DNA of 64,000 bases. Origin: Phanerochaete sordida. Its lineage: Eukaryota > Basidiomycota > Agaricomycetes > Polyporales > Phanerochaetaceae. The stretch spans positions 1-64,000 of the forward strand of contig BPQB01000027.1 in the NCBI GenBank assembly GCA_019973155.2, written 5' to 3'. Shown one piece after another: positions 1-64,000 of this stretch (the first letter of the stretch is position 1; every line of letters starts with the position of its first letter). The translations under genes were made by a program, and so were the position numbers. The notes beneath the pieces are model-generated. The model saw only the letters and a program-made list of their open reading frames with translations. It ran no database searches and was not told where the DNA came from.

Positions 1-544
1 GACAGGTAAGTCTCCGTTGTATGGTAGTTTACTATGCTAATGTTATCTTGGTCAATACGGACAGCTGAACAAGTTGTGCGTTAGCTGCGTGACTCGCTCC
101 GCCGCGCCTCGTCGTCGCGCTCCCCGTTTGTCGTCCCTCGTGCGGCGTTTGTACCCTCGGTCCGCAACACTCATGGCGGGTGCTGTATCCAAAAATGGCA
201 GGTGTGCATGAACCACTAGCGTTTCAATTCGTTTCTGCTCGCAATGCACGTCACGAAGACCGTCGAACCCAAGCAGAACCGCAGCGAAGTGTGGTATGTA
301 CATTGTGTGGTGTCATTTAAAGTACAATATAACTTAACATATGTCATGGTTCGAACCGGTTCGGAGGCCTTGGAACCGAGGACCTGACCACGTACGCTGG
401 AACCCGAATCTGACCGAGCCATGAACGAGAACGAGATGAATTGAACTGACTACTTTACATAAGTAACTCAGGTAAGCGCGAGCGCCGACCTCGTTGGTTC
501 ATAACAGACGCTACGACGTAGCGGTTCACGGTTCGAACCGCGGT
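1..544. other. Intergenic edge, no gene recognised
   Basis: No reading frame here resembles a known protein or continues the gene that ends at 545. Two copies of the palindrome GGTTCGAACC occur at 348-357 and 530-539, inside stretches rich in GGTTC, but no tRNA-like fold surrounds them. Confidence 0.4.
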
Positions 545-1533
545 TCAGAACGGGACCTCCGCCACGAGATACATTTCACTACAGTACGCGCGACGTGCGG
601 TCTCTGCCTGTGCCCGCTCCTCCGCAGAGCGGAGACCAGCCGCCGCGCGCTGCGCCCAGCTCCGCTTTGGCTCCGTGCCCCGCCTCTCTTCGTGGCGTTG
701 GTCGGACGCCTGCGCCAACTCCGGCCACGCGTCTGCCCACCCAGGCCTGTCCCGCTCTTCTTGCGTGCGCAGTTTCTGCATGCGGCCATTTAACTCCTGT
801 ACCCCACCCCTGGCCCAGTCCAACCCGGACTCTTCCGCCGGAGAGGGTTCCTGCGTGCAGCGCCACGCATCTTGCGCAGCCGCCCTAGCGCGGTCTGCGC
901 GCCGCGCCATCGCGGCCGCCCGCTCGTGCGCCATCTCGAGCTCGATGTCTGCAGTCTCTTTTCGCACAGCCGCAGCCTTGCGCTCGTCGTTCCTGGTGTC
1001 CACGCTGATTCGCGCGGCGGGCACCGCGCGCTGAGCCTCCGCGAGCGCCTTCTCGGCTGCGTCCAGCGCAGCGCGTGCATCCTGCAGCCGCAATCCCGCG
1101 GAGGTAAGCTCTGAGGCACGCTGCTCGCTCAGGCTGATGGCGCGGCACAGCATCTCCTGCGCCGAGGCTGCAATAGCCGCGTCGGCGAGTGCTGCTGCCT
1201 CTGCGGCGTCGGCCTCAGCGACGTGCGCAGATCTGCGCGCACGAGGAGTCTGCTCCTCGGCATCGATGGGAGTAAGCTGCAGGACAGATGTCAGTATGCT
1301 CCGTTCTCGAATGGATGTGCTGCTTTGCTGACCCTTCTGAAGTTACGCGGTTCTTCTCGCCATGTATCCTGCGTGTCCCGAGCCGTCTCCGGTCGACCGT
1401 CGCATTCAACATGCGTGATAAATATGGTTCGGCTGTTGAGCACGCTCAAATGCTTTCCAATTCGAGCATTCGTTGCTGATAGGTTTGGGGACTGAGTTTC
1501 AGAACCGTGGAACCTGACATTACGTTTATGCAT
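545..1533 (-). CDS. Truncated paralogue of the coiled-coil protein at 14217-15902
   Basis: Two exons, 1333-1533 and 545-1276, with a 56-nt intron (GTCAGC donor), give a predicted 310 aa. The product is Ala/Glu/Arg-rich and alpha-helical, with runs such as AEADAAEAAA and ALDAAEKALAEAQRA that match the N-terminal 200 or so residues of the gene at 14217. The ATG at the position matching the right copy has become AAG, but an upstream in-frame ATG at 1533 is available. The long EERLRAEQ-type coiled coil and the HPDRW-containing C-terminus of the right copy are missing, and the frame runs into unrelated residues before the stop. It lies in the left arm of the inverted duplication, downstream of and codirectional with the 205-aa gene. 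It may be expressed or a decaying copy; the function is unknown. Confidence 0.55.
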
Positions 1534-1823
1534 ACCTGATTCTTCGGTGAGGAATTGTATGGTACACGATGCAGTATTTCCAAGTGCAGACCGTTCGACG
1601 GCGCACCTGAATGCCCAAAAAAGTCAACTCTAGGCTGATATGACAATCGATCTTACGACTTACTGCTCAATAATGCCGAACTAGTGACGTTAGTTAGTTC
1701 ACTCGAACGATTACTGTGCCAGAAGGCATACCTGATCAAAACTATTGAGTACCTCCTTCGCTGTAATGTAGCGCTCGAGATTCTGACGAATGGATATGTA
1801 AACGATTATTAGCGCAGGGGCAT

Positions 1824-2498
1824 CTAGGACAAACGTACTGTCACGAGTATGGTGCAGGGATCATACGTCTTCAGGGAAGCCGACCGGTAGAAACACTGGC
1901 ACAATGTAGGCAAAACAGCAGTGGCAGCAGCCTCCGCATGTTCTCGATACCAATACCGGACGGCAGACACAGGCCCACCACGCCCTATGTCCCAGTTTTG
2001 CCTCAGTGACACGAGCGGGCCCGCGCTGCGGAAGGCGGAGAACAGCGCAAAGGCAGTCTTGTCTGCCTGCGCAAGGTCCTGCAGCCGCTCGCCTACAACG
2101 TACTGCGGGAGTGCCCATGACTCCGCCGGCTGGTCGTTGTGGCTCGGATAGGCGGACGTGAACAGCGCGAGGGGCCATGGCGACTCCGCCGGGAGGCCCT
2201 GCACGGGCGCCCCAGGCAGCGTTGCGAGAGCCAGCTCCGCTATCCACCTCGCTCAGACTCCTGGCCCATTGGACTTTGGGAAATGCCTCGGCTCACCGTG
2301 GGCCACATCCACGAAGTGCACGGTCCATGTTCGGTGTTTGCCTATCGTCTTCGTCCCCTCCATCTGCGACACGTGCCCGCAGCCGCCGGCAGCGAAGGTC
2401 GCAGCGAGGTTGACCTGCTTCACGCGTGGGGGAGCATTGCGTACATAGAGGACGTTGTTCAAGAGGAGTGGGTGAGAGTAGCTTGTAGGGTTTGCCAT
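1824..2498 (-). CDS. 205-aa protein of unknown function, left copy
   Basis: Two exons, 2297-2498 and 1824-2239, flank a 57-nt intron (GTGAGC donor, GATAG acceptor). Read without splicing, the frame meets a TGA within the intron; spliced, the product is 205 aa. It starts MANPTSYSHPLLLNN and contains GGCGHVSQMEGT, ESWALPQYVVGERLQD and a C-terminal YDPCTILVTVRLS. My hand alignment finds about 29 substitutions against the 205-aa right copy and no length change, so both copies look maintained. No signal peptide, membrane segment or known domain was recognised. The coiled-coil paralogue follows about 290 bp downstream on the same strand. Confidence 0.7.
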
Positions 2499-2609
2499 GG
2501 TGGGATGTGGAGAGGTGTGTCGTGAAAACGTCCTGGTTGAAGTAAGTTAGAGTTTGCCGCGAGGCGAAGGCGCTGTGAAGCAGTCGGCGCTTTGCCTCAC
2601 ATGGTAGTC

Positions 2610-3133
2610 GGAGTCTGTCCCCATCCCGTGCACGACTCAAGACAAGCGCAGCGGGTAACCTATCGTACACTGTGGGGCCCAGTTCCGTAGGCTTGTGCGT
2701 ACCTGCTATTCGTCATGTTTCGGGGGGCTGATGGGTACTTTTTCTTTGTACAAATGTGCGGGAATATTAGGAATCGATTTAATGCTCGCAGAGGATTGAA
2801 GTTGGGCGTGATGTAGCGGCATGCCCCTGAATAAGATCAGTGTCCATCCTGGATGGGTACGATCTGATGCACAGACGAGACCTGAAGCTCGCTGTCAGAG
2901 CTTGCGGGGCGCGGCGCAGGCCCTAGACTGCATCGACATCCACCGCATCTAGAATTTTTAGTCATTCAACGGACATGCTATGTCCCTGTAGAACCTGCGA
3001 TACAAGTACAAATCCACAACCGATATCCAGATCGGTCGAAATCAGCAGCAGACAGACGTACGCCCGCCGAGACTTTGTTATCCCACCCCACCGCAGATCA
3101 AGTCCATTCGCCCAAGTCCACCGCGCACCGCGC
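2610..3133. other. Intergenic, nothing recognised
   Basis: About 520 bp between the 205-aa gene and the 3' end of the first BTB gene. No coding signal, repeat or RNA gene was recognised. Confidence 0.4.
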
Positions 3134-4723
3134 TCACCCCGCCTTTACTTTTGCCTTTGCCTTGTCCGCGTCCACACCCATCCACGCCGCCAACCCAGGA
3201 TCCACCGACGGCGCCTTCTTCGCAGCAGCCTTCCCCGGCTCGCCCTTCGACGACGGACGCTGTGTAAACCAGCCTTCGAACTTCGCGCTCGTGTACACGG
3301 GTCCACTCGGACTGTCTGTTTTCGCGGCAGGCGCACCGTCGCCGCCCTGCGCGCCGTCCTTCGCGCTGTCTTGCGGCGCGTCTGGCGACGGCGTGCGGGG
3401 CGGCGGAGGCAGAGGCGCTGGCACCGTGGCCGGTGCCTTGGTCGGCTCCGCGCCCTTCGTCTTGCCCGGCCCTTTCGCTGGGGCAGGCGGGTCCGCCTTG
3501 CTCGTCGGCTTCGCCGTCAGGAGCGGGGTGTAGGGGATGCTGCCGAGAAGCAGCGTAAGCACGGGCGCGGCGTGCGGCAGCTCGCCGCGCACAACGCGCT
3601 CGACCATGGGGGCGAGCGTGGTGCTTGTTGTGGGCGTCCAGTAAGAGGCGAGGAAGACGTCGACTTGGCGACGTAGGATATCAGGGTAGCTACATCATGA
3701 TGCCCGTGTCAGCGATGAAGGAAAAAGAACAGGGAAGGAAGACATACCGAGCAGAGAACTTCGAGAACAGCTCTTCGAGGATGTTAACCTTACCGAGCTG
3801 CGCGAAGAGGTGTGCCTCCGCAAGCGCCTTGAGTTCTTCCAGCCCAGCCTGCACGGATACATTCAGCACGCGCACGACCCGGCCCATAGCACAGCCAGAC
3901 GTACCTCCTCGGCGAATCGATAGATGGACTTGCAAGAGCACATTGGGCGTTTGGGATGCATGACGCCGTGTAACGCCTTGGCCTCCTGGCGCGCCTTTGG
4001 GCCGCGAGAGCGCAGAGGTAAGAAGTAGATGTTGCCGGTGTAGAGGTAGAAAACGACTGCCTCGAGGCTGGACAGAGCGTCAGCAGGTGCGATAGCTCAG
4101 GAAATGCAGACGCACGTGTCTGCTGCGACAGAGTCCAGATGAACGACGCGAGTAGTGTTCACATGGTTAACGGCAGCAGTGATGGTGCTATTGGTCTCCA
4201 CGTGCGCATCTTCGGACTGTTCACCAGGTAAGACACGATTTCGGCATGCACGCAGTGCAAACGGGCTCACCTGCTGCCCCACCTTGTCCTCGTCCATATA
4301 GACGTCGCTCGGAGTCGCGAGCAAGCTTCCTAGAGCCTCGATTTCGTCATCTTCGTCCTCGAGGTCGCTATCGCAGTCGTACTCGTAGCCATCGGTCGAC
4401 TTGCTAGGGACCTGAGCAGATAAGCCCAAAGAGCTCCCAATGGAGGCCGATGCGGACAACACTGTGTCAGTCGTCAGCTAAGTGAAGCTACAACGGCAAG
4501 ACCAAGAGGACTTACGACCACGGAAGAACCTCGACGTCGCCTTCAAAATCCTGCTGTTCGCCTGCACAGCGCGCGGCCTATCGACCTTCCCCGACGGCAG
4601 CCGCCGCGTGTACGCATAGAATGTGACATCGTTGAACGGCACGCCGGCGAGCGAGTCCGCGAGAGCGTCTTCGAGAACGCCGCCGCTGGGCACTTTCGCG
4701 AGGGTGTGTAGAGGCTTCGACAT
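3134..4723 (-). CDS. BTB/POZ-type protein, copy a (439 aa)
   Basis: Six exons (4516-4723, 4271-4461, 4116-4216, 3905-4067, 3748-3848, 3134-3689) close in frame to 439 aa. The N-terminus MSKPLHTLAKVPSGG leads to PFNDVTFYAY and ANSRILKATSRFF, the usual first half of a BTB fold in agaricomycete proteins. An acidic linker follows (DLEDEDDEIEALGSLL), then VFYLYTGNIYFLPL and CSCKSIYRFAEE, the second half. After YPDILRRQVDVFLASYW comes a tail rich in Pro, Ala and Lys. BTB folds usually mediate dimerisation or binding to cullin-3; the partner here is unknown. It is the downstream-most of four codirectional paralogues with the same intron positions (3.1-11.9 kb). Confidence 0.75.
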
Positions 4724-5275
4724 GGCTGCGATGAGGGACGGGAGGGAGGCAAGGCATCGCGGGCTGGATTGCAAGCAGATAACGGCTGAGAGAAAGGCCT
4801 CGCGGAAGACTCGTGGTGGCAAGGTTCGTGTGTCGTCGGCGCTCGAAGGAAAGCGCGCGCGTCCGCCATAGCACAAGCAGTGGCAAACACGTGTAGGTGG
4901 CCCGTGACCGCGTCCTCGCGCTTGACCTCGTCGCTTTGAGCTCGCTATGCGTGGCGCGGGTCTTGGGTCCAAAGGCTGCGCCCCCTGCGTATAGCCACGA
5001 GCTGATTGACATGTCTGCATGGGGGTATACTTAAATATCCTTCGGCGTACAGACCCCTGCAAGGGCATCCAACACCATCGGCAAACAGCCTGCCACTACA
5101 ATTGACTTGTAGGTGTCAATACGGCGTATAATATAATTGCAGCGGAATGAAGTAATACATCATTAGGCCTGAGCCTTATAATATTGTACAGAACTGCTGA
5201 CAACAGAAAAATCGAATGAGTGTGCCCTCCAGTGCACTGTTAGCGTAAGAATTATATCGCGGAGTATAACATACC
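4724..5275. other. Intergenic, nothing recognised
   Basis: About 550 bp upstream of BTB copy a and downstream of the 200-aa gene. An AT-rich patch lies near 5120-5200. No gene was seen. Confidence 0.4.
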
Positions 5276-5999
5276 TCAGTGACGGAGCATGCCGTAGTCG
5301 TACAGAGCGGGCAAGAGGCTCCTGGCCCGCGCCCAATCCGTCGAGAGGAAAGTTTCGCCTTGAGGCGCGACGACGACGACGTATTCCACAGGTGCGCTAT
5401 CGACGATGCCCACCAGGCAGTGGTCGATGCTGTACAGCGGCTGCCGCAGCGCCGCGACGAGCGCGGACCGCGACCACCCCGCGCGCAGGCTCGCCAGCGG
5501 TACCGGACTCGTCAGCGTCAAGCACTCGAGCGCGGTCGCCTCAGTGATCGATCGCAGCACCGCCAGGATGCTGCGCCACACATCGATGATACGGCTGCCG
5601 TCGAGCGTGTCATACACGACTTCGATCTTCAGGGCGCGGAGCGTGCGGTTGCGGGCGAGGTCGACGTGTCGCAGAGCGGCCGCATGGGCTGGGGCGCGCC
5701 GCTGGTCAGCACGTGGGACGTGGCATCGCAGCGAACCGATCACGTACGAGTGCCGCTGTATACGATGATATGGAGCGTCTGTGCACGTGTGGCGTCGATC
5801 ACCGCTGTAGACGCTTTGACACTCTCCTCCGACGCGCTGAACGGCGATGGAGGAGCATCTCCACCCGCTATATCCATATTTGCAGGCCCGAACACGACTC
5901 GTGTTGCCCCGGCAAAAGCTTCGGTAAACTGCTAAGCTCAGCGAGTGAATCATTAGTGTGTGAGAATAGCAGCGAGATACATCGACTTACCTGCGCCAT
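5276..5999 (-). CDS. 200-aa protein of unknown function, paralogue of the gene at 16712-17441
   Basis: Three exons: a 9-nt first exon, 5991-5999 (Met-Ala-Gln), then 5748-5928 and 5276-5688, giving 200 aa. The tiny first exon is supported by the same arrangement in the paralogue (Met-Ala-Leu). Shared landmarks are FAGATRVVFGPA near the N-terminus, EVVYDTLD in the middle and PALYDYGMLR at the end. The pattern of short leucine-rich helices and strands recalls the C-terminal halves of basidiomycete F-box-type proteins, but no F-box is visible and I assign no function. It sits between BTB copies a and b, inside the inverted duplication, whereas its paralogue lies outside it. Confidence 0.65.
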
Positions 6000-6580
6000 G
6001 CTGTGGCCTGGGGGAGCAGGTAGGTGTGCGTGGGTGTGTCTGGTAGGGGATGGGAGAGTTGGCGGAAACTTCGAGTACTTCAACTCTTGTTTATATAGCA
6101 ATTTGACAAATACTCTGGCTTGCGGTCACCAGCAACACAAGAGAGCTCTACAAAGCGGGTCGTTATGCAAGTCATCGTTGAGCCATAAAGTGAGACTCGG
6201 GTCCGCCCACGCGTCCCGCGGAGCCCTCACTGAGCGTGCAGGATGCCATGAAATGATGTGTCAGGACGACATGCTGCGCTGGCGGGGCAACGGACCAGGG
6301 CCTGGCCCGCCGCCCGCGGCTGCCTCTGCCCCGCCCACTACCCCCGCCCGCCCCTGCCCGGCCGCCAGTCAGAGGCGGCCGAAACGTGAAGCGATGCTGC
6401 ACCAATGATGCACGGTTCACAGCTCATGTCAACCTCAAACTCTAAGATTACGTATGCTTCAACCAAGCTCGTCCGTGCGCGTAATTCCTGATATGAACCT
6501 GCGCCGCCCAGAGACTTGGGTGTCCGACAGAAAGGGCCGATATACGCGAGCACCCGGGACGATGCCCAGAAATCGAAATC
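6000..6580. other. Region beyond the truncated 3' end of BTB copy b
   Basis: Homology of BTB copy b stops near 6581. A minus-strand frame continues to about 6338, but its residues resemble no other BTB copy. The Pro/Ala-rich tail seen in copies a, c and d is absent. Confidence 0.4.
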
Positions 6581-7446
6581 ATGCTTCAGTTCGTCGAGCC
6601 CCGCCTAAGTGTAGCAGTCAGCATGTCTATCAAAATACCGACCATTCGCAGCACACACCTCGTCAGCAAAGCGATATGCCGCCTTGCACGAACATGCGGG
6701 TCTATTCGGATATTCGTTCCCGTGGCGCACCTGCGCTCCTTCCGAAACCGAAGAGCGCAGAGGGAGGAAGTACACGTTGCCGGTGTAGATGTAGAAGATA
6801 GCTGCTTCGAGTCTGCAGAAAGATCAGGAAACAAAGGTCTGTAACAGCACTACAGCACTCACGCGTCGGCCACGACATGATCTAGACGACGCGAGTGCTG
6901 CTCGCAGCACTGACAGCTGCCGGTGCGAAGACGCTCTTGGAATCTTCGGCTGCACTGTCGGGCTGTAGGAAGGTTGGTACAGCGCATCATTGGTACGTCT
7001 CTCAGACACACCAGTTTCATGTCCTCGACGTCCTCGAAGGAGACTTCGCTCGCCGTCGCCAACAAGCTCTCCGAAGCGTCGATCTCGTCGTCATCTCCGA
7101 GCGTGCTACCGCTCTTGTCCCGTGTGTCACCCATCACCGTCGCGGAAGTGTCGGCGACAGGCCTTGGAGCGACCTCACTTTCCTTCTCTACAGACAGAAC
7201 TGCGCCCCGTCAGCAGATCGGGCGGGCGGGCGCATAGCGAGCCGACTCACGCTCGCGGAAGTACTTCGAAGCCGACATGAGGATACGCCTGTTCGCGTGG
7301 ACGGCGCGCGGCGCTCCGCCGTCTTCATTCTGTGCGGTGTAGAATGTCATATCGTTGAAAGGCTTGCCAGCGAGTGCTTCAGCCAGCGCATCTTCGAGGC
7401 TACCGCCGCGGGGCACCTTGGCGAGCGTGTGCAGAGGCGTCGGCAT
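6581..7446 (-). pseudogene. Broken BTB/POZ-type gene, copy b
   Basis: Exons 1 and 2 (7251-7446, 7012-7199) match copies c and d codon for codon: MPTPLHTLAKVPRGG, PFNDMTFYTA, and the acidic EIDASESLLATASEVSFED. In the third exon, near 6880-6890, the frame of the other copies is lost: where copy c reads a threonine and leucine before its ENVAS motif, copy b lacks about four bases and meets TAG. Exon 4 (FYIYTGNVYFLPL, CSCKAAYRFADE) is still open, but homology ends after AGLDELK at 6581, so the YxDIL segment and the proline-rich tail are gone. I call it a pseudogene. A shorter N-terminal product is possible. Confidence 0.7.
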
Positions 7447-7689
7447 AGCTGCGATGGGGGACGGGACAACGTCGAGGCATCATGAGGGTGACAGGGGAAG
7501 ACAGTGGCGGGGAGACCGGCCTCGTGGACGACTCGAGGGGCCAAGGTTCGCGGTGCCGTCAGCGTTCGAAGCAGAGCGCGTGCGCTTGTGCGGGCCAACC
7601 GACACGTGACCGTGGTCTCCCTCGGCGCGTCGCGAGCACGAAAACCCATTCAATTCGTCCGACACCGCAGGCAGCGCATACAACGTGCC

Positions 7690-9736
7690 CTACTCCGTGT
7701 CCAGCTGCGCCTCCACCGCGCGCACGCCCGCCACCGCGTGCTGTCGCTCCGGGAGGCCGCGCAGCAGCAGCAGCTCGCGCAGCCCGCCGCCGGAATGCCG
7801 CACCGCGGGCGCGGCGCCCGCCGGCGCGGGCGCGGGCCTGGCCAGGCTGCCTGTGGAGCTGGGCCGCAACGCAGCGTCCGCTGCCGTTTCGCTGTCCGTC
7901 TGGTTGTGCGTGCGCGGCGCGCGCTCCCGCGGCACCACGTCCCCGCGGTGCGCGTCTGCCCACGAGCCTGCCTGGGCCCCCGCCGTCACGTCTGCGCGCA
8001 GCACGGAGGGCGGCAGGCCCGCGGCCAGGGACGCCTGCGGGCCGCGGCTGGACGCGAGGTGGGACTGTCCGGGGGCGCTGGACGTCCCCGCGCCACGGCG
8101 CGTCGGCGCGCTCGTCGCTGCTGACACACGCTCCTCCGCAGGAACACCGGCGCCGCCGCCCTCGCGCTCGCTGCGCACCGCCGCAGGCGGTACGGCGCGC
8201 GCCGGGGCCTCGCGCGACCGCGCCCCCGCGCGTGCCGCCGCTCCTCCCTGCACGGCGCTCCCGGCCCTGTCCTTCTCCTCGGCGACCGTCACGGGCTTCT
8301 CGAACACGCTGTCCCACCAGTCCACCGGCGCGGCTCGGAGCGCAGGCGGGCCCGCCGTGCTGCTGGGCGCGGCCGACGGACGCGCGGCTGGCGCATCGGC
8401 GGGGGCCGTGCAGGTAGCAGGCAGAGGACGTGGGGCGGGAGGCGTGGCCATCGAGCTGGTCTTCAACGCGTCCCACGCGGAGTCGCGTCTCCCTGGCGCG
8501 GGAAGCGGTGACGCGGCGGAAGGGCCGGTGGGCGGGAGGGCGGCGGGCGGCGTCTTCGCCCGGGGGGCGTCGGCGCGCGGAGCGGCGACGGGGGGCACTT
8601 CGCCGAGGAGCATGGTGAGTGCGGGGCCGGCGTGTGGCAGCTCGCCGCGCACGAGCTGCTCGAGTAGAGGTCCTAGCCCAGCGTGCGTCTCGGGCGTCCA
8701 GTACTTTTCGAGCAGGATGTCGACCTGGCGACGCAGGATGGCGGGGTGCCTGGGCGCGCAGGAATGTCAACATTGATAAAGAGGCAGAACGGACGGCGGT
8801 GCTTACTGGGATGAGAACGGGGAGAGGACCTCGTTCAAAATATTACTGGCGTTGAGTTCCGCGAAGAGGTGCGCCTCCGCGAGCTGCTTCAGCTCGGGAA
8901 GTCCCGCCTGGATGTAGCCGTCAGGACGTCTATCGGATATACTGACGACTCGCAGGACAAACCTCGTCGGCGAAGCGGTATTCCGCCTTGCACGAGCATG
9001 CGGGCCGGTTGGGATATTCCTTGGCGGGGTTCCCCTGCGCTTCGTCCGAGACCGGGGAAAGCAGAGGGAGGAAGTACACTTTTCCGGTGTAGATGTAGAA
9101 GATGGCCGCTCTAAGCCTTTGGGAGGTCAGAAATTCAAAGCCTGTAAGGACCCCATGGCACTCACGTGTCCGACGCGACGTTCTCTAGGGTAATTACGCG
9201 AGTGCTGCTCGTAGCCCTGTTAGTTGTAGATACGCTCTTGCTATCCTCGGATGCGCTGTCGGGCTAGGAGGAAATCGGTATGGTGCATGGTAGATAAGTC
9301 CAACAGACAGACCAGCATCATCTCCTCATCATCCCCAAACGAAACTTCGCTCGGTGTCGCCAGCAAGCTCTCTAAGGCGTCGATGTCATCGTCGTCTCCA
9401 AGCGTGCTGGCCTCTTCGTCATGGGCGCCACCCACTATCGTCGCGGTGCTCTCACCCAAAGGAGTCGGTACTGGCTTACCGGCCGCTTCTTCAGCTAGGA
9501 CTGCGCCTCAGTCAGCAAAGCGAGTCTCTCGGCGTACGTCGAGGCGACTCACGCTCTCGGAAGTACCTCGAAGCCGACATGAGTATACGGCTATTTGCAT
9601 GGACATCGCCGACTTCATCCTGCGTTGTGCAGAACGTCACGTCATTGAACGGCTTGCCCGACAGGGCGTCGGCGAGGGCATCTTCGAGGCCGCCGCCGCT
9701 GGGAACCTTAGTGAGGATGTGCAGAGGTGTCGACAT
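7690..9736 (-). CDS. BTB/POZ-type protein, copy c (594 aa)
   Basis: Six exons (9553-9736, 9313-9500, 9166-9263, 8963-9116, 8807-8907, 7690-8749) give 594 aa with the same splice phases as copies a and d. The BTB-like halves are PFNDVTFCTT/SRILMSASRYF and FYIYTGKVYFLPL/CSCKAEYRFADE. The fourth intron-exon border uses AAAG as acceptor, unlike the CAG or TAG of its siblings. The last exon encodes a 350-residue, low-complexity Pro/Ala/Arg/Ser tail. Near the stop (about 7690-7790) another frame is Cys-rich and contains TRWRAC, resembling the zinc-ribbon-like end of copy d, so the C-terminus may have shifted frame. GC content is very high here and both strands carry long spurious frames. Confidence 0.7.
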
Positions 9737-10113
9737 GCTTGAGACGAGAAATGTGAGAGAGGGCCAACATCGTGGGGCCGATTTCCGCTAGCAGATAAGA
9801 GCTGGGAGAGTAGCCTCGCGGAGGGCTCGTGGCGACAAGGTTCGCGGTGTCGTCAGCGTTCGAAGCAGAGCGCGTGCGCTTCGGCGGGAGGCGCGGCAGA
9901 TGCGGGACGAATGCCACGTGATCGTGTCCGCCTCCCGACAAACCACAGTTGCGCCCTTTTGCGCCCCGTGTTCGACTCACGCACTGCCAAAGTCGATTTT
10001 AGCAGAGCCATCTCAGAACCGATTTACTGCGCAGTTTGAGTACATCTTTAGCCTCGACGCGGACGTATACCTCTATCCTCGCACGTTTGCTACACTCTAT
10101 ACGTTCCGCCCCG
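9737..10113. other. Short intergenic spacer in the BTB array
   Basis: About 380 bp. The part next to 9737 matches the region upstream of other BTB copies (phrases such as TTCGCGGTGTCGTCAGCGTT recur near 4820, 7540, 9840 and 11970), so promoter DNA was duplicated with the genes. Confidence 0.45.
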
Positions 10114-11868
10114 CTACTTACCAGAAGGCGAGATACCTGTTACACCGCCCCCATCTGCTACCCTTGTGCTCCCGGCACCATCATCTGGCTTTACCATTCC
10201 ATCCTGCCTCTCTGAGCAGGCGCTGCACATGGTCCAACGGGTCTTCTTGTTGCAGACTGTGCAGAGCCCCTTCTGGCTGCCGCTGCTCTCGCCGCCCCCA
10301 CCAGATGCCGGAGCCGCGCGGGCGGCCGTCGCTGGGACCGCATCCGCAGCCGGCCCATGCGCACGCACACCGCCCTCTGCAGCACAAGCTACAGAGCGTA
10401 CCGCAACGCCTGCCGCTGCCGCGCTGGCCCCTCGCGCATCCGTGCCGCCCCTTGGCGGCGCCGCTGCGGCATCCGATGGCGCAAACTGCGGTGTCGAGAG
10501 AGAGGAGGACGCAGGAGGCCGGCCGGCCACTACCGGGGCGCTTCTTGGAGAGGCAGGCCGCGCCGGTGGCGTCGCCGTGGACGGAGAGCTGGTAGCTGGT
10601 ACGTCCGCGGGAGGGAGGTCCGCAGGCGAAGGGGCGTAGTGGGTGGGCGAGGGGCACGGAGCCAGAGGCCCCTCCCCCTCCCCCTCCGAAGCGCACGCGC
10701 CGGGCGCGTGACCCGGGGAGATCTCCCCCAGGAGCATCGCGAGCGCAGACGCAGCGTGCGGCAGCTCTCCGCGCACGATCTGCGCGACTGTGGGGCCGAG
10801 CGCGGGCCGCAACGCACGGGCCCAGTGTTTCGCGAGCAGAAGCGCGACTTGGCGGCGCAGGATGGCGGGGTGCCTGCGTGCGGCGTGTGTCAGCGGGCCG
10901 CAGGACGTCTGGCGCGTAAGTGCACGTACTGGGCGGAGAACGGCGAGAAGACTTCGGCGAGGATGTTGTCCTTGTGTAGCTGTGCGAAGAGGTGCGCGTC
11001 TGCGAGGTCCTTCAGCTCGTCGAGGCCCGCCTAGGTGCGCACGTCAGCAACTCCAGGCGCTCCTCAGTCAGGCTGGCTCACAGAGACGCACCTCATCAGC
11101 GAAGCGATAAACGGCTTTGCAGCAGCATGTAGGCCGCTTTGGATGCTCGAGTGGATCGGTTGCTTTCGCGTCTTCGTCCAAATCTTGAGAGCGCAGAGGA
11201 CGAAAGTATACGTTGCCGGTATAGATATAATAAACGACTGCTTCCAGTCTGCATGAGGCGTCAGAATATCAAAGGCAAAGCGGCCCCTGAAAACCCACGT
11301 GTCTGCTGTGACATTGTCTAAAGTAACGGTGCGGCGGGTACCGCTCTCAGTGCTGTCGGCGGTGGCAATTCTCTCGATGTCTGAGAATTCGCTTTCGGGC
11401 TGCAAGGAGATCTGTGTGACGTGCCGCTTGTACGCTGACCAAACATACCAGTTCCATCTCCCCGTCGACCTCCATCGAGACCTCGCTCGGGGCCGCCAGC
11501 ACGCTCTCCGCGGCATCGATATCGTCTTCGTCCAGGGCGCTGTCGTGTCCGTCCGCCAAGGTCGCAAACGTCTCAGTGGAGTGACTCGGGGCGGGTCCAG
11601 TGCCCACTTCCGCAGACAGCACTGCGCACAGGTCAGCAAAGCGGCTCTGCGCACGCCAAGGCGACGCACGCTCGCGGAAGTACGCAGAGGCCGACACGAG
11701 GATGCGACTGTTCGCGTGGACGGCACGCGGCGCGCCGCCGTCGTCACCCCGCGCAGTGTAGAACGTCACGTCGTTGAACGGCGTGCCAGCGAGTGCTGCA
11801 GCGAGAGCGTCCTCGAGGCCGCCGCCGCGGGGCACCTTGGCGAGGGTGTGCAGACTCGGCGTCGACAT
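10114..11868 (-). CDS. BTB/POZ-type protein, copy d, with C-terminal CxxC-x8-CxxC motif (496 aa)
   Basis: Six exons (11670-11868, 11449-11621, 11299-11399, 11092-11248, 10930-11030, 10114-10873) give 496 aa. The start MSTPSLHTLAKVPRGGG and the segments PFNDVTFYTA, SRILVSASAYF, YYIYTGNVYFRPL and CCCKAVYRFADE follow the family plan. The tail is Pro/Ala/Ser-rich. Near the C-terminus it contains CTVCNKKTRWTMCSAC, a Cys-x2-Cys-x8-Cys-x2-Cys arrangement like a small zinc ribbon; this is not seen in frame in copies a or c. Function is unknown. BTB folds generally act as dimerisation or ubiquitin-ligase adaptor modules. Confidence 0.72.
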
Positions 11869-13060
11869 GCTTGCGGTCAGGGATGTGAGCGATTTTCGAC
11901 GTCGTGGAGCAGGTGTTAAGCAGATGAGAGCTGGGCGAGCGGCCTTGCGGAGGGCGCGTGGCGATGAGGTTCGCGGTGCCGTCAGCGTTCGAAGCAAAGC
12001 GCGTGCGCTTCGGAGGGAGGCGGTAAATGCGGACAATTAATTGGCACGTGACCGCGACCGGACAGCAACGCAGCAACACTCATTGCAGCAGCAGCAGCCT
12101 AGGCCTCATGCACATGCATTCCGCTCCCGACCACCTACGCGTTTACGCGGATAGTTCTGCCTCGCGAGGCTGACCTCGGCCCTTTGAAGCCGTGCATCAC
12201 CCAGGCTAGTAAGTATTGTGCTCGCTCTCATCAACACGCCCGAGCTCGACATGGCGTCCGAGACTAATGCTGCTGGTGCTGGACACTAAGCATTTTCGAG
12301 GTCAAGAATCTCAGTAAGTTCGGAACGCTCCAGCCCTGGCCATAAACTCGGATACCCTGGCCGCTGCTGGCATCGAGAGCCGAGATCGATGGACTGAAGC
12401 GATGGCATGCAAGTACCAGATAGTCTTCTTTTCCCCTGACAGCACTGCACGCACGTACCGATACAGAACGGGCGCGACGTAGGCCGAGGCGCCGCCGAAC
12501 CACGTCGTTCTTGACAAACTTACGCACCCGTGGCGTGCTGATCGTTTCAAGCTTTGTTCAAAAGGTACGCTGTTTCACCGACGTGGAGATCTCTCCGCGC
12601 TAACGGTACTATCACCGAAGCAGACTCCTCGTATAAAAGGGCCGTGGCTCTCTCGCCGGGGCGCGTGTCTTGCCTCCAGACGTCGCGGGCAAACGCGAAT
12701 CACGAGGGCTCCTCGAGGTATCCGAGGCTGTCGGGCTCGCTTTGATTCGTTCTGGCGTCAGTGAGCTCTCAACAAAGGCCGTATCTCTCTCTAACATATG
12801 TAGCCCTGCGAGCTAGTACCTCGAACAAGATGTTGGTTATCACGTCATCGAACATAGCTCAAAGCTGGACCTTGAAGCTATTCGCTGTATTAGTTTCGTG
12901 GATGTTAACGGCGCTGTCAGCGTCAGATGAGCCTGAGATGGCAGCGAAGAGGTTCGTTGCTGGTGAGCCGCGAATGTGCTATTTCAAGATCACCTTAGAT
13001 TGACCGCTCTTGTAGCGCAGCAAAGACGGGGCCCGCGACCCGCGTGGCACAGAGCTAGAG
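11869..13060. other. Gene-poor spacer before the right arm
   Basis: About 1.2 kb without a recognisable gene. A good TATA box (TATAAAAG, plus strand, 12632-12639) is followed by short open frames only. A minus-strand frame near 12264-12550 has no recognised relatives. Confidence 0.35.
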
Positions 13061-15060
13061 GACTACCATGTGAGGCAGAGCGCCGACTGCCGCCTTCACA
13101 GCGCCTTACCCTCGTGGCAAACTCTACTTCCACCAGGAATTTTTGACCACACGACTCTCTACATACCACTATGGCGAGCCCTCCGATCTACCCTCACCCG
13201 CTCCTCTTGAACAATGTGCTCTATGTACGCGATGCTCCCCCACGCGTGAAGCAGGTCAACCTCGCCGCGACCTTCGCTGCCGGCGGCTGCGGGCACGTGT
13301 CGCAGATGGAGGGGACGAAGACGATGGGCAAGCATCGAACATGGACCGTGCACTTCGCGGATGTGGCCCACGGTGAGCCGAGGCATTTCCCAAACTCCAA
13401 TGGGGCCAGGAGCCTGAGCGGGGTGGATAGCGGAGCTGGCTCTCGCAACGCTGTCTGGGGCGCCCGTGCAGGGCCTCCCGGCGCCGTCGCCCTGGGCCCT
13501 CGCGCTGTACACGTCCGCACATCCGAGCCGCAAAGACCAGCCGGCGGAGTCGTGGGCGCTTCCGCAGTACGTTGTCGGGGAGCGGCTGCAGGACGGTGCG
13601 CAGGCAGGCAAGGCTGCCTTCGCGCTGTTCTCCGCCTTCCGCAGCGCGGGCCCGCTCGTGTCGCTGAAGCAGGACAAGGATGTCGGGCGTGGTGAGCCGG
13701 TGTGTGTCGTCCGGTATTGGTATCGCGAGCATGCGGAAGCTGCTGCGACTTCTGTGCTGCCTACGTTGTGTCAGTTTTTCTACCGGACGGCCTCCTTGAA
13801 GATGTACGATCCCTGTACCATCCTCGTGACAGTCCGTCTTCCCTAGACTCCCCTGTACCAATGACCATTGATGCTTTTCCTCCTTAGAACCTCGAGCACT
13901 CTATCACAGCGAAGGAGGCACTTGCTGTCTTTGATCTGGTATGCCTTATCGTGGAGTAATCGCATGTGTGACCCTGGCTGACACAACTAGTTCGGCGGTA
14001 TCGAGCAGTAAGTCGCAAAGTCCGCTAATATATCAGGCCACAATAAATCATTTGGACCTCAGGTGCGGCGTCGAACGGTCGACACTCGGCAGTACAGCGT
14101 CTTGTACCATCAAATACCTCACTGAGGAATCAGGTATGTATTATAGCGATGTCGGATCTCCATGACTAGTCTTAGAATGATTTAATTCATTCTCAGCAAC
14201 AAATGCTCGGGTTAAAATGCATCTGAGTGTGCTCAAAGGCCGAACCATCTCTATCACACATGTTGAATACGGCAGTCGACGGAAGGAGACAACCCGAAAC
14301 ACGCAGGATCCATGGCGAGAAGGACCTCGCAAGTTTACAAGGGTAAGCAGAATATGCCTTCGACCGCTGTACATACTGACATCTGTTCTTCAGCCTACTC
14401 CTACCAATGCAGAAGAGCAGGCTCAGCGTGCGCGCAGGTTTGCACAAGTTGCAGAAGCCGACGCCGCCGAGGCAGCGGCAAACGCAGAAGCAGCCGCTGC
14501 GGCCCTGTCGCACGCGTCTGCGCACGATATGCTGACTGAGGCCATAGCCCTGGGCGAACAGCACGCCGCAGAACTCAGCGACGCGGAGCTGCGGGCGCAG
14601 GGCGCACACGACGCGCTGGACGCAGCGGAGGAGGCGCTCGCGGAGGCAAGGCGCGCGGTGCACGCGGCGCGCCTCAACGCGCAGACCAGCGACGACGAGT
14701 GCAAGGCCGCGGCCGAGCGCAAGAAGACCACGGACGCCGAGCTCGAGGTGGCGTGCGAGCGCGCGGTGGCCGCAGCGCGGCGCGCAGACCGGGCGAAAGC
14801 GGCCGCTCAGGATGCGCAGCGCGTCGCACAGGCGGCGCGGGACGCCGCTGCCGGGCCGTCCGCGGAGGAGTCGGGAGCGGACGCGATCCGCGACGAGGTG
14901 CAGGAGTCGATCCGCCGCATGCAAGAGCTCCGCGCCCAGGAGGTGCGGGACAGGCTGGCGCGGGCCCGCGCCGCGCCGGGCGGGGCTCAGGCGGACGGGC
15001 AGCGCGATGCGGAGGAGCGGCTACGCGCAGAGCAAGAGCGGCGAGCTGAGGAACGCCGTG
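13061..15060 (+). repeat. Right arm of the inverted segmental duplication
   Basis: The mirror of 545-2609. It starts at GACTACCATGTGAGGCA, covers the 205-aa gene and the region upstream of the coiled-coil gene, and ends within that gene where the left copy stops matching. The spacer between its two genes is about 370 bp, against about 290 bp in the left arm. Confidence 0.85.
13171..13846 (+). CDS. 205-aa protein of unknown function, right copy
   Basis: Exons 13171-13372 and 13431-13846 with a 58-nt intron (GTGAGC donor, GATAG acceptor, phase 1) give 205 aa. The intron differs from the left copy by one inserted base. Unspliced, that base would look like a frameshift; because it falls inside the intron, the protein is unaffected. 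This supports the intron model. Landmarks are MASPPIYPHPLLLNN, GGCGHVSQMEGT, ESWALPQYVVGERLQD and YWYREHAEAAAT. No known domain was recognised. It is followed about 370 bp downstream by the full-length coiled-coil gene on the same strand. Confidence 0.72.
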
Positions 15061-15902
15061 CAGAAGAGCGGTTACGCGCAGAACAGAAGGGGCGGGCCGA
15101 GGAATACCGCGCAGAGGAGCAGCTGCGCGCAGAGCAAGAGCGGCGAGCGGAGGAGGAGCGAGCGGAGGCCGAGGCGGCCGCGCGCCGTGCCGCAGAACAG
15201 CGCGCACAGGAGGAGGCCACCCGTCGCGAGGCGGAGGCTGCGCAGCGCGCGTACGATGAAGAGCGCCGCGCAGAAGAGAGGCTGCGCGCCGAGCTTGAAG
15301 AGCTGCGGGCGGAGGAGCAGCGAATGCAGCGCGAGGCTGCCGTGCGCCAAGCTGCAGAGCAGCGTGCACAAGAGGATGCTGCTCGTCGCGAGGCCGAAGC
15401 CGCGCGCGCGTACGAGGAGGCGGTGAAGCGGGAGACGGACCGCTGCACGCGGCGTGACCTCGCGCTGTACTGGGCGTCGGAGGAGCTGTTCGCGCTCGTG
15501 CGCTTCGAGGTCGTGAGCAAGGAGTTCGACGCGATCCGGTTTGACGAGGGGCAGCCGCTGACGCTGGGGAGCGTGCCCTGGCCGACGCTGAAGGAGCCGT
15601 CGCGGCTCGCCGTCGAAGACATCACGTGGGACGCGGTCGAGGCGTTCTTTAAATATGCGCGTGGTCTGGGATCCGCGGGCCAGTACCGGAGCCTTGCTGA
15701 GAAGACGCATCGCCGGTTTCATCCCGATCGGTGGAGGTCGCGGAGATTGTTGCTCAGCGTACGCGACGATGCCCTGAGGCAGAAGTTGGAGGCCGCGGGT
15801 AATGTCGTTGCTCAAGCCATGGCCCCAATTTGGACCCGAAGTAAGGATATCGCAGATAGCGACGAGGATGATGTTGGTGGGTGGGACAGTGGATGGGATT
15901 AG
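14217..15902 (+). CDS. Long coiled-coil protein with HPDRW-containing C-terminus (544 aa)
   Basis: Two exons, 14217-14342 and 14394-15902, with a 51-nt intron that keeps frame either way; spliced length is 544 aa. Roughly residues 50-430 are a charged helical region with repeats of the type AEERLRAEQERRAEE, a strong coiled-coil prediction by eye. The last 120 residues look globular: LYWASEELFALVRFEVVSKE, then THRRFHPDRWRSR and LEAAGNVVAQAMAPIW. A similar HPDR/K-R-LE-AGN-V-Q-L-P-W block recurs, from memory, in many agaricomycete hypothetical proteins; it recalls the HPD of J-domains, but a J-domain is not demonstrable. A truncated paralogue lies at 545-1533. Function is unknown. Confidence 0.65.
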   Translation: MHLSVLKGRTISITHVEYGSRRKETTRNTQDPWREGPRKFTRVSRICLRPLYILTSVLQPTPTNAEEQAQRARRFAQVAEADAAEAAANAEAAAAALSHASAHDMLTEAIALGEQHAAELSDAELRAQGAHDALDAAEEALAEARRAVHAARLNAQTSDDECKAAAERKKTTDAELEVACERAVAAARRADRAKAAAQDAQRVAQAARDAAAGPSAEESGADAIRDEVQESIRRMQELRAQEVRDRLARARAAPGGAQADGQRDAEERLRAEQERRAEERRAEERLRAEQKGRAEEYRAEEQLRAEQERRAEEERAEAEAAARRAAEQRAQEEATRREAEAAQRAYDEERRAEERLRAELEELRAEEQRMQREAAVRQAAEQRAQEDAARREAEAARAYEEAVKRETDRCTRRDLALYWASEELFALVRFEVVSKEFDAIRFDEGQPLTLGSVPWPTLKEPSRLAVEDITWDAVEAFFKYARGLGSAGQYRSLAEKTHRRFHPDRWRSRRLLLSVRDDALRQKLEAAGNVVAQAMAPIWTRSKDIADSDEDDVGGWDSGWD

Positions 15903-16711
15903 GGAGGAAGGGGAAGAGAGGGCGCGGCTTCAATTTCATCGCTGTTATTGTCGAATTTGATTTGCTGCATGATTGGCCTCGACTGTATTGATAAACAGAT
16001 GGCTGTATTCTTCTTTGCGTAGCGCAGAAATAAATGGTCTATTTGTGTGGAAAAGAGAGCATACTAGACTAAACGATCGTTTACTCTCGTACACGATCGT
16101 GCACCTTCGCGCACTCCCGAGGGCGCAGTTTCAAACTTTAACCACTGCAGCTTACTGCAGCCCGTGATATTCGATACTGAGGGAAATATCGTGCGCGCTC
16201 AGAGTATGTGAGCGCGCGGTGGATTGCACGATCTTGAACGATAGTGCACAAGCGCGAGCTATCGTTCACATGAAACTGAGTCTACCATGGCAGCCATCCC
16301 AAAACTAAATCCTTGAGAGTGCAACTTCGAGCGCGATACCGAACAATTACTCGCTATCGCACGCTCCCTTTCGCGCTTTTTCAATATTGTCTGCTCTCGC
16401 TAACGTTCTTTCAGCCCGCAGGGAAATCCAAAGGCTCGAAACCATAACTGTATGTTTTCATCTAATAAAGACCGTCATACATATATGACGGGCATAATGT
16501 GATTGGTTCTGAGCGGAATAATATGTACCACATGTATATAACAGTCTATATACTGTAGCGGAAGCCGGAAGCCGGAAATTTGACTACACTGGCATATGGA
16601 TGTAGTATTTTTCAGAGCGGCTGCCGAAGGTGAGGCAGAAATTTCACTGAATCATACAAGCGCATCTCCAACCGTATCGTCTTGAATAGGGACAATCCTA
16701 TGTGACGTAAA
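15903..16711. other. Intergenic cluster of short palindromes
   Basis: No gene was seen. The segment contains perfect palindromes AAACGATCGTTT (16071-16082) and CACGATCGTG (16092-16101), and a 9-bp stem with 7-base loop (GCGCGCTCA at 16193-16201, TGAGCGCGC at 16209-16217). Variants of CGATAGTGCAC and CGATCGTGCAC recur. It may be the remains of a small foldback element; no clear ends or target duplication were found. Confidence 0.4.
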
Positions 16712-17441
16712 TTAATAGCGGAGCATGCCATAGTCGTAGAGGGCAGGGAATAAGGTCTTAGTGCGAACCCAATCCATCGAGAGGAACAGTTCCCCCGAAG
16801 GCGGGAGAATGTTGATGTGGTCCAGAGGTGCGCGGTCAACGACCCTGACCAGACAGTGGTCGATACTGTATAGCAGCTGCGCTAAGCCCGCGACGAGCAC
16901 GAAGCGCGACCACCCTCCACGCAGGCTCGCTAGCGACACTGGGCTCGTCAGAGACACGCGCTCGAGTGCGGTAGCCTCAGGGATGGAGCGCAGCACTGGG
17001 AGGATGCCGCTCCACACATCGACAACGCGGCTGTTGTCGAGTGTGTCGTACACAACCTCGACGCCCAGAGAGCGTAGCGCAAGATTTCGGGAGAGGTCGA
17101 GACGGCGTAGTGCGGCCAGGAAGGCTGTATGCGGGCGTGCAGCTCGTCAGCGCGGGGAGCGAGGGGCCGATGCAAATCGACAGCGTACGAGTGCTTCCGT
17201 AGACGACGATATGGAGGTCGCTCGTCGTGTCGATGGGCTCTTGTAATGCGCAGACGCGCTCCGCGACAGCGGCAGATGGCGTTGGAGGAGCATCATTGCG
17301 CAGTATGTCGATGCTTGCAGGCCCGAACACGACCCGCGTCGCCCCAGCGAAATGTTCAATGGTCTGCCGAGCTCAGAGTGTCAGTACACATGATGTGAGG
17401 AGCAGAGCACAACAACGAATACGCCGACTTACCAGTGCCAT
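16712..17441 (-). CDS. 204-aa protein of unknown function, paralogue of the gene at 5276-5999
   Basis: Three exons, 17433-17441 (Met-Ala-Leu), 17189-17363 and 16712-17142, give 204 aa with the same phases as the copy at 5276. Conserved stretches are HFAGATRVVFGPASIDIL, EVVYDTLD, EATALE, YSIDHCLV and FPALYDYGMLRY. The second intron uses a GTACGC donor and a GACGAG acceptor. No F-box or other known domain is visible. The preserved length and phases argue that both copies are functional genes rather than debris. Confidence 0.65.
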
Positions 17442-19014
17442 TCTGTGGTCTTGAGAGGGCGGTAGATAGAATCTGGCGTAAATCAAAGAGTAGCAGGCGT
17501 TGCTGTATCTTTGAGCGACATCTAGAAGAGTCCTTATAGTCTTTGTGGAATGTGGGCGCCAGCCTTATCCAGCGTTACTCGACGCAAAGCTTGGCTGATG
17601 AGCTTGGCACCGCAGCACGCCTTAGGACATGCACGACCCACTGCAGTATACAGAGCTCGGTATTAAGAGAAAGGGGCGCCGATTCCTTGAAATTGAAGAC
17701 CCTTACGCGGTAATTTTGCCGGACGCGCTGACGAGCGCCGTCATATGGGTTTGTCAAAGCACGCTCACGGTGGCCGAGTGTATCATAAGCAAGCTGTTAC
17801 TGTATGAGCTGCGCCGAGTCACGACGTACCGTGGATTTCTTTTTGCAGTGGAGCCTAATTGGAGGCGAATGTTTAACTGTGCGCTGTCAACTTGGGCGGT
17901 TGGCGGTATTTAGTGACTCATTGCAGAATATTTATAGGCAGGAGCTACATTGTTGAACGATTTAAGACACCACAAAGCACGCTTTGAGTGTCTTGATTGA
18001 ATATGTTGGCATTTTTTGGGGAAACAGCAGACCGGTATTCTGGTGCACAGCGTTTCCGACCGCCTAGGACCGACAAGGTGGTATTGCCACAACGACGGCA
18101 TATTGCACACATCGACAAGGCTTGTAGCAGAGCATTTGCTCTAAAACTCTCCAGGTTTCTACGGAAAGGTATCCCGTGTTGCGATGGGGGTCCGTGAGAT
18201 CCTGTAACCCTCGCACATATTCGAGAAGCCTATCTTGACCCTGCGATGGCCAATCGCCGTCGAGTACCGCGGTCGATGATGGAACACCGATAACCAGCGG
18301 CGTGAAGGCCAGAAGCTGTATCAGACATGTCCTTGCGGTACCGCATCCATGCTCATGCTGTGACGGCCTTCAGGTGCGTAGTAGAAGCATGGCCCAGAAT
18401 GTAAAGTTATTGTCTGCGAGATTAGTGTCCTAGGCAGATAGCAGGGGAGACTAGACTAGACTAGACCTCAGGGCCTTAGCTTTGGGCTCAAATCTAAGCC
18501 TGGTGCTGATGAGAGCCCACGCCCGACGGAAATTTGAAGCTCATGCGGCCGAAAGGCTCGTAGGAGGGCGGAAAGTGTACGTAATGACCCTGAAGCAAAG
18601 ACAAAAAACTAGGACCTCATACCGTAGAGTATGGAAGGTGGCGATGAGCTTACTTCTAGGTAGGACTTCCAGACATACAGACATGAGGCAATAGTTCTAC
18701 CTCTGAGACTGCGCTTCAACATTATCCTCAAGCTTCAAAGCTGCGGCTGCTGGAAACCTTGGCGAAGCTGGCTGCGGACGGATGTGCGATAGACGAGGGA
18801 TATTCGGGTGCGGAGTCGGAGTCATAGGGTCGACAACGAGCAGATGAAGGCTGTAAGAGCGTCCTAGCAGAGGAATCGCTAGATGCTGTCCGCGGCCGGA
18901 TCGAAGTGTAAGTGGAAAACGCGCCAAGCACATGGAAGTCAAAGATCCGTGGCCACGAGGCTTGGGGGCACAAATCTGATGATTACACCAAAATCCACGC
19001 ACGCCAAGGCCTGA
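17442..19014. other. Gene-poor stretch
   Basis: About 1.6 kb with only short open frames on both strands, none recognised. A minus-strand frame at 18697-19002 is open but shows no family resemblance or matching exon. Confidence 0.35.
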
Positions 19015-19240
19015 CAGCTATGCTTAGAACGATAGACACCCTTTGACACATTCTCGCGATGGCGAGATTGGGGCTCCGACGCACACTATTGGGCAGGCAT
19101 CTAGCTGAGCTTACTGCTCGATAGTGCGGCAGGCACGGCCATACCCAGGACGCCGTTGGATAGCATTTGACGTGCGGCGGAGTGTGGGCCCGCCATCCTG
19201 AGAATTAGCGACAGGGTGTCTATCGTGCTAAGCATAGCTG
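19015..19240. mobile_element. 226-bp MITE-like element with terminal inverted repeats
   Basis: The left end (from 19015) reads CAGCTATGCTTAGAACGATA and continues with GACACCCT; the right end (to 19240), reverse-complemented, is the same with one mismatch over the first 28 bases (A/C at position 14). No coding capacity lies between. TA dinucleotides at 19019-19020 and 19235-19236 inside the repeat could be a TA target duplication with the flanking CAGC/GCTG as palindromic context, but the exact ends are not certain. Confidence 0.7.
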
Positions 19241-20891
19241 GAAAGTCAACGTTCAACGTTCAAGGCTGCGTACGGCACGCGGCGGCAATGCCGGGCCCGG
19301 CCAGGCACGCCTTCAATACAGCCTCCACGAACACCGCAGCCCTGGGTTTCCGCATATCGGAGGACTACGCGAGCTCGCTCTACTAGCTGTCCCCCAAAGG
19401 CGGCACCAAGCTCCGATGCTCTGCTGCGCCTTGTCCAAGGACACGCCGGAGAAGGATAGCACCTGCATACACAGCCGTGTGAGGTACAGGTGCCTCGACG
19501 TATAATGCGGTTGAAGACACGTGCGGGCATAGATGTGGTACCACCAGCTATACAAATTACCCGGTAAGTCGCACAAAATTACTTTGACAGTAGGGAACCG
19601 TCATTGCAAGGCCCTGGCGTGTCCAAAATGTTCTCAGGTTACCATATAGTGTTGCTGAGTTTATTATAGTGCATCGAAATGATTTTCCAGGGCAGCGGTC
19701 GACCGTATTGTTGTCGTAGCGCCTTCTATCATCACTCGAGCAGTCGCTGGTGACTTTAATCGTCCCTCCGGAGCACTCGCCAGTGCAAAATTGTGCTGTG
19801 CCGTAGCCCTCGCCTGCAGAAAGCCCACGCTGTACTATTCACAAGACTACAACGCAAAAAGAGCGGTTTCCAGTACTAGACGCGTCGGTGCAACATAATT
19901 GATAGGGCTTGTGTCCTTGGTTTACCTCACCCCTGCACTGCTATACATCATCCGTACCCCACGTCAGCTGCATAGACCTTGCCGAGGACGGCAGACGACA
20001 TGAAGCTGATCTTATCTTTGTCTGCCTTTGCGAAGCACTTCAAGCCTCCGGGCCATGATCCAGAAGTTCTGCCGCGTTTCCCGAAGCGCACCATCAGTCA
20101 ACGACGACGAATCGTGGCGCAAGATGCGACGCGTAAGAAAGTCACGCCCAGGAACCAAGAAAATTACAGAAGACCAGGCATATTTATTTACCAGATATAC
20201 AGTTCTGGATTGTCTGGAAAGATATCTACACGCTATAGTGAGCCGTCAGAGTGGTACGCAATGCTTTCGTCGCTTCTTTTAGATTTAACTCTAGCACTCT
20301 CAGTATTTCATACGTTAAACTCCGTACAACAGGCCTAGTCTAAGCAAGCCACGATAGAAAGCTCAGAGGCACTCACAACTGCGGAGATACGTCCACGCCG
20401 CGAGCACAGTCCTGCTGGTTGTTTACACGGCTCGCGACACATCGATGTTTATCGATCCTTCCCGATGACAGTCTCCGAGCGCGTGCATGAGACACCAGCT
20501 GAAACGCGCGAGGGAGGGCGCGAGAACACGAAGACGATTAATGCAACCCCACGCAGTCTGCGGCGAGTCACTTATATAACTACATCATGTCTTTCTCGTA
20601 ATTTTACAACCTTCTGCGTGATTGGATGAGAGGTCTGCACAGCGGTTACCAGTGTGCACATTATTATGCCTGCGCATTCCCCCATCCCCGTCCTCTCAAA
20701 CCTACCCCTCTGATAGGTACTCCTAGACCTCTGCCCCTTCCGCGGGATGTGTGATTAAATTCGAGAGATGTCGTTGAACTTTGCGCGGCTCCTCGCTCGT
20801 CGCCGCCGTTTGCTTCTTCGTCAAACAGCGAGAGAGGGCTAGTCTGCAACCGAGGGTCAGTTGGCGTCTACCCCACGAGAGGTCTGGAAGT
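19241..20891. other. Gene-poor stretch
   Basis: About 1.65 kb. A plus-strand frame at 19979-20338 starts with ATG but matches nothing I recognise. Minus-strand frames at 19246-19576 are open in alternating phases and could be decayed coding DNA. Nothing firm. Confidence 0.3.
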
Positions 20892-22130
20892 TCATACTCT
20901 GCCCCTCGTTGCCATCTGTCCAAAATCAAGGAATGTGGTAGTGGTACGACGTCTTTCTGCTTGTGAATTCAGCGCTAGCATTTTAGATAGCTTCATTACC
21001 AGCGCACATAAGACAGAGCCTGCATGTGGCAACTGCTCGGTCAGCGCACTGGTGATTTTGCTCTGTAGCTTCGTTATAACTTGGGCCATCTGGTCGTCCC
21101 TGTAGAGCACTGCGAGCTCTGCGTCCAAGATGTCCGTGTACCTGCAGCGGGTAAAGTGTGTGAGCGACAGTGTACCCACAACAGTATAGAACGCACGTAG
21201 CCTAGAACTGCGAGAATAGCTCGTCAACAAGACATGACGATGACAGACTCTGTTGGATCGCCTTCAAAGCAAGCGCTTTCAGCTCTGTCAGACCGATCTA
21301 GAGCACATCATTGACTATCAGATGGTAATCAGATACGTGTAATATGGTATCTATCATATCTGCTAGTCGATACATCGACTTCGGGGAGCAAATGGCGGGG
21401 AGTCCGGCGTGCGTGCGTGCGTGCATGTCGCGGGCGGCGAGGCGCTTGTCGAGTCCATTTGACCGCAGAGGAGCGAAGTTGATCTGCCCCGTATATAAGA
21501 AGAATACGAGAGCATGCCAGCCAGTGTTTTTGCCTAGTCTTAGAAGCACATTAGGCGGGGCACAGTGACGTACGTTGTCGCGGCTACATCTGGAATGTAT
21601 AGCGTATGCTTGATGCATTTTGCAATTACCGGGTCCTTACCTGGAGAATTTGTAGTGGGTTTCAGGCGATTGGCCTGTACATAGCATTGTTCAAAACTTT
21701 TACTCAATTCTACCGGATTTTACGCCTATACATGGTAGTGAGCGCACCTTTTCCGCACTGGACCCGACAGACGCCTCGGAACCGAGCTCGTCTTCGAGCT
21801 TTTCATCGTCGTCTAGATCGCTATCGTCTTCATAGCCATAGTCTGTGCTCGTTACCGGGATCTCATCCGTGGCTGAGAAGCTGCCGTTGAGCTCTAGATG
21901 GGGTGCGATGACGACGATTGTCAGCCTCTGCCAGTTTATGTAAAGGACGTACGGGCGGCAAAGTGGGAGGAGGAGGCCTTGAGAACTGCGCTGCTGGCGT
22001 ATACAACGTGCGGGTGCCCCACGACTCCGTCAGGCATGCGACGCGAGAAGAGGTAGTACGCGGTGTCAATGAATGATCCGCTGGAGATCGAGCCGGCAAG
22101 CGCGTCCCGTGAGGAACATTGGGATCGAGC
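20892..22130 (-). pseudogene. Degenerate fifth BTB/POZ-type gene, copy e
   Basis: Blocks of the BTB family plan occur in order on the minus strand: DALAGSISSGSFIDTAYYLF and VLKASSSHFAAR (about 21950-22110), an acidic linker DDSDLDDDEKLEDELGSE (about 21770-21840), FFLYTGQINFAPL and CSPKSMYRLADM (about 21360-21520), GLTELKALA (about 21270-21300), and YTDILDAELAVLY with EQLPHAGSVL (20892-21140). No in-frame ATG precedes the first block, and the fifth exon meets TAG unless a weak GTTCTA donor is used. I therefore call it probably non-functional. It is more diverged than copies a-d and lies outside the inverted duplication. Confidence 0.55.
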
Positions 22131-23376
22131 ATAGTCGATGGAGCGGGAGCTTGAGTGTTGTGACGATCCGCATGCAACGCCGAAGCATATATAGCTTGCT
22201 ATCTGGGGGCGCTGGAAAAGTCTCGTGCCAGTCTACTCGACGTAACTTAATCTAGAGCGATGCCCTCGGACTCGGCAAACTTGCTTAGAGCCATCGCTAT
22301 GTATTCAATGTAGGGACACTCGCCTAATGCTCTTTCCAAGCTCCAGCGGACGGTCAGATTGCGCACAAATTATGACCTAGTGTGGCGTTAACTCGTGATC
22401 AGGTCGCATGCCAAAAAGATCTCATAATCACGCTGAAAACGCATGCTACGATATGCTGCGTATGTAAGGCTCGATGTCGTCGCCAAAGCTTGATATTTCA
22501 AGGGCAAGATAATACCTAGCGGATAGAACAATATTTCCTCATTTATTCACTACCACAAGGTGCTTATGGCAAAATAAAGAGATGAACAAGGCGGACTCCT
22601 GGAAATGTCTAGTACACAACACCGTCGCACCACTTCCAGATCGATGCGGATGCGGAGTTCTCTGCCGAGCTTGCATTGTGAAATGATCCGCTGCTACGCC
22701 GACACACCACGCCAATCATTTTCACCATGAAATCAGACCTTCCGTACTAGATTTCCACGATATCTCCGTGGAGGATCGCATTCAGCCGTAGACTCGAAGG
22801 CGAAGGCGGCCTGCGCGAGCTGCTCGAGCCAATCCTTTTTTAGATATTGCTCTTTGGGTGTATGTGATGCCCCACCTGAGGCATATAGGCCGAGTGCGAG
22901 TCTCGCAGTCTGCTTATGGAACGAGTTATTCGATGTTTCTGTGCTTGGTGAAGCGGGTAGGTAAACTCGATGTGAACCTGCAGCACCGCGACTTTGCTAA
23001 TGCGGTCCGCTGCGAAACTGGTATTGACACCGAAATCCTGATGACATGCAGAACGGTGCGGAAAGTTTGTGCTAATAATAACGTCTTGGCACGGTTTCCG
23101 CTTCCTGTGGGAAGGCATTGAATAAGAGATGGAGTCTCGCATGCTATCATGAAGGTTTGGACGTTGGAGCGGTCGCAACTTCCTGATCCCGCGCTAATCT
23201 TTGGGACGATACCATGCATGGTACTCGGCTGCCGTACAGTCAGAGCCCAAGGAAAACGCCGTAGCTTCCCAGAGTCCGCGGTACATGCCGGCAAATGAGC
23301 CAAGTCGTCGCTATCGCCCACCGCTTGCCCTCTTACCACCATCTACACCCGCATCCGCCCCAGCTCAGGGAGCAGG
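22131..23376. other. Intergenic, nothing recognised
   Basis: About 1.25 kb. A TATATA sequence at about 22187-22192 lies just upstream of BTB copy e. A plus-strand frame at 22858-23121 is open but unrecognised. Confidence 0.35.
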
Positions 23377-25279
23377 ATGTGAGTCGTCATTACGTGTGCT
23401 GCTATGATGGGGCTTATCTACCCACAGGTCGTCGCCTGAGGATCCCTACTGCTTGGTTGCTTTGGTCAAATGTACGACACAACGGCTCATTTCCCGAATG
23501 GCTTATGCTGATGTTAGGCCCGTATGGGCAGCTCTGCAGATCTCGGGTCTCGCAGACCGAGAGGTCGGCATGTTCGTCACTATATCTGTTGATGAAGAGC
23601 AGCAGGTGACGACTGAGCCTGCCACGGAAGCTCGCAATCCCAAGTGGGAGTTTGACAGCCCCTACATCACACTGTAAGATCTCGCTGAGCCGTACATGGC
23701 TATCCGGCTGTCCTGACTGATCTTGACTGATGTTAGGATGGTATATCCTTCGTCCACTATTTCGTTCTCGCTCTATCGGCATCGGCAAAAATGGGTTCCA
23801 GGGGGCGATAAGCTGCTGGGTCGGGTCGACGAGAAGCTGACAACCATCCTTGCAAAAGGCGAGTGCTTTCACGCTATTACTCCGCTGGTTACGTTACTCA
23901 CATCTCAGGCACTCTCCTCCGATCCATTGTACATCAGGCAGCGCCGGCGTGGCAACCATGGCGCTGGAAATTAAGACGCATAGACCTGGGCACGCTCACA
24001 CAGCGCAGCTGTCTGTCGAGCTCGTGATCGACTATTCTACAGATCCCGAAAAATTGCTGGACGATGCCGACGACAGATTGGAGCGGGAAAAGCTTGATGC
24101 CTTGACAAGGCCGCAGAAGAATCATGGCGTCATAGCTTTGGGGAATGCTATCGATAATCTTGGTCAGCTCGTGAAGTTCGTGGATGGCGTCATGGAGGTT
24201 TGTCGATTTCTGCTCTTTCTATGCACCACTAAGCTGACAGGTTCGCCCAGGTTCACCCGATGTGTAAGACAGCATGGATGCTGCTGTCGTTCGTCTACAA
24301 GGTCATATTTATTGCTTTGGGATGTTACTATGCCGATCCTGATGTTGTGGCACCTGTTAGGCTTTCAAGAAGCAGACAGTAGAAGAATATGCCGTAGTGC
24401 AGCTATCGCTGGACCTTTCAGACACTTTGGCACACGCTAGAAACTGCAGAGATATCATATCAACTCCCGGCGGCATTGACATCATCAGAGAACTCGTGCA
24501 TCTGGTCGCCGACTGCGCTTCGCTTATGGATGAGAGCATGAATGGCTCCAGGCTCTGTTCGTTGCTTTATCGGAATGCGGTGCAGTACCCCGTTGACATG
24601 ATTTTGCGCCCACAGTGCGCGCCGCCAAGTCCATTGTCAGTGAGACGGTACACAAGCGCACGGACAAATGCGCTCGACAGCTGAAGCGTCTGCGGTACAA
24701 GCTCCAGACAGCTTTCGAGGCCTCCACGCACAACGACTGTACGCGTTCCTCGCCGTTCCTTGCATAGGCTCTCTCTCTGACTCGGCGCACACAGTAGCCG
24801 AGATGAAAGCAGGCATCAAGTACATCCGGGGCAAGGTCTCGGCCCCCGCCCCGCTCACCTTTAACACGGGCTCGCTGCCCCCAAGGCCCAACCACCCTCC
24901 ACAATCAGTTCCACCGCCTTTGGCCACGCCAGACTCGCCCCTCAACAGCCCGCCCCCTTTTCCGACGTCTCGCCTGCCGCCTCTGCCGCCTTCGAGAACC
25001 ACGTTCTACCCGCACAGCCTCATAGACGGAATGCCCACGCCCCATTCGCCTTACCCGCCACCCCGGCGTACCAGCGCTGCTTTCCCTTCGCCTCCGGGGC
25101 CGCGGCCAACCCTCCCCATGCCCAGTGTCGGCGGCCACTACGGTCAGGTCCTGCCCGAAGCGCAGTACGTTGCTGAGCCTGACGATATTGTGTATCCCGT
25201 CGGAAGGCCGTCGGAGGAGTACGTGCAGAACACGGCGCGGGCGCGGGCGGCGACGCATCAGCTCTTATGGGAGCCGTAG
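23377..25279 (+). CDS. C2-like plus NLR-type helical N-terminal protein lacking NACHT, copy 1 (469 aa)
   Basis: Nine exons: 23377-23378, 23428-23464, 23540-23673, 23737-23858, 23938-24197, 24251-24301, 24361-24556, 24616-24738, 24795-25279. The ATG is split by intron 1 (AT before, G after), as in the tandem paralogue. Intron 4 begins GCGAGT, a GC-AG type. Residues 15-95 or so resemble a C2 domain (FVTISVDEEQQ, NPKWEF, KLLGRVDEKL). A helical part follows, with VHPMCKTAWMLLSFVYK and a LA-HAR-CRDI-PGGIDII pattern that recalls the segment before NACHT in agaricomycete STAND/NLR proteins. The protein ends in a proline-rich tail with VLPEAQYVAEPDDI and no P-loop. A role in innate recognition is inference only. 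Confidence 0.65.
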
Positions 25280-26521
25280 CTCGGTACGTGCCTGCGGTTC
25301 GCCATCTCGCTTCTGTGAGCTGAAAGAGGATCGCTTATAGACAATATCGTGGGCATCATGACCTGCCTCTGTAAAAATATTTGGAGATTGTCGCTCGATG
25401 TACTTTGTACGATGGTTTCAGCTGCCTGTAATTGGCCTGTAATGGTACAACTTCAGTTCGGATAATAATGCTAATCCGTATTTTGCATGCCTATAATGAC
25501 AGTTCACAGAGGGAAACAGCGCCACTGCTAGGGCCTGCTAGCACTCGCATCTCCTCCCAGTCGTTGTCCTTGACACTTCACAGTCCATCGTCGATGGCTA
25601 CATTCCGGGTGGGACGATCTCCCCGTCCCTCGGCTGCTCGTCCGCGAGGGCGTATTCAGAGAAACCTGCCCTATCTTCTCCGCCGTAGGTAAGAAGTTAT
25701 CAGTAAATCTCTATTCGTGATGTTCTGAGGCCTGACCATGCTTTGTACGACATCGGATAGAGGAGGTTCGAAAGCAAGCCCGGATTTCCTACAGATCGGA
25801 GCGCCCGCGGTGCTGCTTTGACGCGCAGACGAAGGCGCCGACTGCGGCACAGGAAGACGGCGCAGGCCAACGCTTTTCGACAGCAGCGCACCCAATCCTG
25901 CGACTACCACATTCCGGAGGGAAGAGTTTTGAGCAAAACAACACACTCTGCTACTTCCAGAAGGATATGTGGTGCTTTGGCATCACGCAGCCAATCGACA
26001 CGCATTGACTCTCATTGACCACGCGCTCAGACCGTCGTGGACTCGTGGCGAAGTCGCCATCCTCTCCAGGTACGCAATATCGTCATCCACTCGATAATCT
26101 CTTACGCCGCTCACTGAGATCTCCAGCCTGGCCGGATACTGTTAACACTGTGACCTCCACGTGCGTTTACTAAGCTGCGCCGGGCCGTTCACTGCCTTCT
26201 GCCCAGCACGAGCTGCACATTGAGACATCAAGACAAAGGTATGTAGCCTGACTGCGATTATTTATGCACCTTTACGTCTTACCATTGGCTCATGAGCTCG
26301 TACAGGCATTTGAGTTTCCTTCCCCGCTACCGCGACTCCAGCGATTTCATCTCGGATTGATATCCACAAGCACGCCGTACAAGGGTCTGCCGCGCTGGTA
26401 ACGCGTGGTGCGAGGTCATGCTCGCCGGTGTCTATATGTGATGCGCCTGGGCAGAGCAGAGGGCGCCATCAGCTCATCGCGGGTCTTCCTTTCTCTTGCC
26501 CGCACCATCGTCGGTCCTGCG
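25280..26521. other. Intergenic between the two C2/NLR-like genes
   Basis: About 1.24 kb. A basic, arginine-rich plus-strand frame near 25818-26018 and its antisense are open, but neither is recognised. No repeat was seen. Confidence 0.35.
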
Positions 26522-28416
26522 ATGTGAGTTCCCGTGGGCCATCCTCCTAGCGCGAACCTAATCCGTTACAGGTCTGCCCCGGACCAGCACTTCCTCATCG
26601 CGAAGCTCGCGGGTGCGTACGTCATGTTTTGCATGCCTCGTGGTCGCTCGAGGCTGACGGCTTTGTCGCCCAGCTCTGGAGATCCGAGGCCTGGAGGAGC
26701 GCCACTTCGAGCGGGAGGTCGATACCTTTGTCACCGTGTCCGTCGATGGGGAGCAGCAGCTGGAGACAGAAGTCGTAAGAAACTCTCTCAATCCACGATG
26801 GGACTTCACCGAGCCCCGCAAATTGTGAGGGATGCGCTACCTGTGTCACGGCTCGTATTCTAATCATTGCCACTCGCAGGATGGTGCACGCCTCATCGAC
26901 GATCACATTCATGCTCTATCGACGGAGGCGCAGCAGGAACATTCTCGGAGACAAGCTTCTGGGACAGCTGGAGGAAAAGCTCCATAATCTTGTGACTTAT
27001 CGTGCGTTCACATTTTGGTTATTGTCTGTAGCTGCGGATCTGATGTCAAATGCCGAAGTACAGCAGATAAGACATTCAACCTCCCCTACAAAATGAACTG
27101 GACGCATTCGCAGACGGCGTCAGTGTCCGTCGCGCTCGACGTAGACTACTCCTCGGACGCGGAAGAGGTGCTCGACCATGCCGAAGAGAAGTTGCACGGC
27201 GCGATTTTCAAGACCGTCGCAGGCCATGCTGGACCAATGGCCGAAGCCTTGAACGCGCTAGGACATTCGATTGAAAGCCTCGACCAGCTCGTGCAATTTG
27301 TAGACGGGATCGTCGATGTGCGGCGTCTTTTCCCCCTGCACAATCCCTGCAGGCTGATAGGCCTCTCCAGATCCACCCGATGTGCAAGGCGGCGTGGACG
27401 CTGTTGTCGTCTGTGTATAAGGTCAGCGATACTTGTGCAAAACATCAGACATGGTGCTCATACCTCTGCCTTCTCTGTAGGCGTTCAAGTCTCAGCGTGC
27501 ACAGGATGCCTCGATACGAGAACTCGCATTCGATCTGAAGGAGACCCTGGGGCATACTCGCCGCTGCAAGAATATCCAGTCCATCCCAGGGGCGCTGAAC
27601 ATCATCCAGGAGCTCGCGCGGCTCGTGGCTGAATGTGCCTCACTGATGGACGAGAGCATGAAGGGCGCGATGTTCAGTGCGTGGCTGCAGCGCAGGCTGA
27701 GCTGCGCGCAGGCCTGACAAGCCTCTCTCCCGCAGTACGCACCGCGCGATCCGCTGCGTCGCAGACGCTGTCCCTGCACACAGCCGACTGCTCGCGCAAC
27801 CTCAAGAAGCTGCGCAAGAAGCTCGAGCTCGCGCTGCTCGCGGCGATTCACAACGATGGTGAGCACCGTCCACGGTTCCTCGCCGTGCCCTGGCTGACGG
27901 CGCGTAGTCGCCGAGATTCGTGAGGATATGAGGGCCATCCGAAATCAAGTCTCGCGCGCGACGCTTCGACGCGCAGCGACGCCCCCGCCTGCAGACTGTC
28001 ACCACTGCGCGCACAGCTGCACATCGTACTCGCAGCCCACCTCACCGGCGCTACTCCCCGCCGGCCTGCCCGCGCTCGCGTCCGTCGCACCGCCCTTCCC
28101 CGTGTACTCGCCGCAGCCACCACCACCCCGCGTGCCGCTCGCTGAGGGACCGCCGAGCATGCCCTCGCCGTCATCGACGCATTCGTCGCTCGCGAGCTTC
28201 TCGTTCTCGCCGCCTGCGGGCGTCACCCCGATGTCCTCGCGCTCGTCGCTGGCGCCGCTGCCGGACAACGAAGAGCACGCGGGGACGCTGTGCAAGCGCG
28301 TCTTGCCCGACGCTCCGTACGTCAAGGAGCCGGAGGACATCGGCGCGCACGGAACCGGACCGAGTCGCCAACAGAGTAAGGTGTCCCAGGCGGCGTACCA
28401 GATGTTGTGGGGCTGA
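26522..28416 (+). CDS. C2-like plus NLR-type helical N-terminal protein lacking NACHT, copy 2 (481 aa)
   Basis: Nine exons: 26522-26523, 26572-26612, 26674-26824, 26880-27001, 27067-27317, 27371-27421, 27481-27676, 27736-27858, 27908-28416. Exons 6, 7 and 8 have exactly the same lengths as in copy 1 (51, 196, 123 nt) and all phases agree. The start codon is again split by intron 1; read unspliced, ATG is followed directly by TGA. The C2-like region carries FVTVSVDGEQQLETE, NPRWDF and NILGDKLLGQLEEKL. The helical region has IHPMCKAAWTLLSSVYK and ARLVAECASLMDESM. The proline/serine tail ends with VLPDAPYVKEPEDI and QMLWG, a motif shared with copy 1. No ATPase or effector domain is present. It ends 123 bp from the convergent TRP4 gene. 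Confidence 0.7.
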
Positions 28417-28539
28417 GTGGGCGGTGGTGCTCAGCTATATGCCCATGTTCATATGCGTCTTCGCCACATGTACTTGTATGTGTAACAAGTAGTATGCCTT
28501 TTAATCAAGATAATACAAGCAAGGATTTGGTGAACACGA

Positions 28540-29685
28540 TCAGGACGACACCTTCTCAGCTGCAAGCCTCCCTGCCTCCCTGAACTGATCAAGCGCCTTC
28601 CAAGCCTTGCCCGAGGTAATGCTGTCCAGCGCGAGCGCAACACCCTCCTTGTAGTCCTTCGCAACCCCCGCGACGACCAAGAGCGCGCTCGCGTTGATGA
28701 GCACAAAGTCGAGTACGGGTTTGAGCTTCTCGGGGATGGCTGCGCCCGACGTGAGCAGTAGCTTGAAGGTCTCCGCGTTCTCCTCCGGAGAGCCGCCCGC
28801 GACCTCGACCAGTGGGTGCGGCGCGAGGCCAAAGTCCTCGGGGCGGATCGTGCCCTCGGTGACCGTGCCGTCCTTGAGCTCCCAGACGTGCGTGGGACCC
28901 GCGCAGCTGATCTCGTCGAGCTTCTCCGCGCCGCACACAACGAGGGCGCGCTCGACGCCCCCAGCATGGATGCTCTGCGCGTACGTGTACCCGAGCTCGG
29001 GCTCCGCGACGCCGACGACCATGCCGCGCGGGCGCGCGGGGTTAATGATGGGCCCGAGGACGTTGAACATCGTGCGGAAGGGCAGGGCTTTGCGGTACGG
29101 CGCGATCATCGCGAGCGCGGGGTGGTAGTGGGGTGCGAGGATGAATGTGAAGGGAACGCGCGCGATGGGCATCGGGGTGTCGGGCGTGGGCGCGGTGAAG
29201 AGGCAGCCCAGCGACTGCAGCAAGTCGGCCGAGCCAGACGACGACGTAGATGCCCGGCTTCCGTGCTATGTGCAAGTGTGAGACGTAGTGTAACGGTCGA
29301 GAGCTCCAAGACGCACCTTGATTACACGAGCTCCTGCGCCTGCCGCGACGATACCGGCAGTCGTGCTCACATTGAATGTGTTGTGCCCATCTCCACCTGT
29401 CCCAACGATGTCCACCACAAAGTCGGTATCGGCATCCTGCACTGCAGCCTTCAAAGAGCGTCCTCTGAGGACGTCTGCAGCGGCAGCAAGAGAGTCGGGC
29501 CTTCGCTCGACCCTGTTGACGTGCAAAGCGGTCAGGAATGCGCCGATCTGCTCGGGGAGGACGGTGTTTGGCGTGAAGATGTGGTCCAGGGCCAAACGAA
29601 GGTCGTCTGGCGAGAAGTACTCTGGCGTATGCACCAGTTTCTTCAGCAAGGGCTTGAACGAGTCCGAAGAGTACGACGAGGACAT
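28540..29685 (-). CDS. TRP4: Anthranilate phosphoribosyltransferase
   Basis: Two exons (29317-29685, 28540-29265; 51-nt intron) give 364 aa, close to the usual fungal length. The enzyme joins anthranilate and PRPP in tryptophan synthesis, in the cytosol. The PRPP-binding glycine loop GTGGDGHNTFN lies at about residues 95-105, followed by VSTTAGIVAAGAGARVIK and, across the intron, HGSRASTSSSGSADLL. Later conserved blocks are FNVLGPIINPARP, GVAEPELG and LVVCGAEKLDEIS. ATG 29685 is the first in-frame start; upstream codons are not ATG. It shares a 384-bp divergent region with the AP-2 sigma gene. Confidence 0.93.
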
Positions 29686-30069
29686 GGTGGGCGAGTGCAA
29701 AGTTGTCGACCGGTGGGGACGGACCTATCCTGACTCACTCTTCAGCTTCTTCTACTGCCGACTCTCACACCCATCTCCGCATCTGTGATGCATCGGTTTG
29801 TTTGGAATGATACTGGCAGACGTCGAAGACACCGGATGCAGTGTTACAGTGTATAGCGAGGAAGAGTTCAGCCATTTGCCGTTGAAGGCGAAAGGTAAGT
29901 CATAAGCAGCGGTGATTAGATGAGCAGTAAGTTTTGCTTCAAATCAGGGCTTACTGCCGTCATATCGCTCTTTGACCGAAGTAAGACAAAGTAAGCCAAG
30001 CTCTTTAGTTGTTTCGTGACTACTTTCTTATCCAGCTTTAGCCCGAGGATCTCACGTTGACCCCGCACC
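29686..30069. promoter_or_regulatory. Divergent intergenic region between TRP4 and APS2
   Basis: 384 bp separate the two start codons, so it should hold both promoters. Between 29893 and 30000 it has several GTAAG/CTTAC pentamers, including AAGTAAGACAAAGTAAGCC, a pattern repeated in other intergenic regions of this window. No Gcn4-type site was identified with confidence. Confidence 0.4.
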
Positions 30070-30774
30070 ATGATCAGGTTTATCTTGGTACAGGTCGGTA
30101 TGTCTTCTTACGTGGGCTATACATACTGCGTTGATACTATTCCTGCTCGCAGAATCGCCAAGGAAAGACCCGTCTTTCCAAGTGGTATGCCCCGTACGAT
30201 GACGACGAGAAAGTAGGTTGCCTCCGCGCGACCGGTCGCTGTCCCGGCTGAGGCTGCCTCTCAGGTCCGCCTTCGCGGAGAGGTCCACCGTCTAGTCGCT
30301 CCTAGAGACCAGAAATACCAGTCGAATTTCGTCGAGGTGCGCTGCGGTATCTCTGGCACGCCGTGACGACCGGCCTCAACGAAGGACCGCACAGTTCCGC
30401 AACCACAAGCTCGTCTACAGGAGATACGCCGGCCTGTTCTTCTGCGTCTGCGTGGATGCCAATGACAACGAGTTGGCGTACCTTGAGGCCATCCACCTGT
30501 TCGTCGAGGTTCTCGGTACGTCATTACTACATCCGTGAATGCTGCATACGCTGACTGAACGTTAAGACTCATTCTTTGATAACGTCTGCGAGCTGGACCT
30601 CGTCTTCAACTTCTACAAGGTAGGTGATGCGTATTTAGAGCACAGCTCTGTCATACTGATGTCGCTATACAGGTTTACGCTATCTTGGACGAAGTGTTCC
30701 TCGCAGGGGAGATCGAAGAAACAAGTAAGGATGTGGTGCTTGCACGGCTAGAAGAGCTGGAGAAGCTGGAGTAG
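30070..30774 (+). CDS. APS2: AP-2 clathrin adaptor complex, sigma subunit
   Basis: Six exons (30070-30093, 30153-30212, 30265-30336, 30395-30515, 30567-30619, 30673-30774) give 143 aa, against 142 in mammals. The small subunit sits in the AP-2 core at the plasma membrane and contributes to dileucine cargo binding in clathrin-mediated endocytosis. The sequence is near-canonical throughout: [72 protein letters not shown]-2 rather than AP-1 is favoured by the [16 protein letters not shown] block and the short ending after [13 protein letters not shown]. Confidence 0.93.
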
Positions 30775-32501
30775 ATCATGGACTGGACTATCTTATTGCG
30801 TGCGTGGCTATCTTCCTGCGTTCGTTCTACCCCAGATGGCCTGACGAACACGCGTGCAGTTCTTTCAGGATTATGTGTACCTATAGCGAATCTTCAAGAC
30901 AACTTAATGGGGATAACATTACCTACGCACCTCTGCGGCTCGTGTCTTCAGAAGTTTATCGGTCCAGCTTCTTGGTCGTATCGAGCCTGCGCCTCTGACG
31001 CGCTGTGCCCGCCGGCTCGGCCCAGCCTTCGTATCCACGCCTTTTCCAGCTGTCGAAGGCCCACGAGAATAGCGCACCGCAGGCAAGTCCACGTGTCGTC
31101 CCGCCTGACCTTGCTTAGGCAACGTCGTCGTGCTCCATATGCGCATTACTTCCCAGACTCCTGAGACAGCCCGGCACCGACCACTGCCATGGCTCAGCCG
31201 CTCGGCCATCTACGTGCCTATCTCCCCACACCATCATCAAAGCCCTCGATTCCTCACTGTCCGGAGCTATCATTCAAATTCAGGCTCGCTGTGGCCAATT
31301 GTGTGGTTCCTCGCACTCTCACGATCGAAGTCGGGGCTGGAGGATAATAGTTCAGCTTGTACGAGGCACCGTCATAAGCTTCAGCTAAAAGCTTACTTGT
31401 CGGCTGTGTCATTAGGACGCGAGTGGGAGGCATACGTGCGCTCCTAAGCCCAGCGGAGCGCGCTCGTCCCAGCCGCCTCGCGTGTCGGTCTTGACGACAC
31501 CGATGTGTCCGGTGCCGACGCTCCCTAGGCGGTGTTAGCATGGCTGCCATGTGCTCGAGACATCCCGAAGACTCTATTGCGAGCGAGAACTCCACTCAAA
31601 TCCGGCTCAGCCCAGCTCTAAGTGCCCACGTCGTTGCCAGCAGTGCAGACTGCATCCGAGAGACGTACACAAGTGCCTGGTCGGGTTCGCCGGCAAGCTC
31701 CCTGGAGACGGCGGTTCTCCGTCGACAGTGCAACAGGGGCCGCGCCCGTCCTGTTCAGGAAGTGGCTGCGTTGCGCGCCGGGACAGGCACGCCGGCGGCC
31801 TGGCCATAAAAACGGCCTCGCGAGGCTGAGGACCGCGCATCGCATCGTGGGGCCTGCCAGGGTGCAGCTTGGGAGTGCTCGGGTGCCCGAGTCGTGCGAC
31901 GACCAGAAACTGCGACGAGGTTCCCGCAGGACGCGGAGAAAGGTATGGCGTATGATGCTCGTGCGGTCGGCAAAGGCAGCTAATTCTCACCAGGACGCGG
32001 GGTCCGCTAGAAAGCCATACACGACGCAGGATCGTAAGTTTGTTCCTCGCAGACTGGTCGGACTTTCACGCAGCTATATTGGGAGAAAGTGGCTCACGCC
32101 GCATCCCTCATAGGCGGAGACGGCGTGCCATCTTGCGCTGAGGGTATCCAAAATTGTTGACACCACTACCCTCAAGGTAAGAGATGATGTCCGAGGCGAT
32201 GGATTGCTGAGGATTACTGAGGAGAGAACAAACAGTCATCTACCGAGGTAGATACGAGTCGCCTCCGGTGTATTACCCACCGACTCTAATTTCCTTCGTA
32301 CGTCATGGAGTACTGTGCATGGCTGCATCCACTGAATGGCGCACATTTCTCCATCTTTCACCCGCATTATAGGCTACTGTGGGTGCGGTGGTACCGACCG
32401 GATCAGAGGTCTGTTTTATTACCTTGTCTGAGCGTTCTTCTGCGGTCGCCAGCGACCTCCATGCTCACCTATTCCCACTGCGCAGCCCTCCTCACCAACG
32501 C
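30775..32501. other. Gene-poor stretch
   Basis: About 1.7 kb. Minus-strand frames between 31250 and 31990 are open in several phases without a consistent exon model, which could be a decayed gene. Nothing is recognised. Several stop-free GC-rich frames overlap on both strands and are not supported. Confidence 0.3.
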
Positions 32502-33733
32502 ATGGAACTGTCGCGAGAGGTCTACAGCCTCATCGTTCGACATGTTGCGAGTCGCGCAGACCTGCTGTCACTCTGCCTCGTCTCCAAACGCTATCGCCAG
32601 GAGGCGCAAAGGGCCCTATTCAACACCCTGCATCTGCGCGGCTACCCGCGTATCTTGGACGTATGTCGTCTCCTCAGCGCGACGCCTCGCCTGTCGCGTC
32701 TGGTCGACGCGCTGTCACTCTTCCTTGCAGACGAGCGACCCTGCAGCAGCGACAGCGGGAGCGACGACGAGAGCGAGAGCGACTCGGAGGACGGGTGCAC
32801 GCCTGCAGGCCCTCCGCATGGCTTCTGGCCTGCAGTCGCCGCGGCCCTCCGCGGCCTTGACAAGCTGCGCTTTCTCAGCGTGTACTTCGAGCAGGCGGCG
32901 GGATCCGCGCAGGCCTGGGTCCTCGCGGGGAGCAGGTTCCGCCTGCGCACCTTCCACTGCGAGTTCGACTGGGACGCGCACCTCGTCGCCTTCCTGCGCA
33001 CTCAACCCGACCTCGTCGATCTCTACCTCGCGGACTACCGCAAGCACATCGCGCTCGACGTCCCGCGCGCGCGCGCGGACGTGCCGCCGCCGCCACGCGC
33101 GCTCCCGCAGCTCGCCGTGCTCGAGTGCACGTTCGGCGAGGCGGCGGCCGCGCTCGTGCCCGGGCGGCCGCTCGCGCGTGTCAAGACGTGTTTCTCGCGG
33201 AGCGGCGCGGACGCGAAGCGCGGCGAGCTGCGCGAGCTGCTCGCGCGGCTGCGCGCGTCGCGCCGGGCGCTGTGCGCGCTCGACCTCGCGGACGAGGCGT
33301 ACACGGAGGACTTCTCGCTCGAGCTCCTCGCCGCGATGGGCAGCGCGGTCGCGCGCTTCGCCGAGCTGCGCTACCTGGGCACGCTCGTCCTGCCCGTCGA
33401 CGGGCGCAAGGTACGCTGCCCCGCCCCTGTGCCGTGCCTGGCGTCCTGACGGCACCTGCCCCCGTCATGTGTTCGAAGCGGTTGCAGTTCTACGGCCGGC
33501 TGATGAAGTTCCCGAAGCTGCGATGTGTCGAGCTGGAGGTTTCCGACTGGGAGCCTCCACCCATGACACCGGCGGCCCTGCGAGCGCTCACGTATGAGTT
33601 GCGGATCTACTGCCCCTCGATAACGCAGGTTGTTTTTGTTTACGAGTTCGACCGGGCCATGATGTCCGTGGTGGAGGGGAGTTGTGTGCTGGACCCGGAT
33701 GCGGTGACAGAGACCCTCTGGAGAGACGTATAA
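32502..33733 (+). CDS. F-box-like protein (384 aa)
   Basis: Exons 32502-33410 and 33488-33733, joined across a 77-nt intron, give 384 aa. The N-terminus MELSREVYSLIVRHVASRAD with LLSLCLVSKRYRQEAQRALF fits the F-box-like fold common in agaricomycetes (L-P/S-E-I-HV, LL-LCLVSK, EA-R-LF). An acidic patch rich in Ser and Asp lies near residues 80-100. The rest has leucine-rich strand/helix repeats typical of substrate-binding parts of such proteins. The expected role is substrate selection by an SCF ubiquitin ligase through SKP1; the substrate is unknown. It converges on the thiamine-diphosphate enzyme with 156 bp between stop codons. Confidence 0.75.
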
Positions 33734-33889
33734 AGGCATGTATCTACTCATAACGTTCTCTGATTACAATCTCATCACACTCCACAGGCTAATAATATGA
33801 TAATGCGCGCGAGCCGACCTTGTAGCCATACACATGTACCGGACCCTATATTCACTTTGTACGTTCAGTGTGTTTCGCCCCTTCAGCTT

Positions 33890-35997
33890 CTACGAGACGA
33901 CCTCGATGGACCGCACGATGCAGTCAACCACCGCACACCGCTTCTCTTCGAGTACAACCCGGATCGCCTCCTTGAAGACCTGCTCAAACTCGGCAGGGTC
34001 CGACACTCGCCTTCCCCACGCACCACCTGCAGCGGCAGCGATCTGCGAGTAGTCAGGCATATCTGGCCCAAAGCCGACGGAAAGGCGCGATCCAGGAGCC
34101 TGGCTTCCAAGACCGTTTGGATAGATGCCCAGCAGCGAGGCTTTGGGAGACTATCGAAACCGGTGAGTCGCGCCCAAGTATCCAGGAGGGGTATGGGAAC
34201 TGACCGCCCAGCCACCATTATTTATAATCACTGTCAAATAGGGCTAGCGGAAGGTTGAGATGCCGTTGTTGGATAGCTCAGCGCCACGTACCGTCTTATA
34301 CCGCCTCGCCATCCAGTACGCCGTGCTCGGCACGCCAAACAGGAACGTCCCGTCGCCGACAACCGCGACAGTGAGGTCATGCTTCCCCTTCGCCCCGAGA
34401 CCCGTCCCGACCGCGGCGCCGAGCGCCCACCCGAGGCTTGACCCGCCCGACGCGATCATGCTCCCGGGTACGCTCGGGCGGATGTGGTCGAAGACGCCGG
34501 GGTAGTTGCTGATGCCCTCGTTGAGCCAGAGCGTCTGCGCGCCGTGCGAGGGCGTGTGCGCCGCGACGGCCGTGCGGAGCGCGCCGAGCACGAAGGGCGG
34601 CTCGGCGACGGCGGGGTCGCGCAGCGTCGCCTCCGCGCGGACGAAGCCCGCGATGAGCTCCTCGTGCCGCGCCGCGAGGGCGCGGGAGCGCGCGGCGACG
34701 GCGGCCGTGTCGATGCGCGCAGCAGCGGCGTCCGCGGCGGCGAGGAGCTGGCGCAGCGCGACGCCGACGTCGGCGCGGCAGATGATGTCCGCGTCGACGT
34801 GCGACCAGCCGTACGTCTGCTTGAGCGGGTCGGGGTCGACGACGAAGACCTTGGCGCCGGGGCGCGGCGCGTTGCCCTTCGCGTCGATCCAGGGGACGTC
34901 CGCGTCGAGGACGACGATCACGTCGGCCTCGTCGAGCAGCGCGTTCTTGCCGCCGAAGGAGATGCCGAGGAAGTGTGGGTGGGAGTACGGCACCGAGACC
35001 GCCGAGGACCCGGCCATGAAGAGCGCGATGCCGAGCTTGTCGGCGAGCTGCGTCAGGGGCTCGACCGTGCTTGTGTCGCGACCGGTATGGCCGGCGAGGA
35101 TCAGCGGGAACTTCGCAGAGAGCAGAGCATCAGTTATCGTGTCAACAGCTGGAGGAAGACATATCAGCATTATTTCAGTGATTTTCAGATTGGTGCGTAC
35201 CATCTTGTGGTACAGCGGTAGGATAAATCGCAGGCCATTTCTTGATATCTACCGCGTTGGTGACCTGTGCTGCCTGGGGGTCGAGTTCCTCCTCGAGGGC
35301 TTCTCTACGCGCTGAAATATAGACCGGGCCTTTCGGCTCGCTCATCGCACTAGCACCCCGCGTCAGCACCTCACCAAGAAGCAGACGAAGCTCGCGCACA
35401 ATTGCAAGGCGCGCAGGAGCGTCTTGGACACGTTCTTCCCGCTCATGATCTGCGTGCAATGCCGCATGTACTGCCGCACAATCGCAGCCTGGTCGGGCAC
35501 GTCTGGCGCGCCGCGTCAGCAGCGCACGCGCGGCACGCGAGACAGGCAGGGCGGCGCACCCTGCGGCCACATCGGCCACTCGTTCTTCGAGCCCTTGAGC
35601 TCGCCCTGGCCCGAGAACGGCGCCATCCCCGCGAAGATGAGCACGGGCGTGCGGCCCCTGTCGACGTTGTGCACCGCGCCCGCGAGCGCCTGGCGCGGCC
35701 CGTACTGTCAGCGACAGGCAAATGGGAACGAGCGGGGGCACTTGCCTGCGTGCCGCAGTCGACGTGCACGATGACGAGGGCGGGGACACCGGTCACCTGC
35801 GCGAAGCCCTGGGCGGCGCTGAGCGCGACCATCTCGTTGGGCGATGTCACGATCTCGAGCGCGGTCTCGCCGGCCTCGACGCGCTGACGCTCGAGCTCTT
35901 CGAGGAAGGCCGGATGGTCGTTGCCCCAGTTCACGAAGGCATGTGTGACGCCCGCCTTGCGAAGGGTGTCCAGGAACACGGAGGCAGTAGTGAGCAT
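33890..35997 (-). CDS. Thiamine-diphosphate-dependent enzyme, acetolactate-synthase superfamily (601 aa)
   Basis: Seven exons: 35746-35997, 35560-35704, 35400-35502, 35201-35349, 34292-35148, 34205-34243, 33890-34150. Intron 1 is only 41 nt and starts GCAAGT, a GC-AG intron with otherwise ideal context. The N-terminal pyrimidine-binding domain has the cofactor-activating Glu in SPNEMVALSAAQGFAQVTG (E55). A central Rossmann-like domain follows. The C-terminal domain has the metal/diphosphate motif GDGTF at 481-485 with NN at 510-511. It resembles fungal IlvB-like or benzoylformate-decarboxylase-like enzymes rather than the mitochondrial ALS of branched-chain synthesis, as no transit peptide is seen. 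The substrate cannot be told from sequence. An in-frame ATG at 36027 would add ten residues. Confidence 0.85.
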
Positions 35998-36287
35998 GTT
36001 CTTGAGCTGTCGTGTCCCTTGAAACATGCACCGGGCTCTTTCGAAGTCGTGGTTGGAGACGAGAGGGGTGTGCACTGTGTCCCGCTATATCTGCACGCTG
36101 GTGGCAGTACGCAACCCGCTGCGTCTCCCAAGCCCACAAAGTATCCCTGCCTATTTCCGGATGAGAGTGCGGTCATTTGATATTGCCACACAGCCGCCGG
36201 GCCGTAAATACTACAGCGTGGGCCGGCGAACCCGAACTCAGTCGTTCCGCCCAGCTCTTCTCTCCCCGCCACCTCCGCGCTCAGCGC

Positions 36288-37397
36288 TCAGGTGTTGACC
36301 GACACAGCGAAGCTCTCCGTCAGCAGGCTCGCGGAGCCAACGAACGGCTCCGTGCCAACCTGGATGGCCTGGAGGTACTACAAAGCCAGCAGAGGTCAAC
36401 CTCGGCTCACAGAAAGAATGGGGAGAGATACATACCTGAGTCGACGCTACACCCTGGCTTTGGATGAGATACTCTGTATCAAGCTCGAGGTGAGCAGACA
36501 GCGTATCGTCAGCAGATTCGCGCACGTACGGAAAAACTCGTTGAGGTCCGCATCGAAGTTCCTCACTTCGCCGGAGGAGATGACGAACGAGAACACCTGC
36601 CAGTTCGCGTTGGGGCCGGTCCAGAGGTTCCACGTGTGCCCGGCGATGTTCAGGCCGCTGAGGATCTGCGAGCCCACCGGCTGAATGCTGCGCGCGCGGT
36701 GAGCCACAGGCCGAAGTGCACGACGGACGCGACGTACCCGCCCTGGCCGGACAGCCAGATCATGCTATCGCGCCCAGTCAGCCGGAGCGCCCAGCAGAGC
36801 GGAGCGGGCTCACATTTCGTAGGAAGAGGCAGAGGTCGCAGCCGTGCCGGACTGGGCCTTGCCGAACCAGATGTCGTAGGAGACGTCGGCGCGGATGCCC
36901 TGGGACTCGGTGACATAGGTCCAGTTCCATGCGGTCGGCGCGGTGGTGATGCTTCCGAGCTATTCATTTGACAATATATTGAGAATGAATGCAGACATAG
37001 AGAAACGGCTCATCGCACCTGCATGCCCTTAGCGGTGTTGTGGAGAAGGTTTGCGTCTAAGGGAGTGGTTATTCAAAGAGCATGGGCACGGCAGCAAGGT
37101 GACATACAGCTCTTCACGTTGTTGGGGGCGTTCGCCCAGGTCCAGTTGGTCTGCCAGGTGGCGGCATTGCCGTTGGTGCTGATCAGGGTCGAGTTCTGCG
37201 AGCCAACGCCAGCAACTGAGAATTCAATGAGTGCATGGTTTGCTCTGAAGGCGGCTAGACTCACATTCGCCCCACAGGTTTTGGCAGAGCGTGTACGCTC
37301 CAGCAGGGATACAGTCGTACTGTCCACTGATGGTCTGCGCGGACCGCACGAGGGTCAGCACGCTGACGAAGACGACAGCAAGCAGCGTCTTGAACAT
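36288..37397 (-). CDS. Secreted GH12 endo-beta-1,4-glucanase or xyloglucanase
   Basis: Eight exons (37265-37397, 37108-37215, 37019-37056, 36814-36959, 36738-36764, 36530-36687, 36436-36473, 36288-36377) give 245 aa, typical of family GH12. Residues 1-19 are a signal peptide (MFKTLLAVVFVSVLTLV). GQYDCIPAGAYTLCQNLWG and GSQNSTLISTNGNAATWQTN are family-typical N-terminal strands. The catalytic nucleophile fits Glu141 in SSYEIMIWL and the acid/base Glu226 in QVGTEPF. It cleaves beta-1,4-glucan, and in some members xyloglucan, outside the cell, fitting plant-wall decay. The exact specificity cannot be set by eye. Confidence 0.9.
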
Positions 37398-38534
37398 GTT
37401 GGTATGCGAACGTTCGCGGCGACGCTGGTGTTCAGTGTTGCTACGCAGTTCCGCCGGCCTTATATGCGCTGAGTTGGGTCTGGAAGAAAGGCAGCTTCAA
37501 CCTCGGATGCGGACGGCAAAATTTGGATCATACGTACCATTAACGGCCGGTGTTGGGGCTTCGATTCGGGAGGAGCGCTGCACGCCATAGAGCACGTTGC
37601 CCACATAGAGGCTTAGTATGTCGTGATGCCGACCCAAGTAAGCAGCATCTCTACGCTCCGGGGTGCATGGAGACGGGCAGGCTAATCCATGGATACGTTT
37701 GCGACCCGATGTAGGCCCGACAGAATTGTTGGATGCAGTCAGAATCTTGGGAGAGCCAGCGCGCGACGATCGCAGGATGACGAGGAAGCAGCGTGAGCTT
37801 GACCAGATGATCCGCTGTGCGCAATAGACTCGCCGGGAAGGAGAGTGAATATAGCACAGACGTCTCGGCAAGCACCTGTTCTGCTCGAGAACTTCGGTTG
37901 GAAAGGCGTCTTGAGCTCTCCCTACGAGAGCTACATGACCCTACAGAATCCTAGGCATAGTTTGGACGGAAAGACGTGAGTCTGGAACGACATGAATAGG
38001 AGGAGAATCGCACGAGTCTTGGACTGTCAGCCCTAGCCATTCTGCCATCCTGTGTGGTGAATTACAGGAAACAACTAGTCGCAACATCTGGACGTCAGAC
38101 TGGATCCGAAGCCGAGAAGCACCTTTTCAACGAAGGGAAGCATCCCAAATATCATTCATGAAACTCATACTCCATGATAAGCCCAAAGGCCCTGGAACTG
38201 CGAGTAGTCTGCGTGGGACGCGACTCGGCATCTGGTGCGAGTACTGACGCGTCTGGAGGGCTGCTGAAGACGGTTGAACAAGATGTTATTCAATTTTCAG
38301 GACGAGAGAGGGCTCTTCGACGAAACATATGTTTGAGACAAAGCAAAGAACGAGCTGGACAAGGGATGGTGGTGGTCGAGGACAAGGAGGTTTAACTTTT
38401 GATTTGACGCCGAGGCGTCCGCCCCGAGGAGGCCAGGAGGTCCATCTCTCTCTTCATCTACATCCTCGTTCTCTTCCCCCGCAACCTCCACTATCTCTGT
38501 CTTCCTCGTTCCTGCTTGCTGGACATTCTAAGCT
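37398..38534. other. Divergent intergenic region between GH12 and UBC1
   Basis: About 1.1 kb. A minus-strand frame near 37497-37875 has leucine-rich residues like part of an F-box-type protein but no start or neighbours to support it. The 38440-38530 part next to UBC1 is pyrimidine-rich (CT runs), as is common just upstream of basidiomycete housekeeping genes. Confidence 0.35.
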
Positions 38535-39350
38535 ATGGACGCTCGTCTTCGTCGCGTGAACAAGGAGATTGCAGGTGAGTACGGTGGCCACCGTCCTTGA
38601 CTTCCACCGATATACCTTCGATTCCACCCACAGACTGCAAGAACGACAAGGCCTCTAAGGTCGCCATTGATCTGGTGGACAACTCACCATATCACCTCAT
38701 CGGATCCTTCGATGGTCCTGAGGATACTCCTTACGAAGGGGGGCACTTCAAAGTCGTACGTCCCGCCGTCCCGATGCATGCTCGCACGAGCAACTCACCT
38801 CTGGTGCAGGACATCGTGATCCCCGAATCATACCCCTTCCAGCCGGTGAAGATGAAGTTCATCACGAAAGTCTACCACCCAAACGTGTCCTCGCAATCCG
38901 GCGCGATCTGCCTCGACATCCTCAAGGACGCCTGGTCGCCCGTGCTCACGCTCAAGTCGACGCTCATCTCGCTGCAGTCGCTGCTCTGCTCGCCCGAGCC
39001 GAACGACCCGCAGGACGCCGAGGTCGCGAAGCACTACATGACGAGCCGGAGCAGCTTCGAGGAGACCGCGCGCTACTGGGCCGTCACATACGCCGGCGCA
39101 CCGCGCAAGGCGGGCCCGAAGGACGTCGACGGCGAGGTCGCCATGGCCGGCCTCGAGAAGGCACACGTGGACAAGTTCGAGGCGTTGGGCTTCGACCGGA
39201 GCAAAGTCGTGCGTACCACGTTGTCTTGGTTGCGAGTGCACGCTGCTGACACCGCCACGCCAGATTGACGTCCTCCGGAGACTGAACTACCGTGGGGCGA
39301 ACGTGCCGAAGATCAACGACGACAGGATAGTAGAAGAGCTGCTTAAGTGA
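38535..39350 (+). CDS. UBC1: Ubiquitin-conjugating enzyme E2 with C-terminal UBA domain, UBC1 type
   Basis: Four exons (38535-38574, 38634-38755, 38810-39208, 39264-39350) give 215 aa, the same length as yeast Ubc1. Class II E2: residues 1-150 are the catalytic core with KFITKVYHPNVSSQSGAICL, the active-site cysteine being Cys88, as in yeast. The tail holds a UBA domain (KFEALGFDRSKVIDVLRRLN, then IVEELLK at the end), which binds ubiquitin and favours chain extension. It transfers ubiquitin from E1 to E3-bound substrates or growing chains in cytosol and nucleus. The last intron uses GTGCGT after the codon for Val, giving the conserved KVIDVL. Confidence 0.93.
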
Positions 39351-39750
39351 TACCCTCAGGTTTCGTTCAAGGACTTTCTGATTTGTACCACATCCACTTG
39401 TAGCTATTAACTGTTGTTCAATCGAGGTGCACACTCAACTATCGCTCACATCATCTGTGATCCAGTCTTGCCGTCGATATCTAGGAAGGCGAAGATTCTA
39501 CACGCTAGGGCCGCTAAGACAGCGAGCATTACTTGTCTGGTATCTCAAGTCCGCTAAGGGGGATGGCTCGCCGGCTCGTTCATGGCTCTCGCAATTCGTG
39601 CCAGCCAGACGCACCAGATGCTTTCGCGCCGCAGCTTCGTCCCTCTGCCAGAATTACACTTGAGCTGCACATTTCGTCGAACAACCGGTGCCTCAATCGG
39701 ACGAGGTTGAAAATGCTTCTAACATCGTCTATATATCCACTTCTGTAGGG

Positions 39751-41266
39751 ACTAGGGGGAATGTCTCAAGCCGCGGGCGCAAAACCAACTCGTAAGTTTC
39801 CGACATCGAACTCTGATGGTCTCGCGTCAGCTAAAGCCTTGTATTACCAGCACAGAATGTGACCCACCGGTGTAAACATTCCGCATGAAGACGTCGCCAA
39901 GGACCCAGAAACCTGCGAAACATGGTCAGTGCCGTATGCCTTCTCTCAAGACAACACTGCATACCTTCGTCAGCGGCCATGACGCCGCCTACGCAGGCAT
40001 TGCTGCCTTCCTCGAGGAGGCCGAAGTTGAAGGTGTCAGCGGACAGCGTAATCGTCGAGCTGCCTATGCTGAAGGACACAGCGGGGTTCGTGTTGCAGGG
40101 GAAGACGAAGAATCCCGGCCCAAGCACGCTCGACGCATCCTCAGCTCCCTGCACGTTCTCGTAGATGGCGTTCGCGCTCGCGGTGTCGACAATGAGGAGT
40201 GTCGTGCCGGAGTCGACGATCGCGTCCTGCGGGCCCGAGACGACCGTGCGGCGGTTGACGCTCACGCTGTTGACCTCGATCTCCCAGAACGCGGGCGGGT
40301 TCGTGATGCTGACGGGCGTGAAGACGAGGGAGCCCTCGAACGCGTTCGTGTCGCGCCCGCCGACGACGAGCTCGCCGCCGCCGTCTAGGAGCGTGATGCC
40401 GAAGATGGACGACGCCGTCTGGCTCTGGTTGATCAGGCTGATGAATGTCGGCGTACGGTCCACGCTCGAGAGCGACTGGAACGCGAGCCCGAGCAGCCCG
40501 TCGGGCGGGAACTCGCTCTCCGCGAAGCCGCTCGAATAGCGCGTCGCGGCGACGACGGACTGCGCCTTCGCGGTGAGCCCCGCGAGCTGCACCGTGTCCG
40601 TGAAGACCTCGCCCTGCACGGCGGAGCCGTCCGCGAACGTGATCGAGAACGTCTCCTTCTGGTCGACCGCCGTGCTGCTCGCGGCCGTGTTGAACTCGCG
40701 GTGCCCCTGGCAGTTCGCGACGCAGTTCGGGCCCGGCAGGAAGAAGTCGCTCGAGCCCGTGTCGAAGTCGACTGTGGAGGCTGGTCAGCCTACGGCGATG
40801 GCGCGACATGCTTTTGAGACATACCAGTGAACGAGCGCAGAGGCGTGCCGACGGAAACGGCACCCTGCCACAGCACCTCGTCGTCGTCGTCAGTGAGGCC
40901 GATCCTGCCGGCCGATGCGCGCTTGACGGGACTGCGCTCGGTGGGACTACGCTTAGTAGGAGCGGGGCCCGAGCCAATATCGTTGGGGTGCGTCTTGCCC
41001 GTGTTCGCCTTGAAGGCAGCGAAGCCCGCCGCGATCTTACTGAGGCGACCTTCGGGTCAATATTTATCTAGAGACCAAGAAGAGCGAAACACTTACGACT
41101 GTACTTCGGAGACGTGCATCAGCAGAGCGTCCTTGTCGATGACGCCGTTCTCGTCTTGGAAGGCCCGCCTGCGCATCGGTATCTTGGCGAGGGGCTTCGG
41201 GGCCGGCGACGCCGCGACCAAGAGCGGCACGAGCGCGAGAAGGGCGAAGGCGGCCTTGATCTGCAT
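39751..41266 (-). CDS. Secreted aspartic protease A1, polyporopepsin-like, copy 1 (432 aa)
   Basis: Five exons (41097-41266, 40825-41039, 39965-40771, 39868-39912, 39765 region to 39812 extended to stop at 39751) give 432 aa. Signal peptide MQIKAAFALLALVPLLVAAS, then a propeptide with basic KRSP/KRAS motifs, then the mature enzyme. Catalytic aspartates are Asp132 in DFDTGSS and Asp315 in IVDSGTTLLIVD; the second motif is DSG rather than the DTG of its siblings. The C-terminus differs from the other copies: after VGF the frame reads CARGLRHSP, consistent with one extra A in a run of five, so the last residues drifted. It is expected to be secreted and acid-active. Start of a four-copy array. 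Confidence 0.88.
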
Positions 41267-43290
41267 GTTTGCTCTCGTCTTTGCGAAGGCTGCTCGCTGG
41301 TCTCTTGGCATGCTCGCCCGAGCGATATTTATGCCCGCCGCTCTGAGCGACCCAGCCGAGCGGGATCGTCGCGCGACTGGTGCGCCATGAACGCCTCCCC
41401 GTCGATGAGAACGACGAGGACCGACAGTCGAGAGAGGCCCACACTGCTGGCTCTGCGTTCCTGCGCCCACCGGGGTCTCCGCGCGCAGCGTCGGTTCCGG
41501 GCGGGCTTATCGCGCCTTCTGTTGTCTATGCCCAGACATACCGAGGGGTATGTTGCCAGGTACACGTCGGCAGCGAGCCATACCAGACGCGGCTGCACTC
41601 ACGCTGGCCATGTCTGCCGAAACGAAACGGGACTAGGCTTGCCCAAGGCGGATAAAGCACATACGTTCTTCGCGCAAGGGAATGGTAGTGATCCGGATCC
41701 TCGGTTTAGGGCCTTTGGTGGAGCATGTGCTAGTGGGAGCATGGATTGTGCGGCTTTCCTCCCTTCCCGACGCGGGCTGCGGTACGAATGCATCCCGGTC
41801 TGCTTCGCGCGACGTCAACTGTGAATATGGTGACGAAGGAGTGGCAGAGTACCCACAACGACGTGGGGTAATGTGATTTACTGCCCGAGGATGCCGTCTT
41901 TGCCTTGACCACCGCATGGCGTACTGCAGTAATGCCAGAGACAATGCCACATGCTGGATCGGACCCCACGGCACATCTCAGGCTCGTGTACGTTGCAGAC
42001 CAGAAACACCGCAAGGCCTTACACCTGACGGAGGCCGCTGACATCAGTGCGAGACTGATTGGTGGTATGTTCTCGTACCTGGTCGCGTCCGCTCCGAAAT
42101 AACATTCTCAGGGTCTAGCTGAGGAAGCGACGCGTGGCGAGCTCGAGAAAGACCGACACGGAACCGTAGGGCGCCCCGAATACATTTATTTTGCGGATTC
42201 GCAACGCGATAAGCTATAACTGTGGTCGAAGTCAGCAAAGTACAAGCCTCCGGGCAGAATCAGATGTACCCACGTACCGCGCCTGAATGCCTAATTTCTG
42301 CGGGAACGAGGTGCTACGAAACGACTGTCACAAAGAAATCGAAGAAGGAGTACGGGGCTACCGTTGATCCCGTATGACAAGCAGCTGGATGGACGAAGGC
42401 GAAGAAGATGCGAGTCGGTTACGATGCTCACAATGTCAGCTATATACTTGGGATCCGGAACGAACTTTGAAGACATACTTCCTAGACGCTATTGAGGCCG
42501 TCCTGTTGAATGCGCCTGGACTGTTCGATTCGTGACATAGTTTTGATTCATCGGGGAAGGCTCGGATGACCAGGGAGATGTATAGCGATCCGTGCTTGGT
42601 ATCATGGTGTAAGTCAGAAGGACGGCAGCGGCATTACTGACCGCACAACGGCGTGTTTACCCTGAGTAAGACGTAAAAGCTTACCCTCGTATATCTCTTA
42701 CTATTACCCGTATGCCCCGAAAGTAAGTAACGCCTTTCTTACCCTTTTGTTTCCGCTTACCCCGCCCGCCGCTCCCTCTGACCCTTTATATATGCCCCAC
42801 CCTTGCTTCCGCGCCCTCGATCGCCGCAATTTCCAACCGGTTTGCTGCTCCGCGCCGACGCGCACCAGATTGGCTCAGAGAGAGACCATTGAGCCGCCGC
42901 AGGCGGCGCGTACCCCTACACAATTCCTTAGGCTCACCTCGACTGCGAGAGCATCAACGGCGACTACAGAAACCGCTGAGCGAAGCGAAAAGGTGGCTTC
43001 CCTGACACTCTAGGGGCGCATACCCGTTTGCCTCAGCCCCGCGACCGTCAGCCTCGAAAACACTTGCCGCGAGAGCAATAGCCACGGAGCGAAGCGAAGT
43101 TATCTCTTGTATGACAGTAAGCCAAAATCGTTATATCCTCTCTCTCACGGTCGGTCGATCACACTCTTTACAGGTCCACACATAAGCTCAACGAGGCACT
43201 TCTGCTGTTAACAGCCTGCACCAAGCTCAGGGATATCAAATTCCGCTAGTCCAACATCCATTGTCTAGACACAGCATCCTTCGTGCTCGC
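41267..43290. other. 2-kb spacer in the protease array
   Basis: No protein gene is recognised. From 42668 to 42770 GTAAG/CTTAC pentamers are dense, followed by a TATA-like CTTTATATATG at 42783-42793, a GC-rich hairpin GCCGCC-GCA-GGCGGC near 42893-42907, and two AGCGAAGCGAA phrases at about 42980 and 43092. The whole 42.66-43.13 kb block looks inserted and repeat-like, perhaps a solo terminal repeat or a non-autonomous element, but I found no clear ends. Confidence 0.35.
41326..41332 (-). promoter_or_regulatory. TATA-like box of protease copy 1
   Basis: Minus-strand ATAAATA, 60 nt upstream of the ATG at 41266. Copies 2, 3 and 4 have a similar AT box at 57-59 nt, so the position is conserved across the array. 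Confidence 0.55.
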
Positions 43291-44796
43291 TTAGGCAACG
43301 GGAGCGAAACCGACCCGCAGGTTGGCAGTGTCGAACTCTGCGATGATTTAACATTAGTAAATGAGACACAAGAATAGCGACACAAGTTCGACTCACGAGT
43401 GTAGAGGTTACGCAGGAAGACATCTCCCAGGATCCAGAAGCCTGCAGGTTTTAGTGAGCTCGACACTCACACGTGCGCACGTGCTAATATTCTGCTTACC
43501 CTCGTTATCGCCCACAATGCCGCTCACACACTCGTTCGAGCCTGCGGAAACTTGCCCGGCGTTCAGCGTGTCCGGCGACAGCGTGAACGACTTCCCGGCA
43601 ATGGTGATCGCGACGTTGCTCGGGATCTCGTTGCAAGGAATTGTAAAGAATCCCTGGCCAACCGTACGCGCGGCGTTCTGCGCGCCGGGAATGTCCCGGT
43701 GGATCGCGGTCGCGCTGGTCGGGTCGACGATGAGGAGCGTCGTGCCTGTATCGACGATGGAGTCTTGCGCGCGTGTCACGGGGCGGGCGGTCCCGACGGT
43801 GACGCCGCTGACGGAGATCTCCCAGAATGCGGTCGGGTTGGTGACAATGAGCGGCGCGAAGGTGAGGCTGCCCGTGAATGCGCTGGTGTCCGTGCCGCCA
43901 AGGAACAGCTCTCCGCCGTTGTCGAGGAGCGTGAAGCCGAACACGGGCGAGGTCGTCTTGCTCTGCGAAACGAGCGTCTGGAACACCGGCGGGTCGCCGG
44001 TCTGCGCGATGGACTGGAAGGCCATCCCGAGGAGGCCATCAGGAGGGAAGTCGGCGAGCATGAAACCAGAGGAGTATTGCGTCGCGGCGACCACAGCTTG
44101 CCCGGTGGCGACCAGACCACCAAGGCTAACCGTGTCCTTAAACACTTCGCCGTCGACGCTAGAGCCGTCAGCGAACTCCGTGGTGAACGTCTTGCGCTGG
44201 TCGGCAGCGGTGCTGCTGGACCCGGTCTGGAAGACCTTGTGGCCTTCGCAATTTACAGTGCAGTCAGGGCCGGGCAGGAAAAAGTCGCTGGATCCGGTGT
44301 CGAAGTCGACTAGGGGCGATGTCAGCTTCATCAATCGCACATAATGGCGACAGGATATACCAGTGAAGGCGCTCAAAGGTGTTCCGACGGATACGCCACC
44401 TTGCCACAGATCGCCCTCGAGGTCGTCGGTGAGCGCGACCTTCCCAGTCGCACGCTTCGCAAGGCTGCGCTTCGCAGGTTGCACGCGCTCGCCGTTGTCA
44501 TTCGGGTGAACCTTTCCCGTGTTCGTCTTGAAGTTGTCGAAGCCGCGGTTGATCTTGCTGCAAATATGCATGTGAGCTTCGAGCAGGTGTGGACAAGGCT
44601 GCACTGCAAACACCTACGTCTTCACTTCAGCGACATGAGCCTTCAGTGCTTCAATATCGGCGACACCGTCCTTCTGGAAGGAGCGTTTACGCGCGAAGGG
44701 AACTCGTGTCACGGGCGAGCCGGCTGCCGGTGCAGGCGACGCTGCGGCCAGCAGAGGCACGAGCGCGAGGAGAGCAATCGAGAGCTTGATCTGCAT
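43291..44796 (-). CDS. Secreted aspartic protease A1, polyporopepsin-like, copy 2 (425 aa)
   Basis: Five exons (44618-44796, 44361-44557, 43500-44309, 43397-43441, 43291-43337) give 425 aa with the same phases as copies 1, 3 and 4. Signal peptide MQIKLSIALLALVPLLAAAS; propeptide with PFARKRSF and KRSLAKRATG; catalytic Asp129 in DFDTGSSDFFLPG and Asp312 in IVDTGTTLLIVD. Two cysteine pairs are visible (CTVNC after the first motif; PCNE with SNEC later), as expected for A1 proteases of this group. It ends FDTANLRVGFAPVA. Likely secreted for protein breakdown. Confidence 0.9.
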
Positions 44797-45962
44797 GCTG
44801 GGCGAGCTGTGGCGGGGCCAGCGAGCTTAGCCTCTGAGTCCCGTTTCCCGAACTATTTATGGGCGTAGAACGGGGGTATGCTACCATCGTGCTGCGTGGT
44901 GCGCATGGCGACGTCACATAGCTTCGGGGAGCCTGCAGCACGTCGGTGAGATTAATGAGCACGCCAGAACCGAGCGCATCCCGCCACAACGGGGCTCCCA
45001 CTTCACGCGCATGGCCAGAGTGAATGTGGGCAGGAGCCGCTGCGGAGGAGAAACGCGCCCGTCGTCGTACTTCCGTTCATCCTTGGCCCGATCGCACCCA
45101 CGGGATGTGATTCTAAAGACAAATATAGGCATCAGTCCACGAGTAGAGTCTACAGGTGTACGTGACTTACGCAAAGGAGCTAGTGCTGATACCCATGCCC
45201 GACGTCTGAATCCGCCGCAAAGCATGTGTCTGTGGGATGCGAACCACGCCATTGGTGCCGGCTGCGGCTGCCCCGGAGCTCACGTAGTGGCGCTTGGGAC
45301 GAGAATAACAGCGGATTGGTATCGTCCCACAAGACCGCAATGCAAGCTCGTGTGTGGTCCCATAGACGTTCGAAGGTCGACTAACTATGCACCCGTCTTG
45401 CAGGTGCAAATACGGCCCTCGTGCAGTATCGTGCACCACCCCAGGCTGCGGGTCGAATGCAGGAGATAGGTGTGACTTCAAACAGCTGCAAAAGAAGACT
45501 GGGTAGGTCAACTTTGAAGACGCGGCTGAGGCTTTGCAGGATTGCTCGTACCCTTAGCTGAATGGGTTCCAGGTAGACCAGGAAATGAATATGCTCGACA
45601 CGAAATGCAGTGTGAAGCAGGTGGCTATCTTGTCCGAGCGGAGGAGGCATAGCATGGGGAGGTAGGCCAATGCGATGGACCGCCTAACAAGTAGGGAGGG
45701 ACACATGTGGTAGTCATCATCAGACTTTGTTATCAACATTTACACGGCGCTTAGTCTTGTTACTCGCGAGTAACAACTCTTAGTACGAGCTCTGTGCCCT
45801 GGTAAGTACTGGCTAAGTAGCGCATACTTACGCTCAGCCTTAGCTTCTTACCTTCAGACTTGTCGGAGCGGTGGCTGTCTAAACCTGCGCACGATACGAT
45901 TCACAACAAAGCACTATGGGAAGACGACCACTCTGATATTTATCCCTATCAGCTAGCGATAA
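44797..45962. other. Spacer in the protease array, with perfect 20-bp palindrome
   Basis: No gene recognised. TTGTTACTCG followed by its reverse complement forms a perfect 20-bp palindrome at 45757-45776. Around it (45745-45855) lie several GTAAG, CTTAC and CTTAG words. The segment next to 44797 is the promoter of copy 2. Confidence 0.5.
44854..44860 (-). promoter_or_regulatory. TATA-like box of protease copy 2
   Basis: Minus-strand ATAAATA, 58 nt upstream of the ATG at 44796, matching the box of copy 1 in sequence and spacing. Confidence 0.55.
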
Positions 45963-47440
45963 TTACTTGAGAATGACAGGCGCAAAGCCAACCCTGAGGT
46001 TACCGAAGTCGAATTCTGTGAACACGCAGTGAGTATGAGAAGCCGGCTACTAGGGAAGCTGGGAGTACGACTCACCTGTATACAGGTTGCGCAAAAACAC
46101 ATCTCCCAGAATCCAGAACCCTGGGTCGAGGTATCAGATAATATACGTGGTCAAGGTTAAAGAAAGGATCACCTTCATCAGCACCCATGATGCCAGCGAC
46201 GCAGTCCCTTGAGCCCTCCTCAAGCTGGCCAAAGTTCAGCGTGTCAGCCGAGAGCGTGAACGCCTTGCCAGCGACGGTAAAGGCAACGTTGGACGGGACT
46301 TCATTGCAGGGGACCGTGAAGAAGCCCTCGCCGATCTCGCGAGCGGCGTTCTTCGAGCCGGGGATGGCCCTGAAGATCTCGGTCGCGCTGTTGGGGTCGA
46401 CAATGAGCAGAGTCGTGCCCGTGTCGACGATAGCGTCCTGGGCACGCGTCACAACGCGCCGGTTGCCTACACTGACGCCGCTTGCCGTGATCTCCCAGAA
46501 CGCCGGCGGGTCCGTGACGATGAGGTCGGCGAAAGCGAGGCTGCCCGTGAAGGCGGTCGTGTCTGTGCCGCCGAGGAAGAGCTCGCCGCCATCGTCGAGC
46601 AGCGTGACGCCGAAGACGGGGTCGGTCGTCTGGCCCTGCGTCACTAGTGTCTGGAACACAGGCGAGCTGCCCGTGTTCGCAATCGACTCGAACGCGAGGC
46701 CAAGCAGGCCGTCTGGCGGGGAGTTCGCAATCGCGAAGCCGTCGGAGTACTGTGTGGCGGCAACAACAGCCTGGTTCGTTGCTGTCAAGCCGGCGAGGTT
46801 CACGGTGTCCTGGAAGATCTCGCCCGCGACGGTCGAACCATCGGCGAACTCGATTTCGAATGTCTCTTGCTGGTCTACAGCCGTGCTACTCTGACCAGTT
46901 TCGAAGACCTTGTGACCTTCGCAATTTTCAGTGCAGTCAGGGCCGGGCAGGAAGAAGTCGCTAGAGCCCGTGTCAAAATCGACTGGAAGAGCGATTCAGC
47001 CATGAATGAAGACTCGAATGCAACACTGGTACTCACCCGTGAATGCGCTGAGAGGCGTGCCAACGGAGACACCGCCCTGCCAGAGGTCACCATCGAGATC
47101 GTCGGTAAGAGGGTCCTTGCCGGTCGCTCGCTTCGCGTGACTGCGCTTGGCGGACGTGTGGCGCACGCCGTTGTCGTTGGGGTGAACCTTGCCTGTGTTC
47201 ACCTTGAACGCTTCGAAGCCGCGCGATAGCTTACTAGAACGGCCGCCGAGAAGCTCATCAGTCATAACGTAGTATGGTCAATGTAGAGACGTACGTTCGC
47301 ACTTCGTCAACATGGGCCTTCAGCGCCGGAATATCGGCGACTCCATTCGCCTTCTGAAACGAGCGCTTCCGCGCGAAGGGCACCTTGGGAATGGGCGACG
47401 CAGGCGCGGGCGTCGCTGTGACGAGGAGGGGCACCAGAGC
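45963..47440 (-). pseudogene. Aspartic protease copy 3, 3' portion, split by a transposon
   Basis: Exons 47037-47233, 46173-46982, 46076-46120 and 45963-46015 are intact and match copy 4 in length exactly (197, 810, 45, 53 nt). The first exon survives only from 47440 to 47295, beginning at the codons for ALVPLL in the signal peptide. The ATG and first ten codons lie 9 kb away at 56462-56491, on the other side of the transposon. Catalytic DFDTGSSDFF and IVDTGTTLLIVD are present, with no stop or frameshift. Joining the pieces across the element would give an uninterrupted frame of 426 residues, so inactivation is due solely to the insertion. No in-frame ATG is supplied by the nearby transposon end. 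Confidence 0.93.
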
Positions 47441-47442
47441 GA
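47441..47442. repeat. Target-site duplication GA, left
   Basis: The dinucleotide GA directly precedes the left terminal repeat and recurs at 56462-56463 after the right one. Two to three bases is the usual length for CACTA-type elements. Confidence 0.8.
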
Positions 47443-47472
47443 CATCAGCAAAAAAAGGCGCCCCATGTATGC
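47443..47472 (+). repeat. Left terminal inverted repeat of the transposon
   Basis: CATCAGCAAAAAAAGG, three unmatched bases, then CCCATGTATGC. It runs into a 13-bp perfect inverted repeat CATGTATGCTCAG (47464-47476 against 47498-47510). Confidence 0.88.
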
Positions 47473-48374
47473 TCAGGTATGCTCAGGTAAGGTCTATCTG
47501 AGCATACATGTGATACCTCTAAGGGTACCAATTCTCTGCTCTTGGACTCTCTTCTTATTACATGTAAGATATATCTTACAGGTGAGTCATAGCTGACATC
47601 CCGTTCCGCTGTGTCATACCTGCGCATGTCTGCTCATGGCAGACCCTCCCAGGGCGTATTATATTCCCAATTTACGCTCAATTTAATCGCACCCATATCA
47701 CGCAATAATGCAGCATAAATCACATTTTTATTTGCGTGCCATATCTACGGGCGGCCAGGGCCGCCACAAGGCACCAGAGTCGAGACAGGAGACACAGACC
47801 AAAGAGTCAGGCAGTCCATGCAGGGCTTGAGAGCGGAGACGACGGTCAGAGAATCAGAGACGGCAAGGGGCGACAGCAAGGACGACCAGAAGATAGACGG
47901 CGGGCATGCGCGTTTAGCAGCAACTGAGCAGCGGTCTTCCTAGCCGAGCGAGAGCCGAGCAAGCGAGTGTGTATGCGAGAGGTCTGCGAGAGGCGTGCAA
48001 GCGAGAGGCGGGGACGTCGGATGTGTGTACGTGCATGCGAGAGATGGACGAGCGAGCGAAAGGTATATGCGAAGTGGGATCTGCACAGCATGAACGTCAG
48101 CATGGAGACTCGGGCATTGAGAGGGAACAAAGGTATGAGTTCGACGCACGGCAAGCTCCTTGCTATGGATCTGTACCCGCCACGGATCAGATATCGCCTA
48201 TGACGGGGCAGGAAATCATACCTAGACCTCGGGCTCGCCGTCGCCCTCCTGCGCGAGCTGACCGAGAAGCAAAGCGCGAGATGAGCCCTCCTGAGGTGCC
48301 TTGGGAAGCAGATCGCAAATGGGGGCAAACGTCGGAGCGTTCGGCCTGTTGAAGATCCATCTGCGAGAAGGCTG
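47473..48374. other. Left subterminal region of the transposon
   Basis: About 900 bp without a gene. It contains TATGCTCAG repeats next to the terminal repeat and a purine-rich stretch (47760-48060) with many GAGCGAG/GCGAGAG words. Confidence 0.5.
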
Positions 48375-49717
48375 TCAGACAAGCCCGTCGTGTATTGTGT
48401 ACACGTACAGCTGGTACCATTGGAGGGTCTCCTTGCACCACTCCCTGTCTTGATTCTTGAAAAGGTCGACGATGTTCTTGAAGAAGGCCTCGTAGCAGAA
48501 TGTTCCCTCTCTGCCAGACCAGGTGTTCTGCGACGACAAGGAGAAGCGTACCTGCAAAGGATGTCAAGCACGGTACGCACGATCATCGACATGCGTACCA
48601 GCACGGCCACATACGCGACCATCTCAGGCGTGAACTTCTGTACCGGGAGCTTCGCACGGTAAACGATGATGAGCGGGGGGCGTTTTCCGCCGTCATACCC
48701 AGGGAGAGGACTCTTTGCCGAGTCCGGGCCGGTGTATATAGCCCTGGCCGCCTAGAGAATATCAGAACAGCTGATTATGCGCCTAGAGAATAGCACTCCA
48801 CTCACCTTGAGCATGACTTGGCTGCGCAGAAGGCCTGCCTCGAGATTGTCGGGGTCGAGGTGTGTCGCATCCCATAGGAACGCAGGGAAGTCATCGGCGG
48901 TGAGGTCCATCCTTCCCTCTTCGTACTTCGCCATGAATCTATATCCCTGGTCAGTAGAACGCCGCCTGCAAGGTTCAGCACGTACGCCGCTTGATCCACG
49001 TCAAATTCCGGGAGCAAGTTCACAGGACAGAGCATGCGAGCGCAATGGACTGACTTTAACCCACGCTGGATCTTCACAGTGTCAGCCAGGATTGGCGGGA
49101 AGCCAGGGACGAAGGAGATCCAGCATAGGACGCGTTCCTTGATGGTGCCGATGTCGTCTGTGCGACCTTGGTTCGAAGCCCCCGTCATCTGAGATAAGAT
49201 CAGATCAAGCTCGTCCGCGAAACAACAGCCTACTTGACTTACCATGTCCAATACCCTGGCGAACGATTCAGGATCCTCGCGGTACTGCGCCATATCACGC
49301 TTGACCCCCGAGATAATGGACAGCAAGGGGTCGTACAACTTGAGGTACTCCTGACGCTCCTTCGGCGTCCTAACAGACCTGCAGTCAGCTGTTGCACGCT
49401 CGCGCGTTCACTGCGTCCACATACAGGTGTGCATAGAGAGCGTCTCCATTATGGCCGTTCTCCTGTGCCGCGCCCAAACCGACCACTGCGTGAACAGGTA
49501 CGAAGGGTCCCAATGCCCGAGGGATCCAACGGCCCTCATGGCGGAGAGCCTCTAGAGGAGTCCGTGTATATTGCGAGGCACTGGGACGCTCTCGTGAAGG
49601 CTCATAAAAGCCAGATAAACGTGCGACGTACCGCCTTTTCTTCGAGCCTTTCGAGGAGTTAAGATCCTCTATGATGCGATCATACGGGCGCTTTGGTGCT
49701 TGTGTGGTGGGCAGCAT
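48375..49717 (-). CDS. DUF6698-like protein carried by the transposon (362 aa)
   Basis: Six exons (49425-49717, 49243-49378, 49000-49188, 48806-48946, 48599-48751, 48375-48551) close in frame to 362 aa. The order of motifs fits the agaricomycete DUF6698 family as I remember it: ALGPFVPVHAVVGLG, then CARMLCPVNLLPEFDGYRF, FPAFLWDATHLDPDNLEAGL, IYTGPDSAKSPLPGYDGGKR and a final SSQNTWSGREGTFCYEAFF. A basic KRRY stretch near residue 30 could be a nuclear signal. The biochemical role of the family is unknown. Its position inside the element, minus strand, 0.9 kb from the left end, makes it cargo or an accessory transposition factor. Confidence 0.7.
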
Positions 49718-50116
49718 GGTTGTTGCTTGTTCTGGTGCAGGTAGGGAGGCGGCGGAAACGATAATGAAGGAACAGGAAGAGGCGAGAGGGAACTCGAAAT
49801 GGCGACGTGTCGAGCTTTATATGCCTGCGCTGAGTGACGTCAGGCGCCCAAAGGCCGCTCCACAGCATCTGCCGGGGTGCCCAGCGGCCGTTGGTCGAAT
49901 ATGTCTGTTTATTCTGCTCACACGCAGCACATGCACAAGTCTCAGGGAATGCTGAGGGCAGCTTCATGTCAATTTCATTGAGAAAAGAACCATGCTTTGT
50001 ACATATGAATTATTAGGCAAAGCGTCGTCGATATTGCAGCAATCGTAGGCGAAGGCTCCGGTAGAACGCGGTAAAAGGGTCGTTTCTGAGAGATGCATTC
50101 CGAAGGCAGAGAGAAT
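49718..50116. other. Spacer inside the transposon
   Basis: About 400 bp between the start of the DUF6698-like gene and the stop of the next minus-strand gene; it should hold the promoter of the former. Nothing else is recognised. Confidence 0.4.
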
Positions 50117-51374
50117 TCAGTCCTTGCGAGTCTTCTTGCGAATAGGGCTGTAGTATTCTGCAGGCAGGATGCGCTTGGGGCGGCCGGTAGTGGGCGGCGT
50201 AGGCAAAGGTTTGGGATGTGATGCAGGAGAGTGTGCTGTAGATGAGACCGCCACTCGAGGCTGAGACGTCGTCAAGAGAGCGTCACCAGGAGGGGTAGTG
50301 TATTCTTCTTTCTTTACTTGGACGGCAGATATGCCAGGTGTACCGCGCGTTCCGGGTGTTTCAGCCAGGGATCGGGAAGTAGGCAGACGTAGCGGAGACC
50401 ACGGCAGCGGAGATGGAGAGACTGAGCCAGATACACCAGGGGAGCTTGTAGCAGCAGTAGCAGCATCAGACCAAGATGGAGGAGTGGAGGGTGCGACGTC
50501 GAGCATGGACCTCGGTTCGCTGTTCTCGCGCAAAGGCTCGGTATCGAGCTTGAGCATTGTGCCCGGCACCAGGTCCACGTCCTCCTGCTTCACTTGCGAG
50601 CTGGCGGAGGGGTCATCTGCGGTTCTATGAAACATTCAGCCTTGGCGGCACTCGTATCCAGCCGCCGGAATCGCACATACCGCGTTGTGTTACAACGTGC
50701 CGGTGTCATACTCACGGGCAAGTCTTTGCCCTCATAGGAGCTAAACAAGATGTGCCAGAGCGGTAAGAGAATGACACAGAGAAGATCAAAAATGAGACGC
50801 ACTATGTACGAAGCGGATCTACCTCGAACGAATCACCCCGTCCGTTCTCCGGTGTGCAGGCTGGCATCGCCCTCCAAGCTTTATGCCATCCCCTCGCCAG
50901 CGCAAAGAGGGTCTCCTGCGCGGTGTCGCTGTGGGCCGGAACCGAGTCGGAGTCGGCAGCTTCGGAAGTCTTGGAGAGCGCGATGGCAACCTCCGCGGCG
51001 CAGAGTGCGACAGACCAAGCGGCGGCTGTCCACGCCTGAGGGCTGCGATATTCAGAGTGTCCAGATTCTGCGGATGACTCCCTGTCCAGTGCAGCAGCGA
51101 TCATTTGCGACTTTGCGAAAGGCTCGACTGCAGAAAGCAAATGAAGCAAGGGCTGGGCTACAGCAGGGTCGCGGAGTTTATCGACCATGGTTCTGGCGGT
51201 CGGGGATTCAAGATGTTCTGCGAGTCGTTGATGAGCACATTTGACGGTGCCCGCTGCTTCTGAGCTGTCTGGCGGTGGGAAGGCAGGTGTCGTAGCCATA
51301 TCGTGCTGGTACTGGTGGTAGTGCAAGCGTGAGTCCTGGACGAGTTCAAGCGCTCGTGCGCGGCGCGCATACAT
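50117..51374 (-). CDS. Transposon-borne protein of unknown function (365 aa)
   Basis: Three exons (50810-51374, 50716-50740, 50117-50624) give 365 aa; the 25-nt middle exon keeps frame only with a GTACAT donor in exon 1. The N-terminal half is helical and Ala-rich (LLHLLSAVEPFAKSQMIAAA, WTAAAWSVALCAAEVAIALS), the C-terminal half disordered, Ser/Pro-rich, with VKQEDVD and VKKEEY, which resemble SUMO-acceptor psi-K-x-E sites. It ends with basic PIRKKTRKD, a plausible nuclear signal. It was checked for TET/JBP dioxygenase, HMG and zinc-finger motifs; none seen. Its start is 101 bp from the divergent transposase start, suggesting shared control. Confidence 0.6.
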
Positions 51375-51475
51375 CTCAGCCCGCGCGCTGAGTTGCCGTT
51401 CACCACCACCAGCATGCAATGGGAGCCCAGCTCAGGCTGCTGCTCTTCTTCTACCTCATTGCTCTTGTTGGAATA
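51375..51475. promoter_or_regulatory. Putative bidirectional promoter of the transposon
   Basis: Only 101 bp separate the predicted ATG codons of the unknown protein (minus strand) and the transposase (plus strand). If the starts are right, the two are controlled from one short region. A later in-frame start at 51300 for the minus gene would widen it to 175 bp. Confidence 0.45.
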
Positions 51476-54400
51476 ATGGGACCCCTGATCTGTATCGGCT
51501 GCAACTCGAAACCATTCCGGGCGGAGATAGGCCTGCGAAGGCATCAGCTATCCTGCGACGACTTCATCGCGACTCTAGGACAGAATATAACACCAGCAGT
51601 GCCTACTATTGCTGCTCCACCCGCCCAGATTCTACACAGGGACGATGAGTCCCCTGAGGAAGAGAGGCAGCATCTTCGAGACACTCTGAACGAGGTACGA
51701 GATCGCTCGGATAGTCTGGTTCAATCTTACAAGGAATATATGCAGCCATTCGAACTTCCGCATGCTTCGACATCCCATGTTGAGCTTCCACCCAGCCGGA
51801 TCTCTGGTCGAAAACGACGGGCTCCTCCAGCATTAAAGGACTACGTACCTTCGTCCACAGCCGGCCGTCTGAGCGAACACGTTTCGCAGTTCGTTCCGCC
51901 GCCACCTCCTGGACCGCCGCCACAGCCCCTCGTAGAAGATACCCTGGAGGAGCTCCCCAACCCTGCTGATCCTGCTGCCTCACCGCCAGAACCTCGCGTC
52001 ACATTCGAGACTGAGCCGAACGGCTTTGGCGTCTTCCGAAGGTACTACAAGCAACCGGAACGCGACCCAGAGCTCCAGTTGAGCTCAGATGGGCTGTGCA
52101 ACTCCCCAACAATCACCTCCCCACCCTCGAACCCTGCAGTCGGCAATAACGGACCTGCACACGGCTTCGGGCGCGCTGCTGTAGCCGCTGTAACAGATGC
52201 GGCTCACCGGTGGTTTGCGCCCTTCCTGAACGCCTCTGTATTCCGTCTACTCCACTGGTGCTACAGCGGCTCTAACATAAAGTCTGCCGCTGAGCTGAAT
52301 CGCCTTGTCAACGACGTCCTCCTGGCCGACGACTTCTGCTTGGACGACCTTCGTGGCGGATTCAGCGTGCAACGAGAAGAGGAGCGGCTCGACGCCTTAG
52401 ACCAGCCTAAGAAACCAGCCAATTCTTCGCATGGCACATCACCAGCAGCGCCGTCTCTAACTGATGGCTGGCGTGAAGGCAAGGTCAAGCTGCGAGTCCC
52501 CAAGGAGAAGTTCAAGCACGCATGCGAAGCCGCAGCCCCTGAGATGGAGGTTGACGGCCTGTACTATAGGCCGCTACTGGAAGTTATCCGCGCAGCGTAT
52601 GAGGACCCATCAGCCGCCGAATTCGAATTCACGCCGTACGAGCTGCACCATCGCGACGAAGACGACGAAACAGATCGTACTGCAGGCTCATCTACAGCCA
52701 CAGAACGTCTATATACCGAGGCATACACCGCAGATGCCATCCTCGAGGAAAACGCGCGCATACAGTCACTTCCACGTGTCGAAGGCGATGACGATGACAT
52801 TCCCTACACCGTCGCGCCGCTAATGTTCTGGTCGGATTCCACACATCTCGCGAACTTTGGCACCGCCTCGTTATGGCCAATCTACCTTTTCTTTGGAAGC
52901 CTATCGAAGTATGTTCGCTGCAAGCCCACTAGCTTCGCGGCTCATCATCTGGCATACGTACCAAAGGTAAGCATAGTATCTGGTATTTTTCGAAGCTTAT
53001 CAAGACTCTAACCCACTCAACAGCTGCCGGATACCGTTCAGGACTTCTACCAGAGTGTTTATGGGTGTCTCGCCTCGGCCAACGTCATCAAATTCCTCAA
53101 GAGCGAGGTCATGCACGCCGTTTGGCTTCTGCTTCTCGACGCGGACTTCATGAACGCATATGAGCACGGCGTCATTATCATGTGCGGCGATGGTCTTCGG
53201 CGACGCATATTCCCTCGGATCTTCACCTATTCAGCTGATTATCCCGAACGGTGAGCCATTTGCGCTGTACGTTCGCGCTCGACTGCTAACTCATATGGTT
53301 GGTTAATCAGTGTCCTGCTCTCCTGTATTCGATATCTAGCAGGGGCTCCATGTCCTGCTTGTCTCACCCAGAAAGCGCATATCGTTTCTCTCGGCACGAA
53401 GGCTGACACGCAACGGCGATCGAAGCTCCGTATGGATACATCTTGGTTGTGGGACAAAATCGAGATGTGTCGGAGCTGGATCTTTGAACGCGGTTATGGT
53501 GTGGGTAGCAAGATGGTCGACAATGTCCTTGGGGCATTATCGCTTCTCCCTACTCGTGTAAGCCTTTTGTTGCGATTTTGAGCACGCTGGTACTCATCAG
53601 CCAGAGCAGAGCGCGTTCAGCATACGCTTGTCACCGTTTGGCTTCAACCATTATTCGATGTTCGCCCCCGACGTCTTGCACGAGTACGAAATCGGCACAT
53701 GGAAGCACGTGTTCATTCACCTCCTTCGTGTGATCTATGAAGTCGCGGCGAACGACCTCGGCGAATTTAATGCACGGTACGCATCCTGCATCGGTTTGCG
53801 TGATATCGAAACTGAACCATAACACAATATAGCTTTCGCGCTGTGCCAACGTTTGGTAGATCTACGATCCGACGATTTCATTCGAACGTCTCGGCTATGA
53901 AGAAGCTTGCAGCGCGTGATTTTGAGGACATTCTTCAGGTATGTCTCCGATGGCCTTTACACGAAACCTCGAGCTCATTGGGCGTGATATGCAGTGCATC
54001 ATTCCGTGCATCGAAGGAATACTCCCGCCATCTCTCGAAGTCGTTGTTCTTGATATGCTCTGGGAGCTCGCACTTTGGCACGGACTTGCTAAACTGCGTC
54101 TGCACACAGACAAGACACTTCAAATCTTCGAAGCGACAACAACCAGACTCGGAACAGCAGTGCGGCGTTTTGCCAGGGCATGCGCCTCGATCGCGACGAA
54201 GGAACTACCAAAAGAGGTCTCCGCGCGAGCGCGAAGGAACGCGAGGAAAAGCAAGGGCAAGGAACCGTCTGTCGCAGCTGAGCGCAAGCGAAAGTACCTC
54301 AACCTGAAGACGTTCAAGTGGCATGCCATCGGACATCTTCCGAGCTTCATTCGGCGACATGGAACGAGTGAAGGCTACTCTACGCAGGTCGTACGTACAT

Positions 54401-56126
54401 CCACGTCACGGCCTCGGTTGAATCCTAACGATTTCTGCGTGCGTTCTCAGGGCGAACTCGAACACCGCCGGGTGAAGGCGTTCTATGCACGCACGAACAA
54501 GATCAGATTTGCGAAGCAGATAGCTAGCCGCACTCGTCGCCAACGTTTACTGGAGAGCATCAGCTTGAAGGGCATTGAACACGCCAAGCAAGAGAAGGCC
54601 GCCGCAATTCAAGAGGCTCTGGCTCGTCGCAGGGCCTCTCCAGCTAGCCGTACACCTTCGCCTGGACGTCATGCCAGTCCACCTCGGACGCCAAAGAAGA
54701 GGGGAAGACCGCGCAAGTCCTCCGCTATCAGTCTTGGCCCAACCGACAAGGATCCGCTTCCTACCACGTCGTACACGGCTCACCATCACATCTCCGACTC
54801 GCGCGAGCATTGGACGGATCTGCATCAGTGGCTGAGCGAGAATCGTGAGGATCCTGCACTCGTGGTGAGTTCTCTTGTCACACTGAGGGAACTGGTCAGC
54901 GGCCGTTACTGACTGATATCATCAGTCATTCATGCCTCTTCTCAAGGACCATCTCATCTCTCGGCTTATTGGCCGAGAGTACGAGGGCGACGAGACTGCA
55001 TACACCGCAGAGGAACGGAGTAAACTATATATCCGTGGGGATCGCCTCTATCGACACAAGGTCATGCGCATCAACTACACGACGTACGACATGCGCCGTG
55101 ATCAGGACTCCATCAACCCTCGCACACATCCTGATATCATGGTCATCTCTCAAGAGGACGAGGGCGACGGCCAACGCTCCAAGGCTCGCCACCCTTACTG
55201 GTACGCTCGCGTCATCGGAATCTTCCACGCCGACGTCAAGTACATGGGGCCGGGCTCTCAGAGCCGAGACTGGGAACGCCTCGAGTTCCTCTGGATACGC
55301 TGGTTTGGGCTGGACTTCACCGCTCCTGGTGGGTTCCGCAAGCGTCGGCTACACCGCGTAGGATTCGTCGATGCCGATGACGGCGGCGCTTTCGGATTCC
55401 TCGATCCAAAGGTCGTTCTTCGCGCTGCGCACCTCATTCCGGCTTTTGCACACGGGCGTCGTGACGATCTGCTCGGTCCGTCCCTCGCCAGGCAAGACGA
55501 CGAAGACGATGAAGATTATGTCTACTACTACGTCAATATGTGAGCGGACCAGGTCACCTAGGGCAGTGCTGCGAATGCTCTACTTACCATGTGGTCGCGA
55601 TAGGTTTGTCGACCGAGATATGCTCATGCGCTACCTCGGGGGTGGGATCGGACACAAGGCCACGCGGAAGCTCGTACCTATTGATGACGCGTTCGAGGCG
55701 ATCACGGGCTCTGCCATCGGCGAGCAGGCTACAGAGGTCGAAGAATCTGATGATACCCCCACAGATCAACTCGAGCAAGACATGGAGGTCGTTGCCCCCG
55801 CTCCGGTGGCAGATAACGCAAGCTCCGGACCAATAGACGAGGACGACGATGGCGGCGAACGCGACAACGACAACGACGAGGAAGAGGAAGACTGTGAAGA
55901 GGAAGACGAGGACGAGGATGATGAGCGAGTGTTGGAAGAAATACACCAGCTCGAGGGCGAAGACGATCAAGAACCGGCAGAAGACGCGATGCAGACCGAC
56001 GACGCTGTGCTCCGGCGGTCGACGAGAGCGCGCAGGCGGCCGTCCCGTACCGTTGAATCTTGGCTTGGTCCCGAGGATGGAGAGGATGGCGTACGCGTTG
56101 ACGACGAGTTTGAATGGTCAATCTGA
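51476..56126 (+). CDS. Plavaka transposase (1,394 aa)
   Basis: Nine exons (51476-52966, 53024-53250, 53311-53557, 53610-53776, 53833-53938, 53995-54390, 54451-54864, 54926-55539, 55604-56126) join in frame to 1,394 aa. It starts with a compact zinc-finger-like MGPLICIGCNSKPFRAEIGL followed by RRHQLSC (CxxC...HxxxxC). The core shows family landmarks: PLMFWSDSTHLANFGTASLW, VYGCLASANVIKF, GDGLRRRIFPRIFTYSADYP, CPACLTQK, SPFGFNHYSMFAPDVLHEYE, GELEHRRVKAFYART. Near the C-terminus WERLEFLWIRWFGLD and an acidic tail follow. It should cut and rejoin DNA at the element ends. No stop or frameshift was found, so it may be active. Confidence 0.88.
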
Positions 56127-56431
56127 GCCTTTGCATACGGACTGTACATAGATTGCAACCAAATGCGAGATTGTATGAACTAGCATACCTAGTACTTGTT
56201 CGTGCGCACGGTCGCGCGGAATGGCGGGCAGCGGCGAGCGCCCACAACGGGTTGGTAAACGAGCGACATGGTATGACTATCTCTGACAGCCACGCAAATA
56301 CCTGGACGTGCATGTGCATATCTGACGGACAAGGTAATCTATGCTCTGAGCAGGTATTAGCTGTGAGGCATGCCCTTGGCTGAGCATACCGGATATTCCC
56401 TGCCAGCTATCCTCCTGCATGTCTCCCCGGC
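56127..56431. other. Right subterminal region of the transposon
   Basis: About 300 bp with no gene. CTGAGCATA at 56380-56388 and related ATGCTCTGAGCA at 56341-56352 mirror the subterminal words of the left end. Confidence 0.55.
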
Positions 56432-56461
56432 GCATACATGGGTTTCCTTTTTTTGCTGATG
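56432..56461 (-). repeat. Right terminal inverted repeat of the transposon
   Basis: Reverse-complemented it reads CATCAGCAAAAAAAGG, then AAA, then CCCATGTATGC, matching the left end except for the three central bases. Confidence 0.88.
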
Positions 56462-56463
56462 GA
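56462..56463. repeat. Target-site duplication GA, right
   Basis: Second copy of the GA that flanks the left end at 47441-47442. Confidence 0.8.
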
Positions 56464-56491
56464 GGAGCGCGGCGCAAAGCTTGATCTGCAT
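56464..56491 (-). pseudogene. Aspartic protease copy 3, 5' fragment (ATG and signal-peptide start)
   Basis: Ten codons starting at ATG 56491 read MQIKLCAALL (the tenth completed by the duplicated GA), equal to the first ten residues of copies 2 and 4 apart from two changes, and then stop matching exactly at the transposon end. The remaining exons are at 45963-47440. The promoter stayed with this piece and would now transcribe into the right end of the transposon. Confidence 0.92.
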
Positions 56492-57350
56492 GTCGGACGG
56501 GCTGGTGGGTGGGCAGCTGGCTGGCCTGGAGCTGGTCTTTCCGTGCATGATATACGCGTGAGCGAGCTTCCTGTTCGCTGCCTGTCGTGCCTGGAGAAGG
56601 GCCGCCGTGGGTGCTCCAATGCCGAATGTATGTCGGTGAGAACGATGTGCGTCCAGTGACTATACACGACCGCCATGCTGAACCTGTCGTGCTCGCAGTG
56701 CATGTGCGAGCCACTCGAATCGGGACCAATCTGAGCCTGAGGAATGCGCAGCTGCAAATCCTGTGGCGCTGCGGTCCTGGTGTTGAACTTCATGGATTCC
56801 GCGTAAGTACGAGCTGGACCCACAGTCAATACCTTTGGCGATAAAAATAGGAATGAGCCATATGACAGTGTTCACGATCCATCTGAGGCTTACCGCAGTC
56901 ATTCAGCGAAGATCTCTGAGCAGATAGTGAGTTTGACCGACAAGGTATGCACCTGGGAGGAAAGGTCCACCATGGTCTAAGTCGCTTCACATGATACGGA
57001 ATGCGGGATGTCATCATCCCGGCGGCTGACTTTGGCTGTTCGCGCACATGCCCGACGCAGTAATAAGTACGGCCGAGTCGCGTTGCAGAGGGTTATAAGC
57101 TCACTCATCGTTCAAGCTCCTTCGCGCTGCGGCAAATGCGCATATTCCGGCCACCATAGCTAGGGAGCACCTCGATTTCGTTGCTTACCCTTGCAGAGGC
57201 AAAACTTGACTGTCAGGCCGAGAATTGACTAACTCGCTCGTGCCCGCAAACAGGCTTTCCTGGTTTCGGAATATGTTCAAGTTCCAGTGACCCGTGATAC
57301 AATGTTCGGAAAACGTGTGCGCATTGGTCAAGTGCAAAAAGAGCGATACC
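56492..57350. other. Promoter of disrupted copy 3 and 3' flank of copy 4
   Basis: About 860 bp. Minus-strand GTATATC at 56550-56556, 59 nt upstream of the stranded ATG, corresponds to the TATA-like box of the sibling genes. The block near 56630-56660 (GTCGGTGAGAACGATGTGCG) recurs upstream of copy 4 near 58990, so promoters share duplicated sequence. Confidence 0.5.
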
Positions 57351-58849
57351 TTACTTCAGAACCACAGGAGCGAAGCCCACTCGCTCGTTACCGAAGTCGA
57401 ATTCTGTGCACAAGACGCATGAGCATAAACACTATGAAGATTCGCAAAGCATGTTTACCAGTGTAGGTGTTCCGGATGAACACATCACCCAAGATCCAGA
57501 AGCCTGCAACGCGCATAAGTATCGATAGCTTGCGAGCACACGGAGTACCTACCCTCGTTAGCACCCATGATGCCGCTGACACAGGAGTTAGAACCCTCCG
57601 AGACTGGACCAAAGTTCAGGGTGTCGGCGGAAAGGGTGAACGTCTTTCCGGCAATGGTGAACCCAACGTTGCTGGGGATCTCGTTACAGGGGATCGTGAA
57701 GAAGCCCTGGCCGACGGTACGCGCGGCACTTGCGGCGCCGGGGATCTTGTTGTGGATCGCGGTGGCGCTGGTCGGGTCGACGATAAGGAGCGTAGTGCCG
57801 GTGTCGACGATCGCGTCCTGTGCACGTGTGACGACCTTGGTCGCTCCGACGGACGCACTGGAGACCGAAATCTCCCAGAACGCCGGCGGGTTCGTGACGA
57901 TGAGCGGCGTGAACGTGAGGCTACCGGTAAAGGCAGTGGTGTCCGTGCCGCCGAGGAAGAGCTCACCACCGTCATCGAGGAGCGTGAAGCCGAACACGGA
58001 CGAGGACGTCTTGCCCTGCGAGACGAGCGTGGGGAACACCGGCGAGTCGCCCGTGTTCGCGATGGACTGGAAGGCCATTCCAAGCAGACCATCCGGCGGC
58101 GAGTTCGCAATCGCGAAGCCTTCGGAGTACTGCGTCGCGGCGACCACAGCCTGTCCAGTAGCAACGAGGCCCCCGAGGCTGACCGTGTCCTTGAAAATCT
58201 CGCCAGCGACGGTCGAACCGTCGCCAAACTCGATCGAGAAGGTCTTGTGCTGGTCGACGGCGGTGCTGCTGGACCCGGTCTGGAAGACCTTGTGGCCTTG
58301 GCAATTTGTAGTGCATTTGGGGCCAGGCAGGAAGAAGTCGCTCGAGCCAGTGTCAAAGTCAACTGTCGGAGCATGTGAGCCTTGACGCGCCACATAAAAG
58401 ACTTGGGCGAGACATACCAGTGAAAGCACTCAAAGGCGTGCCGACGGAGACACCACCTTGCCAGAGATCGCCGTCAAGGTCGTCGGTGAGCGTGACCTTG
58501 CCCGTCGCGCGCTTGACGGGGCTGCGCTTGACGGGAGCAGGGCGAACACCGTTGTCATTCGGGTGGACCTTGCCCGTATTCGCCTTGAAGTTGTCAAAGC
58601 CACGGCCAATCTTGCTGTAGTGACCAGTCAGCCGCGTGCACGAATGGTGCGCACCGGGCGAATTACTCACGTCTGCACCTCCAGGACGTGCGCCTTGAGT
58701 GCCTCGATATCGGCAACGCCGTTCTCCTTCGTGAAGGAGCGGCGCGCGACTGGCACCTTCGCCACAGGTGGTGCCGGCGAGGGGGCAGGCGACGCTGCCG
58801 CTAGCAGTGGCACGAGCGCGAGGAGAGCGACGGAAAGCTTGATCTGCAT
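57351..58849 (-). CDS. Secreted aspartic protease A1, polyporopepsin-like, copy 4 (427 aa)
   Basis: Five exons (58671-58849, 58418-58614, 57553-58362, 57459-57503, 57351-57403) give 427 aa. Signal peptide MQIKLSVALLALVPLLAAAS; propeptide with VARRSF and KRSPVKRATG. Mature enzyme starts around residue 80-110. Catalytic Asp129 (DFDTGSSDFFLPG) and Asp312 (IVDTGTTLLIVD). The substrate-flap region and YSEGFAIANSPPDGLLGMAF are typical of basidiomycete A1 proteases. It ends EFDFGNERVGFAPVVLK. Closest by eye to copy 3, with identical exon lengths downstream of exon 1. Expected to be extracellular and active at acidic pH. Confidence 0.92.
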
Positions 58850-59795
58850 GCTGGGCTGGCTGTCGATGCAGTCTGCTCGCTGTCTGTCTCCTCGTTTTCG
58901 TGCGCTATAAATGCAAAGAAAGCGGGAAGCGGAGTGTCAGGCTGCAGCATGGTGCATCGCGATTGCCCTCATGGAATATCCGGGCTGCCCGAGTGTCGGT
59001 GAGAACGACGTGCGCGCAGGAAGAGCGCGGCGGCACCTTGCTGGGCCTGCGTTTCCCGCGCACCGCCGCGGGGTATGAGAGAAGCATAGGCTGCGGGGGA
59101 GTATCTCGACTTCTGGCATGCTTCACGGGGATCTTGCAGTGTGTGTAGCCTAGGGCACACGGTCATCAACCTATCCAGGGCTCGAATACTCACACGGGAC
59201 GCACCTTTGTAAGGTAAAAATAGGTAGAGGGTAGCGGTAGATGGTGGAAATGCATATGCCATCCGCGCGAGTGAATGGGTGAAGATCCCCAGGCCCGTCC
59301 GTGGCTCCATTCGACAGCATGTGCTGGTGGGAGTAGATCCCCACCGCTCGTCTGGCTTCTCATGGGTCGGGACGGGATGTAGTCATTCCGGCGGGCTTCT
59401 GCTGATGATTTCTGAGAAGGTGGTCGAAGAAGAGCAACAATGTACTCACGCCAATGTGACTGCTTGTTCTTGTCTAGAGCGAGGGCAAGTGACGCCGCCA
59501 TGGGCCGGTCCGATATCCACAAAGCTGGCAGTTTGAAGCGCCACCTGCACCCGCACAGCTGTCGACGAAATCACTGTCAGGCTTGTTCCAGCCTTCATGT
59601 ATCTCAGCAAACAGGCGTGTAAGTCTCCAGCCAGAAAGATAGATCGATTAACTGTAATCGAAACGACCACATAACATCAGTGAGAAGGAAACTCGTGACT
59701 TGTGTCCCGCACCGGCCCATACCCATCCCTTCCAATCCAATAGTCTGCCACTCGCCATTATATCACCTCGCTCTCTCCTGCTGCCTACCGCCGGA
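58850..59795. other. Intergenic region upstream of protease copy 4
   Basis: About 950 bp. Minus-strand ATTTATA at 58906-58912 lies 57 nt before the ATG of copy 4. No further gene recognised; the region near 59300-59420 shares words with 41680-41780 and so belongs to the duplicated protease unit. Confidence 0.4.
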
Positions 59796-61429
59796 TTACC
59801 GCTCCGACATTTGAGCGAGGTAGTCAGACAACTGCGAACGTTGTGAGCTCGCTAGTACGCATTCAAGCCGAGCGACACTCACCTTCAACGCCCCTGCGCG
59901 AATGGTCTCCGCAGCATTCTGCACGTCGGGGTTTGCGAGGACACGGGAGATCGCATCCTTGGCCGCGACCTCGAGGTTCGATAGCGTGCCGTCGGCGAGC
60001 ACACCCTCGCCACCGCCGGGCACGCCCTGCATCTCGTCCTCCTCGCGCCCGAAGTACTGGTTGGACGAGATCGAAGAGGCGCCTTGGAAGTTCTGCAGGC
60101 GCGTCTGCGCCTCGTTCTGCGCCACGGGGTCGTACGTGCCGCGGCCGAAGTACATGTCGGACGAGATCGCCTTCTGGCTCCCGAACTTGTCGCGCGCGGT
60201 CGTCGGGGCGTCGTCCGCGACGGGGGCCTTGGGTGCCGCAGGTGCGGGCACTGCGCCAAACCCGAGCCGCTTCATGCCCATGCCGAGTCGCTCCATGTCC
60301 TGCGCGCTGCCGAGCGGCTTCGTCTCGACGGGTGCGGCGACCTTGCCGTTCGAGGATGGCGTCAGCGAGCGTGAGGCTGCGGCGGACACCTTGGCCTTCG
60401 CTGCTTCGCGCGCACGTTCCTCTTCCTCCTGGCGCTCCTTCTCCCGGTCGTAGCCCAATTGCTTTATGCGCTCTGCCTCTTCTGCTGCCTTGCGCTCCGC
60501 CTCCGCGAAATCGATGGGTGCTGCGGCCTTCTTAGCCCCGAGCCCACCGAGCTTTGACTTCTTGGGGCCAGCGGCGCTGGTGGCAGAGGTGCCAGGGACG
60601 GCGGGGGAAGAGGTGAGACGGGTCGCGCCGAGCTTGGATCCTGGTCGTGAGCCAGGCGTGGAAGACCCTGAGCGAAGAGATGACGAGCTGATGGTACGTG
60701 GAGCAGGTGTGCCTGTTGTCGTGGCGGCGCGGCCGATGATGGGGACGCTGGGCGACGATGCTGACGAGGCGGTAGGTTTTGCGGCGGGCTTGTCCCAGGA
60801 CGAGAAGAAGTCTTCGTCCTCGCCCGCAGCACTGGAGGGTGTTGCTACAGAGGTGTCGGCCATGCCTTCGACGAAGATGCGCGTAGGGTATCTGACAAGA
60901 TAGTCAGTCGATGCACAGTGACCTTGCTAGCGCAACTCACTTTGCGATGTCCTCCTTGACTCGCTTCGCCAGCTCCTCTTTGTACAGCTCCGCAACCCGA
61001 CTCGAGTACTTCTTCTTGGTGTCCGAATCACTTAGTAACACAGAGCCACCGTGTTTGGTGAAGAAGTCTGTCGCAGACGCATTGCCTCCGACCTTCATCG
61101 TCCTGAGCTGATTCAGCTGCCAGCTGTCGAGATTGGTCGAGCTGCGCGTAGTGTCAGTCTCACGCGTTCGGCGTCGGAGAGCAGATACCTACCGCACGAA
61201 GGAGATATGCACACCCATGTTTCTGTGCACACTCGAGCACTCCAGGCAGATGTATACACCGAATGTGACACTGGACCATGTCGGATTACGTGCTTGACAG
61301 TCGAAACACATCTGGATCTCCCTGAGTGCGTCGGTGTATGCGGTGCGGGAGGATACGCACCTTGTTGGCCTTCTGCGCCTTTAACACCTTGAAAACAGCA
61401 TCCGTCTCTGCCTTTGTAGGGTCCGACAT
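59796..61429 (-). CDS. GLO3: ADP-ribosylation factor GTPase-activating protein, GLO3 type
   Basis: Five exons (61361-61429, 61193-61311, 60941-61141, 59883-60891, 59796-59831) give 477 aa. The N-terminal ArfGAP domain has the zinc finger C25-x2-C28-x16-C45-x2-C48 and the arginine finger Arg53 in [15 protein letters not shown]. The long low-complexity middle contains [20 protein letters not shown]. The C-terminal repeats [13 protein letters not shown] and [12 protein letters not shown] are the GLO3 motif, which separates this protein from GCS1-type ArfGAPs. It stimulates GTP hydrolysis by Arf1 on COPI vesicles in Golgi-to-ER transport. The last 51-nt intron keeps frame if retained. Confidence 0.92.
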
Positions 61430-61797
61430 CGTCTAAATAGGTGTTAGAGTAGAGTAAGGAGGAGGGGAAGAGAGATGGTGGAGGTCGGAAGGCAAGGGTG
61501 ATCTGAAGCGCGAGAGACTGGATCTGCCACGTTCACCGTCACTTTACACGTCTTCAAGCCCACCACCCTGCGACTTCCAAACCATCATTTAATTCGAGCA
61601 TGCATGCATGCTGTTCAACAGATACTCTCCGCCGGGAGTATGTGGCGTGACCTGGCCAGCGATTGTGCTGGGAGGCCAAGCTGGAGCAGACGGCGGAAAG
61701 AGGATCGCCACAGCCGAAGGCGCACGAGAGGAAGAAATATCGAACAGTTACATCGCGATTTCGTCTATTTCTATTTGTACAAGATGTTCCTTGATGT
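61430..61797. other. Intergenic between GLO3 and HEM13
   Basis: About 370 bp holding the GLO3 promoter and the HEM13 3' region. Nothing else seen. Confidence 0.4.
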
Positions 61798-62847
61798 CTA
61801 TACCCACTGCTCAGGGGTCTTGAGGACCCTGACAAGCTTCTCCTCTTCCGACCCCTCCTCCGTGCCCAGCTCGCTCATGTACTCCCATCTCGCGGTCTCC
61901 GGAAGGCTCATCAGGATACTCTCGATGCGCGCCCCCGGCGTTGCTAGCCCAAACTTGGTACCGCGGTCGTAGACGAGGTTGAACTCGACGTAGCGGCCGC
62001 GTCGGATGAGCTGCCAGCGCCGTTCGCGGGGCGTGAAGGCCGTGTTTATGCGCTGCTCGAGGATCGGGATGTACGACGGGATGAAGGCATCGCCCGTGCT
62101 GCGGACGAACGCGAAGATGTCCTCGGGGGTGCGTGGGCGGGCGACGTCGTCGGCAAGGCGCGCGTGCGTCTGGTCGCAGAGGTCGTCGAAGAAGATGCCG
62201 CCGATGCCACGCGCCTCCTGGCGATGGGGGATGAAGAAGTACTCGTCGCACCACTTCTTGAACGCAGGGTAAATCGCGGTGCCGTGTGGGTCGCATGCGT
62301 TCTTGAGGGTCTCGTGGAAGTGGATCGCGTCCTTCTCGTAGAGGTACGACGGTGTGAGGTCGCAGCCTCCCCCGAACCACCACGCGATGACCCGCCCAGG
62401 TCCCTTTTCGCTGTCCTCGGACTCGGTGATCTCGAAGTAGCGGTAGTTCGCGTGCACGGTCGGAGCGTGTGGGTTGCGGGGATGGATGACAAGGCTGATG
62501 CCTGACGCGAAGAAGGGGAGGGCGGTGGTGGTGTTGGGGTCGTAGGGGATGGATGAGTGCTCGACGCGCATCTGCTTGATAGCAGCAGGTGGGAGCGAGC
62601 CATGGACGACCGAGATGTTCACGCCCGCCTTCTCGAGGACCGAGACGGGCGCGGCAGCATCGGAGTGTGATGCTTCAGGTACTGCAAATACGCACGACAG
62701 GCCCTTGCCTCCCTGCGCGCGAACCCACGAGTCGCGCTTGAAGGACGGGGCGTTTGGGTCCAGCTTCTCTAGTGCGGAGACAATCCGTTCCTGGAGGTCG
62801 AGGATGTACTCCTCCACCTGTACGCGCATGGGCTTCGGGGTCGACAT
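61798..62847 (-). CDS. HEM13: Coproporphyrinogen III oxidase
   Basis: Single exon, 349 aa, starting at ATG 62847. Oxygen-dependent enzyme that converts coproporphyrinogen III to protoporphyrinogen IX in heme synthesis. Family blocks are complete: GGKGLSCVFAVPEA, GISLVIHPRNPHAPTVHANY, WWFGGGCDLTPSYLYEKDAI, FFIPHRQEARGIGGIFFDD and GRYVEFNLVYDRGTKFGL. The conserved His residues are in HPRNPHAP, HFH and PHRQE. No mitochondrial targeting sequence precedes the core, as in the cytosolic yeast enzyme. The lack of introns is unusual among its neighbours. Confidence 0.95.
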   Translation of the reverse strand: MSTPKPMRVQVEEYILDLQERIVSALEKLDPNAPSFKRDSWVRAQGGKGLSCVFAVPEASHSDAAAPVSVLEKAGVNISVVHGSLPPAAIKQMRVEHSSIPYDPNTTTALPFFASGISLVIHPRNPHAPTVHANYRYFEITESEDSEKGPGRVIAWWFGGGCDLTPSYLYEKDAIHFHETLKNACDPHGTAIYPAFKKWCDEYFFIPHRQEARGIGGIFFDDLCDQTHARLADDVARPRTPEDIFAFVRSTGDAFIPSYIPILEQRINTAFTPRERRWQLIRRGRYVEFNLVYDRGTKFGLATPGARIESILMSLPETARWEYMSELGTEEGSEEEKLVRVLKTPEQWV

Positions 62848-63528
62848 CGTGTGGGGTGACTGTGTACAAGAGACGGTCAATGTCCTCTGGTATTTATGCC
62901 AGCGTCGGATTCAGGCTCTCAAGCACGAACGGCCCAGTCGGGACCGCATCCACGAGCGGGCCCGGTGTGTCTGGATCGTGGGCTACACGGTCGATTTTTG
63001 TCGCGCGACGTCGCAGCTCAGACTTGAAATAAACGCGTCGACTCACATGTAGAGTAGCTGTATCGTACTGCACACAGTTCGAGCTCAGAGGATGCTGATG
63101 CTAGGGTCTGTTATGTCGCGGTCAATGAGAGAGACGCAATGGCTAGCAATGGCGTGAGAGCGGCCGAGCGACTAGTCCTCCGCGCTTTGCTTACTGAGTA
63201 AGTAAGCATTGTTTACTCTTCTTACACATGGTCAGCGAAGCTTTCTTACTGCAATACAATCCACTTCTTACCGGTATTCACACGAGCCGGCGGAGCGCCG
63301 CGAGTCCCTGTCGCGTCGTTGCAGACTCTTCTGCTCGAACTCTACGTCTCGCGCCATGTACGCGAACAATCCTACCAACATATTTGGCGGTCACAACTCT
63401 GCACAAGGCCACTGGTTGATTCCATGATTTCTGCTCTCGGACGTCGGATATGCGGCCTGCCGGCGCCCATCACCTGCACCTAGCAGGGTTGAGCGAACAG
63501 ACAAGCTGTCACTTTCTGTTGTCTCGCC
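62848..63528. promoter_or_regulatory. Divergent intergenic region between HEM13 and the dehydrogenase
   Basis: About 680 bp serving both starts. The 63187-63275 part is dense in GTAAG/CTTAC words (GAGTAAGTAAGC, TTCTTACTGC, CTTCTTACCGG), the same pattern as at 29893 and 42668. Confidence 0.4.
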
Positions 63529-64000
63529 ATGTCGTCTTTTCGCACAAACAACCTGTTCAATGTCTCTGGAAAGGTTGTGCTGGTTACCGGAGGGAGTCGA
63601 GGCATCGGCAAGTCGGTACGTCGCGTCGGAAGCGTGCACTGGGTTTATTCCTGACATAGTCTGTTCGTATGACAGATCGCGACCGCTTTCGTCGCCAACG
63701 GTGCGAAGGTATGTTTCGCGTCCAAATCCTGCAGACCACAGCTCATCCGCTCTAGGTCTACATCACGTCTCGCAAAGCAAATGATTGCGACGAGACCGCC
63801 ACGGAGCTGAACGCCATGGGCCCGGGCTCCTGCATCGCCGTGCCTGCAGATCTGCAGAAGGTTTCCGAGGTCGAGCGGCTGGTCGCGGAAATCTCTTCGA
63901 AGGAAACAATGCTGCACGTGCTCGTGAATAATGCTGGTGCAGCGTGGGGCGACGGCATCGACGAGTACCCGGTGCGTCCAGCGTCCCGTCAGACGCGGCT
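63529..64000 (+). CDS. Short-chain dehydrogenase/reductase, 5' part (runs off the window)
   Basis: Three exons are visible (63529-63615, 63676-63708, 63756-63971), followed by a GTGCGT donor; the rest lies beyond the window. The cofactor motif GKVVLVTGGSRGIGKS (TGxxxGIG, at about residues 21-28) and VLVNNAGAAWGD (NNAG) identify a classical SDR. The order VNGAK-VYITSRKANDCDETA suggests the RhlG-like 3-oxoacyl-ACP reductase group common in fungi; this is by resemblance. The catalytic Tyr-x3-Lys lies outside the visible part. Confidence 0.85.

Follow-up and report, generated by a model that had tools for sequence, protein, structure and literature searches.

Aspartic protease gene of Phanerochaete sordida split by a PlavakaB-type transposon whose transposase looks intact

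The genus Phanerochaete reportedly offers an earlier case of a transposon in the gene of a secreted enzyme: Pce1, which sits in one allele of a lignin peroxidase gene of Phanerochaete chrysosporium, is said to be smaller than the element described here and to have had its inheritance studied. No paper among the matches listed had the word Pce1. The insertion of a transposon into a gene is an ordinary kind of event, and at the locus presented below it is correctly observed. What might attract specialists is a well-preserved single-copy element and the DUF6698 gene that it carries.

The closest described group is PlavakaB of the Agaricomycotina, defined in the main text of Kojima (2025, PMC12730594) by CATCA..TGATG termini and a target-site duplication (TSD) of 2 or 3 bp, together with a Plavaka transposase domain and the residues D, D and E, the second D and the E flanking C(2)C and H(3-4)H. 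The same text relates the catalytic motif pattern of Plavaka to EnSpm/CACTA and describes a TET/JBP domain in some PlavakaB elements. Our element shares with the group its termini, a 2-bp TSD, the Plavaka domain, and C(2)C and H(3)H motifs; it differs in that no TET/JBP domain appeared in the ten stretches scanned, and in having a DUF6698 gene, whose name never occurs in that main text (PMC12730594). Neither the CAC..GTG termini nor the 3-bp TSD of EnSpm/CACTA is found in it.

The DNA analysed, hereafter the window, is a stretch of 64,000 bases (bases 1-64000 of a 415833-base contig) from an assembly of Phanerochaete sordida of 40.84 Mb in 222 contigs. The published assembly of strain YK-624, a wood-decay fungus, was built with SPAdes from Illumina 301-base pairs and comprises 341 contigs and 41.2 Mb (PMC8530024); we infer that the assembly searched here is of that strain, though its extent differs from the published one. 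P. sordida is a lignin degrader in which transformants have already been made (PMC8530024). In the open-access literature, outside which most subscription journals lie, a search combining P. sordida with "transposable element" returned no paper titled on P. sordida.

Four aspartic protease genes stand in tandem in the window, and the element sits in the third:

39769..41266, minus strand: protease copy 1 (P0133), from homologues, its end given without the stop codon
43291..44796, minus strand: intact protease copy 2 (P0123), from an exon model and homologues
45963..47440, minus strand: protease copy 3, remainder of exon 1 plus exons 2-5, from the joined model
47441..47442, no strand: TSD GA, left copy, from the flank letters
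47443..56461, no strand: PlavakaB-type DNA transposon, 9019 bp, from its terminal inverted repeats, TSD and Plavaka transposase
47443..47477, plus strand: left terminal inverted repeat, CATCAGC..., from arm comparison
56427..56461, minus strand: right terminal inverted repeat, ...GCTGATG, from arm comparison
56462..56463, no strand: TSD GA, right copy, from the flank letters
56462..56491, minus strand: protease copy 3, codons 1-10 (beginning of the signal peptide), from frame reading
57351..58849, minus strand: intact protease copy 4 (P0121), from an exon model and homologues

Copies 4, 2 and 1 match public acid proteases of P. sordida and are present among the best 120 of 270 protease homologues, from which copy 3 is missing. 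The first exon of copy 3 comes in two parts, 30 nt (56491-56462) and 146 nt (47440-47295), which add up to 176 nt; in copies 2 and 4 this exon has 179 nt. Once the flanks are joined with one GA, copy 3 becomes a stop-free gene of five exons and four GT-AG introns that codes for 426 aa (427 aa in copy 4, 425 aa in copy 2). The preliminary description of this DNA had the protease break after ten codons at 56462, within the signal peptide, and resume at 47440, with an exon 1 one codon shorter than in copies 2 and 4 and with a frame restored, free of stops downstream, by deletion of the element plus one GA; the location of both pieces, the exon lengths and the joined model all bear this out.

The same description put the terminal inverted repeats at 30 bp. 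The repeats are present, and their arms measure 35 nt at 86% complementarity, the outermost 16 nt being identical. The GA duplication held to bound the element is found both before 47443 and after 56461. Just inside the left end, the motif TATGCTCAGR occurs in three exact copies (47468..47506), and near the right end in two copies with one mismatch (56340-56388); with up to one mismatch, the whole window contains 13 matches against 6.8 expected. Repeats inside the ends are a point in which the element resembles EnSpm/CACTA transposons.

Within these ends lie the following genes:

48222..49717, minus strand: DUF6698 gene, 7 exons, 399 aa, from a profile match and a spliced model
50117..51299, minus strand: open stretches of 165 and 172 aa that may belong to a third gene or to several, from open reading frames
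51419..56126, plus strand: transposase gene, 9 exons and eight GT-AG introns, 1416 aa, from a spliced model, with PF18759 in the first two exons

The PF18759 matches in exons 1 and 2 of the transposase gene have E-values of 9.6e-13 and 5e-06, and both are over the cut-off, exon 2 barely so (26.4 against 26.3 bits). The spliced model has no internal stop; an earlier version with the intron 6 donor GTCGTA (1415 aa) was replaced by one with the donor GTACGT (1416 aa). The motifs SDST, SADYPE, CPAC, HAIGH and GELEHRRVK are present, and we assign them provisionally, from the sequence, to D, D, C(2)C, H(3)H and E, respectively. SDST is kept in all 14 aligned relatives; at the later motifs many of them are incomplete or fail to align. 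Both H of HAIGH are kept in two of the three relatives readable there, the third (P0085) having HALGD. The alternative HVFIH was dropped as H(3)H, as its first H is missing in the relatives readable at that point. A protein search with exon 1 gave 291 matches, and the best named among the 120 listed are Hermanssonia centrifuga proteins, at 42-52%. In the assembly, a 1201-base stretch of the transposase gene matches only itself.

The element thus has CATCA..TGATG termini, a 2-bp TSD in its GA and a Plavaka domain through PF18759, and a D, D, E pattern with C(2)C and H(3)H between the second D and the E is found by motif and alignment, many relatives being partial there and the residue assignment being our own. 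By its ends, TSD and transposase, as far as sequence can tell, it is confirmed as a complete PlavakaB-type transposon, and it looks autonomous. The name Plavaka, given to it before any profile search, fits both the PF18759 match and the published PlavakaB ends and TSD (PMC12730594), and the transposase then called intact would be so at 1416 aa, with no internal stops and with its motifs present.

Could the arrangement be a product of the assembly? Because this is a short-read SPAdes assembly, the joins between element and protease have not been seen within single long molecules, and with 301-base Illumina pairs the assembler might have used a repeat to connect pieces that do not belong together; nine other loci resemble the left 206-290 nt of the element at 77-88%. 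Such an artefact is scarcely credible, however, since in the assembly neither the transposase stretch nor the upstream flank has a match besides itself, and the downstream flank is matched elsewhere only by the other three copies of the protease, at 68-75%, and by a piece of 60 bases, at 84%. The similarity of the ends is probably well below the level that would confuse reads this long, and neither an exact 2-bp TSD nor base-exact restoration of a frame is expected from a misjoin. A 32-base empty-site pattern has no match in the assembly with up to three mismatches, so that the filled site stands there alone, with no second allele; a collapsed assembly would hide another one, so that polymorphism between strains or nuclei, offered as a possibility in the preliminary description, may exist.

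How old, then, is the insertion? In the tree, copy 3 groups with P. carnosa P0124 (support 95/98), to which it is 86% identical. This protein, the nearest orthologue found, is full length and unbroken; therefore, with the protein record taken at face value, the insertion postdates the split between P. sordida and P. carnosa. The same broken arrangement was not seen in that one orthologue. Copy 3 has a slightly longer branch than P. carnosa (0.11 against 0.077), a difference that is not significant by relative-rate counts against six outgroups (14-22 for copy 3, 11-17 for P. carnosa, p 0.2-1.0). The joined gene contains no stop, frameshift or lost GT-AG pair, and it is changed at none of 74 columns conserved among 40 homologues (the first to pass a length filter), a count of limited power, as five of the seven comparison rows also have 0 and the others 2 and 4. 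Intron 3 (46172-46121) has a weak donor, GTGATC, in place of GTAGGT in copy 4 and GTAAGC in copy 2; it may be a first sign of decay or an old variant.

Assuming neutrality since insertion, immutable conserved columns and indel rates of 0-0.2 per substitution, the 95% bound on neutral divergence since the insertion is 0.7-1.5% with conserved columns counted, 1.1-2.4% when the GTGATC donor is added as one lesion, and 1.2-7% from disabling lesions only, none of which translates into years. Dating by comparison between copies was ruled out, because the transposase stretch has no second match and the nearest kin are too diverged. An old insertion would require that the fungus could already do without the protease, or that the gene died long ago, and that the gene has stayed clean by luck. 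The weak donor and the longer branch would suit this idea, and by stops alone about 12% divergence leaves none in 5% of cases; yet the lesion-free joined gene with its unchanged conserved columns, the low bounds under the assumed rates, and transposase and DUF6698 models without internal stops make it improbable. The insertion looks evolutionarily recent, and the broken gene appears to be without clear decay, in agreement with the youth first attributed to it: the joined frame is clean, conserved residues are kept and the P. carnosa orthologue is unbroken.

We consider it very probable that a PlavakaB element with an intact-looking transposase moved by cut-and-paste into copy 3 after codon 10, duplicating GA, after the separation from P. 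carnosa. In this reading the insertion cuts the mature enzyme off from its promoter, its start codon and a large part of its signal peptide, and copy 3 would lose its expression. We infer an active transposase, a cut-and-paste move and the loss of expression; the stop-free transposase and DUF6698 models, the joined frame, the structure of the element and the unbroken orthologue protein are observed.

Is there a way for the split gene to be expressed nonetheless? The element might be spliced out, or a promoter within it might drive the protease: the DUF6698 gene points at the 3' protease piece, and donor-like GTATGC sequences exist in the element ends. A 9-kb intron would be far beyond the modelled introns, which measure 43-64 bp, and no in-frame ATG precedes intron 1 in the downstream piece, so continued expression seems very improbable. 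The upstream piece can code for no more than a 44-aa peptide that stops inside the element. Because of this short product and of the missing downstream ATG, copy 3 is predicted to be null, with its tandem neighbours retained.

The preliminary description had proposed a search for other copies with the same ends, and this turned up loci with related ends, none of them a further copy of the element. Its first 20 nt have eight exact occurrences in the genome, its own included, and 17 with up to three mismatches (both window ends included), against one for the reversed control. From the genome, 13 stretches with end matches were fetched. Six of them, 1493-1933 bp long, carry a left as well as a right end of the family; of the other seven, five are one-ended and two have both ends of another end family (L025 and L028). 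The nearest kin, 1600 bp on C51, resembles the element at 88% over its left end and at 79% over its right end. Two of the six, non-autonomous elements of 1.6 kb on C16 and C40 (L016 801-2423, L018 7698-9304) are 98.5% alike, and therefore this sister group moved fairly recently; no coding copy of it was identified.

A 2-bp match between flanks was found in eight of ten end pairs, where 1/16 is expected (P about 9e-9); this and the end counts above speak against chance. The pairs are those of the window, of L029 and of eight of the 13 stretches, the one-ended L017, L021, L024, L026 and L027 being left out. In the two misses, L018 has no match and L028 (3888-5812) has a 4-bp TGGC instead. The left end of L029, CATCGG, was chosen among several loose matches partly because it fitted the flank; without L029 the count is 7/9, and when the other end family is also removed, 6/7.

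As for the second gene of the element, the DUF6698 model (399 aa) is stop-free and divergent to the transposase gene, and it shares 95% identity with the public form of the protein, PsYK624_086760, which has 379 aa. The predicted structure, made from three sequences, was useless (mean pLDDT 36). The neighbouring open stretches at 50117..51299 have no Pfam match. Over the genome, the DUF6698 profile gives 11 matches at five loci, two of which, in the window and on C60, are less than 5 kb from a Plavaka match (P about 5e-4, taking 27 Plavaka loci hand-counted from profile matches). The least expected result is that this second element on C60 (L029, 1873-9680) carries transposase and DUF6698 (L029 2794-3450) in the same divergent order; its DUF6698 reading contains stop codons in the six-frame match, which may be introns. 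The C58 locus (L021) has DUF6698 and the left end of the family, with no transposase match in its 9.9 kb. On C16 the Plavaka match is 19 kb off, and on C194 none is listed; the stretches around these two DUF6698 genes show no family end and have no transposase match stronger than E 0.15. By this survey of five loci, the link between DUF6698 and Plavaka rests on two elements and one partial locus against two unsupportive loci, and DUF6698 may be a companion gene of PlavakaB. The name DUF6698 led to no paper in the open-access literature, with the same scope as above.

TNPA of CACTA elements provides a comparison for a helper protein that binds transposon ends. One may imagine a working autonomous PlavakaB, present in one copy, that continues to mobilise itself along with its short relatives, with DUF6698 as a conserved second protein, perhaps an end-binding helper, and with an insertion polymorphic between nuclei or strains; taken jointly, these suppositions are rather doubtful. 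The element is a candidate active member of a group known from reconstructed families, to judge from the main text that describes them (PMC12730594). Its single site would give a clean filled/empty assay in a lignin-degrading fungus, and it offers a lead on a role for DUF6698. A minor observation concerns the end-bearing C58 locus, beside which L021 3579-4640 appears to resemble a secreted glutamic protease.
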